Below the pieces are notes generated by a model. It saw only the letters and a program-made list of their open reading frames with translations, did no database searches and was not told the origin of the DNA. Source: Bacteroidota bacterium (GTDB lineage Bacteria > Bacteroidota > Bacteroidia > Bacteroidales > F082). Taken from it: a stretch of 64,000 nucleotides of DNA. The DNA lies in contig JABMPH010000504.1 in NCBI GenBank assembly GCA_013203805.1, positions 1 through 64,000 on the forward strand. Direction: 5' to 3'. The translations under genes and the position numbers were made by a program. Of this stretch, positions 1-64,000 are shown one piece after another; the first letter of the stretch is position 1, and every line of letters begins with the position of its first letter.

Positions 1-185
1 AAAAGAAAGAACAGCTTGAGGAATTAAATAAACAACAAGGATTGCTTAGCGAAAAACAAAAAGATTTAAATAAGGAGGATGATATTCAAAAGAACGAATT
101 ATTAATTAAAAATATTGATAAACTAAAAGCGAAAGTTGAAAAGAGTATTGAAGAAATTAATGAAAAAGGAAATTTAATTCAGTAA
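1..185 (+). CDS. C-terminal end of a coiled-coil protein (partial)
   Basis: An open frame enters from the left edge (first full codon at position 3) and ends with TAA at 183-185, giving about 60 residues. The peptide is almost only Lys, Glu, Gln, Leu, Asn and Ile with heptad-like spacing, for example KKEQLEEL and KLKAKVEKSIEEI, which indicates a long alpha-helical coiled coil. No catalytic motif is present in this part. The gene faces the next gene tail to tail, with about 23 bases between. Function cannot be assigned from the fragment; the rest of the gene lies outside the window. Confidence 0.6.
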   Translation, partial: KKEQLEELNKQQGLLSEKQKDLNKEDDIQKNELLIKNIDKLKAKVEKSIEEINEKGNLIQ

Positions 186-208
186 TCCTTTAATTGTGTG
201 AAACAAAA

Positions 209-1219
209 TTAAAGCCCATTTGGTTGCAATCCAAGGCCACCTTCTTTGATAGTGAATTCTTTAATAAAGTCTGAACTAACCCAATAAATGTCAGGGTTAC
301 CATTTTGTGGCTGAGTTTGTAATTCTTCAAAAAATTCATACGATAGGTGACTGGGTTTTGATTGGTCAGATAAGCCTTTCGATGACATAAAAAATAAATA
401 TTTACCATCTGGAGATAGTGATGCCGACCATCCTCTGCCAAGATCCTTATTTATTTTTTCGCCCATATTTATTGGTTCACTCCAACTATCATTATAGTTT
501 CTAAATGAGATGTAATAGTTTGTTCCTTCAACATCTTTCTCAACACCAATGGCTGGTATTATAATTAAACTTTCATCTGGCGAGATAAATGCATTGAAGC
601 GATTTCGGCCACAGTTAACCTGTTCGGGAAGTTTTTCGGGTAAAGCATAGCTACCGTTGATATATTTTGATCTGTAAATATTGTTAATCCTACTCGGTTC
701 CTCACGTGTAAAATATAAAGTTCCGGATTTTGTAAGTTATGGATAATATTCACCTTGTGATGTATTAATTGTTGAATCTAACAAAATGGGTTCGCCCCAA
801 TTCTCATCCTCCCTTTCCACCATCCATATATTCATGTTCTTAGCTACTGAAGAATCTCCTATCGGCTTATCGGAAGCATAAAAGAGTTGGCTCCCACCGT
901 AACTTAAACAGGGTTCAATTACGATATAATTGGGCGAATTACTAAATGAGCATACTTGAGATTTATTCCATAAATTGTCTTCTCTTTTAGCGCACATAAC
1001 AGATGCGAAGCTGTAATCAGATGTTGTGGATGTAAAGTATATTTCGTTTCCATTGGGAGAAATAGTTATATCGCGGTTGGTTAGACCATTTGAGACGATA
1101 CCGGGAGCAAATAATATTGGATCTAACCCAGGTAGAGTTTGACCTAAATACTCTCCCGTAAGAATTACTTCATTTTCATTAAATATTGGTTATACTTATT
1201 TAATATGTTTGTTACTCAT
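209..1219 (-). pseudogene. WD40-like/PD40 beta-propeller protein, interrupted by in-frame stops
   Basis: One continuous minus-strand frame encodes a TolB-like PD40 propeller protein. Conserved pieces are GEYLGQTLPGLDPILFAPGI near the start, then DITISPNGNEIYF, the TREEPSR strand, FISPDESLIIIPA, and SLSPDGKYLFFMSSKG followed by IYWVSSDFI at the end. Sequence motifs run straight across a TAA at 737-739 with no frameshift, so the break is a single nonsense codon. Two more TAA codons lie near the start (1190-1192 and 1196-1198), before any signal peptide, and the only upstream ATG in frame is at 1217-1219. The usual N-terminal signal or lipoprotein sequence is missing. I read this as a decaying gene. 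Internal ATG codons (for example at 997 and 466) could give fragments but are unlikely real starts. Confidence 0.75.
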
Positions 1220-1263
1220 GTTAATTCGTTTTATCGATATTGAAAAATAACAAAATCAAAAAA

Positions 1264-2604
1264 TTACCTCATTTTAATTTGCTCATAGATTTTTCGATAA
1301 TTTGATGCATGTTTTTCCATATCTTTTTTCTTTAGCTCATCTTCAAAAAATCTAAACTCCCTATTATTCAGATAGTAACTGTTTGTTTGTTTAGTCATAA
1401 TTTTATCTGAAAGATTTTCTGCTTCTTTTTTCCCTGAATCGATCATTTCCTTGAATATTGCAAATGCCCCTGATTTTTTAGGAAGCTCATATTCTTTACC
1501 ATACAGTACAGCTAGTATTCGTGATACCATGTAGTTGGGCCATTTTATAACGATTTGACGTTTATACTCTTTTGTGTTTCTCAAGGCGACTATGAAAACG
1601 GTATCTTTTTCAATTCTCTGTGTATGACTGCCAAACCCGTTTATGCTACCATCTAAACTATTCGATCGGATATGCTTCAACCCTTTGCCAATACTACACT
1701 TTTGATAATGCCATCCATAACTATTAAAAAATAGATCCTTGGATTTTTCATTAAGTAGTTTATCTGAATAAAGAGCTTTATCAAATAAATACAAATCTTC
1801 AACAGTTGAAAGCAGTTGGCCGGCGCCCAAACAAAAAGACATATCAAGAAAAGAAGCTTCTTCAAGGCCAGTAAAATAATTATAGTTATACCCAAGGGCT
1901 CTTTTCTCTATTTGTTGTGATGTTACATCCTCCAGAGTATTTTTCATTCCTGCCGGTTGACAGATCTTTTCCTGCAAAACTGCATTGTACGATTTTTCGC
2001 TTACATTTTCTATTACCAATCCCAACAAGGCATATCCAAAATTGCTATACTCCCTTCCTTTTCCTGGTTCATATACAAGTTCTCTTTCTGCTATGCAGTT
2101 GAGTAGTCGATCACGTGAATAGTATTCTTTTTCAATATCTATCAAATTCGCAATTCTAGATTCACCTGTAATTCCTGCGGTGTGTGTGAGTAATTGATGT
2201 ATTGTAATATTCTCCCCTTTTTCTTTGGGAAATTCTGGTAAATAATCCGTTAGTTTTCCATATAGTTTGAGTTTACCTTCTTCAACAAGTTGAAGGATAA
2301 GCATGGCGGTAATGGGTTTGGTGAAAGAAGCAATTCTGAATTTTGTATCAAGGGTATTTGGAATACTGTCTTCAAGATTTGAATAACCAACAGCGTTTTT
2401 ATAGATAATATCGCCCTTAACTGCAATAAGAACTGATCCTGAAAACTGGCCGTTTTTTTTCAGAGCGAATATAATCTGGTCAATTTCTTGTACCTGATTT
2501 GGGGATTGAGATAAGGAAGGATCGTGAGATAGGTATTTCCAGCCAATCCATATCATTATCACTATAGCAATAATTATAAATGGGATTATTTTAAAATTCT
2601 TCAT
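1264..2604 (-). CDS. Membrane-anchored serine hydrolase of the beta-lactamase (class C/PBP4*) family
   Basis: 446 residues. An N-terminal hydrophobic segment (about residues 6-23) serves as an uncleaved anchor or signal peptide, followed by a beta-lactamase-fold domain (PF00144 type). The catalytic SxxK is SFTK at 93-96, the second motif is YSN at 186-188, and an HTAGI box lies at 141-145, all typical of class C beta-lactamase, esterase and D-aminopeptidase relatives. The C-terminal 70 residues are charged and helical. The substrate cannot be deduced; such proteins are often esterases or peptidases and need not confer resistance. The ATG follows directly on the stop of the 59-codon membrane gene upstream (TAA then ATG), so the two are probably translationally coupled. 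It is the last gene of a minus-strand run that begins at 4203. Confidence 0.85.
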   Translation of the reverse strand: MKNFKIIPFIIIAIVIMIWIGWKYLSHDPSLSQSPNQVQEIDQIIFALKKNGQFSGSVLIAVKGDIIYKNAVGYSNLEDSIPNTLDTKFRIASFTKPITAMLILQLVEEGKLKLYGKLTDYLPEFPKEKGENITIHQLLTHTAGITGESRIANLIDIEKEYYSRDRLLNCIAERELVYEPGKGREYSNFGYALLGLVIENVSEKSYNAVLQEKICQPAGMKNTLEDVTSQQIEKRALGYNYNYFTGLEEASFLDMSFCLGAGQLLSTVEDLYLFDKALYSDKLLNEKSKDLFFNSYGWHYQKCSIGKGLKHIRSNSLDGSINGFGSHTQRIEKDTVFIVALRNTKEYKRQIVIKWPNYMVSRILAVLYGKEYELPKKSGAFAIFKEMIDSGKKEAENLSDKIMTKQTNSYYLNNREFRFFEDELKKKDMEKHASNYRKIYEQIKMR

Positions 2605-2784
2605 TTACTCATTCTTGTTGTTTAACTTATCAAGTTTTTTTTCAAGTCTGTTCATTTGTTCCAAAAGTCTTTTGTAACGTTTCGACTCCTGGGTGTTATG
2701 AATAATAACCTGGAAGAAAACCACCACTAAAAGTATGATGAGAAAAGTTATCCCAACATTGGGGACTGTCATTATTAACTCCAT
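2605..2784 (-). CDS. Small single-pass membrane protein with a C-terminal coiled coil (59 aa)
   Basis: A short frame of 59 codons with ATG at 2782-2784 and TAA at 2605-2607. Residues 9-28 form one hydrophobic helix (GITFLIILLVVVFFQVII). The rest is strongly charged with heptad spacing (RLLEQMNRLEKKLDKLNN), so the protein probably sits in the inner membrane with a cytoplasmic coiled coil. Its stop codon abuts the ATG of the serine hydrolase, and another small membrane ORF lies upstream, so it belongs to a compact small-protein cassette. The codon use and the helix-plus-coil layout make coding likely; I do not recognise a named family. Confidence 0.7.
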   Translation of the reverse strand: MELIMTVPNVGITFLIILLVVVFFQVIIHNTQESKRYKRLLEQMNRLEKKLDKLNNKNE

Positions 2785-2928
2785 TTTTTATGTTTTTAGT
2801 TAAATGAAAATTATTGTCGTAGATAAATAGGCTATTCTCGTAAGGTCTATACTTTTTAACTGCTCCTCATCAAGAGATAAGTTGTTCCTATATTCCACAA
2901 TTTTTCTTAAAATTCTTAATTGTACTGT

Positions 2929-3084
2929 CTAGAAATTTTCAAGCATATTATCCAATTGAATTTCTATGTCATGAAGCATATTTGCAGTATTTTTAATTAT
3001 CTTAATTTGCTGTATTTCCAGCATGATTATCCGAATAAGAATTCCAATAAATACTATTATGACAAATATTATTCCTATATTCAT
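2929..3084 (-). CDS. Small single-pass membrane protein (51 aa), possibly shortened by a TAG
   Basis: ATG at 3082-3084, TAG at 2929-2931, 51 residues. One transmembrane helix (about residues 3-20, IGIIFVIIVFIGILIRII) is followed by an amphipathic region (EIQQIKIIKNTANMLHD). After the TAG the frame stays open for another 43 codons to a TAA at 2800-2802, with helical-looking sequence (TVQLRILRKIVEYRNN). The TAG may therefore be a nonsense change, possibly CAG to TAG, in a protein of about 94 residues, or the short form may be natural. It lies 11 bases after the gene that ends at 3096. It has the same topology as the 59-residue protein downstream. Function unknown. Confidence 0.5.
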   Translation of the reverse strand: MNIGIIFVIIVFIGILIRIIMLEIQQIKIIKNTANMLHDIEIQLDNMLENF

Positions 3085-3095
3085 GATTTCCGGTT

Positions 3096-3287
3096 TTAAA
3101 TTAAACGCTTTTCGATTATTAGTAAAAAGTCAATTTTTTTTGATAAGCCATATATCTGACCTATGGTAGTTCTCTTGATATTTGGAATAATTGATACAAC
3201 TTCACCCTTGAGTGAATTAAGGAATAATTCAAGGTTTTGCGAATCGTTTTCCATATCGATATCTATGCGGTGAACTTTATATTTCAT
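3096..3287 (-). CDS. Small conserved-looking protein (63 aa), function unknown
   Basis: 63 residues, no signal peptide, alternating polar and hydrophobic sequence that suggests a small beta-alpha-beta fold: MKYKVHRIDIDM at the start, a helix around LELFLNSLKGEVVSII, and a final strand IDFLLIIEKR. The pattern of an opening strand, a helix and a closing strand ending in LLIIEK is reminiscent of small hypothetical proteins with a DUF4177-like layout, but I cannot assign a family. The gene starts 4 bases after the stop of the FISUMP gene and is followed closely by two small membrane-protein genes, so all are probably one transcript. The tight packing argues that it is real. Confidence 0.6.
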   Translation of the reverse strand: MKYKVHRIDIDMENDSQNLELFLNSLKGEVVSIIPNIKRTTIGQIYGLSKKIDFLLIIEKRLI

Positions 3288-3291
3288 GTCA

Positions 3292-4203
3292 TTATTTTTT
3301 TAGAATTTTTAAATAATTTGTTGTGGTGTTATTTTCGATAATCAACAGATAGATTCCCGGATTAAGTATTTGCATATCCTCACTGTGATTTTGATCAGTG
3401 ATGATAAAATTTTTCACTTTTTCACCAAGCTGGTTGTAAATTGTTACTTTTTGATTTTCATTATTTATTGACTGTTTGATATTTAGTACCATACCAACAG
3501 GGTTAGGGAATATTCTAAGCTCTTTTTTTGGCTTATTGTTTATCCCAACAGTTAGATTCTTGATGCATCGAACGGAGTATCTAAAATCTTTAAAATAAGT
3601 ATATGTGTGGAGGGCTTCATCCTCAAAATTTAAATATCGGTATTTAGCATAGACCGAGTTAGCTTGTGTTGAACTCCATATTACATTATACATGCCCAAA
3701 AATTGATAGTGAGTATCGTCGTATTCTCCGGCAGGAAGAGCTGTAAAACCACTTTCATTTGTGGCACCGGAATTTGGTAACATCCAATGATCTGTTCCCG
3801 ATTCTTTTAATTTTCCTCCCGCAAGGTTGTTACCCCCTAAGAAATTTCCAAGATCAGTCCATTCACCATCCGATGGTATATGCCATCCATCAGGACAAAT
3901 TCCTTGTGATTTTTCTTCCGTAGAATAGTTCATGGAAGCATCCCAGGTATAAAGCCTACCATAAATATTAGCTAAACTATCATCATCATTATACGACCAA
4001 ACTTCTGTAATAACCGATCCATCAGGATAATGCAACACTTTCAAATCTTGTTGTAACCATGTTTGATTCCCAATTACGATAGTGTTATATATGTTTCCAT
4101 CAATATCCGTAACTATTTGTGCAAATGCTGTGATAGTAAGTGCACAAAAAAGCACTGAAAGTGAAATTGATAAATTATTTTTCAGTTTATGTAGTAGGCT
4201 CAT
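3292..4203 (-). CDS. FISUMP-domain protein secreted by T9SS
   Basis: 303 residues. A signal peptide (about residues 1-29, ending FAQ) is followed by a Fibrobacter succinogenes major paralogous (FISUMP) domain: GNQTWLQQDLKVLHYPDG near residue 47, CPDGWHIPSDGEWTDL, ESGFTALPAGEY and a final YSVRC. Residues 228-303 form a T9SS type A sorting domain (LRIFPNPVG, then YNQLGEKV and PGIYLLII, ending YLKILKK). The protein is expected to be exported through the Sec system, moved across the outer membrane by T9SS and anchored to the surface or released. FISUMP domains have no well-defined activity. It is the first gene of a run leading into the small-protein cassette and the serine hydrolase. Confidence 0.85.
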   Translation of the reverse strand: MSLLHKLKNNLSISLSVLFCALTITAFAQIVTDIDGNIYNTIVIGNQTWLQQDLKVLHYPDGSVITEVWSYNDDDSLANIYGRLYTWDASMNYSTEEKSQGICPDGWHIPSDGEWTDLGNFLGGNNLAGGKLKESGTDHWMLPNSGATNESGFTALPAGEYDDTHYQFLGMYNVIWSSTQANSVYAKYRYLNFEDEALHTYTYFKDFRYSVRCIKNLTVGINNKPKKELRIFPNPVGMVLNIKQSINNENQKVTIYNQLGEKVKNFIITDQNHSEDMQILNPGIYLLIIENNTTTNYLKILKK

Positions 4204-4387
4204 ATTAATGAGTTTTGGTTTAATTTATTGCTAAATTGGTACAGATATTCCCAAAAGTCAAATTAAATATACGATCACCTTGATCCACTATATAAGCATG
4301 TGTTTTTAAGTGTTAACCTGATTCTGTCGATATAATTATAGCGGTTATTGGGATTTGATAGCTGTTGGTCGATTATTGCTATAATTA

Positions 4388-4419
4388 TTTGAATATAATG
4401 TATTTATGCTTTACATTTG
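4388..4419 (+). promoter_or_regulatory. Bacteroidota-type promoter for the LytS-like kinase gene
   Basis: TTTG at 4388-4391, a 20-base spacer, and TACATTTG at 4412-4419 match the -33/-7 consensus (TTTG and TAnnTTTG) of Bacteroidota primary-sigma promoters. The start codon begins at 4427, only 7 bases after the -7 box, so transcription would begin at or within a few bases of the ATG and the mRNA would be leaderless or nearly so. Confidence 0.6.
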
Positions 4420-4426
4420 CTGATAT

Positions 4427-5482
4427 ATGAATAAAATAAACACATATTCTTCCAACCCGGTAATCCGAATTCTATCGCATGTAATATTTTGGATTGCTTA
4501 TATATTGTTCTTCTTTCTACAGTATAAATTTTATAGTAAAGAATTCGATTCTCTTGCTGCAATATCCAGTTTGACATTAACAGCTACTGTAGACATATTA
4601 GCTGCTTATTTTACGGTGTACTATTTATTGCAACGTTTTCTTTTTAAGAAAAAATATGTTCTATTTTCAGCACTATTTTTAATTTCAGCTGCTTCGGCAA
4701 TATTATTGCAAAGAGTGCTTCTATACTATATTTCGTATCCCATTTTTTATAGTGATATGATGCATGAAACTAGCTCCTTCTGGTATATAAATCCTTTTTA
4801 TTCCTTCTTTAATATTTACACTGTTGTAAGCCTTTTTGCTGTAATCAAACTGATGAAATACTGGTTCAGGAATCAGCAGTTAAAAACCGAACTCGAGCAA
4901 AAGAACAAAGCCAGTGAATTAGCCTTACTACGTACTCAATTAAGTCCTCATTTCCTTTTCAATACCTTAAATAATATTGATGCTCTTATTAGCTCAGATC
5001 AGGAAAAGGCATCTGATGCTGTTATTAAATTATCGGAAATAATGCGTTTTACACTGTATGAAGCAGTTAGCGACCGTGTTTCACTTGAAAAAGAGATAAC
5101 CTATCTTGAAAACTACATCTCCCTTCAACAATTAAGATTGAAGAATCCATATTTCGTGAAATTTGATAATAGTTCAAATTGTGCCGGAATGAACATCGCC
5201 CCAATGCTTTTTATCCCCTTTGTTGAAAACGCATTTAAGCATGGATTGAAAAATATTGTTGCTCCAGGAATTGAAATTTCTCTTAATTGTGATGATGGCA
5301 TAATTAGTTTTGAGGTTGTTAACAGATATAGTATAATTGAGGAGCATAATAAAGATGCTACCTCGGGTATTGGACTCGCTAATACCAAAAAGCGATTAGA
5401 ACTACTTTATCCAGAAAAACATAAACTTGAAATAAGAAAGAGCGCTGGTATTTACAAAGTAAACCTTCAAATTTTCCCTTAA
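4427..5482 (+). CDS. LytS/YehU-type sensor histidine kinase
   Basis: 351 residues. Four predicted transmembrane helices in the first 145 residues (about 12-33, 44-68, 78-99 and 122-142) are followed by a short coiled-coil linker and a His_kinase domain of the LytS type (PF06580). The phosphorylated histidine is H175 in LSPHFLFNTLNNID. The C-terminal HATPase part contains FVENAFKHG and ends with GIGLANTKKRLELLYP. It autophosphorylates on His and passes phosphate to a LytTR response regulator; the gene 100 bases downstream encodes exactly such a partner. There is no extracellular sensor domain, so the signal is probably sensed in the membrane or by an accessory protein. Confidence 0.92.
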   Translation: MNKINTYSSNPVIRILSHVIFWIAYILFFFLQYKFYSKEFDSLAAISSLTLTATVDILAAYFTVYYLLQRFLFKKKYVLFSALFLISAASAILLQRVLLYYISYPIFYSDMMHETSSFWYINPFYSFFNIYTVVSLFAVIKLMKYWFRNQQLKTELEQKNKASELALLRTQLSPHFLFNTLNNIDALISSDQEKASDAVIKLSEIMRFTLYEAVSDRVSLEKEITYLENYISLQQLRLKNPYFVKFDNSSNCAGMNIAPMLFIPFVENAFKHGLKNIVAPGIEISLNCDDGIISFEVVNRYSIIEEHNKDATSGIGLANTKKRLELLYPEKHKLEIRKSAGIYKVNLQIFP

Positions 5483-5551
5483 TAATTTGCGGTAGTTTTT
5501 ATTGTGAGTTAGGTTTGTAATTTTTATTCGCCATGCAATCTGGTAACTTAT

Positions 5552-5559
5552 TATATTTG
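5552..5559 (+). promoter_or_regulatory. Possible -7 promoter element before the LytTR regulator gene
   Basis: TATATTTG at 5552-5559 matches TAnnTTTG and lies 22 bases before the ATG at 5582. No clean TTTG is found at the expected -33 position, so this is tentative. It would let the regulator be transcribed on its own as well as with the kinase. Confidence 0.35.
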
Positions 5560-5581
5560 TCTTAAGTAAATTAATAGTACT

Positions 5582-6310
5582 ATGAAAATTACATGTATAG
5601 CTATTGACGATGAGCCACTTGCGCTACAAAAGATGCATGATTATATCCTACGGGTTGGATATCTGGATTTGCTTGCTGAATTTGATAATGCTCTGGAAGC
5701 CTTAGAGTTTTTGAAATCGAATAAGGTAGATTTAGTTTTTCTGGATATTCAGATGGAAGAACTAACAGGTATCCAGATGATTGAAGCAATGAAGGACAAG
5801 CCAAAGGTTATATTAACAACCGCCTATCATGAATATGCAATTAAAGGATATGAACTTGATATTTGCGATTATTTACTAAAGCCGATCCCATTTTCCAGAT
5901 TTCTACAATCTTGCGAAAAAATTCATAGCATGTTAGATAGTGAGAGTGACAAAGAGTATAAGCCAATTATGGCTGGTGAAAAATCTGTAACTGATGAATT
6001 CTTCTTTCTGAAAAATGGTAGTATTACACAAAATGTGAAATTTGACGATATTCTCTTTGTTGAAGGCATGAAGGATTATCTTAGAGTACATACATTCACT
6101 GACAAAATAATGACACTCTTAAGCTTTAAAAAGCTTGAGCAAACTCTAACATATCCACGATTTGTTCGAATTCATAAATCATATTTAGTTGCGGTTGATA
6201 AAATTACCAGCATTGAAAGAAACAGAGTAACAATTGGTAAAGAAATACTTCCAATTGGTGAAAGCTATCGCCGCCAGTTTTTTAAAGTAATTGATGATAA
6301 AAAACTTTGA
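5582..6310 (+). CDS. LytTR-family response regulator
   Basis: 242 residues. The receiver domain (about 1-120) has the acidic pair DDE at residues 9-11, phosphoacceptor D55 in DLVFLDIQM, the TTAYHEYAIKGY switch region and LLKPIP. The LytTR DNA-binding domain (about 140-240) has FFLKNGSITQNVKFDDILFV, the KDYLRVHT strand and FVRIHKSYLVAVDKI, ending with ILPIGESYRRQFF. It is the cognate partner of the kinase encoded just upstream. In Bacteroidota such LytS-LytTR pairs commonly control envelope functions; the targets here are unknown. The downstream cutC gene starts 25 bases later and may be co-transcribed. Confidence 0.93.
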   Translation: MKITCIAIDDEPLALQKMHDYILRVGYLDLLAEFDNALEALEFLKSNKVDLVFLDIQMEELTGIQMIEAMKDKPKVILTTAYHEYAIKGYELDICDYLLKPIPFSRFLQSCEKIHSMLDSESDKEYKPIMAGEKSVTDEFFFLKNGSITQNVKFDDILFVEGMKDYLRVHTFTDKIMTLLSFKKLEQTLTYPRFVRIHKSYLVAVDKITSIERNRVTIGKEILPIGESYRRQFFKVIDDKKL

Positions 6311-6335
6311 CCTGAAAAGCATATCCATTAAGTAA

Positions 6336-7094
6336 ATGACTGAAAATATGGAAATAATAATTGAAGTTTGCGCAACATCAATAATGTCGGCTATAGCTGC
6401 TGAAAAAGGCGGTGCAAAACGAATTGAGCTTTGCGATAATATACTTGAAGGAGGAACAACTCCCAGCGCAGGCATGATTAAGATGGCAACCGAAAAATTG
6501 AATTTGGATGTTTGTGTACTAATACGCCCTCGGGGTGGGGATTTCCTATATAACAATATTGAGTTTGAACAAATAAAACAAGATATCATAATTGCCAAAC
6601 AACTAAATGCTAATGGAGTTGTTACAGGTATTCTGGATAAATATGGTTTAGTTGACATGGTTAGGATGGAGGAGCTGATTAGCTTAGCACAACCGATGCG
6701 GATGGTATTTCATCGGGCATTTGACATGTGTTCTGATCCGTACAAAGTACTAAATCAACTAATTGAGTTAAAAGTTGACAGATTGCTTACCTCCGGACAA
6801 AAAAACACTGCAGTTGAAGGTGCTGAACTTATTTGTGAATTAATATCCATAGCGGGTGGCAGAATAGAAATCATGCCAGGTTCAGGAATTAATATCGGTA
6901 ATTTTCATGAGCTGATGCAAAAAACAGGTGCAACAAACTTTCACCTTACAGGGAGAAGTAAAGTTAGTAGCGGTATGGATTATCAGCAAAATTTAGTTTT
7001 ATTAAATAGTATTAATAAGGATGCTGATTATACGTGGCAGGAAACAGATGCTAATATAATTAGAGAAATTGTTAGAATTGGCCATACCAAATAA
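6336..7094 (+). CDS. cutC: CutC family protein (copper homeostasis)
   Basis: 252 residues, a TIM-barrel protein of the CutC family. Hallmarks are IIEVCATSIMSA, GGAKRIELCDN followed by EGGTTPS, the loop LIRPRGGDFLYN, MVFHRAFDM and ILTSGQ-like RLLTSGQKN, then MPGSGIN and FHLTGRSK near the end. The full family length is present. The first ATG is used here; an ATG five codons later (MEIIIEV) is a possible alternative start. CutC was linked genetically to copper tolerance in E. coli, but the biochemical role is not settled. It follows the LytTR regulator by 25 bases on the same strand. Confidence 0.93.
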   Translation: MTENMEIIIEVCATSIMSAIAAEKGGAKRIELCDNILEGGTTPSAGMIKMATEKLNLDVCVLIRPRGGDFLYNNIEFEQIKQDIIIAKQLNANGVVTGILDKYGLVDMVRMEELISLAQPMRMVFHRAFDMCSDPYKVLNQLIELKVDRLLTSGQKNTAVEGAELICELISIAGGRIEIMPGSGINIGNFHELMQKTGATNFHLTGRSKVSSGMDYQQNLVLLNSINKDADYTWQETDANIIREIVRIGHTK

Positions 7095-7140
7095 AAGCTC
7101 TTTCTCAATAAAAAAGCCACAGATTCACAGATTAAGGGAA

Positions 7141-7177
7141 AAAGTATAAGGAGTTCAATTAGAGCCCCTTATACTTT
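7141..7177. terminator. Bidirectional hairpin terminator
   Basis: An 11-bp perfect stem, AAAGTATAAGG at 7141-7151 pairing with CCTTATACTTT at 7167-7177, lies between the convergent ends of cutC (+) and the T9SS gene (-). The A-rich left flank and T-rich right flank allow it to work on both strands. Confidence 0.65.
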
Positions 7178-7234
7178 ATTAATTTATTGCTCTTATACCT
7201 ATTGTGATTTCTTAAAACCCACTTAAAGTACTGA

Positions 7235-10177
7235 TTAGTTCACAACAATTCGTTTTACTCTCCCATATTGTGCAGTTCCTAATCTGATAATATATGCACC
7301 TGGTTTGGCAAACGACATATCCAGATCATATACGTACATGCCATTGTTATTTTCCACTCTGTTCTCAACCAATTTCTGACCAAGGACATTATGCAGATTA
7401 ATAATAAGTGTTTCGGTAATTTCTGTTGATCGCATTGATATTTTGAATTTATTATCACCCAATGTACTAACAACCATATCAGTATTGCTAAAAGGTGCAT
7501 CTTCAATACCTATATATAGAACAATATCTGCCATATAATCTTCTGTTTCACCATATTGGGTTCCTTCACATGCGTCTTCAGGAACAGGGCTATTCCAATT
7601 TGCTTTTGCACGCATTAAATGATGTCCAAGATTAACACCATCGTGGATTTCCAAAGGCATTGTTTCAGTGAAAACACCACCTCCCTGACTAGGCGCCATT
7701 AAATAATTGTTAACTACAATTTCGTCTTCCTCGAAAACAAAGTTGTCATTAAAATCTATCCACACCATAATATATTCATCACCATAATGTGTTGTTACTG
7801 TTAAATCTGTAGTGCTGTTATTTGCAAGCTCGGTTATTAGTTCGGTATAATCTCCATATCCATTTGGTGAGCAATCAGTTTCATTGTCAATTGTTCCAAG
7901 TTGAAACAGATAAAATCCATCACCTTCGGTACAGTTGGCTTCAGGTTGGCACATATTTTTTGTAATAACAACATTTGTTGTATCGTTGAATCGATCGGCA
8001 TCATTTGGTAATGAAGTGTAGGATGAAAGTAGATAATCACCAATCTGAGAGAAATCGCCTGTTTGTGAAAAGGTGAAATTTATCTTATCGTTCATACTTA
8101 ACGGGCCGGGAACTTGTTCGGTAATGATATTGTCATCAAGATTATATGTTACGTTGAAGTTCGACTGATCTGCAGTACCGAAATTCTCAACTGTAACAGT
8201 TATTTCCTCATCAGCTGTTAAATTGTTACCCGAAACAGGTGAAATAATTCCAACTACACCAATATCATCAGGATACATATAAAATACACTTTTTGATATT
8301 GTATCGTTGTCGAGAAATTCATCGGTGGCTAAACTTGTATAAGCTGTTATTTCATAAGTTGTACCAACGATACCAAGGTTTGCAGTTGTTGTAAATGTAT
8401 ATTGCTCTGAAGCACCTGAACCTAATGGTCCGGCAAGGATTTCATTTACAATATTAGCTCCATCAACCATATAACTAACCGGGATATTTGACTGTGATTC
8501 TTCACCATAATTAAAAACTGTAATTGTTACGGGTTCCGAAGGTGAAAGCTCACCGTTAACCGGAGAGTCGATATTTGTAACACCTACATCATTGGCAAAA
8601 TCAGAAGCTATTTGGAAAACACCTACCACGTCAGTACGTTGATTATTAACGAAATACTCGGCAATATGCCAAAAAGTTTTATCGTTAGATGGGTCGAGTG
8701 AAATTTGAACATAATCAGCTAATCGATTTGAACCATTATTGGATGTACTTTGAGCAATTAAAGTTTCATCAATTGTCATTTCACCAAGGGGATCGGCAGC
8801 ATATCTGCCCGTATAATTAATTGCAATTTTCTCGGTTTCACTGCAGGTAGTATAGCCCATTCCAATATTTCCTTGTCCGTCCATAACCATGGAGCCTGAA
8901 AAAGCATGTTTACCCGATACAGGAGAAATATAAGTTCCTTCCTGGTAGATTGTCCATGGGTCGCCATCATTAGCCTGACGAAATTCATACCAGCGTATAC
9001 CTGCCAGTTCATCACTTGAGCCATCAGTATCAACAACAAAGTTGAAGATAGCTGAATTATAACCAGGGAATCTTCTGTATTGAGCCTGGTTCATTATTGT
9101 TGCTTGTAGTACGTCTTGATCCGGTCCACTGGGTTGAGGAACATTAGAAAAGGAACCTCCGTCGAATACAGAAATAAATGGAGCAGTTAAAATTTCTTCA
9201 GGATCACTTATCGTTGAGTTTGCAATATCTGTCCAGTCAACGTTTACAGTCCATAATTTAATATGATCGGTTGAAACACCCGACCAGGCATCGTCTTACA
9301 TATATACTACAGATGCACCTCCTGCCGGAGGCAAGTCATCGTTAGTTACATTAAAAAATTGTGGACTATAAAAACCAGATGTAGTAATACCCGGCAACGG
9401 AAATGCCACAAATTGTGATGCATTACCTAGCAGCATTTCTTCACGTTCAACTACAAATACTTTATCATTATCATTTATATTGGCTGTAACATAGTATCCA
9501 TCAGACCAAACTGAGAACTTTGTGTAGTCGGGAAATGCACCAGTACCAAAGCCTGTTGTGTAAATATACCAACCATCGTTAACAGGGTCGGTACCCTGAC
9601 AGACAGCCATATTAAATCCATTTGGATTTCCATCAAATTCAGTAATCACAAAACGGTCAGCTTCGGCATCATAAAACACAATAGGATCTCCAATGGCATT
9701 TCCTGGAAATAATGTTGCAAGTGATGCAGCATCAGTTAAAGGGTTTCCATCTTTGTCAAAAATTCGAAATCCTATGTTCCATGCAGCTACAAAATGATCT
9801 GGGCCCGCAGCTCCAGTTGGGTCTGAAGGTGTGTACGAAGATACGTTGGCATCAAAAACAAAAAGTGGTTCTTTACCACTGTGTTTTGTAGATGATCCGG
9901 TTTTTAATACTAGAGGATCATCGCCCAAGGGCAAGCCTTTGCCCGGTACAGTTTTATTTGCTCCTCTTCGTTTGGGAGGCCCTAATTTTGGCCCTTCGTT
10001 TGGATCTATTCCGATAAATGTTCCATCAATTATCTGTTGAGCTATGCTTGGAATAAGTATAGGTTTGTCAATAATTCCGTGAGTACTTGGTTTTGTAAGA
10101 TTGGCTTTTTGAGCAATAGCATTTGATGAAAAAATCATCAAAGTTGAAACTACTAGCAGTAGTGCAATTTTCTTCAT
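7235..10177 (-). pseudogene. Long T9SS-secreted CARDB/GEVED protein split by one nonsense codon
   Basis: Reading from ATG at 10177, the frame gives a signal peptide, a beta-propeller-like N-terminal region (DPTGAAGPDHFVAAWNIGF, AEADRFVITEFDG, FPDYTKFSVWSDGYY, then GGASVVYM) and hits a TAA at 9296-9298. Beyond it the same frame continues (DDAWSGVSTDHIKLWTVNVD, then QYRRFPGYNSAIFNFVVDT) to two CARDB-like beta domains, a GEVED domain (IMVWIDFNDNFVFEEDE, YGETEDYMADI) and a T9SS sorting tail ending RVKRIVVN. Only this one codon separates the halves, and Gln (CAA) would fit. The 968-residue protein at 56586-59492 is a homologue of the N-terminal part and has no break. If real, the N-terminal 293-residue piece would be exported without its T9SS tail. 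Total about 980 codons. Confidence 0.8.
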
Positions 10178-10233
10178 ACTGATGGTGTTTTAATTAATCG
10201 ATTATTAGACATATATAAGTGCAGATGGTTGCC

Positions 10234-10241
10234 CAAAAATA
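10234..10241 (-). promoter_or_regulatory. Possible -7 promoter element of the split T9SS gene
   Basis: On the minus strand TATTTTTG matches TAnnTTTG, 57 bases before the ATG at 10177. No TTTG at the expected -33 distance was seen, so confidence is low. Confidence 0.3.
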
Positions 10242-10334
10242 TGCAAAGTAAATAAATAATTAGCTGCCTATGCATTAGTTTATAATTTAACGACAATTTA
10301 ACAATTGTATGTCTTTGTTTGAATGTGGTTTACA

Positions 10335-13300
10335 TTATTTTTTAATAACCTTGAAGGTGCTAACAATTTCTCCATCATTTATTACAAAAGAATATACTCC
10401 GGCCGATAAACTATGAAGGTTGATTATTTCTTCTTTCTCATTAATAGTAATATTAAGAAGTACTTCTCCTGACATATTCTTCAAGGCTAGATTTCTCTCC
10501 CTTCCTTCAGGGAAAACTAAATGTAACTCATCGGTAGTAGGGTTTGGATAAATAACAATTGCTTCTGAAACATTTTCTCCAAGTCCAACAGGAATTAGTA
10601 TATAATCAGTTTTTACTTCGGTGCTTGAACCTCCTGTAACACTTACCTCAAGTGTTACAGTGAAGTTACCCGGTGAAAGGTATTCATGTGATGGATCTTT
10701 TTCTGTAGATGAGCCACCGTCACCAAAATTCCAATCCCATGTGTTAATACTACCAATCGATAGGTCGGTAAAGGAAACAAGCAAAGGTGCTTCACCCATT
10801 GTGGGAGTTCCTTCAAAATCTGCAATGGGTGCTGGTTCAATAACAGTAATATAGTCAGCCTTCTCAATTGTATTGGTTCCTCCAGGACCTGTGACAGTTA
10901 GTGAAACGTTATAAATACCAGCAGCTAGGTAGGTATATACAGGAAATTGAAATGTTGATGTGCCACCTTCACCAAAGTCCCACTGCCATGTATTAACGCT
11001 ATCTATTGATAAATCGTTAAAACTAACTATTAATGGTGCTTCACCATTTGTAGGAGTTCCTTCAAAATCAGCTGTGGGAGCTGGCTCAATGGCACTTATA
11101 TATCCAATCTTCTCATTTGTATTGCTTCCTCCGGGGCCTGATACAGTGAGTGAAACGTTATAAGTGCCAGCAGCTATGTAAGTATAAACAGGATTTTGGA
11201 GTGTAGATGTTCCTCCATCACCAAAATCCCATGTCCATGCATTAACACTATCAGTAGATAAATCAGTAAAACTAACCTCCAAGGGAATATCACCTGATGT
11301 TGGAATTCCTTCAAATTCAGCTATTGGTTCAGGGTAGGTTACAGTTATATAATCAGTTTTTGTAGTTGTTTCGGTATTTGTACCGTCAGATACTTCAAGG
11401 GTAACATCAAAAGATCCTTCAATGTTATACTGAATAGCAGGAGGAGTTTGTCCTGTAAAAATTGGAGGAGTACCCTCTTCAAAAGTCCAGTTCCATGATG
11501 TGGGTGAACCAGTTGAAATATCTGTGAATACAACACTCTCTCCTATTTCAATATTTGTATTGTCGGCCGTAAAATCAGCAGCTAATGGGGATGTAGCAGA
11601 ATAAAGATCCGATTCCCAAAGACCTCTACCATAGGTAGATGCTCTTATTAAACTATTAGTTGGATCAGTATCATAATATATGTCAAGTTCAGTAACAACA
11701 ACATTTGGTAAATTATTGAAAAATGGAGTCCAGGTTGCACCCCCTAATTTCAAATATACACCAACATCCGTAGCAGCATACAACTCAACTTGAGTAGTGT
11801 TTTGTTTGTTTTGAATTACACAGTTAGTCGGTATTGATGGCAATCCACTTGATATGTCTGTCCAGCTCGATCCTCCATTTGTTGATTCATAAACACAATA
11901 GCTATTATATTCGCCCATGGATACCCAAATTGTATTTGGATTGTCATTTTTAACACTTATGTAAGTTATATTAGATGAGCCTGTGGGTAGTGAATTTGTA
12001 ATATTCGACCAATTGGTTCCACCATCGGTTGTACTATATATGGTTCCAGTGGTTGCAGCATAAATATAATTTGAATTTGAAGGAGCTACCGTTAATGAAC
12101 GAAGTGTACTACCTCCCCATGAACTTAATTGAGTCCAGCTATTTCCTTGATTGGTTGATTTCCATACATCTTGGAAACCTACATATAGGGTATTACTGGT
12201 ATTAGGATCCTGAACATATGGAGTAACCCAAGCGGCATTACCTGATATTCCGCCATCGATTTGTGTTGAGGAAGCCCAGTGATTCGTAGTTCTGTGAATA
12301 CTACCATAATATAAAGATCCATATTGTGTTTGTTCGTTTGAATAATCGATAAAACACTCCATTCCGTCGCCTCCAATAACATCGTCCCAGATTGATGAAA
12401 GCAGAGCTTTTGTACCATTGTCCTGAAGTCCGGTTATAACATCTGCAGAAGTAGTTTGAGCAACGCCAAGTCTATACATCTGGCTAATTACCATCCCATT
12501 AGTATGGTGTGACCATGTTGATCCACCATTTGATGTGCTGTATAATCCACCATCGTTACATTCAAATAATGTTGATGTTCCATTTTGAAAAGCCAGATTA
12601 TGTTTGTCAGCATGTACCGTGGTAGCATTACCACCGCATGTGCTCGACCAGTGGTTATTTATATTCCATGTTGAACCTCCATCTATTGACTTCCAGTTAT
12701 TAACTCCGCCAATGAATACAGTGTTTTCATTTGTTGGGTCAGCAGCTATACACAGGTCGTACCAGCCTTGTCCACCACTATCGCCACCGCTACAGGACCA
12801 GCCGAGTAGGTTAATTCCATTATAAACAACTGAAAAATTTGACCCTGAGTCAGTTGATTTGTATATCCCAAACAATTCACTATTTGATGAGGCTATTAAA
12901 GCATAAACAATTGTTGGGTCGTTCAGAGATATGGACAATTCGGTTCGTTTTCCACTAGTAGCCAACGTTTGTGACCAAGCAGTTCCACTATTGATACTTT
13001 TGTAGATGTCTCCTTGTTTTGTACTTCCGTAGATAATACTTGATACACCCGGTTTAAACTCCATGTCAATATAGATATTACTTGATATAACACTCCAGCT
13101 AGCACCACCATCAGTACTTTTGTATAATCCAACAGAAGTAGCCGCATAGAAAATATTATTATCAATGGGATCGACCAATAATCTGTTAATCAATCTATTT
13201 TGACCGGGAGTAAAAACAAGGCCTGTGTTTGACCAAGTTGACCCACCATCTGTGGATTTAAGAACTCCAACAGAATATGTATCAGATGCATCTCTATCCC

Positions 13301-13904
13301 CGGTAGCTATATAAACAATATCATCGCCCGTTGTGGGTAAAACAATGATATCGCTAATTCCAATGGCATCAATTTCATTAGCTTGTACTATCCAACTGGA
13401 TCCGCCATCGGTTGTTTTCCATACACCACCTGAAGCAGCACCAACATACATTGTGTTATTATCTGTAGGATGAAATCCAATACAATTTAGTCTTCCTAAT
13501 CCAGCATAACCACCAGATGAAGTACTTGGCCCCATGCTTACCCATTGACCGGCAGGGCTTTTTTGATAGTTTGATGAAAGTACTATTTTTTTATATTCTT
13601 CCCATGCAGATGTATTAGGAAATGCTCCTGTGGTTGGGTCAACTCTGTTTTCCCAATACCATTCCCATCGTTTAAATTGTTTCCAGCCACCGGCTTTTAT
13701 TTTTTCTCCATTCTCAATGTAGTAACCTCTTTCAACATTTTTAGGTGTCCAATAATCGTTAAATGCCTTCTGTATATCGAAGAATGACAGTTTCCCATTT
13801 TCAACCTTTTCTTGAGGAAGAAGTGAGTTCCATGGTTGCGCTTGTGTGTTTCTTCCTACAATTGTAATAACAACTATAATTAGAACTGTTAATACTCTTC
13901 TCAT
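10335..13904 (-). CDS. Giant T9SS protein with BNR/Asp-box propellers and four PKD domains
   Basis: About 1189 residues from ATG at 13902-13904; 14 further codons are open upstream, but this start begins a clean signal peptide (MRRVLTVLIIVVITIVG, ending TQAQ). The first two thirds hold many Asp-box motifs of the type TDGGSTW, as in VPS10/sortilin, xyloglucanase (GH74) and sialidase-like propellers. Four PKD domains follow (WTWDFGDGG, WQWDFGEGG and WDWNFGDGG; the first diverged as WNWTFEEG). The end is a T9SS type A domain (AIVIYPNPTTDEL, AGVYSFVI, FKVIKK). It is predicted to be secreted to the surface. No GH catalytic residues could be confirmed, so enzymatic activity is not claimed. PKD units two to four are encoded by 249-bp near-repeats. 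Confidence 0.88.
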   Translation of the reverse strand: MRRVLTVLIIVVITIVGRNTQAQPWNSLLPQEKVENGKLSFFDIQKAFNDYWTPKNVERGYYIENGEKIKAGGWKQFKRWEWYWENRVDPTTGAFPNTSAWEEYKKIVLSSNYQKSPAGQWVSMGPSTSSGGYAGLGRLNCIGFHPTDNNTMYVGAASGGVWKTTDGGSSWIVQANEIDAIGISDIIVLPTTGDDIVYIATGDRDASDTYSVGVLKSTDGGSTWSNTGLVFTPGQNRLINRLLVDPIDNNIFYAATSVGLYKSTDGGASWSVISSNIYIDMEFKPGVSSIIYGSTKQGDIYKSINSGTAWSQTLATSGKRTELSISLNDPTIVYALIASSNSELFGIYKSTDSGSNFSVVYNGINLLGWSCSGGDSGGQGWYDLCIAADPTNENTVFIGGVNNWKSIDGGSTWNINNHWSSTCGGNATTVHADKHNLAFQNGTSTLFECNDGGLYSTSNGGSTWSHHTNGMVISQMYRLGVAQTTSADVITGLQDNGTKALLSSIWDDVIGGDGMECFIDYSNEQTQYGSLYYGSIHRTTNHWASSTQIDGGISGNAAWVTPYVQDPNTSNTLYVGFQDVWKSTNQGNSWTQLSSWGGSTLRSLTVAPSNSNYIYAATTGTIYSTTDGGTNWSNITNSLPTGSSNITYISVKNDNPNTIWVSMGEYNSYCVYESTNGGSSWTDISSGLPSIPTNCVIQNKQNTTQVELYAATDVGVYLKLGGATWTPFFNNLPNVVVTELDIYYDTDPTNSLIRASTYGRGLWESDLYSATSPLAADFTADNTNIEIGESVVFTDISTGSPTSWNWTFEEGTPPIFTGQTPPAIQYNIEGSFDVTLEVSDGTNTETTTKTDYITVTYPEPIAEFEGIPTSGDIPLEVSFTDLSTDSVNAWTWDFGDGGTSTLQNPVYTYIAAGTYNVSLTVSGPGGSNTNEKIGYISAIEPAPTADFEGTPTNGEAPLIVSFNDLSIDSVNTWQWDFGEGGTSTFQFPVYTYLAAGIYNVSLTVTGPGGTNTIEKADYITVIEPAPIADFEGTPTMGEAPLLVSFTDLSIGSINTWDWNFGDGGSSTEKDPSHEYLSPGNFTVTLEVSVTGGSSTEVKTDYILIPVGLGENVSEAIVIYPNPTTDELHLVFPEGRERNLALKNMSGEVLLNITINEKEEIINLHSLSAGVYSFVINDGEIVSTFKVIKK
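10600..11350 (-). repeat. Tandem PKD-encoding repeats, 249-bp period
   Basis: The sequence around GGAGTTCCTTC recurs at about 10804, 11053 and (as GGAATTCCTTC) 11302, a spacing of 249 bp or 83 codons. The intervening DNA is also highly similar, for example the CCATGTATTAAC-like and GAAACGTTATAA segments. The DNA similarity indicates recent internal duplication of PKD domains within the 10335-13904 gene. Confidence 0.75.
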
Positions 13905-14027
13905 TTGCAATTTTTGTTGGTTAGTTACGCCGTAAAAATAATACAATTTTAGAGTTCGTGTAAATATGAGTCAAATTTGATCTTAATGTTTTATTCACAA
14001 TAAAACATATAGTGAATTAATTACAAG

Positions 14028-14246
14028 TTAGGTTGCTGGAATTCTAAATCTGATATTTGTATATTCAGAAAAAGGATTCGGGAAACTTTACTCCAGACGT
14101 TGAGCTAAGCCGGGTGTAAAAATATCATTCATATCAATAACCAAACTACGCGGTTGTCTATAGAGTGCCATCCCCCGAGATCCATATTTTGACGTGGTTT
14201 TAAGGACAATTAACATAATAGTTGAGGTCATAGTTTGCTCATCAAA
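14028..14246 (-). pseudogene. 3' remnant of a third BNR-like T9SS cargo gene
   Basis: The minus frame reads MLIVLKTTSKYGSRGMALYR followed by QPRSLV, then AQRLE, a TAA at 14088-14090, and SFPNPFSEYTNIRFRIPAT before a TAA at 14028-14030. This matches the end of the two tandem cargo genes upstream (GGFYRQP and GGLYSRP, then QNYPNPFSSSTTISY). The TAA sits exactly where the family has Gln (LEQ-SFPNPF), so CAA to TAA is a likely change, and the sorting domain is cut after its first strand. The remnant begins 6 bases after the stop of the 14252-15508 gene. It is the residue of a tandem duplication. Confidence 0.7.
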
Positions 14247-14251
14247 ACTAA

Positions 14252-15508
14252 CTATTTAAGTACGACCATCATTTTAGTTTCTATTTGATTATTCCCGGTT
14301 TGCAACGAATAGTAGTATATACCTGCTGGATAATTATTGGCATCTAAAACAACTTGATAGTTACCTTCTTGTTGAAATTTATTAACCAATGTTGTTATTT
14401 CTCTACCAGAATAATCAAGAATTCTGAGATGAACAAAATCTGAACTATTAATTATATAACTAATTGTTGTAGAACTGCTAAAAGGGTTTGGGTAATTTTG
14501 TTTTAAGCAAGATGGTTGTGAATCCTGATTGTTGTCGGACAATCCTGAAATAATCCAATCTATAGGTTGCCGGTAAAATCCACCGTTATAATTAATATTG
14601 GATTTGCCTGATGCTGTTGCAATAAATAGTTCGTCGGCGGTTGCTGTTCCACAAATTACCTCTCCAGGCGTAGAAATAGGAGTAAAGTTCATTATGTCGG
14701 TTGTTAGATAGGATGTTTCGCCCAAAACAAAAATAGTAAAGGTGCCATCAGGGTTAATTTTTAACACCAATAAATTGAACTTCTCATCAGCAATAAGTGT
14801 TACCCAGTTGGCTCCTTTGTCTATGCTGTAATAACAACCTGCATGGGTAGTAATAAATGAGAGTGTGCTTAGTTGCATTACACCAGTAACAATAAGTTGA
14901 TCACCTGTTAGACCATTATTGCCAGAAGTCCAATAGTTGAAGTTGTCATCGGAATAATAAACTCCGGCGTTGGTACCAAGAATAATTCTGCTGCTATCTC
15001 CAAAAAAATAACCTGCTAACTCGTTTATGTAGAGCGCATCATTTGCTAAACCATTATTTGCTGCTGACCAGGGACCATCCAATTCAGGCCCTGTATAAAA
15101 ACCACCGCCATTTGTGCCAACCACAAAATCTTTGTCATTGTTATCACCTCCAACATAATATAAACTAATATCAGTATTACCAAGTCCGGTTGAAGCTGGG
15201 GTGTAAGCTGATTGATCCATAGTGTAGTAGGGGCCATTGTTAGTCGACACAAAAAGCATTGGCCCTGGTCCTGGCATAACATCGTTAACATATTTATTTG
15301 CTAAATTACCACTGATATCAACCCACGAATTTCCCAGATCCTCAGTTTTAAAAATCCCATCACCGGCAAAACCAACCAATACACTATCTGCAGTACATGA
15401 CATAGAAGTAGGCTCTGTTGTCGTATTTCCTACTGTGATTTGAGTCCATTGGCCGTATACAACAATGGCCATTGAAGTACAAAAAATAAAGAGTAAAAGT
15501 TTTTTCAT
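14252..15508 (-). CDS. T9SS-secreted BNR/propeller-like protein
   Basis: About 418 residues from ATG at 15506-15508, which begins the signal peptide MKKLLLFIFCTSMAIVVYGQ; the frame is open 14 codons further upstream, but that stretch is not signal-like. The body has repeated propeller strands with Asp-box character (GIFKTEDLGNSWVDISG, CYYSIDKGANWVTL). The last 80 residues are a T9SS type A sorting domain (QNYPNPFSSSTTISY, LRILDYSGREI, PAGIYYYSLQTG, MMVVLK). It is a tandem paralogue of the 15649-16968 gene, and a third copy survives as a remnant downstream. Likely surface-exposed; substrate unknown. Confidence 0.85.
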   Translation of the reverse strand: MKKLLLFIFCTSMAIVVYGQWTQITVGNTTTEPTSMSCTADSVLVGFAGDGIFKTEDLGNSWVDISGNLANKYVNDVMPGPGPMLFVSTNNGPYYTMDQSAYTPASTGLGNTDISLYYVGGDNNDKDFVVGTNGGGFYTGPELDGPWSAANNGLANDALYINELAGYFFGDSSRIILGTNAGVYYSDDNFNYWTSGNNGLTGDQLIVTGVMQLSTLSFITTHAGCYYSIDKGANWVTLIADEKFNLLVLKINPDGTFTIFVLGETSYLTTDIMNFTPISTPGEVICGTATADELFIATASGKSNINYNGGFYRQPIDWIISGLSDNNQDSQPSCLKQNYPNPFSSSTTISYIINSSDFVHLRILDYSGREITTLVNKFQQEGNYQVVLDANNYPAGIYYYSLQTGNNQIETKMMVVLK

Positions 15509-15648
15509 AAGGCATAAATTTAAATTAGTTAGTAATATTATATTGTACATTTCTAATGATCAAGAGCTTTCTAATTTTAGTCGGATTCAAAAATTAGTGC
15601 TGTCCCGTCAGACTCTTGCTAGATTGGGGAAAATCAGGAATCCATCTA

Positions 15649-16968
15649 TTATAATACCACCATCATTTTTGTTGTGGTAAAATTATTGCCGGTTTGTAAC
15701 GAATAATAATATACCCCTGATGGCAGGCCATTGGCATCGAAAACAACAGTGTAATTTCCAGCTTGCTGATGTTTATTAACTAATGTCTTTATTTCTTTTC
15801 CTGAATAATCATAGATTCGAAGTTGAACATATTCGGATAGCTTTATGGAATAGTTTATTCTGGTGGTACTTTTAAATGGGTTTGGATAATTCTGATTCAG
15901 TACACAACTTGATGGAATACCAGAATAGTGTTCAATACCAACCAATAATTGCTCCATTGGCCTACTATACAATCCTCCATTGTCTCTACCATTTTTTTTA
16001 CTTACCGTAAAACCAACATAGAGATTAACTGAATCGGATTGTGCAGCGGTAACCTCACCCTCCATACCTCCAAAATCCATTTGGTTCCATGTTATGAAGT
16101 CTTCAGTGGAATAGCCATTCTCACCAAAAGCAAAACATAAAAATCCACTTGGCGAGATATCAGTATTGATATAATAGGCTACATTAAATTTTTCACCATC
16201 TATTACCGGTTGCCAGGGATCGGTTAAATCCATAGCATAATATAGTCCACCATCTGTGGATATTAAATAAAAGCCGATATAAGTAATATGGTTAACTTTC
16301 AGGGCATCGCCACTTAAACCATCACTCGAAAGTGTCCATTCAGTATCACCAAATGAAGCATAATAGGCACCCCCTTCGGTTGCAAGCCATGCGAATGTTT
16401 CAGCAATAAGTCCATAATTAACAAACAATCCATCACCTGATATTCCTGCATTTGATGGTGACCAATCATAAATAAACGGTGAAGTGTATTGTGCTGTAAA
16501 GATTCCATTACCATTGCTCCCAACAACTGCATCACCAACCAAGTCCCAACCTTCACCGGCTCCACTCCAGAAGTTGACATTATTATTGGTCAACCCTGTA
16601 CCATTACAGTCGATATAACCGCCATTAACACTTATAAATGGACCTCCATCTGTAGACACAGAAATAGGATCAAACTGTCCACCACGATAATCAATTCTAT
16701 TTACAAAAAGGTTAGGTAGTGTTCCTGACATTTCAGTCCAGTTTTCACCCTGGTCATATGTTAGGAAGATGCCTCCTCCGTAAGTACTTACCACCATTGT
16801 ATCTACCCAGTTAATTATTGTGGTTGGTGGATAATCGGGTAATCCGTTATTAATTGGATCACTACTGTTTAATATCTCAATATTTAGAACATTAGATATT
16901 ATTTGAAATTTGTTATTTGGAGCTTGCAAAACGTGATTTATTCGTAATCCAAAACTCTGGATTTTCAA
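15649..16968 (-). pseudogene. Tandem paralogue of the BNR-like T9SS protein, probably truncated at its 5' end
   Basis: The open frame runs from TTG at 16966-16968 to TAA at 15649-15651, 439 codons. It has the same propeller strands (GGGIFLTYDQGENWTEMSG) and the same T9SS tail (LNQNYPNPFKSTTRINY, LRIYDYSGKEI, PSGVYYYSLQTG) as its neighbour. The start is not convincing: TTG, no signal peptide, and an in-frame TAG two codons upstream. A T9SS cargo protein without a Sec signal cannot be exported. The 5' end lies 11 bases from the stop of a truncated response regulator, which suggests that a deletion removed the start of this gene and the end of the regulator. A non-canonical start further in is possible but would not restore a signal peptide. 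Confidence 0.65.
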
Positions 16969-16979
16969 TCCCTAGTGGT

Positions 16980-17291
16980 TTATTTTGTAATACCATTTTT
17001 AATTAGGTTCTTCATTAAGCTTTGTTCCTGATACATTGTTAGTATTATTACCTTCATGTTGGGATATTTTTTAAGAAGAAGCTCAGATGCTTGCAGTCCA
17101 TTCATAATCGGCATTTCCATATCAATTATACAGAGGTCAGGGACTGATAATTCCACAAAGTCTATGAGTTCTTTCCCATTTTGTGCTTTGCAAACAACAT
17201 TTAAATTTAGTTGGGCTTCTATCAAAGTAGAAATACCATCTAAAAACAAAGCATGATCATCTGCAAGTGCAATATTATATATCTTATCCAT
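16980..17291 (-). pseudogene. NarL-type response regulator truncated after the receiver domain
   Basis: 103 residues: DDH at 11-13, phosphoacceptor D57 in CIIDMEMPIMNG, the LTMYQEQ switch, then an abrupt end at MKNLIKNGITK. Normal NarL/FixJ regulators are about 210 residues, continue here with a GYLLK-type motif and have a LuxR-type helix-turn-helix; all of that is missing, and none is found in the other frames downstream. Its start overlaps the end of the kinase gene by 8 bases, the usual arrangement for a kinase-regulator operon. The product could still accept phosphate as a receiver-only protein but cannot bind DNA through a LuxR domain. Confidence 0.75.
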
Positions 17292-19308
17292 TGCCCAGAT
17301 AAATTTTAATAGTAGCGGTTGTGCCAGTATGTGAATGCGATTCCATATTTAAATTACCATTGATGGTTCTGAGCCGATTGGTAATATTCATAATTCCTAT
17401 TCCTTCTTTTTTATTGTCATTGGGCATACCCTGGCCGTTGTCCTGCACTATGAATATGCAATTGTTATCAATCTTCATTAATTGTATGTCAACTTGGGTT
17501 GCATTTGAATGCTTTAAGATATTGTTTATCAATTCCTGCGCTATTCTATAAAGTCCTATTTCTATATTTTGAGGAAGCCTTGTTTTTAAGTTATAATGTT
17601 CGAACTTGCACTTTATCGAATTGCCGGCAAAACTTTTGTCGATAATATCCTGAAGGGCATCCACAAGCCCGAACTGTGTTAATGATTTTGGCATCATTTG
17701 ATGTGAAATTGACCTTGTTTCGTCACCAACATCAGTTATCATCAAACTGATTTTACTTAAATCTTTATCAAGTTTTGGGCTTACTTCCAATATTTTAGAA
17801 GCAATATTTTGAAAGTGGAGTTTTATTGCGCTTATTTGCTGACCAACACCATCATGCAGGTCTTTGGCAATTCTGCTACGCTCTTTTTCCTGTGCATCAA
17901 ATATTGCCCTAATCCCCGACTCACGTTCACTTATTATTGCAGCATCCTGTGCCACCTTTAGTTTGCTTTTTTTGCGTTGATATACAAATAGCACAAAGAA
18001 TATTGCGGCAATACCAATGCTTAATATGATAATAATTAACCTGTTACGATTTGATATTATAATTTCGGCAAGGGCATTTTCCTTTTCAAGCCGATCCCTG
18101 TTTGCGATTTCAGTGAGCAATTGGTTTTCTTTTTGTTCTGTTTCATATCTTACGCGCATATTGGCCACCTGGGATGTGTTTTCTGCATTTAGGATCGAGT
18201 CTTTGAGTTGACTATAAGCGCTGAAATACTGAAGCGATTTCTCGTACTGCCCCAATTTTGAATATAGTTCATGATTTCTGAAATAAACTTCAGTTAAAAA
18301 ATCTTTTTGTTTGAATTTTTGTGCGAAATAGAGAGCGCTGTCCAAGAGTATCTTAGCTTTATGGTATCTGTTTGTGTTGATGTAAATATTGGCAAGGTTG
18401 GTATATGAATTTGTTTTTACTGATTCATTATTAATATAGCTGATTGCTTCAAGAAGATATTTTTCGGCCTCAACATAATTTTTTTGCTGTACATAGGTAT
18501 TTCCAATGTTTGATAACCATTGAGATAAATAAGTATTTTCATCGCACTCTTTAAATATTTCAATGGCAATTTGATTGTAGTAATGTGCACTGTCGAATAT
18601 CGACATCTCATCAAATGCAATTCCAATTCTTCCGTAAATTAGCCCAAGTAAAGATGGGTCGTCGACATTGGGGGTCAAAAGCAAAGCTTTTTTTTGCCAT
18701 TCGATTGCAGTTGGGTTATCACCCATCTTGTTATAAATATGACCAATACCTGAAATTGTTTTACACATCTGAGTTGTGTCTTTTGATTTGTGATAAACCT
18801 CTAAAGCAAGCAGGTAATTAGCTAGGGCTTCTGGGTACAATCCCATGATTCGGAATTTATTGCCCCCGTTTTCAAAACTAAAACCTGCCCATGGATGATT
18901 TATCTCTGCCAGTACTTCGCCTGATAAGACATAGTAACGAAGAGCCGTATCAACATTGATATTATCTAAACTAAGTGCCAGAAACAAGTAGGCTTTTCCT
19001 TTACCTTCCTTAAAACCAATTTCATTTGATAGTTCAATGGCTTTTTTTGCATAGAGTATCGACTGAGTATCACCACTAATAAAATATTCACGCGAAATAT
19101 TGATGTAATTATCTACTCTTGCTTCATCTTCCAGTTCATTGCTTAATCTGATTAAACTATCAACTTTAGTTTGTGCAGTTGAACCAATAGAAATAATTAA
19201 TAAACCTATAATTAATAATACTTCTAGCAGTAACAATTTTAGATTTGGTCTTATAAAAATTAAGTTTGTAAAGGATTGTATGGATAGATTACTGTAGCAC
19301 ATAATCAT
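17284..19308 (-). CDS. TPR-containing sensor histidine kinase (NarX/HisKA_3 type)
   Basis: 674 residues. A hydrophobic segment at about 24-42 acts as a signal peptide or anchor, followed by a periplasmic or outer region of tetratricopeptide repeats (about 65-380). A second membrane helix lies at 424-443 (LIIIILSIGIAAIFFVLFVY) and a coiled linker leads to the dimerisation domain with phospho-accepting H485 in RIAKDLHDGVGQQISA. The HATPase domain has LYRIAQELINNILKHSNA, VQDNGQGM and GIGIMNITNRLRTING. Its partner is the adjacent regulator gene (8-base overlap), which is truncated, so the kinase may be orphaned or may signal to another regulator. TPR kinases of this type are common in Bacteroidota; ligands are unknown. 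Confidence 0.9.
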   Translation of the reverse strand: MIMCYSNLSIQSFTNLIFIRPNLKLLLLEVLLIIGLLIISIGSTAQTKVDSLIRLSNELEDEARVDNYINISREYFISGDTQSILYAKKAIELSNEIGFKEGKGKAYLFLALSLDNINVDTALRYYVLSGEVLAEINHPWAGFSFENGGNKFRIMGLYPEALANYLLALEVYHKSKDTTQMCKTISGIGHIYNKMGDNPTAIEWQKKALLLTPNVDDPSLLGLIYGRIGIAFDEMSIFDSAHYYNQIAIEIFKECDENTYLSQWLSNIGNTYVQQKNYVEAEKYLLEAISYINNESVKTNSYTNLANIYINTNRYHKAKILLDSALYFAQKFKQKDFLTEVYFRNHELYSKLGQYEKSLQYFSAYSQLKDSILNAENTSQVANMRVRYETEQKENQLLTEIANRDRLEKENALAEIIISNRNRLIIIILSIGIAAIFFVLFVYQRKKSKLKVAQDAAIISERESGIRAIFDAQEKERSRIAKDLHDGVGQQISAIKLHFQNIASKILEVSPKLDKDLSKISLMITDVGDETRSISHQMMPKSLTQFGLVDALQDIIDKSFAGNSIKCKFEHYNLKTRLPQNIEIGLYRIAQELINNILKHSNATQVDIQLMKIDNNCIFIVQDNGQGMPNDNKKEGIGIMNITNRLRTINGNLNMESHSHTGTTATIKIYLGNG

Positions 19309-19396
19309 TTTTTGAGGGGCGTGGCATCAAATTTAATGATTTTTTTTATATGAAATGATGAGTTTTCTTAATATGTTATAGAAGGGCCTGATTTAC

Positions 19397-19404
19397 TACA
19401 TTTG
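19397..19404 (+). promoter_or_regulatory. Possible -7 promoter element of the TlpA-like gene
   Basis: TACATTTG at 19397-19404 fits TAnnTTTG and lies 18 bases before the ATG at 19423. A -33 TTTG at the right distance is not evident. Confidence 0.4.
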
Positions 19405-19422
19405 TCACCAAATACTTTTAAT

Positions 19423-19962
19423 ATGAAAGAATTATTACTATCAATAGTGATCCTTTTTTTATTGCTGACCGTTGCATGTGATGAAAAAGTAGTACAGCAA
19501 GGCGATAGAGGTTACCATGTAAAAGTGGGAGATATGGTTGAAAATATTGAATTTAACTTAATAGATGGCTCAACACTATCAATGGATGATCTTAAAGGTA
19601 AAGTAGTTGTGCTACAGTTTACAGCTTCGTGGTGCTCCGTGTGTAGAAAGGAAATGCCATTTCTGGAAAAAGAAGTGTGGCAAGAGTTTAAGGATGATGA
19701 CTTTATTTTAATTGGAGTTGATTTGGATGAACCCTTGGACAAAGTTCAGACTTTTATAGAAAAGATGCAGACAACTTATCCCGTGGCTCTGGATCCTGGA
19801 GGTGAAATATACTACAAGTTTGCTTACGAGAATAGTGGCGTGACGCGTAATGTAGTAATTGGGAAAGATGGTAGAATTGCTTACCTAACACGTTTATTCG
19901 AAAGAGAAGAATTTGATAAAATGAAATTAAAGATCAACGAGCTGGTAGGTTCAACTAATTGA
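19423..19962 (+). CDS. TlpA-like thiol-disulfide oxidoreductase lipoprotein
   Basis: 179 residues from ATG at 19423-19425; this start gives a lipoprotein signal with lipobox LTVAC and lipidated Cys19, while the seven codons upstream begin only with TTG. The thioredoxin-fold AhpC/TSA-type domain has the redox motif WCSVC (Cys71, Cys74), preceded by GKVVVLQFTAS and followed by FILIGVDLDE and the cis-Pro strand TTYPVALDPGG. GVTRNVVIGKDGRIAYLTR is the usual C-terminal strand pair. It probably reduces or oxidises disulfides, or supports cytochrome maturation, on the periplasmic side. Its stop overlaps the stop of the minus-strand ORF 19955-20221 by 8 bases. Confidence 0.9.
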   Translation: MKELLLSIVILFLLLTVACDEKVVQQGDRGYHVKVGDMVENIEFNLIDGSTLSMDDLKGKVVVLQFTASWCSVCRKEMPFLEKEVWQEFKDDDFILIGVDLDEPLDKVQTFIEKMQTTYPVALDPGGEIYYKFAYENSGVTRNVVIGKDGRIAYLTRLFEREEFDKMKLKINELVGSTN

Positions 19963-20221
19963 ATTTAGCATCATACGCTTTTTCGAAAAGGGTTTTATTA
20001 GTAATTATTGAATACTTGTCAATACACTGTCCATCATTATTAAAATATACATCAGCATTATAGATAAAATCTGGTAGCTCAACAGCTGAAATACCTCCCT
20101 TAAGCCAATTACAGGTATAATATAGAAGTAACTTATCAGACTCCTGTGTAACAGAATTAAATGATTTTCCATTTTTCGCAATACCATCCAGAGAGCCTGT
20201 TATTTCAAAGTAATCATTTTC
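19955..20221 (-). CDS. Coding-like ORF without a canonical start codon, downstream of folA
   Basis: An 88-codon open frame ends at TAG 19955-19957. The peptide looks like a folded soluble protein: NDYFEITGSLDGIAKNGKSF, then LLLYYTCNWLKGGISAVELP, DFIYNADVYFNNDGQCIDKY and FEKAYDAKFN. An in-frame TAA lies at 20222-20224, directly before the first open codon (GAA), and there is no ATG, GTG or TTG near the beginning. The ATG that overlaps the folA stop is in another frame. The gene may use an unusual start, or a small indel or substitution may have destroyed the start. It lies in folA orientation, overlaps its end by 8 bases, and is probably co-transcribed. No family recognised. Confidence 0.45.
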   Translation of the reverse strand, partial: ENDYFEITGSLDGIAKNGKSFNSVTQESDKLLLYYTCNWLKGGISAVELPDFIYNADVYFNNDGQCIDKYSIITNKTLFEKAYDAKFN

Positions 20222-20705
20222 TTATGTATGTTTCAAATGTATAATTAAAGTCATTTTGAGGGTCATCATCAACATGTTCTTGTGATTGTAATTCCCAATC
20301 ATCTAACGATATTTCAGGGTAGTAAGTATCAGCTTCAAAATCTTTATGAACTCTTGTAATGTGTAATTTATCTGCGATGGGCATAAACTGATTGTATATT
20401 GATCCTCCCCCAATTATGAAGTTTTCACCTGTTGAATCCATCTTATTAATAGCATCCTCAATTGAATATGCCATAAGGCAGCCATCAATTACTTCATCGG
20501 CAACATCAGTAATAATCAGACTCGTACGATTAGGCAAAGGACGAACAGGAAGTGAATAATATGTTCTTTTTCCCATTACAATATAATGATCTTTGGTAAT
20601 TTCCTTAAAACGTTTTAAATCCTTTGATATGTGCCAAAGCAGATCATTATCTTTTCCAATTGCGTAATTTGATGCTATTGCTACTATTATTGATATTTTT
20701 TTCAT
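20214..20705 (-). CDS. folA: Dihydrofolate reductase
   Basis: 163 residues, full length for chromosomal DHFR. It reduces dihydrofolate to tetrahydrofolate with NADPH, regenerating folate consumed by thymidylate synthase. Seen are the N-terminal strand ISIIVAIASNYAIG, the substrate-binding LLWHISKDLKRFKEIT with the catalytic acid D29, the NADPH-binding VMGKRTYYSLP, RPLPNRTSLIIT, the FIIGGGSIYNQFM loop, and the C-terminal strand YTFETYIRK. It lies downstream of thyA in the same orientation, the standard thyA-folA pairing, separated by a 121-base intergenic region that contains a palindromic repeat. Confidence 0.97.
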   Translation of the reverse strand: MKKISIIVAIASNYAIGKDNDLLWHISKDLKRFKEITKDHYIVMGKRTYYSLPVRPLPNRTSLIITDVADEVIDGCLMAYSIEDAINKMDSTGENFIIGGGSIYNQFMPIADKLHITRVHKDFEADTYYPEISLDDWELQSQEHVDDDPQNDFNYTFETYIRK

Positions 20706-20721
20706 TTTGGTGAATTTTTTT

Positions 20722-20802
20722 TGTCATCCTGAGCGTTAGCGAAGGATCTTTTACTTTATTGTTTTGTAATGGTTTAGATTCTTCACTTAGTTCAGAATGT
20801 CA
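20722..20802. repeat. REP-like palindromic intergenic element
   Basis: Imperfect inverted repeat of 81 bases between thyA and folA. TGTCATCCTGAG (20722-20733) pairs with TTCAGAATGTCA (20791-20802) at 9 of 12 positions, and AGCGAAGGATCT pairs with AGATTCTTCACT (20776-20787) at 10 of 12. The TGTCATCCTGAGCG...GCGAAGGATCT sequence is a motif I know as recurrent in intergenic DNA of Bacteroidota genomes. A related piece lies at 55691-55734. Confidence 0.7.
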
Positions 20803-20826
20803 ATTGTTTCAAAATTGTTATACCAG

Positions 20827-21651
20827 TTAAACACTTATCTTACCCTTAATACCAGGATGTGAATTGTATCCTACTATTTTTATATCATCGTAGGAGAAAT
20901 CAAATATATTATTTATTGAAGAATGAAGTTCCAGTTTCGGTAATTCCATTGGCTCCCTACTCAGCTGTAACTTAACCTGATCAATGTGGTTTAAATAAAT
21001 ATGTGCATCACCAAAAGTATGAATGAAATCACCAGGCTCAAGGCCGGTAACTTTGGCAACCATCATCGTTAATAATGCATAAGATGCTATGTTGAACGGT
21101 ACTCCTAAGAATATATCTGCACTACGTTGATAAAGCTGACATGATAATTTTCCATCTGCCACATAAAACTGAAACCAAGCATGACAGGGTGGGAGAGCAG
21201 CTTTTCCATTTGCTACATTTTCAGAAAATGAAATGCTTGTGTCAGGTAATATACTTGGATTCCATGCTGCCACTATGAGCCGGCGACTATCGGGATTAGA
21301 ATTAATCTGATCAATTACATTTTTAATCTGATCGATTCCATCATTATTCCAGTTTCTCCACTGTGCACCGTAAACCGGACCAAGGTCTCCATTGCCATCA
21401 GCCCAATCGTTCCATATTTTCACGCCATTTTCCTGAAGATATTTTATGTTAGTATCTCCTGTTAGAAACCACAATAGTTCATAAATTATCGACTTTAAGT
21501 GTAGCTTTTTAGTGGTAACGATTGGAAATCCTTCACTTAAATCAAATCTCATCTGGTAGCCAAAAATGCTGATTGTTCCAGTACCTGTCCTGTCTTCCTT
21601 TCGATGGCCTTTATCTAGTACATATTGTAGTAATTCTTGGTATTGTTTCAT
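20827..21651 (-). CDS. thyA: Thymidylate synthase
   Basis: 274 residues from ATG at 21649-21651. The frame is open for 31 more codons upstream, but those residues have no counterpart in the family. It methylates dUMP to dTMP with methylenetetrahydrofolate. Motifs are [18 protein letters not shown], the [10 protein letters not shown] helix, [10 protein letters not shown], the arginine pair in [13 protein letters not shown], catalytic Cys156 in [33 protein letters not shown] and [10 protein letters not shown]. There is an insertion of about ten residues just before the catalytic Cys compared with E. coli ThyA, as in several other bacterial enzymes. It is followed by folA, which recycles the dihydrofolate produced. 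Confidence 0.97.
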
Positions 21652-21895
21652 TTTTGATAATAATTTACATTTCAGGTTGCAATTTTTAACCTTGAAATTG
21701 GCTAAAGATTTTAGTGCAAAAATTTGGTTCAAAGTTATTAACATAATCTAAAGTGATGTAAAAAATTATATCAAAAGTTATCCATATGATTATTTGCCTA
21801 CTAATCAAAATGTTATTGCTATACCAGGGTTTTAAATCTTGAAAAACTTAATTTGTTAATGTAGATTAAACGAAATTGAAACTGGCAATTAACTA

Positions 21896-21926
21896 TTTGA
21901 AAAGGAAATGGAAAAGTTTACATTTG
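21896..21926 (+). promoter_or_regulatory. Bacteroidota-type promoter of the nucleoside permease gene
   Basis: TTTG at 21896-21899, exactly 19 bases, then TACATTTG at 21919-21926: a full match to the TTTG-N19-TAnnTTTG consensus. Transcription should start around 21932, about 20 bases before the ATG at 21953. It is the clearest promoter in the window. Confidence 0.75.
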
Positions 21927-21952
21927 CCCATCATTTTTCTTAAGACATTATA

Positions 21953-23206
21953 ATGGGAATAAAGAATCGATTAATTGTAATGAACTTTCTCCAGTTTTTT
22001 ATTTGGGGAGCATGGCTGATCACCATCGGTGGATATTGGTTTCAGAATCGCCATTGGACTGGTACCGAATTTGGCGTAATTTTTTCAACAATGGGAATTG
22101 CATCGCTTTTTATGCCTGCCATAGCTGGAATTATTGCCGACCGATGGGTAAACGCTGAGAAATTACTTGGTATTTTCCACATAATTGGTGCTGTGGTGCT
22201 CTTTATGTTGCCCGAAGTAAATGACCCAACTACATTTTTCTGGGTAATGTTACTTAATATGATTTTTTACATGCCAACAATTTCTCTTGCCATAACTGTA
22301 GCATATTCGGCTTTAAATGGTGCTGGTTTGGAAGTAATAAAACATTATCCTCCAATTCGTGTATTTGGTACTATTGGTTTTATTGTGGCCATGTGGACAG
22401 TAAGTTTATTGAAAATAGAAACTTCAGCAATGCAATTTTATGTAGCTTCTGCTGCTTCATTGGGGCTGGGTCTTTTTTCGTTTACTCTTCCTAAGTGTAC
22501 CATAAATAAGAATGTAGTAAATAAAACATTTGTTGAGTCGTTAGGTTTAAAAGCATTCACCTTGTTTAAAAATAGCAAGATGGCTTTGTTTTTTATCTTT
22601 TCAATGTTATTGGGAGCATCCTTACAATTAACCAATGCTTACGGCGATACTTTTTTGCATGATTTTGCCAAAGTGCCCGAATATAAAGATCTATTGACTA
22701 TAGAATATCCTGCCATTATTATGTCCATTTCTCAAATGTCGGAAACATTGTTCATCTTGGCGATTCCATTTTTCCTGATGCGTTTTGGTATTAAAAAAGT
22801 AATGTTAATTAGTATGTTTGCATGGGTATTACGTTTCGCTCTTTTTGGTATGGGAAACCCTGCAGATGCTCTTTGGATGATTATACTTTCGAATATAATC
22901 TATGGAATGGCATTTGATTTCTTTAATATATCAGGGTCTTTATATGTTGAAACTCAAGCTGATTCAAGTATTCGTGCCAGTGCCCAAGGGGTTTTTATGA
23001 TGATGACAAACGGTTTTGGAGCTATACTTGGAAGTTGGAGTAGTGGGATAATTATTGATAATTTCTTTAAAGATGCTAATGGCCATTTCGAATGGCAGGG
23101 CATATGGCTAACATTTGCAGCTTACTCACTAGTTGTAGCAATAATGTTTGCAATATTATTTAAGCATAAGCATAATCCGGAAGCCATTAAACAAGTGGTA
23201 CATTAA
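21953..23206 (+). CDS. Nucleoside permease, NupG/XapB-type MFS transporter
   Basis: 417 residues with 12 predicted transmembrane helices. It belongs to the nucleoside:proton symporter family of the major facilitator superfamily. Family-like features are LQFFIWGAWLITIGGYWF at the start, GIASLFMPAIAGIIADRW (the loop 2-3 motif), NMIFYMPTISLAITVAYSAL, PPIRVFGTIGFIVAMW, GIKKVMLISMFAWVLRFALF and the GMAFDFFNISGSLYVE helix. It probably imports nucleosides across the inner membrane. It is divergent from thyA, and a strong promoter lies directly upstream. It converges with the gene at 23209, with only 2 bases between the stop codons. Confidence 0.88.
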   Translation: MGIKNRLIVMNFLQFFIWGAWLITIGGYWFQNRHWTGTEFGVIFSTMGIASLFMPAIAGIIADRWVNAEKLLGIFHIIGAVVLFMLPEVNDPTTFFWVMLLNMIFYMPTISLAITVAYSALNGAGLEVIKHYPPIRVFGTIGFIVAMWTVSLLKIETSAMQFYVASAASLGLGLFSFTLPKCTINKNVVNKTFVESLGLKAFTLFKNSKMALFFIFSMLLGASLQLTNAYGDTFLHDFAKVPEYKDLLTIEYPAIIMSISQMSETLFILAIPFFLMRFGIKKVMLISMFAWVLRFALFGMGNPADALWMIILSNIIYGMAFDFFNISGSLYVETQADSSIRASAQGVFMMMTNGFGAILGSWSSGIIIDNFFKDANGHFEWQGIWLTFAAYSLVVAIMFAILFKHKHNPEAIKQVVH

Positions 23207-23208
23207 AA

Positions 23209-23802
23209 TTAGATTTTTTTACGTCTTTTTATTTCATCTCTAATTTTTGATGCCTCTTCATAATTCTCATTTTCGACAGCTGTCTTAAGCATGTCCTCAA
23301 GTTCAGATATCAAATAGTCGGTAAAATCAGCGGATCCTTTTTCTTCTATCTCATCTTTTTCTATAGCCTCAGGATCATCACCAATAGGTTCGTCTTCAAG
23401 CATTATTCCGGCTTCATCAATTATATTTTGATAAGTAAATATTGAACAATTAAATCTCAACGAAAGAGCAACTGCATCCGATGTCCTGCTATCAATTTCT
23501 GTTCTTTCACCATCTTTCTCACAAATAAGCACTGAAAAGAAAATACCCTCCTCAAATTTATTTATTATAACCTCTTTTATTGTTATCTCGAATTGTTTTG
23601 CAAAATTAGTAAACAAGTCATGGGTGAGAGGGCGAGATGGTTTCATGTTCTCAAGTTCAATCGCAATTGCCTGTGCTTCACTGCTGCCAATAATTATCGG
23701 TAGTCGCTTTTTTTGCCCTGGTATGCCTAATATCAATGCATACGCTCCACTTTGTGACCTACTATAGGACATTCCAACAATTTCAAGCTTAACCTTCTTC
23801 AT
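23209..23802 (-). CDS. Bifunctional nuclease family protein (DUF151) with a UVR motif
   Basis: 197 residues. The DUF151/BFN domain (about 1-140) has GMSYSRSQSGAYALILG, LPIIIGSSEAQAIAIELE, RPLTHDLF and the signature IDSRTSDAVALSLRFNCSIF. The C-terminal 40 residues form a UVR/UvrB-C type helical hairpin (LEDMLKTAVENENYEEASKI). This BFN-UVR combination is common in Bacteroidota. Plant members have reported DNase and RNase activity; the bacterial role is not established. Soluble, cytoplasmic, no signal peptide. Confidence 0.85.
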   Translation of the reverse strand: MKKVKLEIVGMSYSRSQSGAYALILGIPGQKKRLPIIIGSSEAQAIAIELENMKPSRPLTHDLFTNFAKQFEITIKEVIINKFEEGIFFSVLICEKDGERTEIDSRTSDAVALSLRFNCSIFTYQNIIDEAGIMLEDEPIGDDPEAIEKDEIEEKGSADFTDYLISELEDMLKTAVENENYEEASKIRDEIKRRKKI

Positions 23803-24102
23803 ACTTTTCTAAATAATTGCTAAAATTATAAAACTTTTTACGGATGTGGAAAATATTCATTGTTTGTTTTTTTATAATTACTAACAAACAACTGTTCAAA
23901 TTATATTTATCAGTTATACAAGAGTATATGAGTCAATATTATAAGAGGGGTATTAGTTTTATATCCATTTATTTAAAATTGTTAATTGACTATTAATAAC
24001 AAAATTGATTATTATTAGTCAGATTAAATCATATTTTTTACTTTAGCCGACTTCTTTGCAATCGATTGATATTTGTAATTTAAATTAATTAATAAAGTAG
24101 TT
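23803..24102. other. Intergenic region between divergent genes
   Basis: 300 bases, very AT-rich, separating the DUF151 gene (-) from the pyrophosphatase gene (+), so it should hold promoters for both. A 9-base inverted repeat, TTGTTTGTT (23860-23868) and AACAAACAA (23883-23891), could be an operator or a hairpin. A weak -7-like TACTTTAG lies at 24039-24046. No ORF or RNA gene was recognised. Confidence 0.4.
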
Positions 24103-26544
24103 ATGAAAAAAATTCTTACGCTTTTTGCTTTGTTTTCCGCACCAATATTGGCATCGGCAAGTGAAGCTGATTTAGTAATTCCTGATGGTGTTAAAGACCA
24201 ATCAATTTTATATTGGGGATTCCTTATAACATTTGCTGGTTTTTTGTTCGGATTGTATCAATTCATGAAAGTGAAAAAGATTCGTGCTCATGAATCAATG
24301 CTTGATGTTGCGCATGTTATTTACGAAACAGGGAAAACTTATTTAATCCAACAAGGTAAATTTCTAGCAATTTTATTTGTTTTTATTGGATCTGCTGTTG
24401 CCTTCTATTTTGGATGGTTATCTGTTGATCCTAAAACCGGTGAACACTTGTTTGGTGTTGGTGGAGTATTGATGATATTAGGATGGACAGTTATTGGTAT
24501 CCTTGGTTCATACAGTGTAGCGTGGTTTGGTATTCGGATGAATACATTAGCAAACTCGCGTATGGCATTCGCATCGCTGGAAAGAAAACCTATTAAACTT
24601 CTTAACATTCCATTGAATGCCGGGATGAGTATTGGCGTTGTGCTTATTTCTCTTGAACTTATCATGATGCTTATCATATTACTATTTGTCCCTGGTGAAT
24701 ATGCAGGTGCAAGTTTTATTGGTTTTGCTATCGGTGAATCACTTGGTGCTTCAGTATTAAGAATTGCTGGTGGTATTTTTACAAAAATTGCAGATATTGG
24801 ATCTGATTTAATGAAGGTTATATTTAAAATTGGTGAAGATGATCCTCGTAATCCTGGTACTATTGCCGATTGTGTTGGTGATAACGCAGGTGATAGTGTT
24901 GGCCCAACAGCTGATGGTTTTGAAACCTATGGTGTAACAGGAGTTGCATTAATTTCATTTATTTTATTGGCAGTAACAAGTATTGACTATCAAATTCAGT
25001 TGTTAACATGGATATTCGTAATGCGTATCTTAATGATTGTAACATCTGTTGTTTCTTTCTGGATTAATGGAATAATTACTAAGGCGAAATATGAAAATGC
25101 AGATGATCTGGATTTTGAAAAACCTCTTACAAGTTTGGTTTGGATAACATCTTTACTCTCAATCATTGTAACATTCGTTGTTAGTTACCTTACAATTAAA
25201 GAGTTGCCAAATGACCTTTGGATCTCCCTATCGGTTATTATTAGTGCTGGTACACTAGGTGCTGCTTTAATTCCTGAGTTTACAAAACTTTTCACAAGTC
25301 CAAAATCAATACATGTACAGGAAGTGGTAGTTGCTTCTCAGGAAGGTGGAGCGTCATTAAATATATTATCAGGATTAGTTGCCGGTAACTTTAGTGCGTT
25401 TTGGAAAGGAATGGTGTTCTTTGCATTGATGTTTATTGCTTATTTTGCAAGTACTTATGGGTTAGACGATCTTATGATATATCCTTCGATTTTTGCTTTT
25501 GGTTTAGTAGCCTTTGGTATGTTAGGAATGGGACCTGTTACGATTGCAGTAGATAGTTACGGACCTGTAACTGATAATGCACAGTCAATATATGAGTTAT
25601 CATTAATTGAAGAAAACAGGGAAGAAACCATTGCTGAAATTGAAAGAGATTTTGGTTTTACACCTGATTTTGAAAAGTCGAAATACTACCTTGAAGCTAA
25701 TGATGGTGCCGGAAATACATTTAAAGCTACGGCAAAACCTGTTCTTATTGGTACTGCAGTAGTTGGTGCAACAACTATGATTTTTGCTTTGATCTTGGTA
25801 ATTGAACATACTTTACATGTGAAACCAGAGGAAATACTTAACCTGCTTAATCCTTATACGATAATGGGTTTCTTATTGGGTGGCTCTGTTATTTATTGGT
25901 TTACAGGAGCCTCTATTCAGGCTGTTACTACAGGTGCTGCGCGTGCTGTTGAGTTTATTAAAAATAACATTAATCTTGATCCAAATGCACCTAAAAAGGC
26001 AGATGTAGAAACCTCAAGAAAGGTTGTCCAAATTTGTACTGTGTATGCCCAAAAAGGAATGTGGAATATCTTTATTGCAATTTTCTCATTTGCCTTGGCA
26101 TTTGCCTTTCTATCCTCTCCATCGAAGTTAGTTGATGGCATGAATCATGCAGATGCTTTAAATGCATCATTACCTGTTTCTATGTTTGTAGCTTATTTGC
26201 TTTCAATTGCATTCTTTGGCCTATTCCAGGCGATATTTATGGCAAATGCAGGTGGATCATGGGACAATGCTAAAAAAGTTGTAGAAGTTGATATGAAGGA
26301 AAAAGGAACTCCATTGCACGATGCATCTGTTGTTGGTGATACTGTTGGCGATCCTTTTAAAGATACATCATCTGTTGCTCTTAATCCAGTAATTAAATTT
26401 ACAACTCTATTTGGATTGTTAGCAATGGAAATTGCTATATCTCCTCAGTTTAGATCTGTTGCACCTTATATTGGTGGTGTATTTTTAATAATTGCACTTT
26501 ACTTTGTGTACAGATCATTCTATAAAATGAGAATTAAAGGATAA
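24103..26544 (+). CDS. hppA: Membrane-bound ion-translocating pyrophosphatase (divergent, K+-independent type)
   Basis: 813 residues, about 16 membrane helices. It couples PPi hydrolysis to pumping of H+ or Na+ across the inner membrane. Conserved active-site parts are EDDPRNP at 245-251, CVGDNAGDSVGPTADGFETYG from 257, DSYGPVTDNAQ at 484-494, and VVGDTVGDPFKDTSSVALNP near the end. GNTFKA at 537-542 has Lys at the position where K+-dependent enzymes have Ala, which indicates a K+-independent enzyme. Unusual: the segment that is normally DxGADLxGKVE reads DIGSDLMKVIF here, so the usual Lys and Glu are absent and the loop is one residue shorter. This resembles a divergent subgroup of the family. 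Whether H+ or Na+ is pumped cannot be read from the sequence. A terminator follows at 26569. Confidence 0.92.
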   Translation: MKKILTLFALFSAPILASASEADLVIPDGVKDQSILYWGFLITFAGFLFGLYQFMKVKKIRAHESMLDVAHVIYETGKTYLIQQGKFLAILFVFIGSAVAFYFGWLSVDPKTGEHLFGVGGVLMILGWTVIGILGSYSVAWFGIRMNTLANSRMAFASLERKPIKLLNIPLNAGMSIGVVLISLELIMMLIILLFVPGEYAGASFIGFAIGESLGASVLRIAGGIFTKIADIGSDLMKVIFKIGEDDPRNPGTIADCVGDNAGDSVGPTADGFETYGVTGVALISFILLAVTSIDYQIQLLTWIFVMRILMIVTSVVSFWINGIITKAKYENADDLDFEKPLTSLVWITSLLSIIVTFVVSYLTIKELPNDLWISLSVIISAGTLGAALIPEFTKLFTSPKSIHVQEVVVASQEGGASLNILSGLVAGNFSAFWKGMVFFALMFIAYFASTYGLDDLMIYPSIFAFGLVAFGMLGMGPVTIAVDSYGPVTDNAQSIYELSLIEENREETIAEIERDFGFTPDFEKSKYYLEANDGAGNTFKATAKPVLIGTAVVGATTMIFALILVIEHTLHVKPEEILNLLNPYTIMGFLLGGSVIYWFTGASIQAVTTGAARAVEFIKNNINLDPNAPKKADVETSRKVVQICTVYAQKGMWNIFIAIFSFALAFAFLSSPSKLVDGMNHADALNASLPVSMFVAYLLSIAFFGLFQAIFMANAGGSWDNAKKVVEVDMKEKGTPLHDASVVGDTVGDPFKDTSSVALNPVIKFTTLFGLLAMEIAISPQFRSVAPYIGGVFLIIALYFVYRSFYKMRIKG

Positions 26545-26568
26545 TACCTGACAAACAATAATCTTTGA

Positions 26569-26602
26569 GGGAGGCCGCTTTTATTGTGGCTTCCCTTTTT
26601 TA
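26569..26602 (+). terminator. Rho-independent terminator of hppA
   Basis: GGGAGGCC (26569-26576) pairs with GGCTTCCC (26588-26595), with one G-T pair, across an 11-base loop and is followed by six T residues. It starts 24 bases after the hppA stop codon. Confidence 0.85.
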
Positions 26603-26759
26603 TTTGATGATGGAATTGACCACTGGTATTAATGAATATATTTATTACATATCCTTAAATAAAAGGTAACCATTCACAATTTACAAGGTCGGTTAATAAA
26701 TATTGTGAAATATATAACAAGTAATTGAAAAGAAATGGAGTTTCAAATGATAAGATTTT

Positions 26760-26767
26760 TACTTTTG
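26760..26767 (+). promoter_or_regulatory. Possible -7 promoter element of gcvP
   Basis: TACTTTTG fits TAnnTTTG and lies 68 bases before the ATG at 26836, leaving a leader of about 60 bases. No TTTG was found at the -33 distance. Confidence 0.4.
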
Positions 26768-26835
26768 CACCTTCTTAGATATAATATCTGAAATCTCTAA
26801 TTAAATATCGTTAACAACTTAAGAACAAATACATA

Positions 26836-29742
26836 ATGAATACCAAAAACTTTGTAGACAGACATAATGGTCCATCCAAGGATGATGTAAAACTTATGTT
26901 AAACAGCATGGGGTTGGATTCTGTTGATCAGTTAATCGACCAAACTATTCCTGAGGATATAAGATTGAAAAATAGCCTGAATATTGATGAGGGTTTAAGT
27001 GAATATGAATATCTAATCCATATGAGAAAACTTGCACAAGGAAACAAAGTTTTCAAATCATACATTGGTATGGGATATTACAATACTATTGTGCCTCCGG
27101 TAATTCTTCGAAATGTTTTTGAGAATCCCGGTTGGTACACTTCATATACTCCATATCAGGCTGAAATTTCCCAAGGAAGGCTTGAAGCATTGTTGAATTT
27201 CCAGACAATGATTTCTGATCTAACGGGTTTGCCCATTGCTAATTCATCATTGCTTGATGAAGGAACTGCTGCAGCAGAGGCAATGCTGATGTTTTATAAT
27301 ACACGTTCGAGGGCAAGCATTAAAAATAATGCAAATATTTTTTTAGTATCTGAAAATATGTTTCCTCAAACATTGGCAGTGCTAAAGACCCGTGCAGAAT
27401 CAAAGGATATTGAATTACAGATTATTAATTGTAAGGATTTTGATTTTACAGATAAGGTTTTTGGATGCATGATTCAATACCCTGATCAAAAAGGGAATAT
27501 TCCAGATTACAGAGTAATTGTTAAAAGTGCTAATGAACTAAATATTCCTGTTGCTGTAGCTTCTGATTTATTAAGTTTGACTTTATTAACACCTCCCGGT
27601 GAATGGGGTGCAGATGTAGTTTTCGGCACTTCACAACGTTTGGGAGTTCCAATGGGTTATGGCGGACCACATGCAGCATTTTTCGCTACAGTTGATTCAT
27701 ATAAACGTAATATTCCAGGTAGAATAATTGGGATTTCAAAAGATAAAAATGGAGATAAAGCTCTTAGAATGGCTCTTCAAACTCGTGAACAACATATTAA
27801 GCGCGATAAAGCAACATCTAATATATGCACAGCACAGGCTTTACTTGCCATAATGGCTGGCTTTTATGGAGTTTATCATGGAAGTGAAGGTGTAAGAAAT
27901 ATCGCATTGAGAATTCACTCAATGGCCGTAGCTCTTGCAAAATCGGTTGAACATTCAGGATATATAGTAGAAAACGATTCATTTTTTGATACTTTGTACA
28001 TCAAAATTCCTGAAGATATTAAAATCGAAGATATGGTAACTTCATCTCTAGCCCATAATATCAATTTGAGATATTTTGAAGATAACCTGCATATCGGAAT
28101 AAGTGTAGATGAAACGACAAATGAGAATGACATTGGTATGTTGTCAGCTATATTTGCAAAAGCTGCAAATAAAAATGAATTTGAATTAGGTTTCCCTGAA
28201 ATTGATTTAAACTCACTGGAGTTTATTCCTGAAAATTTAACCAGAACTTCTGAATTCATGAAACATGATGCTTTTAATAACTATCATTCAGAAACAGAAA
28301 TGATGCGTTATCTGAAAGCTTTGGAAAATAAAGATATAGCTTTAAATCGTTCAATGATTCCTTTGGGTTCATGTACGATGAAACTTAATGCTGTTGCTGA
28401 ATTAATGCCAATTAGCTGGCCCGAATTTACAGATATTCATCCATTTGTACCTGCTGATCAGGCTAAAGGATATCTGGACATTATCGCAGAGATGAATACA
28501 ATTCTCTCAGAAGTTACAGGTTTCGCTTCGGTTTCATTTCAGCCAAACTCAGGTGCCGCTGGCGAATATGCCGGTTTGTTGGTAATTAGTGAATATCAAA
28601 AAAGTATTGGGCAATCGCACCGAAATATTTGTTTGATTCCTGCTTCTGCTCATGGAACAAATCCTGCCAGTGCAGTAATGGCTGGTTATAAGGTTGTTGT
28701 TATAAAAACTGCTAATAATGGCAATATAGATATTGACGATCTTAGATCAAAAGCTGAGCAATACAAAAATGAGCTTGCTGCCATTATGGTGACATATCCA
28801 TCTACACATGGAATTTTTGAAGAAGGCATTAGAGATGTAATAAAAATTGTTCACGATAACGGTGGACAGGTTTATATGGATGGTGCAAATATGAATGCTC
28901 AGGTAGGATTAACAAATCCTGGTTTTATAGGAGCTGATGTATGTCATCTAAACCTTCATAAAACATTTGGAATACCTCATGGTGGCGGTGGCCCTGGTAT
29001 CGGACCAATTGGTGTTGCTGAACACCTTGTCCCATTTTTACCCGGACACATTATGTCACCTGTTATTGAAGATCACAATAATCCGGCTGTATCATCTGCA
29101 CCAATGGGAAGTGCTCTAGCCTTACTGATATCATATGGATATTTAAAAATGCTTGGTGCAAAGGGTTTAACGGAGGCAACTAAGATGGCCATCCTAAATG
29201 CTAACTACATGGTTAATGAACTTAAAGATCATTATCCTATACTATATCGCGGAAGTAAAGGTTGTGTTGGCCATGAAATGATACTCGATTGTAATCAGTT
29301 TAGCAAAACAGCTGATGTAATGGTTGGCGATATTGCAAAAAGACTAATGGATTATGGTTTCCACGCACCAACTGTTGCCTTTCCTGTTCACGGTACATTA
29401 ATGGTTGAACCTACAGAAAGTGAACCACTATTGGAAATGAACTGCTTTATTGAAGCCATGAAATCAATTCGTGAAGAGATTAGAGAAGTTGAAGAGGGTA
29501 TGGCTGAGAAGATGAACAATGTGGTTGTAAATGCACCTCATACTGCACAAATGTTGATAGCTGACGATTGGACAATGCCATATAATCGTGAACAAGCTGC
29601 ATATCCACTTCAATGGGTACGAGATAACAAGTATTTCACACCAGTTGCAAAAATTGACGATGCTTATGGCGATAGAAACCTATGTACTTGCTTGCCGATT
29701 GAAGAATATGAAAACTCTGTTATCGATATAGAAGGAATTTAG
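26836..29742 (+). CDS. gcvP: Glycine dehydrogenase (decarboxylating), P-protein of the glycine cleavage system
   Basis: 968 residues, the length of the fused (homodimeric) P-protein. It decarboxylates glycine with pyridoxal phosphate and passes the aminomethyl group to lipoyl-GcvH. Both halves are present: the N-terminal half with FVDRHNGPSKDDV, YIGMGYYNTIVPPVILRN, ENPGWYTSYTPYQAEISQGR and ALQTREQHIKRDKATSNICT, and the catalytic half with MIPLGSCTMKLNAVAEL, PNSGAAGEYAGLLVI, ASAHGTNPASAVMAGY and the PLP-binding K709 in NLHKTFGIPHGGGGPG. GcvT and GcvH are not encoded nearby. A palindromic element lies just after the stop. Confidence 0.97.
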   Translation: MNTKNFVDRHNGPSKDDVKLMLNSMGLDSVDQLIDQTIPEDIRLKNSLNIDEGLSEYEYLIHMRKLAQGNKVFKSYIGMGYYNTIVPPVILRNVFENPGWYTSYTPYQAEISQGRLEALLNFQTMISDLTGLPIANSSLLDEGTAAAEAMLMFYNTRSRASIKNNANIFLVSENMFPQTLAVLKTRAESKDIELQIINCKDFDFTDKVFGCMIQYPDQKGNIPDYRVIVKSANELNIPVAVASDLLSLTLLTPPGEWGADVVFGTSQRLGVPMGYGGPHAAFFATVDSYKRNIPGRIIGISKDKNGDKALRMALQTREQHIKRDKATSNICTAQALLAIMAGFYGVYHGSEGVRNIALRIHSMAVALAKSVEHSGYIVENDSFFDTLYIKIPEDIKIEDMVTSSLAHNINLRYFEDNLHIGISVDETTNENDIGMLSAIFAKAANKNEFELGFPEIDLNSLEFIPENLTRTSEFMKHDAFNNYHSETEMMRYLKALENKDIALNRSMIPLGSCTMKLNAVAELMPISWPEFTDIHPFVPADQAKGYLDIIAEMNTILSEVTGFASVSFQPNSGAAGEYAGLLVISEYQKSIGQSHRNICLIPASAHGTNPASAVMAGYKVVVIKTANNGNIDIDDLRSKAEQYKNELAAIMVTYPSTHGIFEEGIRDVIKIVHDNGGQVYMDGANMNAQVGLTNPGFIGADVCHLNLHKTFGIPHGGGGPGIGPIGVAEHLVPFLPGHIMSPVIEDHNNPAVSSAPMGSALALLISYGYLKMLGAKGLTEATKMAILNANYMVNELKDHYPILYRGSKGCVGHEMILDCNQFSKTADVMVGDIAKRLMDYGFHAPTVAFPVHGTLMVEPTESEPLLEMNCFIEAMKSIREEIREVEEGMAEKMNNVVVNAPHTAQMLIADDWTMPYNREQAAYPLQWVRDNKYFTPVAKIDDAYGDRNLCTCLPIEEYENSVIDIEGI

Positions 29743-29760
29743 ATTAATGTGATAGAATTA

Positions 29761-29818
29761 AAGTTGGAAGCCTGAAGTTCATGTTTTTTTTGCACTTCAG
29801 GCTTCTGACTTCCAACTT
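29761..29818. terminator. Long intergenic hairpin after gcvP
   Basis: AAGTTGGAAG plus CCTGAAGT (29761-29778) pair with ACTTCAGG and CTTCCAACTT (29794-29818); the right arm carries seven extra bases as a bulge, and the loop has a run of eight T. It begins 19 bases after the gcvP stop. A second GAAG/CTTC-rich hairpin lies at 42291-42361. Confidence 0.65.
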
Positions 29819-29894
29819 CGGTCATTTAATAGAGATATTAATTTCGAATTTCATTTAGGATTGTAATACAGGGATATATTTGGTCTGTAGCGAT

Positions 29895-30641
29895 TTATTT
29901 ATTCCAAATCTTCCATGATGCATTTGCTTGTATTTCAAGCATTTCTTTGCCATTAATGCATAGAGCACCCTTTTCACGGCCTTTTTTAAGGAACAATGTT
30001 TCGGTGGGGTTATACACAAGGTCGTAAAGAATGTGATTATCTGTTAAATAATCATACGGGATATTTGGGGAATTTTCATTTTCGGGAAACATTCCCACAG
30101 GAGTGGTATTGATAATGAGTAAGTTATTGTTAATATCCACTTTGTCAACCCAATTGTAACGAGAATGCAACAATTTGGATGGATTTCTGGAAATAAAACA
30201 AAATAAGATTCCCATTTTTCGTAATACATAGGCAACAGAATTTGCACTTCCTCCTGTACCAAGTATCATAGCACGTAGATTTTTTCTTCCCTTGATTAGA
30301 GGTTTTAAAGTTTTTTCAAATCCAATTACATCTGTATTATGACCAGTTAAAAAAGGTTTATCATTGATCCGTTCAATTTTTATTGTATTAATTGATCCCG
30401 TAATCTGAACAGCATTATCACTGTGATCCATGTACTGACCAAGGGAACGCTTGAAAGGAATGGTTACATTTAATCCCTTTAAGTCTGGGTTATTATTAAT
30501 GAGGTCTGGAAAATCATCAATATTATCGAATTCAAATAGCTTATAATCGGCAGATATATCCATTTGCCTGAATTTTTCCTTAAAAAATTCAGGGGAGATT
30601 GAATGTGAAAGATTTTTGCCAACTAAGCCATAAATGTCCAT
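29895..30641 (-). CDS. aroE: Shikimate dehydrogenase
   Basis: 248 residues. It reduces 3-dehydroshikimate to shikimate with NADPH in aromatic amino acid and chorismate synthesis. Motifs are the substrate site YGLVGKNLSHSISPEF at the start, GLNVTIPFKRSL with the catalytic Lys, AVQITGSINTIK, the NADP fold MILGTGGSANSVAYVL, NTTPVGMFP and DLVYNPTETLFLKKGRE-type sequence. It is slightly shorter than the usual 270 residues, as in many Bacteroidota. It follows the DUF368 gene by 6 bases; the pair is a familiar arrangement in this phylum. Confidence 0.94.
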   Translation of the reverse strand: MDIYGLVGKNLSHSISPEFFKEKFRQMDISADYKLFEFDNIDDFPDLINNNPDLKGLNVTIPFKRSLGQYMDHSDNAVQITGSINTIKIERINDKPFLTGHNTDVIGFEKTLKPLIKGRKNLRAMILGTGGSANSVAYVLRKMGILFCFISRNPSKLLHSRYNWVDKVDINNNLLIINTTPVGMFPENENSPNIPYDYLTDNHILYDLVYNPTETLFLKKGREKGALCINGKEMLEIQANASWKIWNK

Positions 30642-30647
30642 AACTTA

Positions 30648-31556
30648 TTAGTCCTCTATTTTTTCCGTTTTTTGGGCACTATGCTCCATAATCCATATGC
30701 TAATAATCCCAATTATCATTATTATTATAGCAATCAAAAACTCCATATTTAATTCAGGTAAAAAATAATCATAGCCAACAGGTTTAGTTTTATCACCAAA
30801 TGCATGCTCAATGGAAGTTTTCCATGGCCATATGATGGCAAGAGATCCTAAAATAAATCCTGTAAGAGCAGCGATTGTCTGGTCCTTAAACTTACTAAAA
30901 ACCCACGATATAATATGTGAAAAGGCAATTAAGCCAAATATTGCACCTATAAGAACTGGTAACAATATGCTAATATCACGATTGTTTATTGCATCTATAG
31001 CTACAAGTTGATAATTCCCCATGAGAATTAGCACGAATGACCCAGATAATCCAGGTAATATCATTGAGCACACAGCAACAACTCCACAAAGTACTAAATA
31101 GAAGAAACTATCATTCTGACTTGCAGGTGAGAAAAATGCGAACATTATCGCAACTATTGTTCCCATTATGAGGCTGACTACAACACTGATGTTCAATTTC
31201 TCAATTGTCTTGCCTACAAAGTATACAGAGCCTAAGATTAGTCCAAAAAAGAATGACCAGATAAATACAGGGTATTCTTCAAAAAGATGACCGAAGATAC
31301 TAGCAACTGTTACAATTGCTATAATTACACCCGCAAACAATGATATTAGAAAATATAGATCAGTTATTTTCGCAAATTCTTTAAGTTTTCCCTTGAATAA
31401 TAAAGTTAAAGAGGTGATGCCGAATGATTTAATGGAGTTTATCAATCTTTCGAAGATACCCGTAATAAGTGCAATGGTTCCTCCTGAAACTCCTGGAATG
31501 ATGTTTGCAATTCCAACTGCCATCCCTTTCAGTAGATAAATAATATACTCTTTCAT
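30648..31556 (-). CDS. DUF368 polytopic membrane protein
   Basis: 302 residues with about eight membrane helices. The family signature is clear: GMAVGIANIIPGVSGGTIALI at the start (motif of about 20 residues from position 11) and a second inverted copy CSMILPGLSGSFVLILMGNY near the middle, which suggests a duplicated fold. DUF368 proteins have been connected in recent literature with recycling of undecaprenyl phosphate (PopT family), so a flippase role in envelope synthesis is plausible for this gene. It is the first gene of a two-gene unit with aroE. Confidence 0.88.
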   Translation of the reverse strand: MKEYIIYLLKGMAVGIANIIPGVSGGTIALITGIFERLINSIKSFGITSLTLLFKGKLKEFAKITDLYFLISLFAGVIIAIVTVASIFGHLFEEYPVFIWSFFFGLILGSVYFVGKTIEKLNISVVVSLIMGTIVAIMFAFFSPASQNDSFFYLVLCGVVAVCSMILPGLSGSFVLILMGNYQLVAIDAINNRDISILLPVLIGAIFGLIAFSHIISWVFSKFKDQTIAALTGFILGSLAIIWPWKTSIEHAFGDKTKPVGYDYFLPELNMEFLIAIIIMIIGIISIWIMEHSAQKTEKIED

Positions 31557-31808
31557 TTAATTAGACAATTAATTTGGTCTTTTTAAGTATTTATTACTGA
31601 TAATCGTTGCAGTCAATGTTTATCATTAATAACCAATAACATAACAATAATGATATCTTTGATATCTTTATATTGCAGTTTCCAAATATATGTTTTTTTT
31701 GCAAACGCCAAGTACCCATTTTGGGTAATAGTTAACATGATTATTGTTAATAAAATACTTCTTTATAAGTATAAATAATGACTTATAAGTTGGTGAGGCA
31801 ATAATTAG

Positions 31809-32555
31809 TTATTGTTTAATGACTTTTTTTATAACCGTATTATTTTCAGATTTTATTTTAACAATATATAATCCATTGGGTTGGTTTGCAAGGTTAGCCT
31901 GTTCAACATTTCCACTATAAATGAGTATGCCCTCGATATTTCTTATTTCTACATCAATTATTGAATTCCCAACGATGGTGAAATTGCCACTTGTGGGATT
32001 AGGGTGGATCATAATACCGTCACCGTTAGGATTAAGAGTAATACCCGTTGAGGTAGGAATCCAACTAATAGATATGGCACTAAAACTTGGAACGCCCATG
32101 GGAATAATGGCTTCAGATTGTTCTCCTTTTACAAACGAGAATGAACTAAAGTTACCAGTTGAATTCTTATCAGTGAGTTCCATCCATATTTTGTATGTAC
32201 CATCCACAACAATTTCTCCATTTACATCACTAGCATTCCAATAGCATGTTCTTGTACCATGGCTTGTTTTTGTTGCCCCGGTTATTGCATCAACTGTATT
32301 ATATGCGCTTCCTGCAGCAGTTGTGGATGCCTGCCATGTATTTAAATGTGTTTTACGGGTTTGTGCATAAGCAAGAAGTGTTTTAACAAAATTGCCTGCA
32401 TCATCTTCAATCCAAATTGCAACAATATTTTTTGGTGAAAAATTTCCACCGGTAGTGCTTGTTGTAACTGTTACAGTTAATTCTCCTGAAGTTTGAGCAA
32501 ATAGTGAAACTGCAATTAGTAAGATTGAAAATGCGGTTGAGTAAAGTTTTTTCAT
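31809..32555 (-). CDS. DUF2271-domain T9SS-secreted protein
   Basis: 248 residues from ATG at 32553-32555, which begins the signal peptide (MKKLYSTAFSILLIAVSLFA); 35 more codons are open upstream but do not look coding. A DUF2271-like domain follows (about 20-165): SGELTVTVTTSTTGGNFSPK, IVAIWIEDDAGNFVKTLL and DGTYKIWMELTDKN. The final 70 residues are a short T9SS type A sorting domain (HPNPTSGNFTIV, PNGLYIVKI, VIKKVIKQ). DUF2271 proteins often occur with FMN-transferase or PepSY flavoprotein electron-transfer genes, but none is near here. Expected at the cell surface. Confidence 0.82.
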   Translation of the reverse strand: MKKLYSTAFSILLIAVSLFAQTSGELTVTVTTSTTGGNFSPKNIVAIWIEDDAGNFVKTLLAYAQTRKTHLNTWQASTTAAGSAYNTVDAITGATKTSHGTRTCYWNASDVNGEIVVDGTYKIWMELTDKNSTGNFSSFSFVKGEQSEAIIPMGVPSFSAISISWIPTSTGITLNPNGDGIMIHPNPTSGNFTIVGNSIIDVEIRNIEGILIYSGNVEQANLANQPNGLYIVKIKSENNTVIKKVIKQ

Positions 32556-32882
32556 AGGTGTAATTTTATCTGGTTTATATCTATTTTTTTTCGAAACGAT
32601 AAATCTAAAATAATTATTTGAGTTTGTACTGTTTGTTTTATATTCTTTGAATCTTTCCAACTCTTCACCATTGATCCCTTATTTTCTCAAATGGTCGGAC
32701 TGGTCTTCTCATAAATACAGAAGTTTTATTACCCGAACCAATATAATAGCTGTTAATATACAATCTCGCTCTTTCCGATAATCTTCTCATGGTGGTTTCT
32801 TATCATCACAAAACTAATTGAAAATATATAATCGCCAACTATCTGGAATAGATGTTGGTAAAATAAAAGATGGTGGTGTATC
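32556..32882. other. Intergenic region with a doubtful 41-codon ORF
   Basis: 327 bases between two minus-strand genes. One minus-strand ORF of 41 codons (ATG 32788-32790, TGA 32665-32667) reads MRRLSERARLYINSYYIGSG and then TSVFMRRPVRPFEKI. It is rich in Arg and aromatic residues and could be a small protein or a remnant, but nothing supports it beyond its composition. No RNA gene or repeat was seen. Confidence 0.3.
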
Positions 32883-34259
32883 CTAAGCTAAAACCGCTTG
32901 CTTAACAGGCTTAACATATTTAGTTACATCAAAATCAACCGGCATATCGTCAGCGTTTTTAAATAAAGATGAGGTTAATCCTGAATTATGCCATTTTCGG
33001 GCTCCACTATTTAATGAGAAATAGAGAATAGATTCAGTAATTCCGGAGAACATATGTGGAAACGCTCTGGAAAGGATTGACATGTAACTATATGTTTGAT
33101 CTTTAATTTGAGTGTATCCGGCCTGTAATTCTTCCGTAGTCATGCTATTAGGTTTTATAATCACTTTCTTAGCATCAAATTGTCTCCAATCATCTGTAAG
33201 GATTCTGTTCTCTTCTTTCATCCGAGTATAGACTTGAGTTCCCGGGTATGGTGTTAAAGCACAAGCTTGTAAAAATGCAGGTTTGGCTTTACGGATGAAA
33301 TTGTAAGTGTTCTCAAAAACTTCCGGGCTATCATCATCCAAGCCAAAAACAAATGAGGCCATTGTCATAATACCATGATCTTGTAAAGCTTTAACAGCAT
33401 TTACGTTTTCATCAAATGTGGAAAAGGTTTTCTTGTATTTACAAATACCAGTTTCAGTCATCGACTCGAATCCTATTAACAAACCTTTACAACCTGATTT
33501 GCGAGCAAGTCTCATTAACTCCTTGTCATTCACTATATTAATTGATGCTTGACCAACCCATGCTTTATTAAGAGGGATCATTCGGGTGAATAACTCTTTG
33601 GCGAACTTTTTACTGATTGTTATATTGTCATCAAGGAAAAATATTGCCTTTTCCTTAATGCTTTCAATATCTTTAATAATAAAATCAATTGATTTATGCC
33701 TTTGTTTTGAACCAAAGGATGTTGGCACCGTACAAAAGTCACACTTATAGGGACAACCTCGGCTGGTTTCAATTGGCGCAATACCAAATTTACCTGCAGA
33801 CGTTCTTATTAAATCACGTCGAGGAGTTACATAATTAGTAAGTTGCGGATAATTATCGAGCTTGTAGAACTTTTGAAGGCAATGAGCTTTAACATCGTCA
33901 AGCAACCGTTCCCAAAGTCCGTTTTCAGCTTCTCCAATAACTACAGCATCACCAAACATAATTGCTTCATTTGGCAAAACGGTTGCATGAATGCCTCCAA
34001 AAACAACAATTTTATCTCTTTTTTTAAACTCATTTGCAATTTCGTAACCACGTATTGCTGTTTGAGTCATTATTGTAATTCCAACAATATCTACCTCCTG
34101 ATCAAAATCTATGATCTCGTTATGCACTTCTTCAGTTATCGTAACTTCATGTTCTTCAGGCGTCATACCTGCGATAAGTGATAGTGTTAATTGAGGAATT
34201 GCCATAGTATCATGACGTTGATTATTCTCCGGACATGGAGCAATTAAAAGTATCTTCAC
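32883..34259 (-). CDS. B12-binding-domain radical SAM protein
   Basis: 458 residues. An N-terminal cobalamin-binding-like Rossmann domain (about 1-140) has LLIAPCPENNQ at the start, VDIVGITIMTQTAIRGYEIA and VVFGGIHATVLPNEA. The radical SAM core carries the 4Fe-4S motif CPYKCDFC (Cys169, Cys173, Cys176), then FLDDNITISKKFAKEL and GFESMTE. The C-terminal part has ALTPYPGTQVYTRM and a short DUF4070-like extension. Members of this class are B12-dependent methyltransferases or related enzymes, for example in hopanoid, lipid or natural-product modification; the substrate here is unknown. The gene stands alone, with no obvious biosynthetic cluster around it. Confidence 0.88.
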   Translation of the reverse strand: MKILLIAPCPENNQRHDTMAIPQLTLSLIAGMTPEEHEVTITEEVHNEIIDFDQEVDIVGITIMTQTAIRGYEIANEFKKRDKIVVFGGIHATVLPNEAIMFGDAVVIGEAENGLWERLLDDVKAHCLQKFYKLDNYPQLTNYVTPRRDLIRTSAGKFGIAPIETSRGCPYKCDFCTVPTSFGSKQRHKSIDFIIKDIESIKEKAIFFLDDNITISKKFAKELFTRMIPLNKAWVGQASINIVNDKELMRLARKSGCKGLLIGFESMTETGICKYKKTFSTFDENVNAVKALQDHGIMTMASFVFGLDDDSPEVFENTYNFIRKAKPAFLQACALTPYPGTQVYTRMKEENRILTDDWRQFDAKKVIIKPNSMTTEELQAGYTQIKDQTYSYMSILSRAFPHMFSGITESILYFSLNSGARKWHNSGLTSSLFKNADDMPVDFDVTKYVKPVKQAVLA

Positions 34260-34433
34260 TTAGTATTTTTAGAATCGGTAATGATACATTAAAAAGTACG
34301 ACAAAATTCAATTTCATGAATTAATAACCCATACTTTATTTCCGATAAATGTGGTGATCAATAAATTATATAAATATATAACTAATAATTCTTCAATTTA
34401 TTGTGGAGTTAAGCTATTCAGATAGGTTAATTA

Positions 34434-37025
34434 TTAATAGGTATCAGCTAATGTATTGACTGTTATTTGAGATACTAAACTATCCAAACCAATAATATCT
34501 TTACTGATAAAGTAAACTACCTTTCTTTGATTTGGTAACAGGTCAAAATAATTATTAGTAAAATGACCTTCAAATTTGCTTTGTAGATATACATTTTTTG
34601 CTAGTACATCTGTTGATATGGTTATAGAGTAGTTATATTCATCAAGTTCTTTAAAATCAATAACTATATTAGGTATGGGAAGATTTAGATTTTTAGGAAT
34701 ATCAAAATATTTAATGTTTTCATCGATTATTACCGTATCATTTTTTGTTAATATTGAATGAAGTAATACTTCATTTTTATCGTAATCAGCAATGAGGTCT
34801 TTAATATTATCTCGATAGTAAACCTGACTGCTATTGCCCTGAATTCCTATTTCCAATTGAATATTATTGATAATATTCCCCTTGAAATCCATAACTGAAA
34901 TTTTTAGTAATGCTTCTGTATTTTCTAATTTATCAGAAACAATATATAACTCTAGTTTGTCATTTTCAATTGAGTTGGAAATTATAGTTTCCTTAAAGGC
35001 ATCTTTAACAGAATAATGAAGGGCTTTCCAATTTCCATAATAATCGATACCTGACCAAGAAGCAACCGGCCAGCAATCGTTTAATTGCCAATATAGTGAG
35101 CCCATACAATATGGCATATTTCGTCGATGTGCCTCAATACCAATACTAATCCCCCGAGCTTGTAATAGTTGACCTACATAAAGGAACATTTCAAAATCTT
35201 TGGGATTATTATAATCGCGTAGCATATATTCTTCAATGGTAACATTACCTATGCTTGATCGCTGATGTGATTTCATTACTTCAGAATATATATCCCAATC
35301 CTCTTCGATCGTGTATTTTTTTACAGAGTTAAATTCAGGAAACGACTGAAAACCAAACTCCGACATAAATCTGGGAATCTCTTCTTCATATTTTGAAAAT
35401 GGTTCCTTTGCCCACCAAACTCCCCAATAATGATTGTCGCCCGATTTGCCATTCTCCAATTCACCAAATCCAGAACTTGGAGATGATGACCAATAATATG
35501 TTTGAGGGTTAAGCTCTTTAACAACCTTGGGTAATATATTATGAAAGATGTCATCATAGGCTTTCCAAATGGTGTCAACAATTTCTGAGCTCTGATTTTC
35601 TTGGACATTTTCTTTCCATCCCCACCGATTCCATGCTGATAGTATCTCATTATCGCCGCACCATAAGGCAATGCATGGATGATTTCGTAACCGCTTTACA
35701 TTCTGTCTTGCTTCAATTTCTACGTTTTCCATAAACTCAGGGTTACCGGGATACATTGCACAGGCAAACATAAAATCCTGCCATACCAATATACCAGCTT
35801 CATCGCATAGATTATAAAAGATGTCTTTTTCATAAATACCACCGCCCCATACTCTTAACATATTGTAATTTGCTTTTTTTGAAGAGCCAATAAGTTTTAT
35901 ATAATCCTCATCTGTAACTCTGTTGAGGAAGATATCCTGTGGAATATAGTTTGCTCCCTTCATAAATACCGGTTGGCCGTTTAGTTTGAAGTAAAAACTT
36001 TTGCCAACGCTGTCCGGTTCTTGAACTATCTCGATTGTTCTTAGACCTATGCTTGTTGATTTTGTTGACAATATTTTGAAATTATCCTTAACAAGTATCT
36101 CAATATCATATAGCTTTTGATCGCCCAAACCATTAGTCCACCACAGCTCGGGATTATGGATTTCCATTGAAAATGTAATGTTATTAATACCTTTTATTAA
36201 ACTTACTTTTTGCGCCTTACAAACTTCATTATCGATTAGTGTTACCATAGATACTTCAGCTTCTTCTGTTGCTTCAATTTCAATTTCCACTTGAAGTGTG
36301 GCTATTTTTTCAGTAATTTCTTTTTGAATAATAAATAGATCTTGAATATTAGCAATATCCCAGGAAATAAGTTCAATTTCCTGCCATATGCCACTGGAAA
36401 CAAGTCGGGGACCCCAATCCCAACCAAAATGATATCCTGGTTTCCGTGTAAAAACACAAACTTTTTTATCACCAAGACCTCCCAGTTCCGATTGATCATT
36501 TTCAGCTCCGGGTAATTGGTAGCCAAGCAAATCACGTAAGTGAAGTCCGACAGTAATTGGTGATTCAAAAATAATTAGTAGAGTATTATCACCCTCTTTA
36601 AGATGCTTTTTACATGAAACTCTCCAGCTAATAAACATGTTATTTGCTTCAAGAATTAGCGAATCATTTAGAAAAACATTTGCGTAAGTATCGAGCCCTT
36701 TGAAGTTAAGTTCAACAACATCTTTATCGAGAGTATTTTTATCAATTTTGAATGTAGTACTGTATTCCCAGTCGTTTTTGTCAACCCATTGTACATCTCG
36801 CTCATTTAATCTGTAGTAGGGGTCTTCAATTAGTAGTTTATTTAATAAGTCAGTATGTACACATCCGGGTACCGTTGCTTCGTGCCACAAGCTATCATCT
36901 GCATTTTTAAATTTCCAATTACTGCTAATTTCTTTATTCGAGTAACTTGTTTTCTCTTTATTACAGGAGTATGTAATTGAGCAGGTGAGGATTAAAATAA
37001 GTAGCTTAAGAATACCGTTTTGCAT
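34434..37025 (-). CDS. Beta-mannosidase, GH2 family lipoprotein
   Basis: 863 residues. A lipoprotein-type signal (lipobox ITYSC, lipidated Cys21) is followed by a GH2 sandwich domain (SNWKFKNADDSLWHEATVPG, VHTDLL), and a TIM barrel. MKGANYIPQD and RVWGGGIYE are typical of GH2 mannosidases; the acid/base is E460 in WCGDNEIL and the nucleophile is E556 in FMSEFGFQSFPE. LYWQLNDCWPVASWSGID is also a family signature. It removes beta-linked mannose from the ends of oligosaccharides such as N-glycan cores or mannans. The Cys suggests attachment to a membrane facing the periplasm or surface. No SusC/D pair is nearby. Confidence 0.92.
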   Translation of the reverse strand: MQNGILKLLILILTCSITYSCNKEKTSYSNKEISSNWKFKNADDSLWHEATVPGCVHTDLLNKLLIEDPYYRLNERDVQWVDKNDWEYSTTFKIDKNTLDKDVVELNFKGLDTYANVFLNDSLILEANNMFISWRVSCKKHLKEGDNTLLIIFESPITVGLHLRDLLGYQLPGAENDQSELGGLGDKKVCVFTRKPGYHFGWDWGPRLVSSGIWQEIELISWDIANIQDLFIIQKEITEKIATLQVEIEIEATEEAEVSMVTLIDNEVCKAQKVSLIKGINNITFSMEIHNPELWWTNGLGDQKLYDIEILVKDNFKILSTKSTSIGLRTIEIVQEPDSVGKSFYFKLNGQPVFMKGANYIPQDIFLNRVTDEDYIKLIGSSKKANYNMLRVWGGGIYEKDIFYNLCDEAGILVWQDFMFACAMYPGNPEFMENVEIEARQNVKRLRNHPCIALWCGDNEILSAWNRWGWKENVQENQSSEIVDTIWKAYDDIFHNILPKVVKELNPQTYYWSSSPSSGFGELENGKSGDNHYWGVWWAKEPFSKYEEEIPRFMSEFGFQSFPEFNSVKKYTIEEDWDIYSEVMKSHQRSSIGNVTIEEYMLRDYNNPKDFEMFLYVGQLLQARGISIGIEAHRRNMPYCMGSLYWQLNDCWPVASWSGIDYYGNWKALHYSVKDAFKETIISNSIENDKLELYIVSDKLENTEALLKISVMDFKGNIINNIQLEIGIQGNSSQVYYRDNIKDLIADYDKNEVLLHSILTKNDTVIIDENIKYFDIPKNLNLPIPNIVIDFKELDEYNYSITISTDVLAKNVYLQSKFEGHFTNNYFDLLPNQRKVVYFISKDIIGLDSLVSQITVNTLADTY

Positions 37026-37168
37026 TATAATTATTTATTTATGATACAATAATTATTAGTTAATGAATGTGGTTATAAAAGTACTTATTTGTTTTTAAGA
37101 ACAAGTCTAAATTATGCTTATAGAGCAAAATAACCATGAGTATTGTTAAGCGATTAACAGCTAATTTC

Positions 37169-37176
37169 TATCTTTG
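37169..37176 (+). promoter_or_regulatory. Possible -7 promoter element of the porin-like gene
   Basis: TATCTTTG matches TAnnTTTG, 36 bases before the ATG at 37212. No -33 TTTG at 19 bases. Confidence 0.4.
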
Positions 37177-37211
37177 TGTATGTAATTAATTATAACCAAA
37201 AAATTAAAGAA

Positions 37212-38510
37212 ATGAAGCGAAATTTACTAGTTGTTACCTGTCTTCTATTTGCCTTCGTAATACAAGCGCAAACAATTGAAGTTAAGAAAAATGATATTAG
37301 ATTGAATTTTTCGGGGTATTTAAAAAATGATTATTTCTGGGATACACGACAAACTGTATCAGCTAGGGAAGGGCATTTTTTACTATTTCCTGCGCCTGTA
37401 GATAATGATCCTGATGGCAAAGATATTAACGCAACACCAAATTTTAATTTTCTATCAATTCAGAGTAGGGTGAGAGTTGATATTACTGGTGCTCGTGCAC
37501 TAAATGCCGATATAAGTGGAAAGCTTGAAGCCGATTTCTTCGGTCAATTGAATCCAAATATTAATCTGCTTAGATTGCGTCTTGCATATATTAATATGAA
37601 CTGGGGAAAAACCGAATTGCGATTTGGTCAGGATTGGATTCCTATGTTTATAACCGATTGTTTCCCGGGGACAGTATCATTCAACACAGGTGCTCCAATT
37701 CAACCCTTTGGTAGAAATCCACAAATTAAGCTAACTCAAAAATTTGGTAAGTTTAAATTAATAGGTATCCTTTCATCACAGCGTGATTATGCAAGTAGAG
37801 GAGCTGATGGTGCTACCGGCACATATATGCGTAATTCAGGAGCTCCTGAATTTAGTGTGCAACTACATTATAAGTCAGTTAATAAAGAAGCCGGAACTGC
37901 ATTTGTTACTGGAATTGGAGCCAGTTATAAAACAATTAAACCTACGTTAGAAACTCAAAGTATAACATATCCAGATAGCACCAAATACAGATATAAAACT
38001 GATGAGCTGGTAGGAGGGATGAACGGGATTGTCTTTTTAAAATATCAGGCGAAAAAATTTACCATAAAACTCGAAGGTATTTATGGTGAAAATATCCCCG
38101 ACGTACTAAGTATTGGGGGTTTTGTTGTTAGTGATATTGTAGATTCATTAAGAGGAACAGTAAAGTATTCGCCAATAAGTACAATGTCGTTTTGGACTGA
38201 TATTCACACCAATGGTAAGAAATGGCAATTTGGAGTATTTGCAGGTTATACCCAGAATCTAGGTGCGAAAGAAAATGTATCAGCTCCCATAGCCGGACAA
38301 GATTTAATTTATGGTTTCGGAACCAACATTGCTGATTTGTACAGAGTTTCTCCCAGAGTTATTTATAATATCGATAAACTTAGATTTGCACTCGAATTAG
38401 AGTATACTGTGGCAAATTATGGATCAACTTATGATGCTAAAGGAAAACCAATAACTCTTACTGAAGCAAATAATTTCAGGACATTATTTGCTGTGTATTA
38501 TTTCTTTTAA
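37212..38510 (+). CDS. Outer-membrane porin-like beta-barrel protein
   Basis: 432 residues from ATG at 37212, which starts the signal peptide MKRNLLVVTCLLFAFVIQAQ; 12 codons upstream are open but not signal-like. The mature protein is made of alternating strands with aromatic girdles (FSGYLKNDYFWDTRQT, VDITGARALNADISGKLEAD, LRLRLAYINMNWGKTELRFG) and ends with an aromatic residue (TLFAVYYFF), the usual barrel-assembly signal. GQDWIPMF followed by a proline-rich loop is typical of a DcaP-like or carbohydrate-porin-like family in Bacteroidota, but the exact family and the solute are uncertain. A terminator follows at 38556. Confidence 0.75.
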   Translation: MKRNLLVVTCLLFAFVIQAQTIEVKKNDIRLNFSGYLKNDYFWDTRQTVSAREGHFLLFPAPVDNDPDGKDINATPNFNFLSIQSRVRVDITGARALNADISGKLEADFFGQLNPNINLLRLRLAYINMNWGKTELRFGQDWIPMFITDCFPGTVSFNTGAPIQPFGRNPQIKLTQKFGKFKLIGILSSQRDYASRGADGATGTYMRNSGAPEFSVQLHYKSVNKEAGTAFVTGIGASYKTIKPTLETQSITYPDSTKYRYKTDELVGGMNGIVFLKYQAKKFTIKLEGIYGENIPDVLSIGGFVVSDIVDSLRGTVKYSPISTMSFWTDIHTNGKKWQFGVFAGYTQNLGAKENVSAPIAGQDLIYGFGTNIADLYRVSPRVIYNIDKLRFALELEYTVANYGSTYDAKGKPITLTEANNFRTLFAVYYFF

Positions 38511-38555
38511 AGTTTTTTAATGAGTCGATAAACTTTATTGATTCAAATTATTAGC

Positions 38556-38604
38556 AAAGGATTGGAGATGCACATATTCTAGGCAACCTCCCATCCTTTT
38601 TTTA
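38556..38604 (+). terminator. Terminator of the porin-like gene
   Basis: AAAGGAT (38556-38562) and GGAG pair with CTCC and ATCCTTT (up to 38599), followed by a T run. It lies 46 bases after the stop at 38510. The stem has small internal mismatches. Confidence 0.65.
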
Positions 38605-38648
38605 TTGTGATTAATAAAGAGAAATATTATTAATCTATTTATCCATCT

Positions 38649-38682
38649 AAAAAAAATGGCTATCCAAATATGTTGGACAGCC
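38649..38682 (-). terminator. Rho-independent terminator of the cold-shock gene
   Basis: On the minus strand GGCTGTCCAA pairs with TTGGATAGCC (one G-T pair) around a 5-base loop and is followed by eight T. It lies 24 bases after the stop of the cold-shock gene. Confidence 0.88.
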
Positions 38683-38706
38683 ACTTCTGTAACAGGTTTG
38701 CGGAAA

Positions 38707-38898
38707 TTAGATCACTCTTACATTCACTGCATTCAAACCTTTTTTACCTTCTTTCAATTCAAATTCAACTTTGTCACCTTCATTAATTTCATCAATTAAT
38801 CCAGAAACGTGAACGAAATACTCATTATTTGACTCGTCATCTGTAATGAAGCCAAAACCTTTAGAATTGTTGAAGAATTTTACTGTACCGTTTTTCAT
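38707..38898 (-). CDS. Cold-shock domain protein (CspA family)
   Basis: 63 residues, one cold-shock domain that binds single-stranded RNA and DNA. RNP1 is KGFGFITDDE and RNP2 is EYFVHVSGL, with the starting strand GTVKFFNNS. It opens hairpins in mRNA and assists translation under cold or growth transitions. It is a single-gene unit: a promoter lies at 38920-38950 and a strong terminator at 38649. The promoter predicts a leader of only about 15-20 bases, so there is no long cold-responsive 5' leader as in E. coli cspA. Confidence 0.95.
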   Translation of the reverse strand: MKNGTVKFFNNSKGFGFITDDESNNEYFVHVSGLIDEINEGDKVEFELKEGKKGLNAVNVRVI

Positions 38899-38919
38899 TG
38901 TTATAAATTTTTAAGTACA

Positions 38920-38950
38920 CAAACATAGTATTTTTCTTTTTCATTTGAAA
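38920..38950 (-). promoter_or_regulatory. Promoter of the cold-shock gene
   Basis: On the minus strand TTTC (38947-38950), exactly 19 bases, then TATGTTTG (38920-38927): a match to TTTG-N19-TAnnTTTG except for the last base of the -33 box. The start codon is 22 bases downstream. Confidence 0.6.
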
Positions 38951-39176
38951 ATTAAATATTGAAATAATTATTTTTGATCGCAAAATGAGGTTTTTTATTG
39001 AGTTCTGATTTACAGTTGTGTTTAATTTTTTGTATAAACACATTTGGTAGTGCGCTGAAAAACAATCCTTAAGCTCAATGATATTATTGTTGTGTATAGT
39101 GATGCAGTTTCATATTCATAAATCAATAACGAAATATGTAACAATTGGTATTTTTGATAGTCATTAGGGAAACGAT

Positions 39177-39752
39177 ATGCAGAATACTACTACATATATG
39201 AATTATAAGCATAAAGAACTTGTTGAAGCTTGTGCTAAAAACGACAGAAATGCTCAGATGAAGATTTATGACCTGTATTATAGTACAATGTATAATGTTA
39301 GTATTCGTATTGTTAACGACACTTTTATTGCAGAAGACATTATGCAAGAATCGTTTCTGGATGCATTTAGTAAGCTAAATACATTTGAGTGGAGAAGCAG
39401 TTTTGGATCGTGGCTGAAGCGAATTGTAATAAATAAATCATTGGATACTATTCGTAAGAATAATATGCAGATTCAACCCATTGATGAAAATACAGACATT
39501 CCAAATGATGAAGCTAATACTGATTATGAGCAAATTGAGTGCCGACTTGAAGAAGTTAAAATAGCCATAAAGCGATTATCCGAAAATTATAAGGTTATAC
39601 TTGTATTACATCTTTTTGAGGGATACGACCATAAAGAAATATCACAAATACTTGAACTGCCGTATAATAATGTAAGAGTAAGGTATATTCGTGCAAAGAG
39701 AAAATTATTAGAAGAAATTGTTAAATCAAGAGCTCAACATGTGTTGAACTAA
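39177..39752 (+). CDS. ECF RNA polymerase sigma factor
   Basis: 191 residues, sigma-70 family of extracytoplasmic function. Region 2 (about 25-95) has ALMKIYDLYYSTMY-like sequence, DTFIAEDIMQESFLDAFSKL and SSFGSWLKRIVINKSLD. Region 4 (about 130-185) has LSENYKVILVLHLFEGYDHK, EISQILELPYNNVRVRYIRA and RAKRKLLEEI. The first ATG is chosen; MNYKHKELV seven codons later is an alternative. It is followed after 11 bases by a small membrane protein that may act as the anti-sigma partner, then by two envelope proteins, so the operon is probably an envelope-response unit. Confidence 0.92.
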   Translation: MQNTTTYMNYKHKELVEACAKNDRNAQMKIYDLYYSTMYNVSIRIVNDTFIAEDIMQESFLDAFSKLNTFEWRSSFGSWLKRIVINKSLDTIRKNNMQIQPIDENTDIPNDEANTDYEQIECRLEEVKIAIKRLSENYKVILVLHLFEGYDHKEISQILELPYNNVRVRYIRAKRKLLEEIVKSRAQHVLN

Positions 39753-39763
39753 AAAATATAAAG

Positions 39764-40333
39764 ATGTTCGATTTAGAAAAAAACATTAAAAATAATTTGG
39801 CATATTTCAACGATCAGGAGCCAGATAAAGGTCATAAAGCCAGATTTGCAGAGAGACTTGTTTCAAAAACAAAAATTAATAGAAAGAAATATTCTTTAAC
39901 AACATATTCAAAAATAGCAGCTGCCATTGTATTGCTGATTACAACATCATATTTAATATTTAGCACGTACAACATGACTAATGAACGAGATAGTCTATAC
40001 ATAACTCAGATTGAGTATTCGGATGATTTTTCAAAAATCCAGAATTATTATGACGACTTATCTCAAACGGGCCTATTACAAATTGATGAGCTTGCTCAAA
40101 ACGATGAACAAGCGCTTAAACTAAGAAATAAGGCTCAGAAAAAGATGGATAAACTAGATGCTAGTCTCGCAATGATTGAAAAAGAGTATGTAAAAAATCC
40201 TCAATCTGAAATGCTTAAGGAGGCTATTATTAGCAATAAAAAGATGAAAGTTGAAGTAGTTAACAATATTGTTGAAAAAATGGACAATGCTCAGCGTGGG
40301 TACCATGCCGGTAGCATATATACTAATTATTAA
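39764..40333 (+). CDS. Single-pass membrane protein, candidate anti-sigma factor
   Basis: 189 residues. A cytoplasmic N-terminal segment of about 55 residues begins FDLEKNIKNNLAYFNDQEPD and contains HKARFAERL. One membrane helix follows (about 49-69, IAAAIVLLITTSYLIFSTYN). The outside part is a helical coiled coil rich in Lys, Glu and Gln (AQKKMDKLDASLAMIEKEYV). The N-terminal layout (short cytoplasmic domain, single helix, outer coil) and the position directly after an ECF sigma gene fit an anti-sigma factor, but there is no ZAS or FecR motif. The role is therefore inferred from context only. Confidence 0.7.
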   Translation: MFDLEKNIKNNLAYFNDQEPDKGHKARFAERLVSKTKINRKKYSLTTYSKIAAAIVLLITTSYLIFSTYNMTNERDSLYITQIEYSDDFSKIQNYYDDLSQTGLLQIDELAQNDEQALKLRNKAQKKMDKLDASLAMIEKEYVKNPQSEMLKEAIISNKKMKVEVVNNIVEKMDNAQRGYHAGSIYTNY

Positions 40334-40348
40334 TTTAAACTAAGAAAA

Positions 40349-41410
40349 ATGAAAAATGTACTTATTAAAGTATTCGCAACCATTTTTATTTTCTTGTTTT
40401 CAGGATTTGTATCGGTTGCTTATTCTGAAGAATGGATAGAAAAAGTTGTTGTGGACAAAGAGTTCAAAATCAATAAGGATGCTGAACTAATTATTGATCA
40501 CGAATTCGGAAATGTTCGATGTGAAAACTGGGATAAAGATATAATTTCAATAGTAGCGACTGTTAAGGTTAATACGAGTAATACAGAAAAAGCTTATCAG
40601 ATAATTGAAAATGTGCTGGTTGAGGTTAAGGGTACTAAAGCAAAGGTTGAAGCAATTTGCGATTTAAATCAGAAATACCGCAATAATAAAAATTCAAAAG
40701 TTACAATTGATTTTGATATTAAAATGCCAGTTACTGTAAGTCTGAATTTAGAAAACAAATTCGGGTCTGCTTATGTTGAATCGGTATCCGGCCCAGCCAA
40801 TATTTCGAGCGAATATGGAAGTCTTGAGATAATATCATTAAGCAACACTAATAATTCTGTTGAAGTTAAATTTGGAGATGCTAATATTAAGCATATGACA
40901 AATGGAGATTTGGAAATTAGTTATTCTCATCTTAAAATTGCTGGTGCAGAAGAACTATCGATAGAATCAGAATATTCAGATATTAGTATCGTGAAAGCGA
41001 AATCAATATCACTTGAACTTGAAGGCGGAAATATAACAATTGGAAGTGTTAGTGATTTTGATGTAGAATCGAGTTTCGCCAATATTGAACTACAGAATTT
41101 ATCTGGATCCATTACTGGAGAAACAGATTATGGTAGCTTAACCATAGCAAATGTTAAGAATATTTTTTCATCAATAACACTTTTAAATGAGTATGGTGCA
41201 ATTTCAATAAATTTTGAAAAAGAATCCAATTATAGTTTTATTGCTGATGGAAAGTACTGTAGCATAGAGTATCCCAAGGAAGAAGCAAAAATATCTTATA
41301 ATAATACCAGTCACAGTTCAACCGTAATTAAGGGGATAGTTGGAAATGAATCTAGTCCAGCATCCTCAGTTACCGTTAAAAGTGAATATGGAGCTGTGGT
41401 GATTAAATAG
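40349..41410 (+). CDS. Secreted beta-helical adhesin-like protein (DUF4097-like)
   Basis: 353 residues. A signal peptide (about 1-26, ending VAYSEE) is followed by a repetitive all-beta region with short strands such as ELIIDHEFGNVRCENWDKD, VSLNLENKFGSAYVESVSG, YGSLEIISLSN and ESEYSDISIVKAKSISLELE. The alternating pattern of short strands with a turn every 20-24 residues suggests a right-handed beta-helix like the DUF4097 and DUF2807 adhesin-like families. It lies 15 bases after the putative anti-sigma gene and 48 bases before a head-GIN protein with a similar fold. Expected in the periplasm or outer membrane; activity unknown. Confidence 0.7.
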   Translation: MKNVLIKVFATIFIFLFSGFVSVAYSEEWIEKVVVDKEFKINKDAELIIDHEFGNVRCENWDKDIISIVATVKVNTSNTEKAYQIIENVLVEVKGTKAKVEAICDLNQKYRNNKNSKVTIDFDIKMPVTVSLNLENKFGSAYVESVSGPANISSEYGSLEIISLSNTNNSVEVKFGDANIKHMTNGDLEISYSHLKIAGAEELSIESEYSDISIVKAKSISLELEGGNITIGSVSDFDVESSFANIELQNLSGSITGETDYGSLTIANVKNIFSSITLLNEYGAISINFEKESNYSFIADGKYCSIEYPKEEAKISYNNTSHSSTVIKGIVGNESSPASSVTVKSEYGAVVIK

Positions 41411-41458
41411 TCATCAGTTATTAAACTTTTTAAACAATAATCAATAAAAAATACTACA

Positions 41459-42277
41459 ATGAATACAAAACTTATCATATCATTTTTTGTGCTACTAATA
41501 ACCATTGGTAGCTATGCTCAAACAAAAGGGAGCGGGAATGTAAAATCAGAAGACAGAAATACTGGCAATTTTACTGGTATTAAACTCACATGTTCAGCCG
41601 ATTTGTATATAACTCAGGGAGCGACCTCTGTAACAGTGAAGGCTGATGACAATCTACTTCAATTTATTGAAACCGAAGTTGAAAACGGAGTACTAAATAT
41701 CGGAGTAAAGGGTAGGGGATTTCGCTCTGCTAAAATCCTTGAGGTTCATATTTCAGTACCAAATCTTGAAAAAATTCTTAACTCAGGATCGGGAGATATC
41801 AAATTTAAGAATGTTTATAAAACAAACGATTTGTATATCAATTTAAGTGGATCGGGAGATTTGAATGGAGATTTTAATGCCACAAACCTTGAGCTTAAAG
41901 TAAATGGATCGGGCGATACAGGTCTTTCCGGAGTTATGGGAATGTTTAAGATATCAGTTTCAGGATCAGGAGATGTTGATGCCGAAGGATTGAAACTTGA
42001 AGAGTGTTATGTGAAAAATTCTGGTTCTGGTGATATATCTTTAGAAGGTAAAGCCAATACATTAACAATAAGTCAAAATGGTTCAGGTGACATAGATGCT
42101 TACAATTTAACTGCTGTTAATGTAACAGTTAGTAACTCAGGATCATCAGATATTTCACTAAATGTAGTTGAAAAACTACAAGTTACCCTTAATGGATCAG
42201 GAGATGTAACATATCGTGGTGAACCCGGAAAAGTAGATGTAAGAAGTAATGGTTCGGGTGAAGTTTATAAGAGATAG
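41459..42277 (+). CDS. Head-GIN (DUF2807) adhesin-like protein with repeated GSGD motif
   Basis: 272 residues. A signal peptide (about 1-20, ending SYAQ) is followed by a DUF2807 beta-helix. FTGIKLTCSADLYITQG and ADDNLLQFIETEVENG are typical of the family. The body repeats the turn motif GSGD or a close variant about every 20-24 residues, nine times in all (SGSGDIKF, SGSGDLNG, NGSGDTGL, SGSGDVDAEG, SGSGDISLEG, NGSGDIDAYN, SGSSDISLN, NGSGDVTYRG, NGSGEVYKR). The turns probably stack on one face of the helix. It is the last gene of the ECF sigma operon. The fold is a putative adhesin or lipid-contact surface; function is unproven. Confidence 0.88.
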   Translation: MNTKLIISFFVLLITIGSYAQTKGSGNVKSEDRNTGNFTGIKLTCSADLYITQGATSVTVKADDNLLQFIETEVENGVLNIGVKGRGFRSAKILEVHISVPNLEKILNSGSGDIKFKNVYKTNDLYINLSGSGDLNGDFNATNLELKVNGSGDTGLSGVMGMFKISVSGSGDVDAEGLKLEECYVKNSGSGDISLEGKANTLTISQNGSGDIDAYNLTAVNVTVSNSGSSDISLNVVEKLQVTLNGSGDVTYRGEPGKVDVRSNGSGEVYKR

Positions 42278-42290
42278 TTTGAAATAGTTG

Positions 42291-42361
42291 GAAGACCGAA
42301 GTCCGAAAACCGAAACTGGGAGACGGAAGCAATTTGCTTCTGACTTCTGGCTTCGGTCTTC
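42291..42361. terminator. Palindromic intergenic element between convergent genes
   Basis: GAAGACCGAAG (42291-42301) pairs perfectly with CTTCGGTCTTC (42351-42361), and an inner hairpin GAAGC / GCTTC (42326-42330 and 42336-42340) lies inside. It separates the ends of the head-GIN gene (+) and the SpoIIAA-like gene (-) and can act on both strands. Confidence 0.65.
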
Positions 42362-42367
42362 ATTCTT

Positions 42368-42748
42368 TTATTCATTCACCCATCCCATAGCCTTATCAAT
42401 ATCAGCTGTATCAAAATATTTTTCAGCTCTGTCTTTCTTTTTGTTTTCAAAAAGTGTGTTGTTTGCCTTAACAAGAAATTCTTCCAATTTACTATGCCCA
42501 ATTATGGCAATGCGACCGCAATGTTTCATTTGTTTTATACTGAATTTGCCATCTTTCCACATTGCTTTCCAGCTGCTTTTTGAAAAATCTAATCTGTCGG
42601 TTTTGATAAGGAGATTGACCTTTTCATGTCCTTTGGCCACTTTTTCTTCAAAAAGATCTTCAATTGCTTTTTCGTCTTCCACTTCATAGCCATCTATTAT
42701 CTCAACAGCAATGGCCTTGTCGGATGCTCCATCTAATATTTTTAACAT
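42368..42748 (-). CDS. SpoIIAA-like (STAS/SEC14-type) protein
   Basis: 126 residues, soluble, no signal peptide. It reads as a single STAS-like/SpoIIAA domain (PF11964 type): MLKILDGASDKAIAVEIIDG, a helix EDEKAIEDLFEEKVAKGHEK, strands VNLLIKTDRLDFSKSSWKA, the loop MKHCGRIAIIGHSKLEEFLV and the C-terminal helix. Such proteins are found with transporters or as free-standing lipid- or ligand-binding proteins; the function here is not known. The gene stands alone between an adhesin gene and an HD hydrolase. Confidence 0.8.
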   Translation of the reverse strand: MLKILDGASDKAIAVEIIDGYEVEDEKAIEDLFEEKVAKGHEKVNLLIKTDRLDFSKSSWKAMWKDGKFSIKQMKHCGRIAIIGHSKLEEFLVKANNTLFENKKKDRAEKYFDTADIDKAMGWVNE

Positions 42749-42832
42749 AAGAGTAAAATTTAAAAGTTTGTAAGGTTATAGATCGAAACAAATGTAATAA
42801 ATATATTATAAATCAGCAATATAACTTTTTTG

Positions 42833-43492
42833 TTAATCAACTATGTTCCACTCTTTATAAAACTGTTCAAGATATGTTTCCATGAAATCATGTCTGTTTT
42901 CTGCTAATTTCTTTCCGGTTTTTGTTGTCATCATAGATTTTAACAGAAGTAGCTTTTCATAAAAGTGATTAATGGTAGGTGCCTTACTATTCTTGTATTC
43001 TTTCTTACTTTTAAACGTTTTTGGATTAATGTTTGGATTGTAGATTTCTGATCCTATAAATCCACCATAATTGAACGTTCGAGCTATTCCTATTGCTCCT
43101 ATTGCATCAAGTCTGTCAGCATCCCTTACTATGTCCAACTCCATTGAATTAAATTCAATATTATCAAATGTATTCTTGAACGACATGTTTCTAATTATTG
43201 CAATAACATGAGTAATAATTTCCATGTCAACTCCTATTTCTATCAAGAAATTATACACCAATTTGGGACCTATTTCTTCATTACCATCATGGAATTTAGG
43301 ATCAGCAATATCATGAAGTAAAGCAGCTAACTGAACAACAAATTCATCAGCCAATTCTTCCCCTGCAATATATTTTGATGTGTTTAAAACACGATAGATA
43401 TGCCACCAATCATGCCCTCCTTCAGAGTTTGATAATTCTTGTTTAACAAACTCCATTGTTTTCTCGATAATCAACTTTTGAGATTCTGTCAT
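42833..43492 (-). CDS. HD-domain phosphohydrolase (YedJ-like)
   Basis: 219 residues from ATG at 43490-43492; 13 additional codons upstream are open, but the sequence from MTESQKLIIEKTMEFV fits the family start. The metal-binding HD residues are GGHDWWHIYRV, AALLHDIADPKFHDG, and the later DIVRDADRLDAIGAIGIAR. The C-terminal NHFYEKLLLLKSMMTTKTGK is also typical of the YedJ/PA-type HD family. It probably hydrolyses a phosphate ester of a nucleotide or small metabolite; the substrate is unknown. Confidence 0.9.
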   Translation of the reverse strand: MTESQKLIIEKTMEFVKQELSNSEGGHDWWHIYRVLNTSKYIAGEELADEFVVQLAALLHDIADPKFHDGNEEIGPKLVYNFLIEIGVDMEIITHVIAIIRNMSFKNTFDNIEFNSMELDIVRDADRLDAIGAIGIARTFNYGGFIGSEIYNPNINPKTFKSKKEYKNSKAPTINHFYEKLLLLKSMMTTKTGKKLAENRHDFMETYLEQFYKEWNIVD

Positions 43493-43709
43493 TTTTATGT
43501 TTGTATGGTAACAAAAATAGAGTTTATTCACGATAAAATAAAATTAACCATCTATATGAGTGTTCGATTATGAACATCATGTGGTGTGTCATTGTACACA
43601 TATTACTTCTCTGAAAAATAACATTTTACTTAATAAATTGGGCTCCAGATTATAATTTAATTTGGCATAATATATGATTATCTCTCGTGGATATATATGT
43701 TTGAGTTAA

Positions 43710-46349
43710 ATGGTAGAGCTACATGCTGAGTTAAGAATACGAATTTTATTGATTTTTGTGTTATTATTATTTTCTGGGTCAATTATATTGTTTGGCCAAA
43801 ACAGAACTTATACGACAAACCGAATAATTGATACTCCTCCTACAATTGATGGAATTATTGATGAAGAAGTCTGGGATGAAGTCCCTTGGTCGGGTGACTT
43901 TACTCAACGCGAACCCTATGAGGGTGAACCTCCTTCTCAAAAAACAAACTTCAAAGTTATCTATGATAATAATAACTTGTATGTTGCAATTAGGGCTTTT
44001 GATACTGAACCTGATGAAATTGAACGCCGATTAACACGACGAGATAGCTTTGAAGGTGATTGGGTTGGTATTGGTATAGATAGTTATAATGATAAACTAA
44101 CCGGATTTACCTTTGCTGTAAATGCTGCGGGAGTTAAAGGAGATGCCATAATAACAAATGATGGTGATTTTGATATTACATGGGATCCTGTGTGGTATGT
44201 TAAAGTAAGTATCGATGATCATGGTTGGATTGCTGAGATGAAAATTCCCTACAACCAATTACGATTTGCTAAAATGGATTACCACGTTTGGGGGTTTGAA
44301 GTATTGCGTCAATTATTTCGAAAAGAAGAGCTTTCGCTGTGGCAGATGATACCTGTTGATGCAGCAGGATGGGTTAGCAGATGGGGTACATTAGAAGGAA
44401 TAAACAACATTAGTCCTAAAAAAGAAATAGAGATTATCCCCTATGGAATGATTAAATATGAATCCTTTGAAAAAGAGGACGGTAACCCATTTGCCACTGG
44501 TTCTAAATTTGGATATAATGCCGGTGTTGATGGAAAGGTTGCAATTACTAATGATCTTACATTAAATTTCACAGCAAATCCTGATTTTGGTCAGGTAGAA
44601 GCCGATCCTTCGGAAGTAAACTTAAGTGCGTTTGAATCCTTTTTTGAAGAGAAAAGACCCTTTTTTGTTGAAGGGAGTAGCATTTATAATTATCCATTAA
44701 CAGCTGGTGATGGACCATTTAGTAGTGATAATCTTTTTTATTCAAGGCGAATAGGTAGACAGCCTCATTATGAACCTGAGTTATTGGATGAAGAATATTC
44801 TGATTCTCCTGAGTTCACAACAATTCTAGGAGCAGTTAAACTTTCGGGGAAAACCGAAAATGGTTGGTCGATTGGTGTATTAGAGAGTTTAACAAGAGAA
44901 GAGAAAATTACTATCGATTTCAATGGGGAACAAAGGAAAGAGATTACTGAACCAACAACAAATTATTTCAACACTCGTATACAAAAGGATTTTAATAATG
45001 GGAATACTCAGGTTGGAGGAATGATTACGGCTACAAACAGATTTATTAACGATTCTACGTTAGAATTCTTGCCAACATCAGCATATACATCTGGCTTGGA
45101 TTTTACGAAATTTTGGGACGAAAAGTCATATTATTTAGCTACCAGAGCAATAGTGAGTGTTGTTAATGGAAGTACTGAAGCCATTACAGAAATTCAGGAA
45201 TCTCCACAACACTACTTTCAGCGTTCAGATTCCAAGCACTTAAAAGTTGACACAACTCTTACTAGTTTGAGCGGACATGGCGGTACAGTTGAGGGTGGTA
45301 AAATTGGTGGTGGACATTGGTCATTTGGTGGATGGACCACTTGGCGATCGCCGGGACTTGAGCTTAACGATATGGGGTATTTAAGAATTTCCGATTTTAT
45401 TAATCAAATAGCATGGGCAGGTTATCGAATTTGGGAACCGATTGGAATATTTAGAAGTGTAAATTTTAACGCTGCAGCTTGGTCAGGCTGGGATTTTGCA
45501 GGGTTGCATCTTTACAATGGAGGTAATATTAACGTTAACACTCAATTCACAAATTATTGGCGATTTGGAACCGGTATTAATCGTGAGGGATTTGATATTA
45601 ACCGGCATGAATTAAGAGGAGGGCCGGCATTAAGAGCCCCGGGAAGCTGGAATAGTTGGTTTAATATAGGTACCGATGATAGAAAGAAAATCAAATTGTC
45701 GTTGATGGCAAGCGGTAATTGGGGCGATGATCATTATCGCAAATCTAGTTACTTTAGTTTTGAGATAGAATATCGGCCATTGGATTTTATTCAATTGTCG
45801 GTGGAACCGTCATATAGTATGTCAAATAACTACATGATTTATGTTGAAACCATTGAATTTGAAAATGGTGATACTTATTTAGTTTCATCAATCGATAAAG
45901 AATTTGTAAGCATGGACATAAGAATAAATGTTGGCATTACTCCGGATTTGAGTATTCAGTTTTGGGGGCAACCATTCTTATTTTCAGGTGATTACTCAGG
46001 TTTTAAAAAGGTTGTTAATCCAATGGCAACTAACATCAAAGACCAATACCATACATATACTGCAGATGAAATTAGTATCAATAAAGAGGATGATATGTAC
46101 ACGGTTAATGATGGTACTGAATCCTTTAAGTTTGAAAACCCAGACTTTAGTTTTTATGAATTTAGATCTAACTTGGTAGTGAGATGGGAATATATACCTG
46201 GGTCTACGGCATATTTGGTTTGGTCGCAGGGACGAACAGGTGACCACCCCGATGGAAAGTTTAGCTTAGGGGATAATATTGACAGACTTTCATCGCTTAC
46301 AGCCCATAATGTTTTTCTTTTAAAACTATCTTATAGATTTAGTTTTTAA
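43710..46349 (+). CDS. DUF5916 outer-membrane protein with CBM9-like N-terminal domain
   Basis: 879 residues. A signal peptide (about 1-29, ending LFGQ) is followed by a CBM9-like sugar-binding domain: PTIDGIIDEEVWDEVPWSG, DNNNLYVAIRAFD, DWVGIGIDSYNDKLTGFTFA. The C-terminal two thirds are DUF5916, probably a beta-barrel, with EKRPFFVEGSSIYNYP, LFYSRRIGRQP and NFTANPDFGQVEADPSEVN as typical marks, ending in an aromatic residue (LKLSYRFSF). It probably sits in the outer membrane and binds glycans, but the family is not characterised enzymatically. Single gene with its own promoter region. Confidence 0.85.
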   Translation: MVELHAELRIRILLIFVLLLFSGSIILFGQNRTYTTNRIIDTPPTIDGIIDEEVWDEVPWSGDFTQREPYEGEPPSQKTNFKVIYDNNNLYVAIRAFDTEPDEIERRLTRRDSFEGDWVGIGIDSYNDKLTGFTFAVNAAGVKGDAIITNDGDFDITWDPVWYVKVSIDDHGWIAEMKIPYNQLRFAKMDYHVWGFEVLRQLFRKEELSLWQMIPVDAAGWVSRWGTLEGINNISPKKEIEIIPYGMIKYESFEKEDGNPFATGSKFGYNAGVDGKVAITNDLTLNFTANPDFGQVEADPSEVNLSAFESFFEEKRPFFVEGSSIYNYPLTAGDGPFSSDNLFYSRRIGRQPHYEPELLDEEYSDSPEFTTILGAVKLSGKTENGWSIGVLESLTREEKITIDFNGEQRKEITEPTTNYFNTRIQKDFNNGNTQVGGMITATNRFINDSTLEFLPTSAYTSGLDFTKFWDEKSYYLATRAIVSVVNGSTEAITEIQESPQHYFQRSDSKHLKVDTTLTSLSGHGGTVEGGKIGGGHWSFGGWTTWRSPGLELNDMGYLRISDFINQIAWAGYRIWEPIGIFRSVNFNAAAWSGWDFAGLHLYNGGNINVNTQFTNYWRFGTGINREGFDINRHELRGGPALRAPGSWNSWFNIGTDDRKKIKLSLMASGNWGDDHYRKSSYFSFEIEYRPLDFIQLSVEPSYSMSNNYMIYVETIEFENGDTYLVSSIDKEFVSMDIRINVGITPDLSIQFWGQPFLFSGDYSGFKKVVNPMATNIKDQYHTYTADEISINKEDDMYTVNDGTESFKFENPDFSFYEFRSNLVVRWEYIPGSTAYLVWSQGRTGDHPDGKFSLGDNIDRLSSLTAHNVFLLKLSYRFSF

Positions 46350-46441
46350 TATTGTTCAATCAGCATATTAAGCAATTAATTCTTATTTAGAATCATTATA
46401 ATATTCTCATCTAAAAATGATACTCTTTCTAACCGAATGAT

Positions 46442-46449
46442 TATTTTTG
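46442..46449 (+). promoter_or_regulatory. Possible -7 promoter element of lpdA
   Basis: TATTTTTG matches TAnnTTTG, 28 bases before the ATG at 46478. No -33 TTTG found at the proper spacing. Confidence 0.4.
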
Positions 46450-46477
46450 CAAATAATATTTCTTTAACAAATTCAAT

Positions 46478-47866
46478 ATGAAATACGATATTATCATTAT
46501 AGGGAGTGGCCCCGGAGGTTATGTGGCTGCAATTAGAGCGTCACAATTTGGGAAAAAAGTTGCAATTGTTGAAAAGGCGGAGCTAGGAGGCATTTGCCTT
46601 AACTGGGGATGTATTCCAACAAAATCATTGCTGAAAAGTGCGCAAGTGCTTAACTATGCAAGGCATGCAGCTGATTATGGTGTGAAAATTGATGGTGAAG
46701 TTAATCCTGATCTTGCCGAAATGGTAAAACGTAGCCGTGGCGTTGCTGAGGGTATGAGCAAAGGAGTTCAGTTTTTATTGAAGAAGAATAAAGTTGATGT
46801 AATAAATGGATTTGGTAAAGTTATACCAGGTAAAAAAGTAGAGGTTTCTACCGATGGCAAAACTGAAATCTACGATGCAGATGCCATTATTATTGCCACA
46901 GGAGCTCGCTCGCGTGAACTTCCAAATCTTCCACAAGATGGAAAGAAAATCATCGGTTATCGTGAAGCTTTGGTTCTTGAAAAAATGCCTAAAAGCATGG
47001 TAGTCGTTGGTTCTGGGGCCATAGGATCGGAGTTTGCATATTTTTTTAATAGCCTGGGTGTTGAAGTCACTCTTGTTGAATTTATGCCTAATGTTGTGCC
47101 TTTGGAAGACGAGGAAGTTTCTAAAGCATTAGCCCGGTCTTTCAAAAAGGCCAAAATGAAAGTGATGCTTGATTCATCTGTTGAAACAGTTGACACAACA
47201 GGTAATATCTGCAAAGTTAGCATAAAGACGAAAAAAGGTATTGTTGAAGTAGATGCTGATATCGTGCTTTCTGCCGTTGGGATAGCAACAAATATTGAAG
47301 GAATCGGATTAGAAGAGGTAGGTATTGAAACTGAAAAAGGCAAAGTTCTGGTAAATGATTACTATCAAACAAATGTACCCGGGTACTATGCAATTGGAGA
47401 TATTGTGCATGGTCCGGCTTTGGCACATGTTGCATCACACGAGGGTATAACTTGCGTTGAAAAAATTTCAGGTATGGATGTTGAACCTATTGATTATGGT
47501 AATATTCCTGCATGTACATATACAAGTCCTGAGGTTGCATCTGTTGGAATGACTGACGTTCAGGCTAAGGAAGCTGGATATGATATTAAAGTTGGTAAAT
47601 TTCCATTTACTGCATCAGGTAAAGCAAGCGCTGCCGGTAAAAAGGATGGTTTTGTCAAAGTTGTTTTCGATGCTAAATATGGTGAGTGGTTAGGTTGCCA
47701 GATGATAGGTGAAAATGTTACTGAAATGATAGCAGAGGTTGTTGTAGCACGTAAACTGGAAACAACCGGACATGAAATTATTAAATCAGTTCATCCTCAT
47801 CCTACAATGTCGGAGGCAGTTATGGAAGCTGTTGCTGCTGCTTATGGTGAGGTGATTCATATTTAA
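46478..47866 (+). CDS. lpdA: Dihydrolipoyl dehydrogenase (E3)
   Basis: 462 residues. It oxidises dihydrolipoamide with NAD+ through FAD and a redox disulfide in the glycine cleavage or 2-oxoacid dehydrogenase complexes. The FAD site is IIIGSGPGGYVAAIRA, the disulfide is Cys40-Cys45 in GGICLNWGCIPTKS, the NAD site is MVVVGSGAIGSEFAYFFNS, the second FAD motif is YYAIGDIVHGPALAHVASHE and the active His-Glu is VHPHPTMSEAVMEAV at the end. Length is typical. gcvP elsewhere in the window may be one client pathway. The ene-reductase gene follows 21 bases after the stop. Confidence 0.97.
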   Translation: MKYDIIIIGSGPGGYVAAIRASQFGKKVAIVEKAELGGICLNWGCIPTKSLLKSAQVLNYARHAADYGVKIDGEVNPDLAEMVKRSRGVAEGMSKGVQFLLKKNKVDVINGFGKVIPGKKVEVSTDGKTEIYDADAIIIATGARSRELPNLPQDGKKIIGYREALVLEKMPKSMVVVGSGAIGSEFAYFFNSLGVEVTLVEFMPNVVPLEDEEVSKALARSFKKAKMKVMLDSSVETVDTTGNICKVSIKTKKGIVEVDADIVLSAVGIATNIEGIGLEEVGIETEKGKVLVNDYYQTNVPGYYAIGDIVHGPALAHVASHEGITCVEKISGMDVEPIDYGNIPACTYTSPEVASVGMTDVQAKEAGYDIKVGKFPFTASGKASAAGKKDGFVKVVFDAKYGEWLGCQMIGENVTEMIAEVVVARKLETTGHEIIKSVHPHPTMSEAVMEAVAAAYGEVIHI

Positions 47867-47887
47867 TTGTTGATAATTCAGTGTAAA

Positions 47888-48982
47888 ATGTCAAATAACT
47901 TATTTGATAAATTTAAACTCGGGGATATTATTCTGAGAAACAGAATTGTAATGGCTCCACTTACAAGGAGTCGTGCAAATAATCCCGAACATAAACCAAC
48001 CGAACTGATAGCTGAATATTACAGACAAAGGGCATCCATAGGTCTGATAATCAGTGAAGGATCACAGGTTAGTCCCATGGGAGTTGGTTATGTTAATACA
48101 CCTGGAATATACTCTGATGAACAGGTTGAAGGATGGAAACTGGTTACGGAGGCTGTTCATAATGAGGGTGGTAAAATATTTATTCAGCTTTGGCATGTTG
48201 GAAGACTTACTCATCCATATTTTTTGAACGGAGAACTGCCATTGGCACCATCGGCCATAAATCCCAATCACCCGATAAGGACACCTGAGGGTGAGAAACG
48301 GTCGGTAACGCCAAAGGAAATGACGAAGGAGGATATTAAAATGGTTATTAATGAATTTGCTGTTGGAGCTACCAATGCTGTTAAAGCTGGTCTTGACGGA
48401 GTTGAAATTCATTCCTCAAATGGATATCTACTTCATCAGTTTTTTGCCCCTTGCTCAAATACTCGTACCGACAAATATGGAGGTTCCATTGAAAACAGAG
48501 TTAGAATTATGTTTGAGCTACTTGATGAAATGAAAAAGTATATCCCTGAAAACAGGATAGGAGTGAGGCTAAATCCATCATCACATAATTACCATGGCCT
48601 AACCATTGATGAGGAAACATTGCCAACCTTTGATTATTTAATTAATAAATTGAATGATTATGAGCTGGCTTATCTACACTTAAGTGAACCATTCACAGAT
48701 GTAACAAATGTACCTTTTGCAGAGCCAAATATTGCCAAGCGGTACAGAAAGATATACAAGGGCAATTTGATGATTAACAAAGGATTTACTCTTGAATCGG
48801 GTAATGAAATCATCAAAAATGGTGGGGCTGATTTAGTTGCCTTCGGTACTCCAACTATTGCTAATCCTGATTTGGTTTATCGAATGAAGAATGATATTCC
48901 TTTAGCAGTTGCCGACAAAAAGAAATATTATTCAATCGGAGGGGCTGGTTATACAGATTACCCATCTTTTGAAGAAATATAA
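47888..48982 (+). CDS. Old yellow enzyme-type ene-reductase
   Basis: 364 residues from ATG at 47888; a TTG 21 bases upstream is open but less likely. FMN-dependent TIM barrel of the NemA/OYE family that reduces activated C=C bonds or nitro compounds with NAD(P)H. Motifs are LGDIILRNRIVMAPLTRSRA, LIISEGSQVSPMGVGY, IFIQLWHVGRLTHP, the substrate-binding GVEIHSSNGYLLHQFFAPCS and SIENRVRIM, and NKGFTLESGNEIIKNGGADL with VAFGTPTIANPDL. Cytoplasmic. Probably co-transcribed with lpdA. Physiological substrate unknown. Confidence 0.92.
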   Translation: MSNNLFDKFKLGDIILRNRIVMAPLTRSRANNPEHKPTELIAEYYRQRASIGLIISEGSQVSPMGVGYVNTPGIYSDEQVEGWKLVTEAVHNEGGKIFIQLWHVGRLTHPYFLNGELPLAPSAINPNHPIRTPEGEKRSVTPKEMTKEDIKMVINEFAVGATNAVKAGLDGVEIHSSNGYLLHQFFAPCSNTRTDKYGGSIENRVRIMFELLDEMKKYIPENRIGVRLNPSSHNYHGLTIDEETLPTFDYLINKLNDYELAYLHLSEPFTDVTNVPFAEPNIAKRYRKIYKGNLMINKGFTLESGNEIIKNGGADLVAFGTPTIANPDLVYRMKNDIPLAVADKKKYYSIGGAGYTDYPSFEEI

Positions 48983-49180
48983 TTTCATATAAGGATGTAA
49001 TGGAAACCTCATATGGCAATAGTTTTAATTTCTCACAAAGCCGCAATTACGATTATATCGTAACGCAAATGGTTTTTACCTTCTAGAAAGTCTTCCAACG
49101 CCGGACAGTGCGATGGAGTGACTTGTGCGTATATTTAAAAAAAAAAGTGACATTGTGATAAGGTGACAATGGCTCATAAT

Positions 49181-51067
49181 TCAATTCACAATAATCTTTC
49201 TATTAAAACTCCACTTTCCATTAAACACCTTCACCACATAAATTCCACTATTCCAGCCACTAACATCAATTGTTGTATTCTTATTTATAACTTTTACTGA
49301 ATATACTTTTGAACCAACTGAGTTATAGACTTCAATGTTGTATGATTGTTGGGTGCTATTTTCCAGCTCCACAAACAAAGTACTTGTTGCAGGATTAGGA
49401 TACACACGCAAATTGCTATTACTCTTGTTTTCTTCAGTACCAAGGCACATATAGGTTTGTATAATCAGGCTATCGCTCCATTCACTTTCTCCACAATCGT
49501 TGGATGAGCGAACTTTTATGGTTGCCGGACCTTCGTATATTGGGTTCCAATGTATTTGTGTTGTAAGGTTGTCTTGTATTAATGTTCCTGCTGTTTCAGG
49601 TTGAAGTTCCCACTCGTAATACCATGCACCATTTGTAAAAGATGTTGAGTAGGTAGTAATGCTATCAGTATTAACACAAAGATAATCTTTACCTATTGGC
49701 TTTTGTGGTATTGAAGGCTGGAATTGGGAGCAGTCTTTGATGTTTATTACCCAGGCATCTTTTTTGTATTGACCCCCAGGATTAATTATACACTCCACAT
49801 CACCATGCAATGTTCCTGTTTCGCATGTTATTGCATAGTTGTAATTATTAATTTGGGTAGCACCGTGTAATGGTAGTGATTCTCTGCCTCCACTTCCAAT
49901 GCATTGCTGCCATTGTAATAAACCGGTACTATCTATATTAACAATCCATATATCAGCAAATCCATTTTCGCTATGATTACCGACTACATCTCCATCATTT
50001 GAAGCTGTATATCCGATTATTGTCAAACCATTGTTCGAAGTTTTAAAAACCGAAGCGGCAGCATCAAGATCAGTGCCGCCTAAGCATATTTGCCACAATA
50101 AGTTGCCATTAGTATTGATTTTAAATAACCATATATCATATATTATTTGGCCAGCAATTCCATGAAATCCACTAACATCCTGGTCGTTCGAATTTGTGAG
50201 AGCCAATAACGCATACCCATCATCTAATTCAACAATTCCTGTTCCTGTTTCAGAGTAACTGCCACCATAACAATTTTGAAATAAAATTTCTCCGTTAATG
50301 TCAATTTCAACAACCCAAACATCGGTATCCATTTCTGACTCATCTTTTTGACAATCGATCATTCCTCCTTTTTCATAAAACGATCCGGTAAACATGTATG
50401 TGCCTTGAGAAGTAGCAATCATACTATTAATTCGGTTCATTGAATGGTTGCCGTACGACTTTTCCCATATCATATTTCCGTCGGAGTCTATCCTGAAAAG
50501 CCATACATCACGAACTCCGTAAAAAGTACTTATATCACCACCATCAGTTGTTACCATTGATCCCACTATCAATCCGCCATCAGTTGTTAGTGTAGCATCT
50601 TGAAAGTCATCCAATGAATAACTTCCATAACATCTTTCCCAAATTATATGTCCAATAGAATCAATTTTTACTACCCAAACCTCATAACTACTATGGTTAT
50701 TTGACTGAACATCTCCATCATCAGAATTTGTTCCTCCAATTAAATAGTATTCATTATTTGGTAATTCGATTATTTTATAGAAACCCTCACCGCCACTACC
50801 TCCATAACAATTTTCCCAGATAATATTACCAATTGAGTCCAGACTAACGATCCAAGGATCAGCTCCACCATGAAAATTAGAAATTCCAGGATATTCTTTA
50901 CTGATAGTTTGACTAACCAATACTCCATACTTAGTTTTACTTATACAACCAGGGCGATCATCCTCATCTGTTCCCAGGCATGCTTGCCAAACAATATCCA
51001 TTTGTTGTGCATATAAAAAAGAAGTTAAAATGACCAAGATCAGTATTAGTGAATATTTTAATTTCAT
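49181..51067 (-). CDS. T9SS protein with seven tandem propeller-like repeats
   Basis: 628 residues from ATG at 51065-51067 (signal MKLKYSLILILVILTSFLYA); 12 open codons upstream are not signal-like. The body contains seven units of about 55-60 residues with the core W-x-x-C-x-G: IVWQACLG, IIWENCYGG, IIWERCYGS, MIWEKSYGN, ILFQNCYGG, LLWQICLGG, LQWQQCIGS, each joined to a strand like DIWLFKINTNGN. Seven repeats suggest a seven-bladed beta-propeller. An Ig-like region (CSQFQPSIPQ to CGESEWSDSLI) and a T9SS type A tail (LRVYPNPATSTLFVE, SGIYVVKVFNG) follow. Expected at the cell surface. Its start lies 52 bases after the end of the 1382-residue gene on the same strand, so they may be co-transcribed. 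Confidence 0.88.
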   Translation of the reverse strand: MKLKYSLILILVILTSFLYAQQMDIVWQACLGTDEDDRPGCISKTKYGVLVSQTISKEYPGISNFHGGADPWIVSLDSIGNIIWENCYGGSGGEGFYKIIELPNNEYYLIGGTNSDDGDVQSNNHSSYEVWVVKIDSIGHIIWERCYGSYSLDDFQDATLTTDGGLIVGSMVTTDGGDISTFYGVRDVWLFRIDSDGNMIWEKSYGNHSMNRINSMIATSQGTYMFTGSFYEKGGMIDCQKDESEMDTDVWVVEIDINGEILFQNCYGGSYSETGTGIVELDDGYALLALTNSNDQDVSGFHGIAGQIIYDIWLFKINTNGNLLWQICLGGTDLDAAASVFKTSNNGLTIIGYTASNDGDVVGNHSENGFADIWIVNIDSTGLLQWQQCIGSGGRESLPLHGATQINNYNYAITCETGTLHGDVECIINPGGQYKKDAWVINIKDCSQFQPSIPQKPIGKDYLCVNTDSITTYSTSFTNGAWYYEWELQPETAGTLIQDNLTTQIHWNPIYEGPATIKVRSSNDCGESEWSDSLIIQTYMCLGTEENKSNSNLRVYPNPATSTLFVELENSTQQSYNIEVYNSVGSKVYSVKVINKNTTIDVSGWNSGIYVVKVFNGKWSFNRKIIVN

Positions 51068-51118
51068 AAAAAAAGCTTTAAACGGATTGGGTAAATTACC
51101 CAACCCGTTTGTTTAAAT

Positions 51119-54100
51119 CTAATGATTAATAATCATTTTATTAGTACTTGAGTATCCATTTGTTGAAAGTGTTATAATATATACACCATTGGGTATATTT
51201 CTTGTATCCCACAACTTCACACCTTCATTTCCTGAAACGGAAAGTGCTTCTAATATACTACCCCTAATATCAGTAATGGTAATTTTTCCACCTACAGAAT
51301 TGTGAGGTAGCTGATACTTAAATTCTGTCCAGTCCTTTGCTGGGTTAGGTATAGCCTCAATTGTACAAATCATTAGTTGATTGTAACCGGAGATGTTTAT
51401 GTCTGATGATTTCATTGTGTTTGAGTCGCTAACATAGAGGCAGTTACAATAACTGTCATCATAAGCAAACTCAAGAATATTTCGAGCATACGACCTTGCC
51501 TCTTTGGTCGATGAATCAGCTAACCATATTAAATCAGCAATTTCTAAACTATCAAGTTGATAAATACTTCTATTTTCACTTTTAAGTTTAATATTTAGAT
51601 TGACCATATAGCTATAATCATTTAAAGCATCTAGTTGATCTCCTTGTAGTTCATAGAGTCCAGGTAACATATTAAGCAAAGTTAACGCATTCGATGTATC
51701 ACCTTCTGATAAATATGAATTAATTATTTGCTTATCTGAGCCCATTATACCAATGTTATCCAGCCAGTTACGGTAATCAACCTTGTCAACAATAGTATCA
51801 GACAATATGCTTCGGATAATATCCTGCGCTGCTTTTAATCTCTCCGAGCCATAATATGCCATATCCTGAACAAGTACCGTTTTATATGTACTGCCTGTTG
51901 AAAGATCGCGTAGTATGGATATCATATAATCAGGTAAGGGGTCTTCTTTATTTTCCAGATAGTTAAGTAACTCTTCTTTCTTCATCTCATCAGGGTTTGC
52001 TGCCATAATATCAAAGATTGCTGATTCAGGGAAGACATCTGTTCGGTCAGCAACTTCTTTTAATACTTCTTCGGAAAGATGAGGAGAATCTCCTAACAAT
52101 TGTGAACGCAATACCCACATGTCGTCAGGTACAGCTGTTTGTATATCAAGTAATTCAGAGGTTGTGCTACCACCATCCTCTAAATTATCATACAGCATTT
52201 TTACGTTTTCATAATCTGAAAGATTTAGCGCATATTCTGTTTCTATTTGTTGGCGCTTTACTGAACTAAATTTGATATCTCCACCTTCTCCATAATGAGA
52301 AAGACAGTCATTAGACTGTTCAATATCTATCTGAAAGTGGTCCGGGTGGTAACGAAAAACATGTTCGGGGAATTGATCGGGACAGTTTGTTTCATTACAA
52401 TAGTACCAGTTAATATCTCTGTACCCCTCTTGTCGAAAACTCCAATTGATTTCAGGGAAAATAATTTCAGAAAAAGTATTACCACTTGCCCTTACGTTAT
52501 TATCTCCATGGTAAGAGTGAATCATTGCTTCTATTGGCTCAACATCAGTTACAATAAAATCCACATTATTTTGGCTATTTGTATTACATTCATATTTTAA
52601 ACCTAGGGCTTCATTCCAAGTATTTGCTCTATTAGTTCCATAGGCATAATTGCCATAACTTAGATTTTGGAAATCATTGTTATATATAAAATCTACATAG
52701 ACAGGGCATTCGAATGCTCTAATACCAGTGTAATAACCGGTTTGTCCTCCTGTGAATTTGGAGAATTGGTTTTCTTCAATAGCAAAACCTACGGAGCTGT
52801 GTATATCAATGCCATAACCCATTGAGTAACCGCAGGATGTGTCTATATAGTTATAGCCTACTTCAAAATTACTGTTAATTATAATTACATTATTAACAGC
52901 ACTAATATACGCTCCAATACTATTATTAATAAACTCAGCATTATCCACCATAATTGTATTTGTACTGCTTATATCATTAAGGACATTAATTCCTTTGTAA
53001 AGGTTGTTAAACTCACAGTGGTAGTCAACTCCTGCATAACTATAATCTAATAATTTGTAGCCGGCATTAAATGAATTAATACCTGTACCCCTGTTTGGCC
53101 ATGAGGTATTATAATTACTAAAAGTACAGCCTCTGAAGTTTATGCCTGCTACATTATCGAGTTTTATTTGTTCCGCCATATACTGGTTAAATAAATATAA
53201 ATCGTTTATTTCAAAGCTACAACTAATAAATTCACACCTGTAAGGTAATTTTATTTCGGGTGCAACTGAGTTGAAATTTTGATAGGGCATAAAATTTATT
53301 GATGTAATGTTATTTTCGAATGTACTATTTGATGCAAGAACTATACCTCCCACAGAACCTACATTTTGAGGGTTGTTATTTGTAACTGCCAACACTGCAT
53401 TCTTAATTAGTGAACTATTTTCAACAACCAGTTTGCCCTGGTAAACCAAACCATTTGCATATTGTAATTGGGAAGCAATTTTAATCCCCCTTACTTCAAT
53501 ACCATGCCATGGATCGTTGCATGCTGCATGGTGTGTTAAAGTGGTGCTGTTAAGTATTAATTCCCCACCATTTACACCGGGAATTCCATCCCCAATATTT
53601 TCCATAGTTCCTGCTTCAATAATAATCTTTGCATCGGGGCCCATTAGAATTGTAGAATTGTTAAAAGTAATTTTTACTCCTTTGGGTATAGTAAAACCTT
53701 TTGCAAATGACAAAATAACATTATTAAATGGATCTTCTTGCTGAAATGTAAAGTGTTCCTTATAGGTATAGTCGTCAAAGTCAACACCAATTAAAAAACT
53801 ACCTATAAATTCATTATCATAACTATCGGTTATTATATAATCATATGTTCCTTCGCCAAGATTATTTGCGTAAAAATATCCATCATCATCCCATGAGAAA
53901 ATAATGGATGGGTCACTGGTACATTCTATTGTATATGGATCGTTAGGAGCTTCGAATGGCGCACCACCACTTACATATATTATTACACTTCCATCAGTAT
54001 CACCCGGGCAGGTAACATCTTCTGGGAATGCTTCTGCTTCAAGGGGTACCCAAGTGTTTGAGTTTTCGGGGAGTATGTAGTAGTTTTTGTTTTCAAATTC

Positions 54101-55267
54101 TCTGAAAGTTGAAACACTTTGTGGAATTGGATCATTAAACTCAAAAACATCAGGTACAAAGGTGCCTGCTGTAATATTGTGTTGAACATCATCATATTGA
54201 TAAATTCGGCCAAGTTTGTTTCCATCATTTGAAACACCATATATATGTCCATCAGGTGCAGTTTGAAGGAATGTTCTACCATAGTCGTAATAAGGTGCAA
54301 CGGAATGAACATATACAATGTCGGTGGTGGATGCATAGGTTACATAGTTTATCTTCACAATCCCTCCATCTGTTGTTGATATATAAAGCATGTTGTCTTC
54401 GAGAGTTGAGAACTCTATTCCACCAATTCTACCCAAATCAAGATCAATTATTTTAGGTGTTCCACTGTTCACAACTATTATTTGGTCAACAATAACCCAA
54501 TTTTGGTAAAGATCATAGGTGCCATGAGTCCATGCAATAACATCATTGTTATTATCAACAATATATTCAAGGTTGTAAGCGTCAAAATGCTTCTCGGATA
54601 AATCTGTATGATTTTCGGTAATAATATCAGCAATAAATTGAACTCCGTTCTCTGTGATGATCCAATGACGAAGAGCTGCATCTTCATATGGATTACCTGG
54701 TTCTGTTCGAATTGTTGATGTAAACATTTCTCTTTCTCCTCCTATTTCCTCGCCAATTGCAAAACCGGTATAACCAAATCTAACACCTCCGATTATATGA
54801 CTATCGCTATCTAATGTAGCTTGGCTGGATGAATAATTGATTTGGTTATACTTGAGATTACAACTTGTCACCCGCTCTTCTATATAAAATGAATAGTATT
54901 TATCAACATGGTTGGGTTTATTAATTATTTGATATTCTTGTTGTAATTTTTGATTTGTCCATGGATCATATGTATTGCTGTAGCAAAGCTGGGGTCCTAT
55001 AACGTAAAAATTCCGATCATAGTTGTTGTTGTAGGCACCGCCAGACACATAGCAATAATTATCACCATTAAATATTGGTGTTTCAGGCAATTGTAGTTTT
55101 TCAATGGAGCCATCACTATTAAACGTTAATTGATAGGTCCCATAGGATTGGTAGTAAGCATTCTCTATTGTAGGTAGAACCCACCTGCCAAGCACATGTT
55201 GAGCATTTAAATTGTTCAACATACTAATTGATAGTATTGTAAATATTATTAAAATATATTTTTTCAT
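51119..55267 (-). CDS. Giant T9SS surface protein with propeller and beta-helix regions (1382 aa)
   Basis: Signal peptide at 1-22 (MKKYILIIFTILSISMLNNL, ending NAQ). The N-terminal third has propeller-like strands (IEFSTLEDNMLYISTTDGGI, APDGHIYGVSNDGNKLGRIY). A proline-free beta domain (CPGDTDGSVIIYVSGGAPFE) follows; the middle is a right-handed beta-helix-like region (ITFNNSTILMGPDAKIIIEA, ELILNSTTLTHHAACNDPWH, SFEINDLYLFNQ). About 250 helical residues (YALNLSDYENVKMLYDNLED) come before the end. The C-terminal T9SS type A domain is IPNPAKDWTEFKY, NIPNGVYIITLSTNG and TNKMIINH. No enzymatic motif was recognised. A GTAT tetranucleotide repeat lies 95 bases upstream of the ATG. Confidence 0.87.
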   Translation of the reverse strand: MKKYILIIFTILSISMLNNLNAQHVLGRWVLPTIENAYYQSYGTYQLTFNSDGSIEKLQLPETPIFNGDNYCYVSGGAYNNNYDRNFYVIGPQLCYSNTYDPWTNQKLQQEYQIINKPNHVDKYYSFYIEERVTSCNLKYNQINYSSSQATLDSDSHIIGGVRFGYTGFAIGEEIGGEREMFTSTIRTEPGNPYEDAALRHWIITENGVQFIADIITENHTDLSEKHFDAYNLEYIVDNNNDVIAWTHGTYDLYQNWVIVDQIIVVNSGTPKIIDLDLGRIGGIEFSTLEDNMLYISTTDGGIVKINYVTYASTTDIVYVHSVAPYYDYGRTFLQTAPDGHIYGVSNDGNKLGRIYQYDDVQHNITAGTFVPDVFEFNDPIPQSVSTFREFENKNYYILPENSNTWVPLEAEAFPEDVTCPGDTDGSVIIYVSGGAPFEAPNDPYTIECTSDPSIIFSWDDDGYFYANNLGEGTYDYIITDSYDNEFIGSFLIGVDFDDYTYKEHFTFQQEDPFNNVILSFAKGFTIPKGVKITFNNSTILMGPDAKIIIEAGTMENIGDGIPGVNGGELILNSTTLTHHAACNDPWHGIEVRGIKIASQLQYANGLVYQGKLVVENSSLIKNAVLAVTNNNPQNVGSVGGIVLASNSTFENNITSINFMPYQNFNSVAPEIKLPYRCEFISCSFEINDLYLFNQYMAEQIKLDNVAGINFRGCTFSNYNTSWPNRGTGINSFNAGYKLLDYSYAGVDYHCEFNNLYKGINVLNDISSTNTIMVDNAEFINNSIGAYISAVNNVIIINSNFEVGYNYIDTSCGYSMGYGIDIHSSVGFAIEENQFSKFTGGQTGYYTGIRAFECPVYVDFIYNNDFQNLSYGNYAYGTNRANTWNEALGLKYECNTNSQNNVDFIVTDVEPIEAMIHSYHGDNNVRASGNTFSEIIFPEINWSFRQEGYRDINWYYCNETNCPDQFPEHVFRYHPDHFQIDIEQSNDCLSHYGEGGDIKFSSVKRQQIETEYALNLSDYENVKMLYDNLEDGGSTTSELLDIQTAVPDDMWVLRSQLLGDSPHLSEEVLKEVADRTDVFPESAIFDIMAANPDEMKKEELLNYLENKEDPLPDYMISILRDLSTGSTYKTVLVQDMAYYGSERLKAAQDIIRSILSDTIVDKVDYRNWLDNIGIMGSDKQIINSYLSEGDTSNALTLLNMLPGLYELQGDQLDALNDYSYMVNLNIKLKSENRSIYQLDSLEIADLIWLADSSTKEARSYARNILEFAYDDSYCNCLYVSDSNTMKSSDINISGYNQLMICTIEAIPNPAKDWTEFKYQLPHNSVGGKITITDIRGSILEALSVSGNEGVKLWDTRNIPNGVYIITLSTNGYSSTNKMIINH

Positions 55268-55362
55268 GATTTTTTGTAATTAGTTAATTTAAGGGATAAA
55301 TAAGAAATAGGTTTTGGAATATCGAGATGTGTGATATTTAAGGGGGGTGGAGGTCTAATGGA

Positions 55363-55388
55363 GTATGTATGTATGTATGTATGTATGT
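55363..55388. repeat. Tetranucleotide simple repeat (GTAT), 6.5 copies
   Basis: GTATGTATGTATGTATGTAT continues for 26 bases without interruption, about 95 bases before the start of the 1382-residue surface protein gene. Slipped-strand change of copy number could alter promoter spacing. Confidence 0.9.
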
Positions 55389-55690
55389 CCGTCTCCGTTG
55401 TCCTCCGACGGATAAATATGTCCTTCTCATCTATGTTTCGTTGGATAGATGAAGGTGCTAATGATACATAACAAAGCAACTTGTACCCATTTGGAGTACA
55501 GTATAAAAAAATGGATGATATTGATTTTCTCAACATCGCATATTCAATGGGTTAGTGGTATCTACTTATTAGTACCCAAAAAACTTTTTTTTATACCTAC
55601 TAGTAAACTTTTTTATGAAAATAAAGTCTATTTATAATGGGTATAGATTATAAATTGTTAGAGACAGTCAAAATTGGTACTATTGTATGG

Positions 55691-55734
55691 AGATTTTTCG
55701 TCACTCCTTATAGTCGTTTCCCTCGAAATTGACA
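55691..55734 (-). repeat. REP-like intergenic element fragment
   Basis: On the minus strand TGTCAATTTCGAGGGAAACG continues to GAGTGACGAAAAATCT. This matches the general shape of the TGTCATTTCGAGCGAAG...GAAATCT repeats that I know from Bacteroidota intergenic DNA and is analogous to the element at 20722-20802. Confidence 0.55.
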
Positions 55735-55801
55735 GATACCACATAGGTGCGCATTTCATAGGAGAGGTAGTCATGTGATTGGTTAATATGATTAGATGTT
55801 A

Positions 55802-56503
55802 TTACAGGTTTTTAAGAGCAATGGTGTGGCATGCTACTATACCAGCAGTTTCGGTACGTAATCTTGATTTGCCCAAACGAATAGGAACAAAGCCATTTTG
55901 TTTAGCTAGGTTGAATTCTTCTTTACTAAAATCACCTTCGGGACCAATGAGTATTAAGGCATTATTGCCTGGGATATATTGTTCAAATAATTCATTCGTT
56001 ACTTCATCATCAATGTAGGCAATGTATTTATAACCATCAAAATCCTGTTTAATAAAATCATTGTACCTTTGTTTGTTATTTAACTTAGGATGGTAAGATT
56101 TTAAAGATTGTTTCATGGCTGAAGTAATAACCTTATTTAATCTATCAACTTTAATCTCTTTCCTTTCAGAATGGTAACAGATTATGGGCGTAATAATATC
56201 AATTCCTATTTCGGTTGATTTTTCAAGAAACCACTCGTATCTTGTAATATTTTTTGTGGGAGCAATGGCAATTTGCAGTATAGTATCTCGCTTATCCTTG
56301 CCAATTGTTTTCTCAGTAATTTCAATAACGCATTTTTTCGAATTTGCATCAACAATAATACACTTGTAGTTGTAGCCTTTTCCATCCGTGAAAAAAACAA
56401 TATCTCCAACAGTTTTCCTAAGTACTCGAATTATATGCTTTGACTCTTCCTCACTGAGGGTAGTTACAGGCTCGACAATATTTGGGGAATAGAATAAATT
56501 CAT
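55802..56503 (-). CDS. rsmE: 16S rRNA (uracil-1498-N3)-methyltransferase
   Basis: 233 residues, SPOUT-fold methyltransferase. It methylates U1498 of 16S rRNA with SAM. Motifs are LSEEESKHIIRVLRKTVGD, VFFTDGKGYNYKCIIV, LQIAIAPTKNITRYEWFLEK, the ATEIGV-like STEIGIDIITPIICYHSER, and the knot residues NNALILIGPEGDFSKEEF and IRLGKSRLRTETAGIVA. Full length. Single gene on the minus strand with surface-protein genes on either side. Confidence 0.95.
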   Translation of the reverse strand: MNLFYSPNIVEPVTTLSEEESKHIIRVLRKTVGDIVFFTDGKGYNYKCIIVDANSKKCVIEITEKTIGKDKRDTILQIAIAPTKNITRYEWFLEKSTEIGIDIITPIICYHSERKEIKVDRLNKVITSAMKQSLKSYHPKLNNKQRYNDFIKQDFDGYKYIAYIDDEVTNELFEQYIPGNNALILIGPEGDFSKEEFNLAKQNGFVPIRLGKSRLRTETAGIVACHTIALKNL

Positions 56504-56585
56504 TTTTACAAAGATTTCAAAAAAAATAGTCCAACCTATAAGATTGGACTATTACTATGAACGATTATCAATAGTTCAAATATAA

Positions 56586-59492
56586 CTATTTAATAATTAA
56601 CTTTTCAACTACTGACCCAAAATCTCCGTTAAGTCTAACAAAGTATACTCCTGAATTCCAATTTGTGGATTCATTTATAACGATGCGATTGTTATTTGTG
56701 TTAAGGGTTTGATTATACACTATTTGGCCTATGTGATTAGTAACTAGTACACTGCTGTAGTTGCTTTCGTTGGGTAATACAATTGTAAATGACCCTCCTG
56801 TAGGGTTAGGATAAATACGAATTTGCTCGTTAGCACGACTAATTTCTGATTGACCTACAGTTTGAGATACAGCAACATTATCGATAAAAATAGGATTGCC
56901 AAAGTAACTATAAGTTTCAAAAGCAATTCTTACATCAGATGATCCGGCATATTCCGAAATATTCAACATCACACAGTTTGCTCCCCAACCCGACATACAC
57001 CAGTCGGATTCTACTTCAGGGAAAAAATCATAATCGGTTGGTTCATGAGTAGCAAAATTACCCGTTCCATCTTCGCCACCTTCCCAAATACGATTCCATG
57101 TTTCGCCACAGTTGGTGGATATATAAACAATCAATGAATCGGTGTAATCAATAACTTGAGTATTTTGAGCATAAGCGTGTTGAAACTCTAAATGTGCTGA
57201 TGTTAATCCTTCGAGGTTAAAAGGAGCCGAAATTAATCTATCGCGCTGTGCTATGGCAAAATAATCTCTAAAGTTAACTGCAGGAGCATGCGATCCGGGT
57301 GTAGTACCACCAATTTCATACATTTCCCAGGTTACATCACTATCTGGATTCTCAATTGTCCAACCATAATTATCAAAACCATTATCTTCAAAAGTATCTA
57401 TAAAGTAAGGAGTGTAGCCACCAGAGTTGATCATATCGGTTTTTGTTAATTCGGATGAACCGTTTAAGTTCCATGATGTTAGGGTAACTGAATAATTCGT
57501 TTTTGAATTAAAAACAACTTCAGGGTTTTGACTTGTCTCATCTGTTCCGTTAACATATTCAATATCAGAAGGTTCAAACGACCACAGCCATTGAATTGGG
57601 CTGAGAGCTGTTAAATCCTGGAATTTAACTGGTTCACCAAAACAGAAGATATTAACATCAGAAGTGAAATCAACATTTGGAAGTACCGTTGAACTAACAG
57701 TTATATATGTTTCTTTAACCAATGAATCAATACCAAGATAATTAGAGCTTACTAATTTCACACTATAAACACCTTCTGCGATATAGAGTACGTTTTCTGG
57801 ATTTTGGTCAGTTGATGTTGAAGGAATTCCACCCTCAAAAGTCCATGTCCAATCAGATGGAATACCTGATGTTAGGTCACTGAAATTAATAGTTTCACCC
57901 ACAGGAATTAATACTTCATCAGATGTAAAATCTACAACCGGAATAGCCACAAAGTTAAAAGAGGCAATTTGAGTTTTCCATCCCCATCCACCATTAGTAT
58001 ATTCGGTTGTAAACCAGAATGTGTTATGATCAGTAGGATCTATCCTCATGGAGGAATAATCGCCCCATCGGCTAACGCCGGTTTGGGATTTTGTTCCTTC
58101 GTATATACTTGTTTCATCAATATCAAATATTCCTAATCCAAGTGGAGAACCGGCTGATTGTCCAGCTACACGGATTGATGGATATGTATTGCTGCTGGAT
58201 ACTGAATATCCCGCAGCAATATCACCATTTTGATTCATTGATACGCTACCCATCCAACGATTCTCTCCATCTTCAGGAGCGTAAGTACTTTGTTGATAAA
58301 TACTCCATCCCGATCCATAATTTCTTAATTCATACCATCTTACACCGGCTCTTCCACTTCCGGCATTTACAGTATGGTTTGTCATTAACACTTGATAATC
58401 ATCAAAGTTTCTATACTGTAGACGTACCATTGTCATGCCACTTAAATCATCTAATGTGGTACCCGTTCCTGGTTGTTCAATATTTATATTCTGTGAAGAA
58501 AATGGCTCGGTAATTAAGTCGTCGATACGGGTTACGGAAGAGTTTTGAGTATTATCCCAATCAACATCAATTTCCCACATTTTCAATCTGTTATATCCAA
58601 CATCAACAATATAATTAGGTGATCCGGCAGGAGGTTGCATTGTACCATCAGCATCAGCTGCAAGCAAACCATAGTGATTTGGGCCGATATTAAAATATAT
58701 CATTTCAGCATTGGGGTCACCAACAAGCATAGCTTCTCTATCGCAAATACTCATACCTGCCGTAAAGCCACTTCCAAATTGGTGAGTTGAAAAATAGTAA
58801 CCATCAGGCCAAACACCAAATTTTGGATAGTCGGGCATGTCATCAAATTGGAAGGCGTATCTATACCATTCTCCCAAAGGATCACTTGTTACTGATACCG
58901 CTATTAATTCATAGAAATATGGATTTTGTGGAAGCGAAAACTGGGTAGCTATCCATCTGTCAGCATATTCATCATAAATTATTATCGGGTCACCATCGTT
59001 TGTTGTTGACCATGGACCGGTAAAACCATCCCAAAGGGTGATATTGTCGACCGGGCCATACAATAAGTTCCCGCTTTTATCCCATATTGCAAAGCCTTGA
59101 TTCACCATTTGAAAATAATGGTCGTGACCTACATCGCCATCGGTATCAGGAGGAGCTACACCATATGTGTTTGTTACTCCACCAAAATTAACACCAACAG
59201 TACCTTGATTTCGGCCACCATACATAATCTTATCTTGTAATACAGGATCAGGTCCAGCCATTGGTTCTTGATGCTTTAATTCATCATCAATACCGAATTT
59301 ATTGGGGACAAGTTTATTTTTCCAGTTTCTTTTTCGTACTCCATATGGCACCTCTTCAATGGATCGAAGCGGTTTTGAAATATCAAAATGTACTGCTTTT
59401 GTAATTTTTTCAGGATGCAATACCTGTGAAATTACAATATTAGATGATGATAATACTATCATCAATGAAATTGTGAAAGTTAAAATTCTCAT
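56586..59492 (-). CDS. T9SS protein with propeller, PKD and choice-of-anchor-J-like domains (968 aa)
   Basis: A signal peptide (about 1-22) begins MRILTFTISLMIVLSSSNIV. The N-terminal 480 residues form a propeller-like domain (GVAPPDTDGDVGHDHYFQMV, GDPIIIYDEYADRWIATQFS, MPDYPKFGVWPDGYYFSTHQ, RAGVRWYELRNYGSGWSIYQ). Two PKD-like domains follow (WTWTFEGGIPST, WLWSFEPSD). A jelly-roll similar to choice-of-anchor J (FIDTFEDNGFDNYGWTIENP) leads to the T9SS type A tail (IRIYPNPTGGSFTIVLP, SGVYFVRLNGDFG, VEKLIIK). The N-terminal domain is homologous to the one in the interrupted gene 7235-10177 and shows what an intact member looks like. Probably surface-exposed; enzymatic activity unknown. Confidence 0.88.
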   Translation of the reverse strand: MRILTFTISLMIVLSSSNIVISQVLHPEKITKAVHFDISKPLRSIEEVPYGVRKRNWKNKLVPNKFGIDDELKHQEPMAGPDPVLQDKIMYGGRNQGTVGVNFGGVTNTYGVAPPDTDGDVGHDHYFQMVNQGFAIWDKSGNLLYGPVDNITLWDGFTGPWSTTNDGDPIIIYDEYADRWIATQFSLPQNPYFYELIAVSVTSDPLGEWYRYAFQFDDMPDYPKFGVWPDGYYFSTHQFGSGFTAGMSICDREAMLVGDPNAEMIYFNIGPNHYGLLAADADGTMQPPAGSPNYIVDVGYNRLKMWEIDVDWDNTQNSSVTRIDDLITEPFSSQNINIEQPGTGTTLDDLSGMTMVRLQYRNFDDYQVLMTNHTVNAGSGRAGVRWYELRNYGSGWSIYQQSTYAPEDGENRWMGSVSMNQNGDIAAGYSVSSSNTYPSIRVAGQSAGSPLGLGIFDIDETSIYEGTKSQTGVSRWGDYSSMRIDPTDHNTFWFTTEYTNGGWGWKTQIASFNFVAIPVVDFTSDEVLIPVGETINFSDLTSGIPSDWTWTFEGGIPSTSTDQNPENVLYIAEGVYSVKLVSSNYLGIDSLVKETYITVSSTVLPNVDFTSDVNIFCFGEPVKFQDLTALSPIQWLWSFEPSDIEYVNGTDETSQNPEVVFNSKTNYSVTLTSWNLNGSSELTKTDMINSGGYTPYFIDTFEDNGFDNYGWTIENPDSDVTWEMYEIGGTTPGSHAPAVNFRDYFAIAQRDRLISAPFNLEGLTSAHLEFQHAYAQNTQVIDYTDSLIVYISTNCGETWNRIWEGGEDGTGNFATHEPTDYDFFPEVESDWCMSGWGANCVMLNISEYAGSSDVRIAFETYSYFGNPIFIDNVAVSQTVGQSEISRANEQIRIYPNPTGGSFTIVLPNESNYSSVLVTNHIGQIVYNQTLNTNNNRIVINESTNWNSGVYFVRLNGDFGSVVEKLIIK

Positions 59493-59565
59493 AGTAGACT
59501 ATTAAATACGACTGATTATTAGGAGGATATGGTTGCGGTATCCCAAATATTTTTTCACTAACGCG

Positions 59566-59573
59566 CAAAAGTA
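59566..59573 (-). promoter_or_regulatory. Possible -7 promoter element of the 968-residue T9SS gene
   Basis: On the minus strand TACTTTTG fits TAnnTTTG and lies about 73 bases before the ATG at 59492. The -33 region has no clean TTTG. Confidence 0.4.
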
Positions 59574-59640
59574 AATTAATTTACACAACAATGACAATAC
59601 TTATCTAGAAAAGGTTGTTAAATAGGTGTTAAACGGTATT

Positions 59641-59706
59641 GAGTTTTTGGTTTAGAGTTTAGGGTTTTGGGTTTAGAGTTTTGAGTTTAGAGTTTTGGGT
59701 TTTTGA
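59641..59706. repeat. Telomere-like GTTTAGAGTTTTGGG degenerate tandem repeat
   Basis: The 66 bases repeat units such as GGTTTAGAGTTTAGGG and GTTTAGAGTTTTGAG with small variation. This sort of sequence is seen in intergenic DNA of other Bacteroidota. It lies after the cyd operon (minus strand) and could be part of its 3' end. Confidence 0.7.
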
Positions 59707-59801
59707 GTGCGGTTGTGGCTTATTATGAAGATTCTCTTTGTACGACCGTGGTTACCAGTGGAGAATTCCAAATTATCTCAAAACTTCCAGAATATTGTAC
59801 A

Positions 59802-59912
59802 TTATTTGGACAGTTTCTTGTCGAACTTTTTTACAGCAAACAAAACAATCCTGTAACTAAGGTAAATAAAAACAGGCCAGCTAATTAGCCAAAGTATTTC
59901 AGTTGTATACAT
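59802..59912 (-). CDS. 36-residue single-pass membrane protein after cydB (CydX-like candidate)
   Basis: ATG at 59910-59912, TAA at 59802-59804. The peptide MYTTEILWLISWPVFIYLSY continues with a hydrophobic stretch (RIVLFAVKK) and a charged tail (KKFDKKLSK), so there is one transmembrane helix with a positive C terminus. It starts 17 bases after the cydB stop on the same strand. CydX, CydY and CydH-type subunits of cytochrome bd oxidases are also short single-helix proteins encoded next to cydAB, so a structural subunit or assembly role is plausible. No sequence identity with E. coli CydX is claimed. Confidence 0.6.
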   Translation of the reverse strand: MYTTEILWLISWPVFIYLSYRIVLFAVKKFDKKLSK

Positions 59913-59929
59913 AGTGTTATCTTTTAACT

Positions 59930-61087
59930 TTAATAAGCGTGTGTGTCTTTTTCCATCTCATCTTCGGTTATCTTCTTTTTATTTAACGCAGACCATGCAT
60001 ACCAAATATAGGCAATTACAAATGGGACAATCAATGATACATACGACATTGCCACAAGCGTATAATTAGAGGAGGAGGCATTCTGAATTGTTAATGAACT
60101 TTGTAGGTCGTAGGTTGATGGATAAAAACATGTGTTATTAAATCCAGCAATAAGAAACAAGGCAAAAACTGTTAAAATTGTCCCACCACCGGTGATCCAA
60201 ATTGCTTTGTCGCCACATTTTTCAAAGTAGAAATAGCCCTTTATTATCCCAAATATTACTGCGACTACACCAGCCAGAAAAATTACTCCAACAACAGGCA
60301 TTTCCCATAGATTTAATAAATATTTATGCGCTTCCATTGAAACTTTACCGTTAACGGGGTTATAAGCAAAACCATCAATAATAATGATACTTGCCAGAAA
60401 AAATAAAAAGATGGCTAAGAAAGGGATTGCATTTGTAATCAATTGTTTTTTCGCCCGCTTTAGTATTGCGGTGTCATCAATACTATTAATGAAATACATC
60501 GATGCCAGTACTCGGGATAGAAAGAAAACTGCTAATCCCAGTGATAAGTTTACATAAGTTCCATATCTCATGAAATTAAAAGCGAGTTCAAGTCCTCGAT
60601 AGGGGGTTTCCCAAGTTGAACTATTCATATTATTAATTGAGAATTCAGAGCCAGTGAAAAAAGTACCAACAGCTGTTCCTATTAGTATTGTTCCCAATAA
60701 TCCGTTGATAAACAAGAAGGTTTCATACGTACGAGAACCAAGGAAATTATTTGGCTTGGAACGATATTCGTACGAAACAGCTTGAAAAATAAACGCAAAT
60801 AATATTAGCATCCATACCCAGTAAGCTCCACCGAAACTGGTTGCGTAAAACAATGGAAATGAAGCAAATGCAGCACCTCCAAAGGTTACAAGTATCGTAA
60901 ATGTTAAATCCCATTTGCGACCAAGGGCATTTATTATTATTTTTCGTTGGAGGTCGGTTTTACCCAGAGTATAAATTAATGTTTGCCCACCCTGAACGAA
61001 CAGCATAAACACCAAAATTGCACCAAGGAGAGAGACTACTGCCCACCAGTAATGCTGTAGTGTTAAGTAACTTAGATTTTCAAACAT
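59930..61087 (-). CDS. cydB: Cytochrome bd ubiquinol oxidase subunit II
   Basis: 385 residues with about nine membrane helices. With CydA it forms the high-affinity terminal oxidase that reduces O2 to water with quinol. Family-like parts are LQHYWWAVVSLLGAILVFML, FVQGGQTLIYTL, LGRKWDLTFTILVTFGGAAF, ASFPLFYATSFGGAYWVWML, YEYRSKPNN and NNTCFYPSTYDLQSSLTIQN. It starts 3 bases after the cydA stop, so translation is probably coupled. A short membrane ORF follows at 59912. Confidence 0.95.
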   Translation of the reverse strand: MFENLSYLTLQHYWWAVVSLLGAILVFMLFVQGGQTLIYTLGKTDLQRKIIINALGRKWDLTFTILVTFGGAAFASFPLFYATSFGGAYWVWMLILFAFIFQAVSYEYRSKPNNFLGSRTYETFLFINGLLGTILIGTAVGTFFTGSEFSINNMNSSTWETPYRGLELAFNFMRYGTYVNLSLGLAVFFLSRVLASMYFINSIDDTAILKRAKKQLITNAIPFLAIFLFFLASIIIIDGFAYNPVNGKVSMEAHKYLLNLWEMPVVGVIFLAGVVAVIFGIIKGYFYFEKCGDKAIWITGGGTILTVFALFLIAGFNNTCFYPSTYDLQSSLTIQNASSSNYTLVAMSYVSLIVPFVIAYIWYAWSALNKKKITEDEMEKDTHAY

Positions 61088-61090
61088 AAC

Positions 61091-62632
61091 TCAATCCTCC
61101 TTTATTTTTGATTCCTTAACAATCTGTGCCAACATAATTTTTATTTCAGCAATTAGCAATGTTGTAAATGTAATTGCGAAAATCACAAAAGTTGTAATTA
61201 CGCTTTTATGATCGATATTTGAAACGGCACTTAATGTCGGCATTAGATCTTGCACAACCCATGGCTGACGTCCAAATTCTGCAACTATCCATCCTGCCTG
61301 TTGTGCAATATAGGCCAGTGGAATTGACCAAAGCGCAATATAATTGAGCCACCTTGCTTTATAAATGTCTTTTTTAAATATGAAATAAATAATGACAATA
61401 AATAAAAGAAAAAATGAAGTTCCCAGGCCTACCATTGTGTGGAATGCATAAAATGTAACCGGCACATTGGGCACAATATTGTATGGATCATTATAATAAC
61501 CATATCCAAAGTACTTATAATTACCTCTGAATTTTTCCAATTCAATGGACGCTGCATTTTTGTCACCAGCTTCCTTTGCCTTTTTGTAGTTGCTTAATGC
61601 AGTTATGGCAATCTTTCCTTGTTTTATTCTTTCGTAATATGAAACTATTCCATATTCCTTATTACCTCTTACCAGATCGTTAACTCCCGGCACAAATGCA
61701 TTTGGATCGAGAGCAGCCATATATGACAATAAATTAGGAATCTCAATTTTAAAGGCAAAGTCAGCTCTCTTAGGATTTTCTTTTGTCGGTGTCTTTTGCA
61801 TAAAACCAACTACAACCAATGGGGCATTTTGTTCTCCATTGTATAGTCCTTCCATAGCTGCAAATTTCATGGGCTGATCTCTAAATACGGTTCGTGCCGA
61901 CTCATCACCTGTCATTAACATAAAGATGGCTGATAATAATCCAAAAACAGCTCCAATAACCATGCTTTTTTTAGCAAATATGACCCTTCGGTTTTTTAGT
62001 AAAAACCAGGCACTAACCCCAACAACAAAAATTGCGGATAGCACATAAGCTGAGGTTATGGTATGCAAAAACTTATTAATTGCGGTGGGTGAAAAAAGCA
62101 CATCCCAGAAATTATTCATCTCATTCCGTGCTGTATCTGGATTAAATGTCATACCAACAGGATTTTGCATCCATGCATTAGCTACAAGTATCCATAATGC
62201 CGACAGGTTTGACCCTATGGCCACCAGCCATGCCGATAGCAGATGGAATTTTTTACTAACACGTCCCCAACCAAAAAACAGTATGGCAATAAATGTTGAC
62301 TCGAGGAAAAACGCAAGTATTCCTTCTATTGCAAGGGGAGCTCCAAAAATATCCCCCACAAACCATGAATAATTTGACCAGTTGGTTCCAAACTCAAACT
62401 CAAGTATAATACCTGTCGCTACACCTATGGCGAAGTTTATTCCAAAAAGGGTCATCCAGAATTTTGTGATTTTCTTCCATTGCTCATCGCCTGTTCGTAC
62501 ATATAAGCTCATCATTATAGCAACAATAAATGACATTCCTAAAGTAAGAGGTACGAAAATCCAGTGATACATAGCAGTTAATGCAAATTGAGCCCGTGAC
62601 CAATCAACAAGTGCTAAATCAAAATTCTCCAT
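61091..62632 (-). CDS. cydA: Cytochrome bd ubiquinol oxidase subunit I
   Basis: 513 residues, the haem-binding subunit. Marks are WSRAQFALTAMYHWIFVPLT (axial His near residue 23), GVATGIILEFEFGTNWSNYS, FFLESTFIAILFFGWGRVS, NAWMQNPVGM, MKFAAMEGLYN and the GRQPWVVQ motif near residue 440 that marks the quinol side. The Q-loop is the Bacteroidota type; a segment of about 80 residues after AAMEGLYN differs from the E. coli sequence. The operon order is DUF4492, cydA, cydB, then the 36-codon ORF. Inner-membrane enzyme for low-oxygen respiration. Confidence 0.96.
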   Translation of the reverse strand: MENFDLALVDWSRAQFALTAMYHWIFVPLTLGMSFIVAIMMSLYVRTGDEQWKKITKFWMTLFGINFAIGVATGIILEFEFGTNWSNYSWFVGDIFGAPLAIEGILAFFLESTFIAILFFGWGRVSKKFHLLSAWLVAIGSNLSALWILVANAWMQNPVGMTFNPDTARNEMNNFWDVLFSPTAINKFLHTITSAYVLSAIFVVGVSAWFLLKNRRVIFAKKSMVIGAVFGLLSAIFMLMTGDESARTVFRDQPMKFAAMEGLYNGEQNAPLVVVGFMQKTPTKENPKRADFAFKIEIPNLLSYMAALDPNAFVPGVNDLVRGNKEYGIVSYYERIKQGKIAITALSNYKKAKEAGDKNAASIELEKFRGNYKYFGYGYYNDPYNIVPNVPVTFYAFHTMVGLGTSFFLLFIVIIYFIFKKDIYKARWLNYIALWSIPLAYIAQQAGWIVAEFGRQPWVVQDLMPTLSAVSNIDHKSVITTFVIFAITFTTLLIAEIKIMLAQIVKESKIKED

Positions 62633-62639
62633 AATATGG

Positions 62640-62852
62640 CTATTTAATATTGGTAATTTGTTCTAAAACATGATTACTACGCTCTTCATCAGTGCTAAAA
62701 TTTGTTTGTAAAATATTGGGGAAAAAGAATATTTTTAGTATTACAAACATGACGAAAAGCTTAATCAGAATTATTAACCACAGTTTTTTGCCTATGGTCA
62801 TATTCCGAAATCCATCTATGTAAAATCTTAGTATCCTTTGTAAAAAACCCAT
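62640..62852 (-). CDS. DUF4492 membrane protein, first gene of the cyd operon
   Basis: 70 residues from ATG at 62850-62852; 9 more codons upstream are open, but MGFLQRILRFYIDGFRNMTI is the usual family start. One hydrophobic helix (about 24-43, LWLIILIKLFVMFVILKIFF) follows an amphipathic N terminus. DUF4492 is regularly found directly before cydA in Bacteroidota and may help assembly of the bd oxidase; this is inferred from its position. It ends 7 bases before the cydA start. Confidence 0.88.
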   Translation of the reverse strand: MGFLQRILRFYIDGFRNMTIGKKLWLIILIKLFVMFVILKIFFFPNILQTNFSTDEERSNHVLEQITNIK

Positions 62853-62876
62853 ACTTTGAAAAGAGTAATATATTAA

Positions 62877-62884
62877 CAAATATA
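62877..62884 (-). promoter_or_regulatory. Possible -7 promoter element of the cyd operon
   Basis: On the minus strand TATATTTG fits TAnnTTTG and lies 24 bases before the DUF4492 ATG at 62852. A -33 TTTG was not found at 19 bases. Confidence 0.4.
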
Positions 62885-63051
62885 TAACATATTTAAAACC
62901 CTTGTATGTGTTTGTTGAAAAGTGATGATTAAAAAATAATGATCTTGTGAAAGGAAGGCTTTGGTAACCCCAAAGATGTATTCAATGGAATAAGAGTTGT
63001 TATGGAAAGGAAACTAACTATCTAAATCGTTTTTTTTATGATATCAATTTA

Positions 63052-63435
63052 TTAATACATGGTATTCCCATTGGCTGAAAAATCAGGTATTTGCTGCATG
63101 GAGTCCCAGTGTTCTACTATTTTCCCGTTTTCGTCAAACCTGAAAAAATCCATGGTTACATATTGATCATTTTCAGGCCACTGTTGATGCGTATGAATAG
63201 CTACCATATTTCCTTCTGCTACAGCTCTTAAAAACTCAATACTTTTATTTGGGTATTCTGTTGCCATTTTTTCAAAATATTCAATGAAAGGTTCGACTCC
63301 GTTTCCAACTAAAGGATTGTGCTGTATGTATTTGTTTCCTATATATAAGCCAACTGCTTTGCGAGGGTTGCCGTTATATTACATTCTATAAAATTCGATG
63401 GCGTTACTTTTGTTTTTTTCGAGATCCAGATTCAT
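63052..63435 (-). pseudogene. SnoaL-like polyketide-cyclase-fold protein with an in-frame stop
   Basis: The frame from ATG at 63433-63435 reads MNLDLEKNKSNAIEFYRM, TAA at 63379-63381, then YNGNPRKAVGLYIGNKYIQH, NPLVGNGVEPFIEYFEKMAT, RAVAEGNMVAIHTHQQWPEN and DFFRFDENGKIVEHWDSMQQ. The pieces before and after the stop match the SnoaL/NTF2-like family in register, so a single nonsense codon breaks an otherwise full gene of about 127 codons. A shorter product from ATG at 63267 (71 residues) would lack the first half of the fold. Members bind or convert small molecules; no further assignment. Confidence 0.7.
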
Positions 63436-63509
63436 AATCATTATTATTTATTGATTAAATACAGATGTATGATATCTATTTAAATGAGAATAGAGATTAT
63501 CTAAATAAC

Positions 63510-64000
63510 CTAATTTACCAAAGGTTCAATACTAAGTACCAGTATCATTATTAATACAAAATAGTTAATCCTCATAAAATAATAGAATGGGTTAAAGTTT
63601 TGAGTACGAGGGTTGAGTAATTTTGAGAAAACAGCTATTAGCCATATTGATGCTACCAATATCATTATTTTAAATATTAGAAGGCTAATTAGTCCTGACA
63701 TTGCAACCATTAAAGCTGATACTGCGGTGGCAACCGTCCATAAAAATGTGGAATTTTTTACTTGTTGCTTGCTTATTTTGGAGGTAATTGATGGGAAACC
63801 AGCTTTGTTATATTCCTCACCATATTTAAGCATCAGTAGCCAAAAATGAGGAACCTGCCACATAAAGAAGAAAAGACCCAGGACCATAGCTTTTGGATCA
63901 AGAAGACTTCCCCCGGCAGCAACCCATCCAACCAGTGGTGGGATTGCACCAATAACACTTCCCGGAATTACAGCAAATGCGGTTTTGCGTTTTAGTGGAG
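63510..64000 (-). CDS. ctaB: Heme O synthase (protoheme IX farnesyltransferase), 5' end outside window
   Basis: About 163 codons of the C-terminal part. It attaches farnesyl to haem b, giving haem O for cytochrome oxidases. Motifs are SVIGAIPPLVGWVAAGGSLL and LGLFFFMWQVPHFWLLML, followed by YGEEYNKAGFPSI; the end is four hydrophobic helices. The frame is open to the edge of the window, so the first half of the gene, with the NDxxD prenyl-binding motif, lies outside. It implies a haem-copper oxidase in the same genome in addition to cytochrome bd. Confidence 0.93.
   Translation of the reverse strand, partial: PLKRKTAFAVIPGSVIGAIPPLVGWVAAGGSLLDPKAMVLGLFFFMWQVPHFWLLMLKYGEEYNKAGFPSITSKISKQQVKNSTFLWTVATAVSALMVAMSGLISLLIFKIMILVASIWLIAVFSKLLNPRTQNFNPFYYFMRINYFVLIMILVLSIEPLVN

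Follow-up and report, generated by a model that had tools for sequence, protein, structure and literature searches.

Several one-helix proteins have been described in cytochrome bd oxidases. CydX of E. coli lies along helices 1, 5 and 6 of CydA, where it is held to clamp the bundles that bear the haems; its C-terminus is cytoplasmic, and Glu25 was called a "float" (PMC6853902). Older papers had predicted a periplasmic C-terminus of CydX (PMC4325964, PMC5322542). Glu or Asp at position 25 follows Trp6 in all CydX homologues but one (PMC4325964). Another one-helix protein, CydH (YnhF), sits between helices 1 and 9 of CydA in E. coli bd-I (PMC8951039), and CydZ accompanies CydA of the short-Q-loop type (PMC4325964). 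CydY was published in 2014 and described in Epsilon- and Deltaproteobacteria (PMC4325964). CioY of C. jejuni, published in 2025, consists of 34 aa, was recovered with CioA in reciprocal co-immunoprecipitation and was modelled at the CydX position on CioA (PMC11955535). Its authors equated CioY with the CydY of Allen et al. (PMC4325964; PMC11955535). The name CydY is also in use for another E. coli subunit, namely CydH/YnhF (PMC8951039). Searches of the open-access literature yielded no account of CydY in Bacteroidota, and one paper states that Porphyromonas gingivalis lacks cydX, cydY and cydZ (PMC4668044). The present analysis extends the CydY/CioY family to Bacteroidota, where its absence is patchy.

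The window analysed here is a stretch of 64,000 nucleotides from a bacterium of the order Bacteroidales (contig JABMPH010000504.1). It contains a cyd operon (Table 1), which is transcribed from the minus strand in the order DUF4492 gene, cydA, cydB and a short ORF with an ATG start. The product of this ORF is MYTTEILWLISWPVFIYLSYRIVLFAVKKFDKKLSK. The cydB stop codon occupies positions 59930-59932, leaving a gap of 17 nt before the ORF. The original prediction, which was made from the letters alone, had placed an unannotated membrane ORF of 36 residues 17 bases past cydB; coordinates, length, sequence and gap were all found to be correct. For the DUF4492 gene, the internal ATG at 62852 is more likely to be the start than the TTG, judging from the lengths of the homologues. 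The next same-strand gene 3' of the short ORF encodes a protein of 968 aa; its type IX secretion tail (TIGR04183) is in keeping with a Bacteroidota genome. A scan for promoters and terminators gave no more sites than were found in shuffled sequences.

Table 1. Genes of the cyd operon in the window.
Feature	Coordinates	Strand	Remarks
cydY/cioY homologue (assigned by sequence)	59802..59912	-	36-aa single-helix protein; stop codon within coordinates
cydB, cytochrome bd subunit II, 385 aa	59930..61087	-	PF02322, 224 bits
cydA, cytochrome bd subunit I, long Q-loop, 513 aa	61091..62632	-	PF01654, 560 bits
DUF4492 protein (CydW of P. gingivalis), 79 aa from TTG	62640..62879	-	PF14899, 109 bits

The window ORF matched no model of Pfam or NCBIfam beyond weak and implausible hits. 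Among 173 genomes of the same family, a protein search yielded 29 relatives at E<3e-4, the window ORF not counted. All of these lie 3' of cydB on the same strand at gaps of 10-146 nt, mostly of 17-31 nt; 28 of 30 are within 31 nt, and two stand farther away, at 108 and 146 nt. In their alignment Trp12 and Pro13 are invariant, and Ile6, Trp8, Tyr20 and Lys29 are nearly so. When 247 genomes of the order, 182 of them with cydB, were searched with a profile, 101 matches at E<1e-3 were obtained in 99 genomes. Ninety-nine of the 101 stand downstream of cydB on the same strand, as read from the coordinates of a listed cydB for 80 matches and from fetched loci for the other 21, in 19 of which cydB is directly upstream. 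Of the two exceptions, one is truncated by a contig end and one is displaced. The gaps are mostly within about 100 nt, with three at 400-610 nt; the homologues are 33-45 aa long, and their WP motif is near-invariant. The original prediction had proposed a search for the same ORF after cydB in relatives and had named the lack of a conserved start, length or helix there as refuting it. This search was run and the prediction withstood it, a clear homologue being present in 99 of the 247 genomes.

The median dN/dS is about 0.13 (61 comparable pairs). Codon positions 1, 2 and 3 differ at rates of 0.27, 0.13 and 0.49, so that the third position varies nearly four times as often as the second. Because of the conservation linked to cydB, the dN/dS value and the codon-position pattern, we concluded that the window ORF is a conserved protein-coding gene under purifying selection. 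A chance ORF in the intergenic region has the small size of the ORF in its favour and nothing else. This explanation is extremely improbable and is refuted by the conservation; the low dN/dS, the fixed start and place, and the lack of the ORF from 51 comparable loci also contradict it. These 51 long-type cydB loci, which gave no profile match, carry no ORF with the motif in that place, a pattern unlike that of random ORFs 3' of cydB.

A single-sequence AlphaFold2 model of the product shows one helix at residues 3-35 with a mean pLDDT of 86, and the tail is rich in lysine (KKFDKKLSK), in agreement with the hydrophobic helix and positive tail first proposed for it. The length, the single helix and the basic tail are also found in small toxins, which speaks for the alternative of a free hydrophobic peptide unrelated to the oxidase, such as a translated leader or a toxin of type I. 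We regard such a peptide as very unlikely, since 99 of the 101 copies follow cydB, over many genera and two phyla, and nothing in Rfam matched near the window ORF. Moreover, the ORF is the last of its operon and thus cannot lead cydAB.

The second phylum is Campylobacterota, whose genomes were reached via a 16S pattern. All of 11 cydB loci have a one-helix ORF of 32-42 aa located 5-30 nt after cydB. The order DUF4492 gene, cydA, cydB, peptide was found in 10 of the 11 loci; at the remaining one, from Thiovulum, the peptide follows cydB and DUF4492 was not placed. The C. coli peptide has 34 aa, the published length of CioY (PMC11955535), and it was this length of 34 aa together with the location, rather than an accession, that identified the Campylobacterota peptides as CydY. 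In hhalign, the alignments of the Bacteroidota peptides and Campylobacterota CydY matched end to end over 37 columns with a probability of 98.4% and an E-value of 5e-15. BLASTP of the window ORF itself gave 54% identity over 28 aa with the peptide of Sulfurospirillum cavolei (E 3e-11) and 52% over 27 aa with that of Campylobacter concisus (E 5e-10). With Pfam, both alignments gave just weak, implausible matches, as did the Campylobacterota alignment with NCBIfam.

The two groups also share particular residues. W12, P13 and Y20 of the window family fall in the same columns as in Campylobacterota, which places the Tyr at Trp+8 in both, and an acidic residue occupies Trp+19 in 81% of 57 Bacteroidota sequences and in 8 of 10 from Campylobacterota. 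The window ORF thus has the place after cydB, a CydA with a long Q-loop, no cydX in its operon, the Trp, Pro and Tyr residues, and significant sequence similarity, together with a length near 32-42 aa and a DUF4492 gene before cydA. On these comparisons the window ORF is classified as a member of the CydY/CioY family. The Bacteroidota members differ from Campylobacterota CydY in three respects: most (54 of 57) have another Trp four positions before the key one; residues +16 and +17 are a basic pair, whereas Campylobacterota CydY has an Asn at +14 and mixed residues; and presence within the order is patchy.

The ORF had been called a CydX-like candidate. Like CydX/AppX (PF08173), it follows cydB, has about 37 aa, forms one helix and has its key Trp in the first half with an acid 19 residues on. 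However, BLASTP and hhalign comparisons of the window ORF with E. coli CydX found nothing, and PF08173 did not match it at E 10, while the same library scores E. coli CydX at 54 bits. Of the CydX motif YxxWxxGx15E/D, the Trp and the acid at +19 are there; the Tyr at Trp-3 and the Gly at Trp+3 are missing. The protein is therefore not CydX, and CydY or CioY is the better name; the functional half of the suggestion probably stands, and the protein may well work like CydX. Among the other one-helix proteins of bd oxidases are CydZ (DUF2474) and CydS of Geobacillus. CydZ was rejected, since PF10617 was unmatched and the partner CydA has a long Q-loop here. The operon encodes a further small membrane protein, CydW (DUF4492, PF14899), but its gene lies upstream of cydA, and the protein has about 70-80 aa and belongs to a separate family.

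The Q-loop span of the window CydA measures 141 residues; the E. coli protein has 138 there, and short types have 71-81. The alignment of the window CydA with 6rko_A and 7ose_A continues across the Q-loop. Within the order, the window-type ORF occurs solely at loci of long-Q-loop CydA; none of the 15 short-Q-loop loci carries it, and those 15 also lack DUF4492. DUF4492 precedes cydA in nearly all examined long-Q-loop operons of the order and of Campylobacterota. It may be the unnamed upstream hydrophobic protein mentioned by Allen et al. in 2014. A search of the open literature on DUF4492 found no papers, and one on cydW found a single paper.

Not all long-Q-loop operons of the order have the ORF. 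A further 55 cydB loci gave no profile match, 51 of them being of the long type. In these 51 no motif-bearing ORF was found within 300 nt of cydB, and no relocated copy was found at E<1e-3 elsewhere in the genomes of ORF-less loci, while DUF4492 is retained in 48. The existence of these 51 long-Q cydAB operons indicates that cydY is not generally required. On a tree of CydA, 33 of the 51 form one supported clade and the remainder are scattered. At least 10 changes of the presence/absence label are seen on this tree, at least 6 of them on well-supported branches, as counted on a sample enriched for ORF-less loci and on a tree that does not separate gain from loss. We favour the interpretation that cydY is an old gene that would have been lost repeatedly, since homology and the same operon order are found in Campylobacterota. 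Some losses look recent, since genomes with one genus code differ: G571 is without the gene and G477 and G649 are with it, and G642 is without it and G562 with it. The clade of 33 operons without cydY (L071-L123, as against L125-L144) has mostly kept DUF4492. A search across the wider phylum gave no credible match outside the order; besides the window, that sample held two genomes of the order, both ORF-less. The reported absence from P. gingivalis (PMC4668044) is compatible with cydY in Bacteroidota, since a large clade of the order is without the gene and sister lineages have it.

With regard to function, we consider it very probable that the ORF, as cydY, closes a cydW-cydA-cydB-cydY operon and encodes a one-helix subunit clamping CydA in a long-Q-loop bd oxidase. 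In favour of this reading are the position after cydB, the homology and gene order shared with Campylobacterota, the restriction to long-Q-loop loci, the selection on the gene and the binding of CioY to CioA. The CydY helix would run with its N-terminus outside and its C-terminus inside along transmembrane helices 1, 5 and 6 of CydA. It would thus occupy the slot that is taken by CydX in E. coli and, as predicted, by CioY in C. jejuni. There it would clamp the haem-bearing helix bundle of CydA and would aid assembly and stability rather than electron transfer. Trp12 would lie in the outer half of the membrane, with Asp31 (Trp+19) and the lysines at the cytoplasmic face; a cytoplasmic C-terminus is predicted from the lysine-rich tail. 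The spacing between Trp and acid is common to CydY and CydX (Trp6-Glu25), which is suggestive only of a shared register: the chance of this agreement alone is roughly one in ten, by an estimate that assumes about 10 open tail positions.

Alternatively, the peptide could belong to the same oxidase but act differently or sit elsewhere on it; like CydH (YnhF), for instance, it might plug the entry of oxygen or quinone. In E. coli both sites are filled by single-helix subunits (PMC8951039), and the absence from 51 loci would suit optional tuning better than an assembly factor. Such a role is nevertheless improbable. The published model places CioY on CioA in the CydX position (PMC11955535), and the peptide has in common with CydX its location 3' of cydB and its acid at Trp+19. 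CydH of E. coli, moreover, is encoded outside the operon (PMC8951039).

Related oxidases with and without CydY are natural pairs, in which the effect of a one-helix clamp on haem stability is testable. The phylogenetic pattern of CydY is likewise worth testing, and the alignment obtained here is supplied for a subunit that is missed by the annotation libraries. More tentatively, two mini-subunits, CydW and CydY, might have been part of the long-Q-loop bd oxidase from which those of Bacteroidales and Campylobacterota descend. CydY, CydX and perhaps CydS might then be unrelated or very distant helices in one slot, the occupant of which a large Bacteroidales clade would have lost while keeping CydW; the CydA of that clade would then have to hold its haems unclamped or by means of a compensating change. 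We offer this scenario as a possibility that we ourselves find rather doubtful.

Three minor observations concern individual loci. At locus L310 (genome G484) the peptide is intact, and an unrelated gene of about 390 codons occupies the expected place of cydB, an apparent displacement or insertion. In the window, a degenerate repeat with units resembling GGGTTTAGAGTTTTG lies at 59635-59710, directly 3' of the ORF. At the window edge (63510-63998), a partial gene for a UbiA-family prenyltransferase (PF01040) is located on the same strand upstream of the cyd operon.
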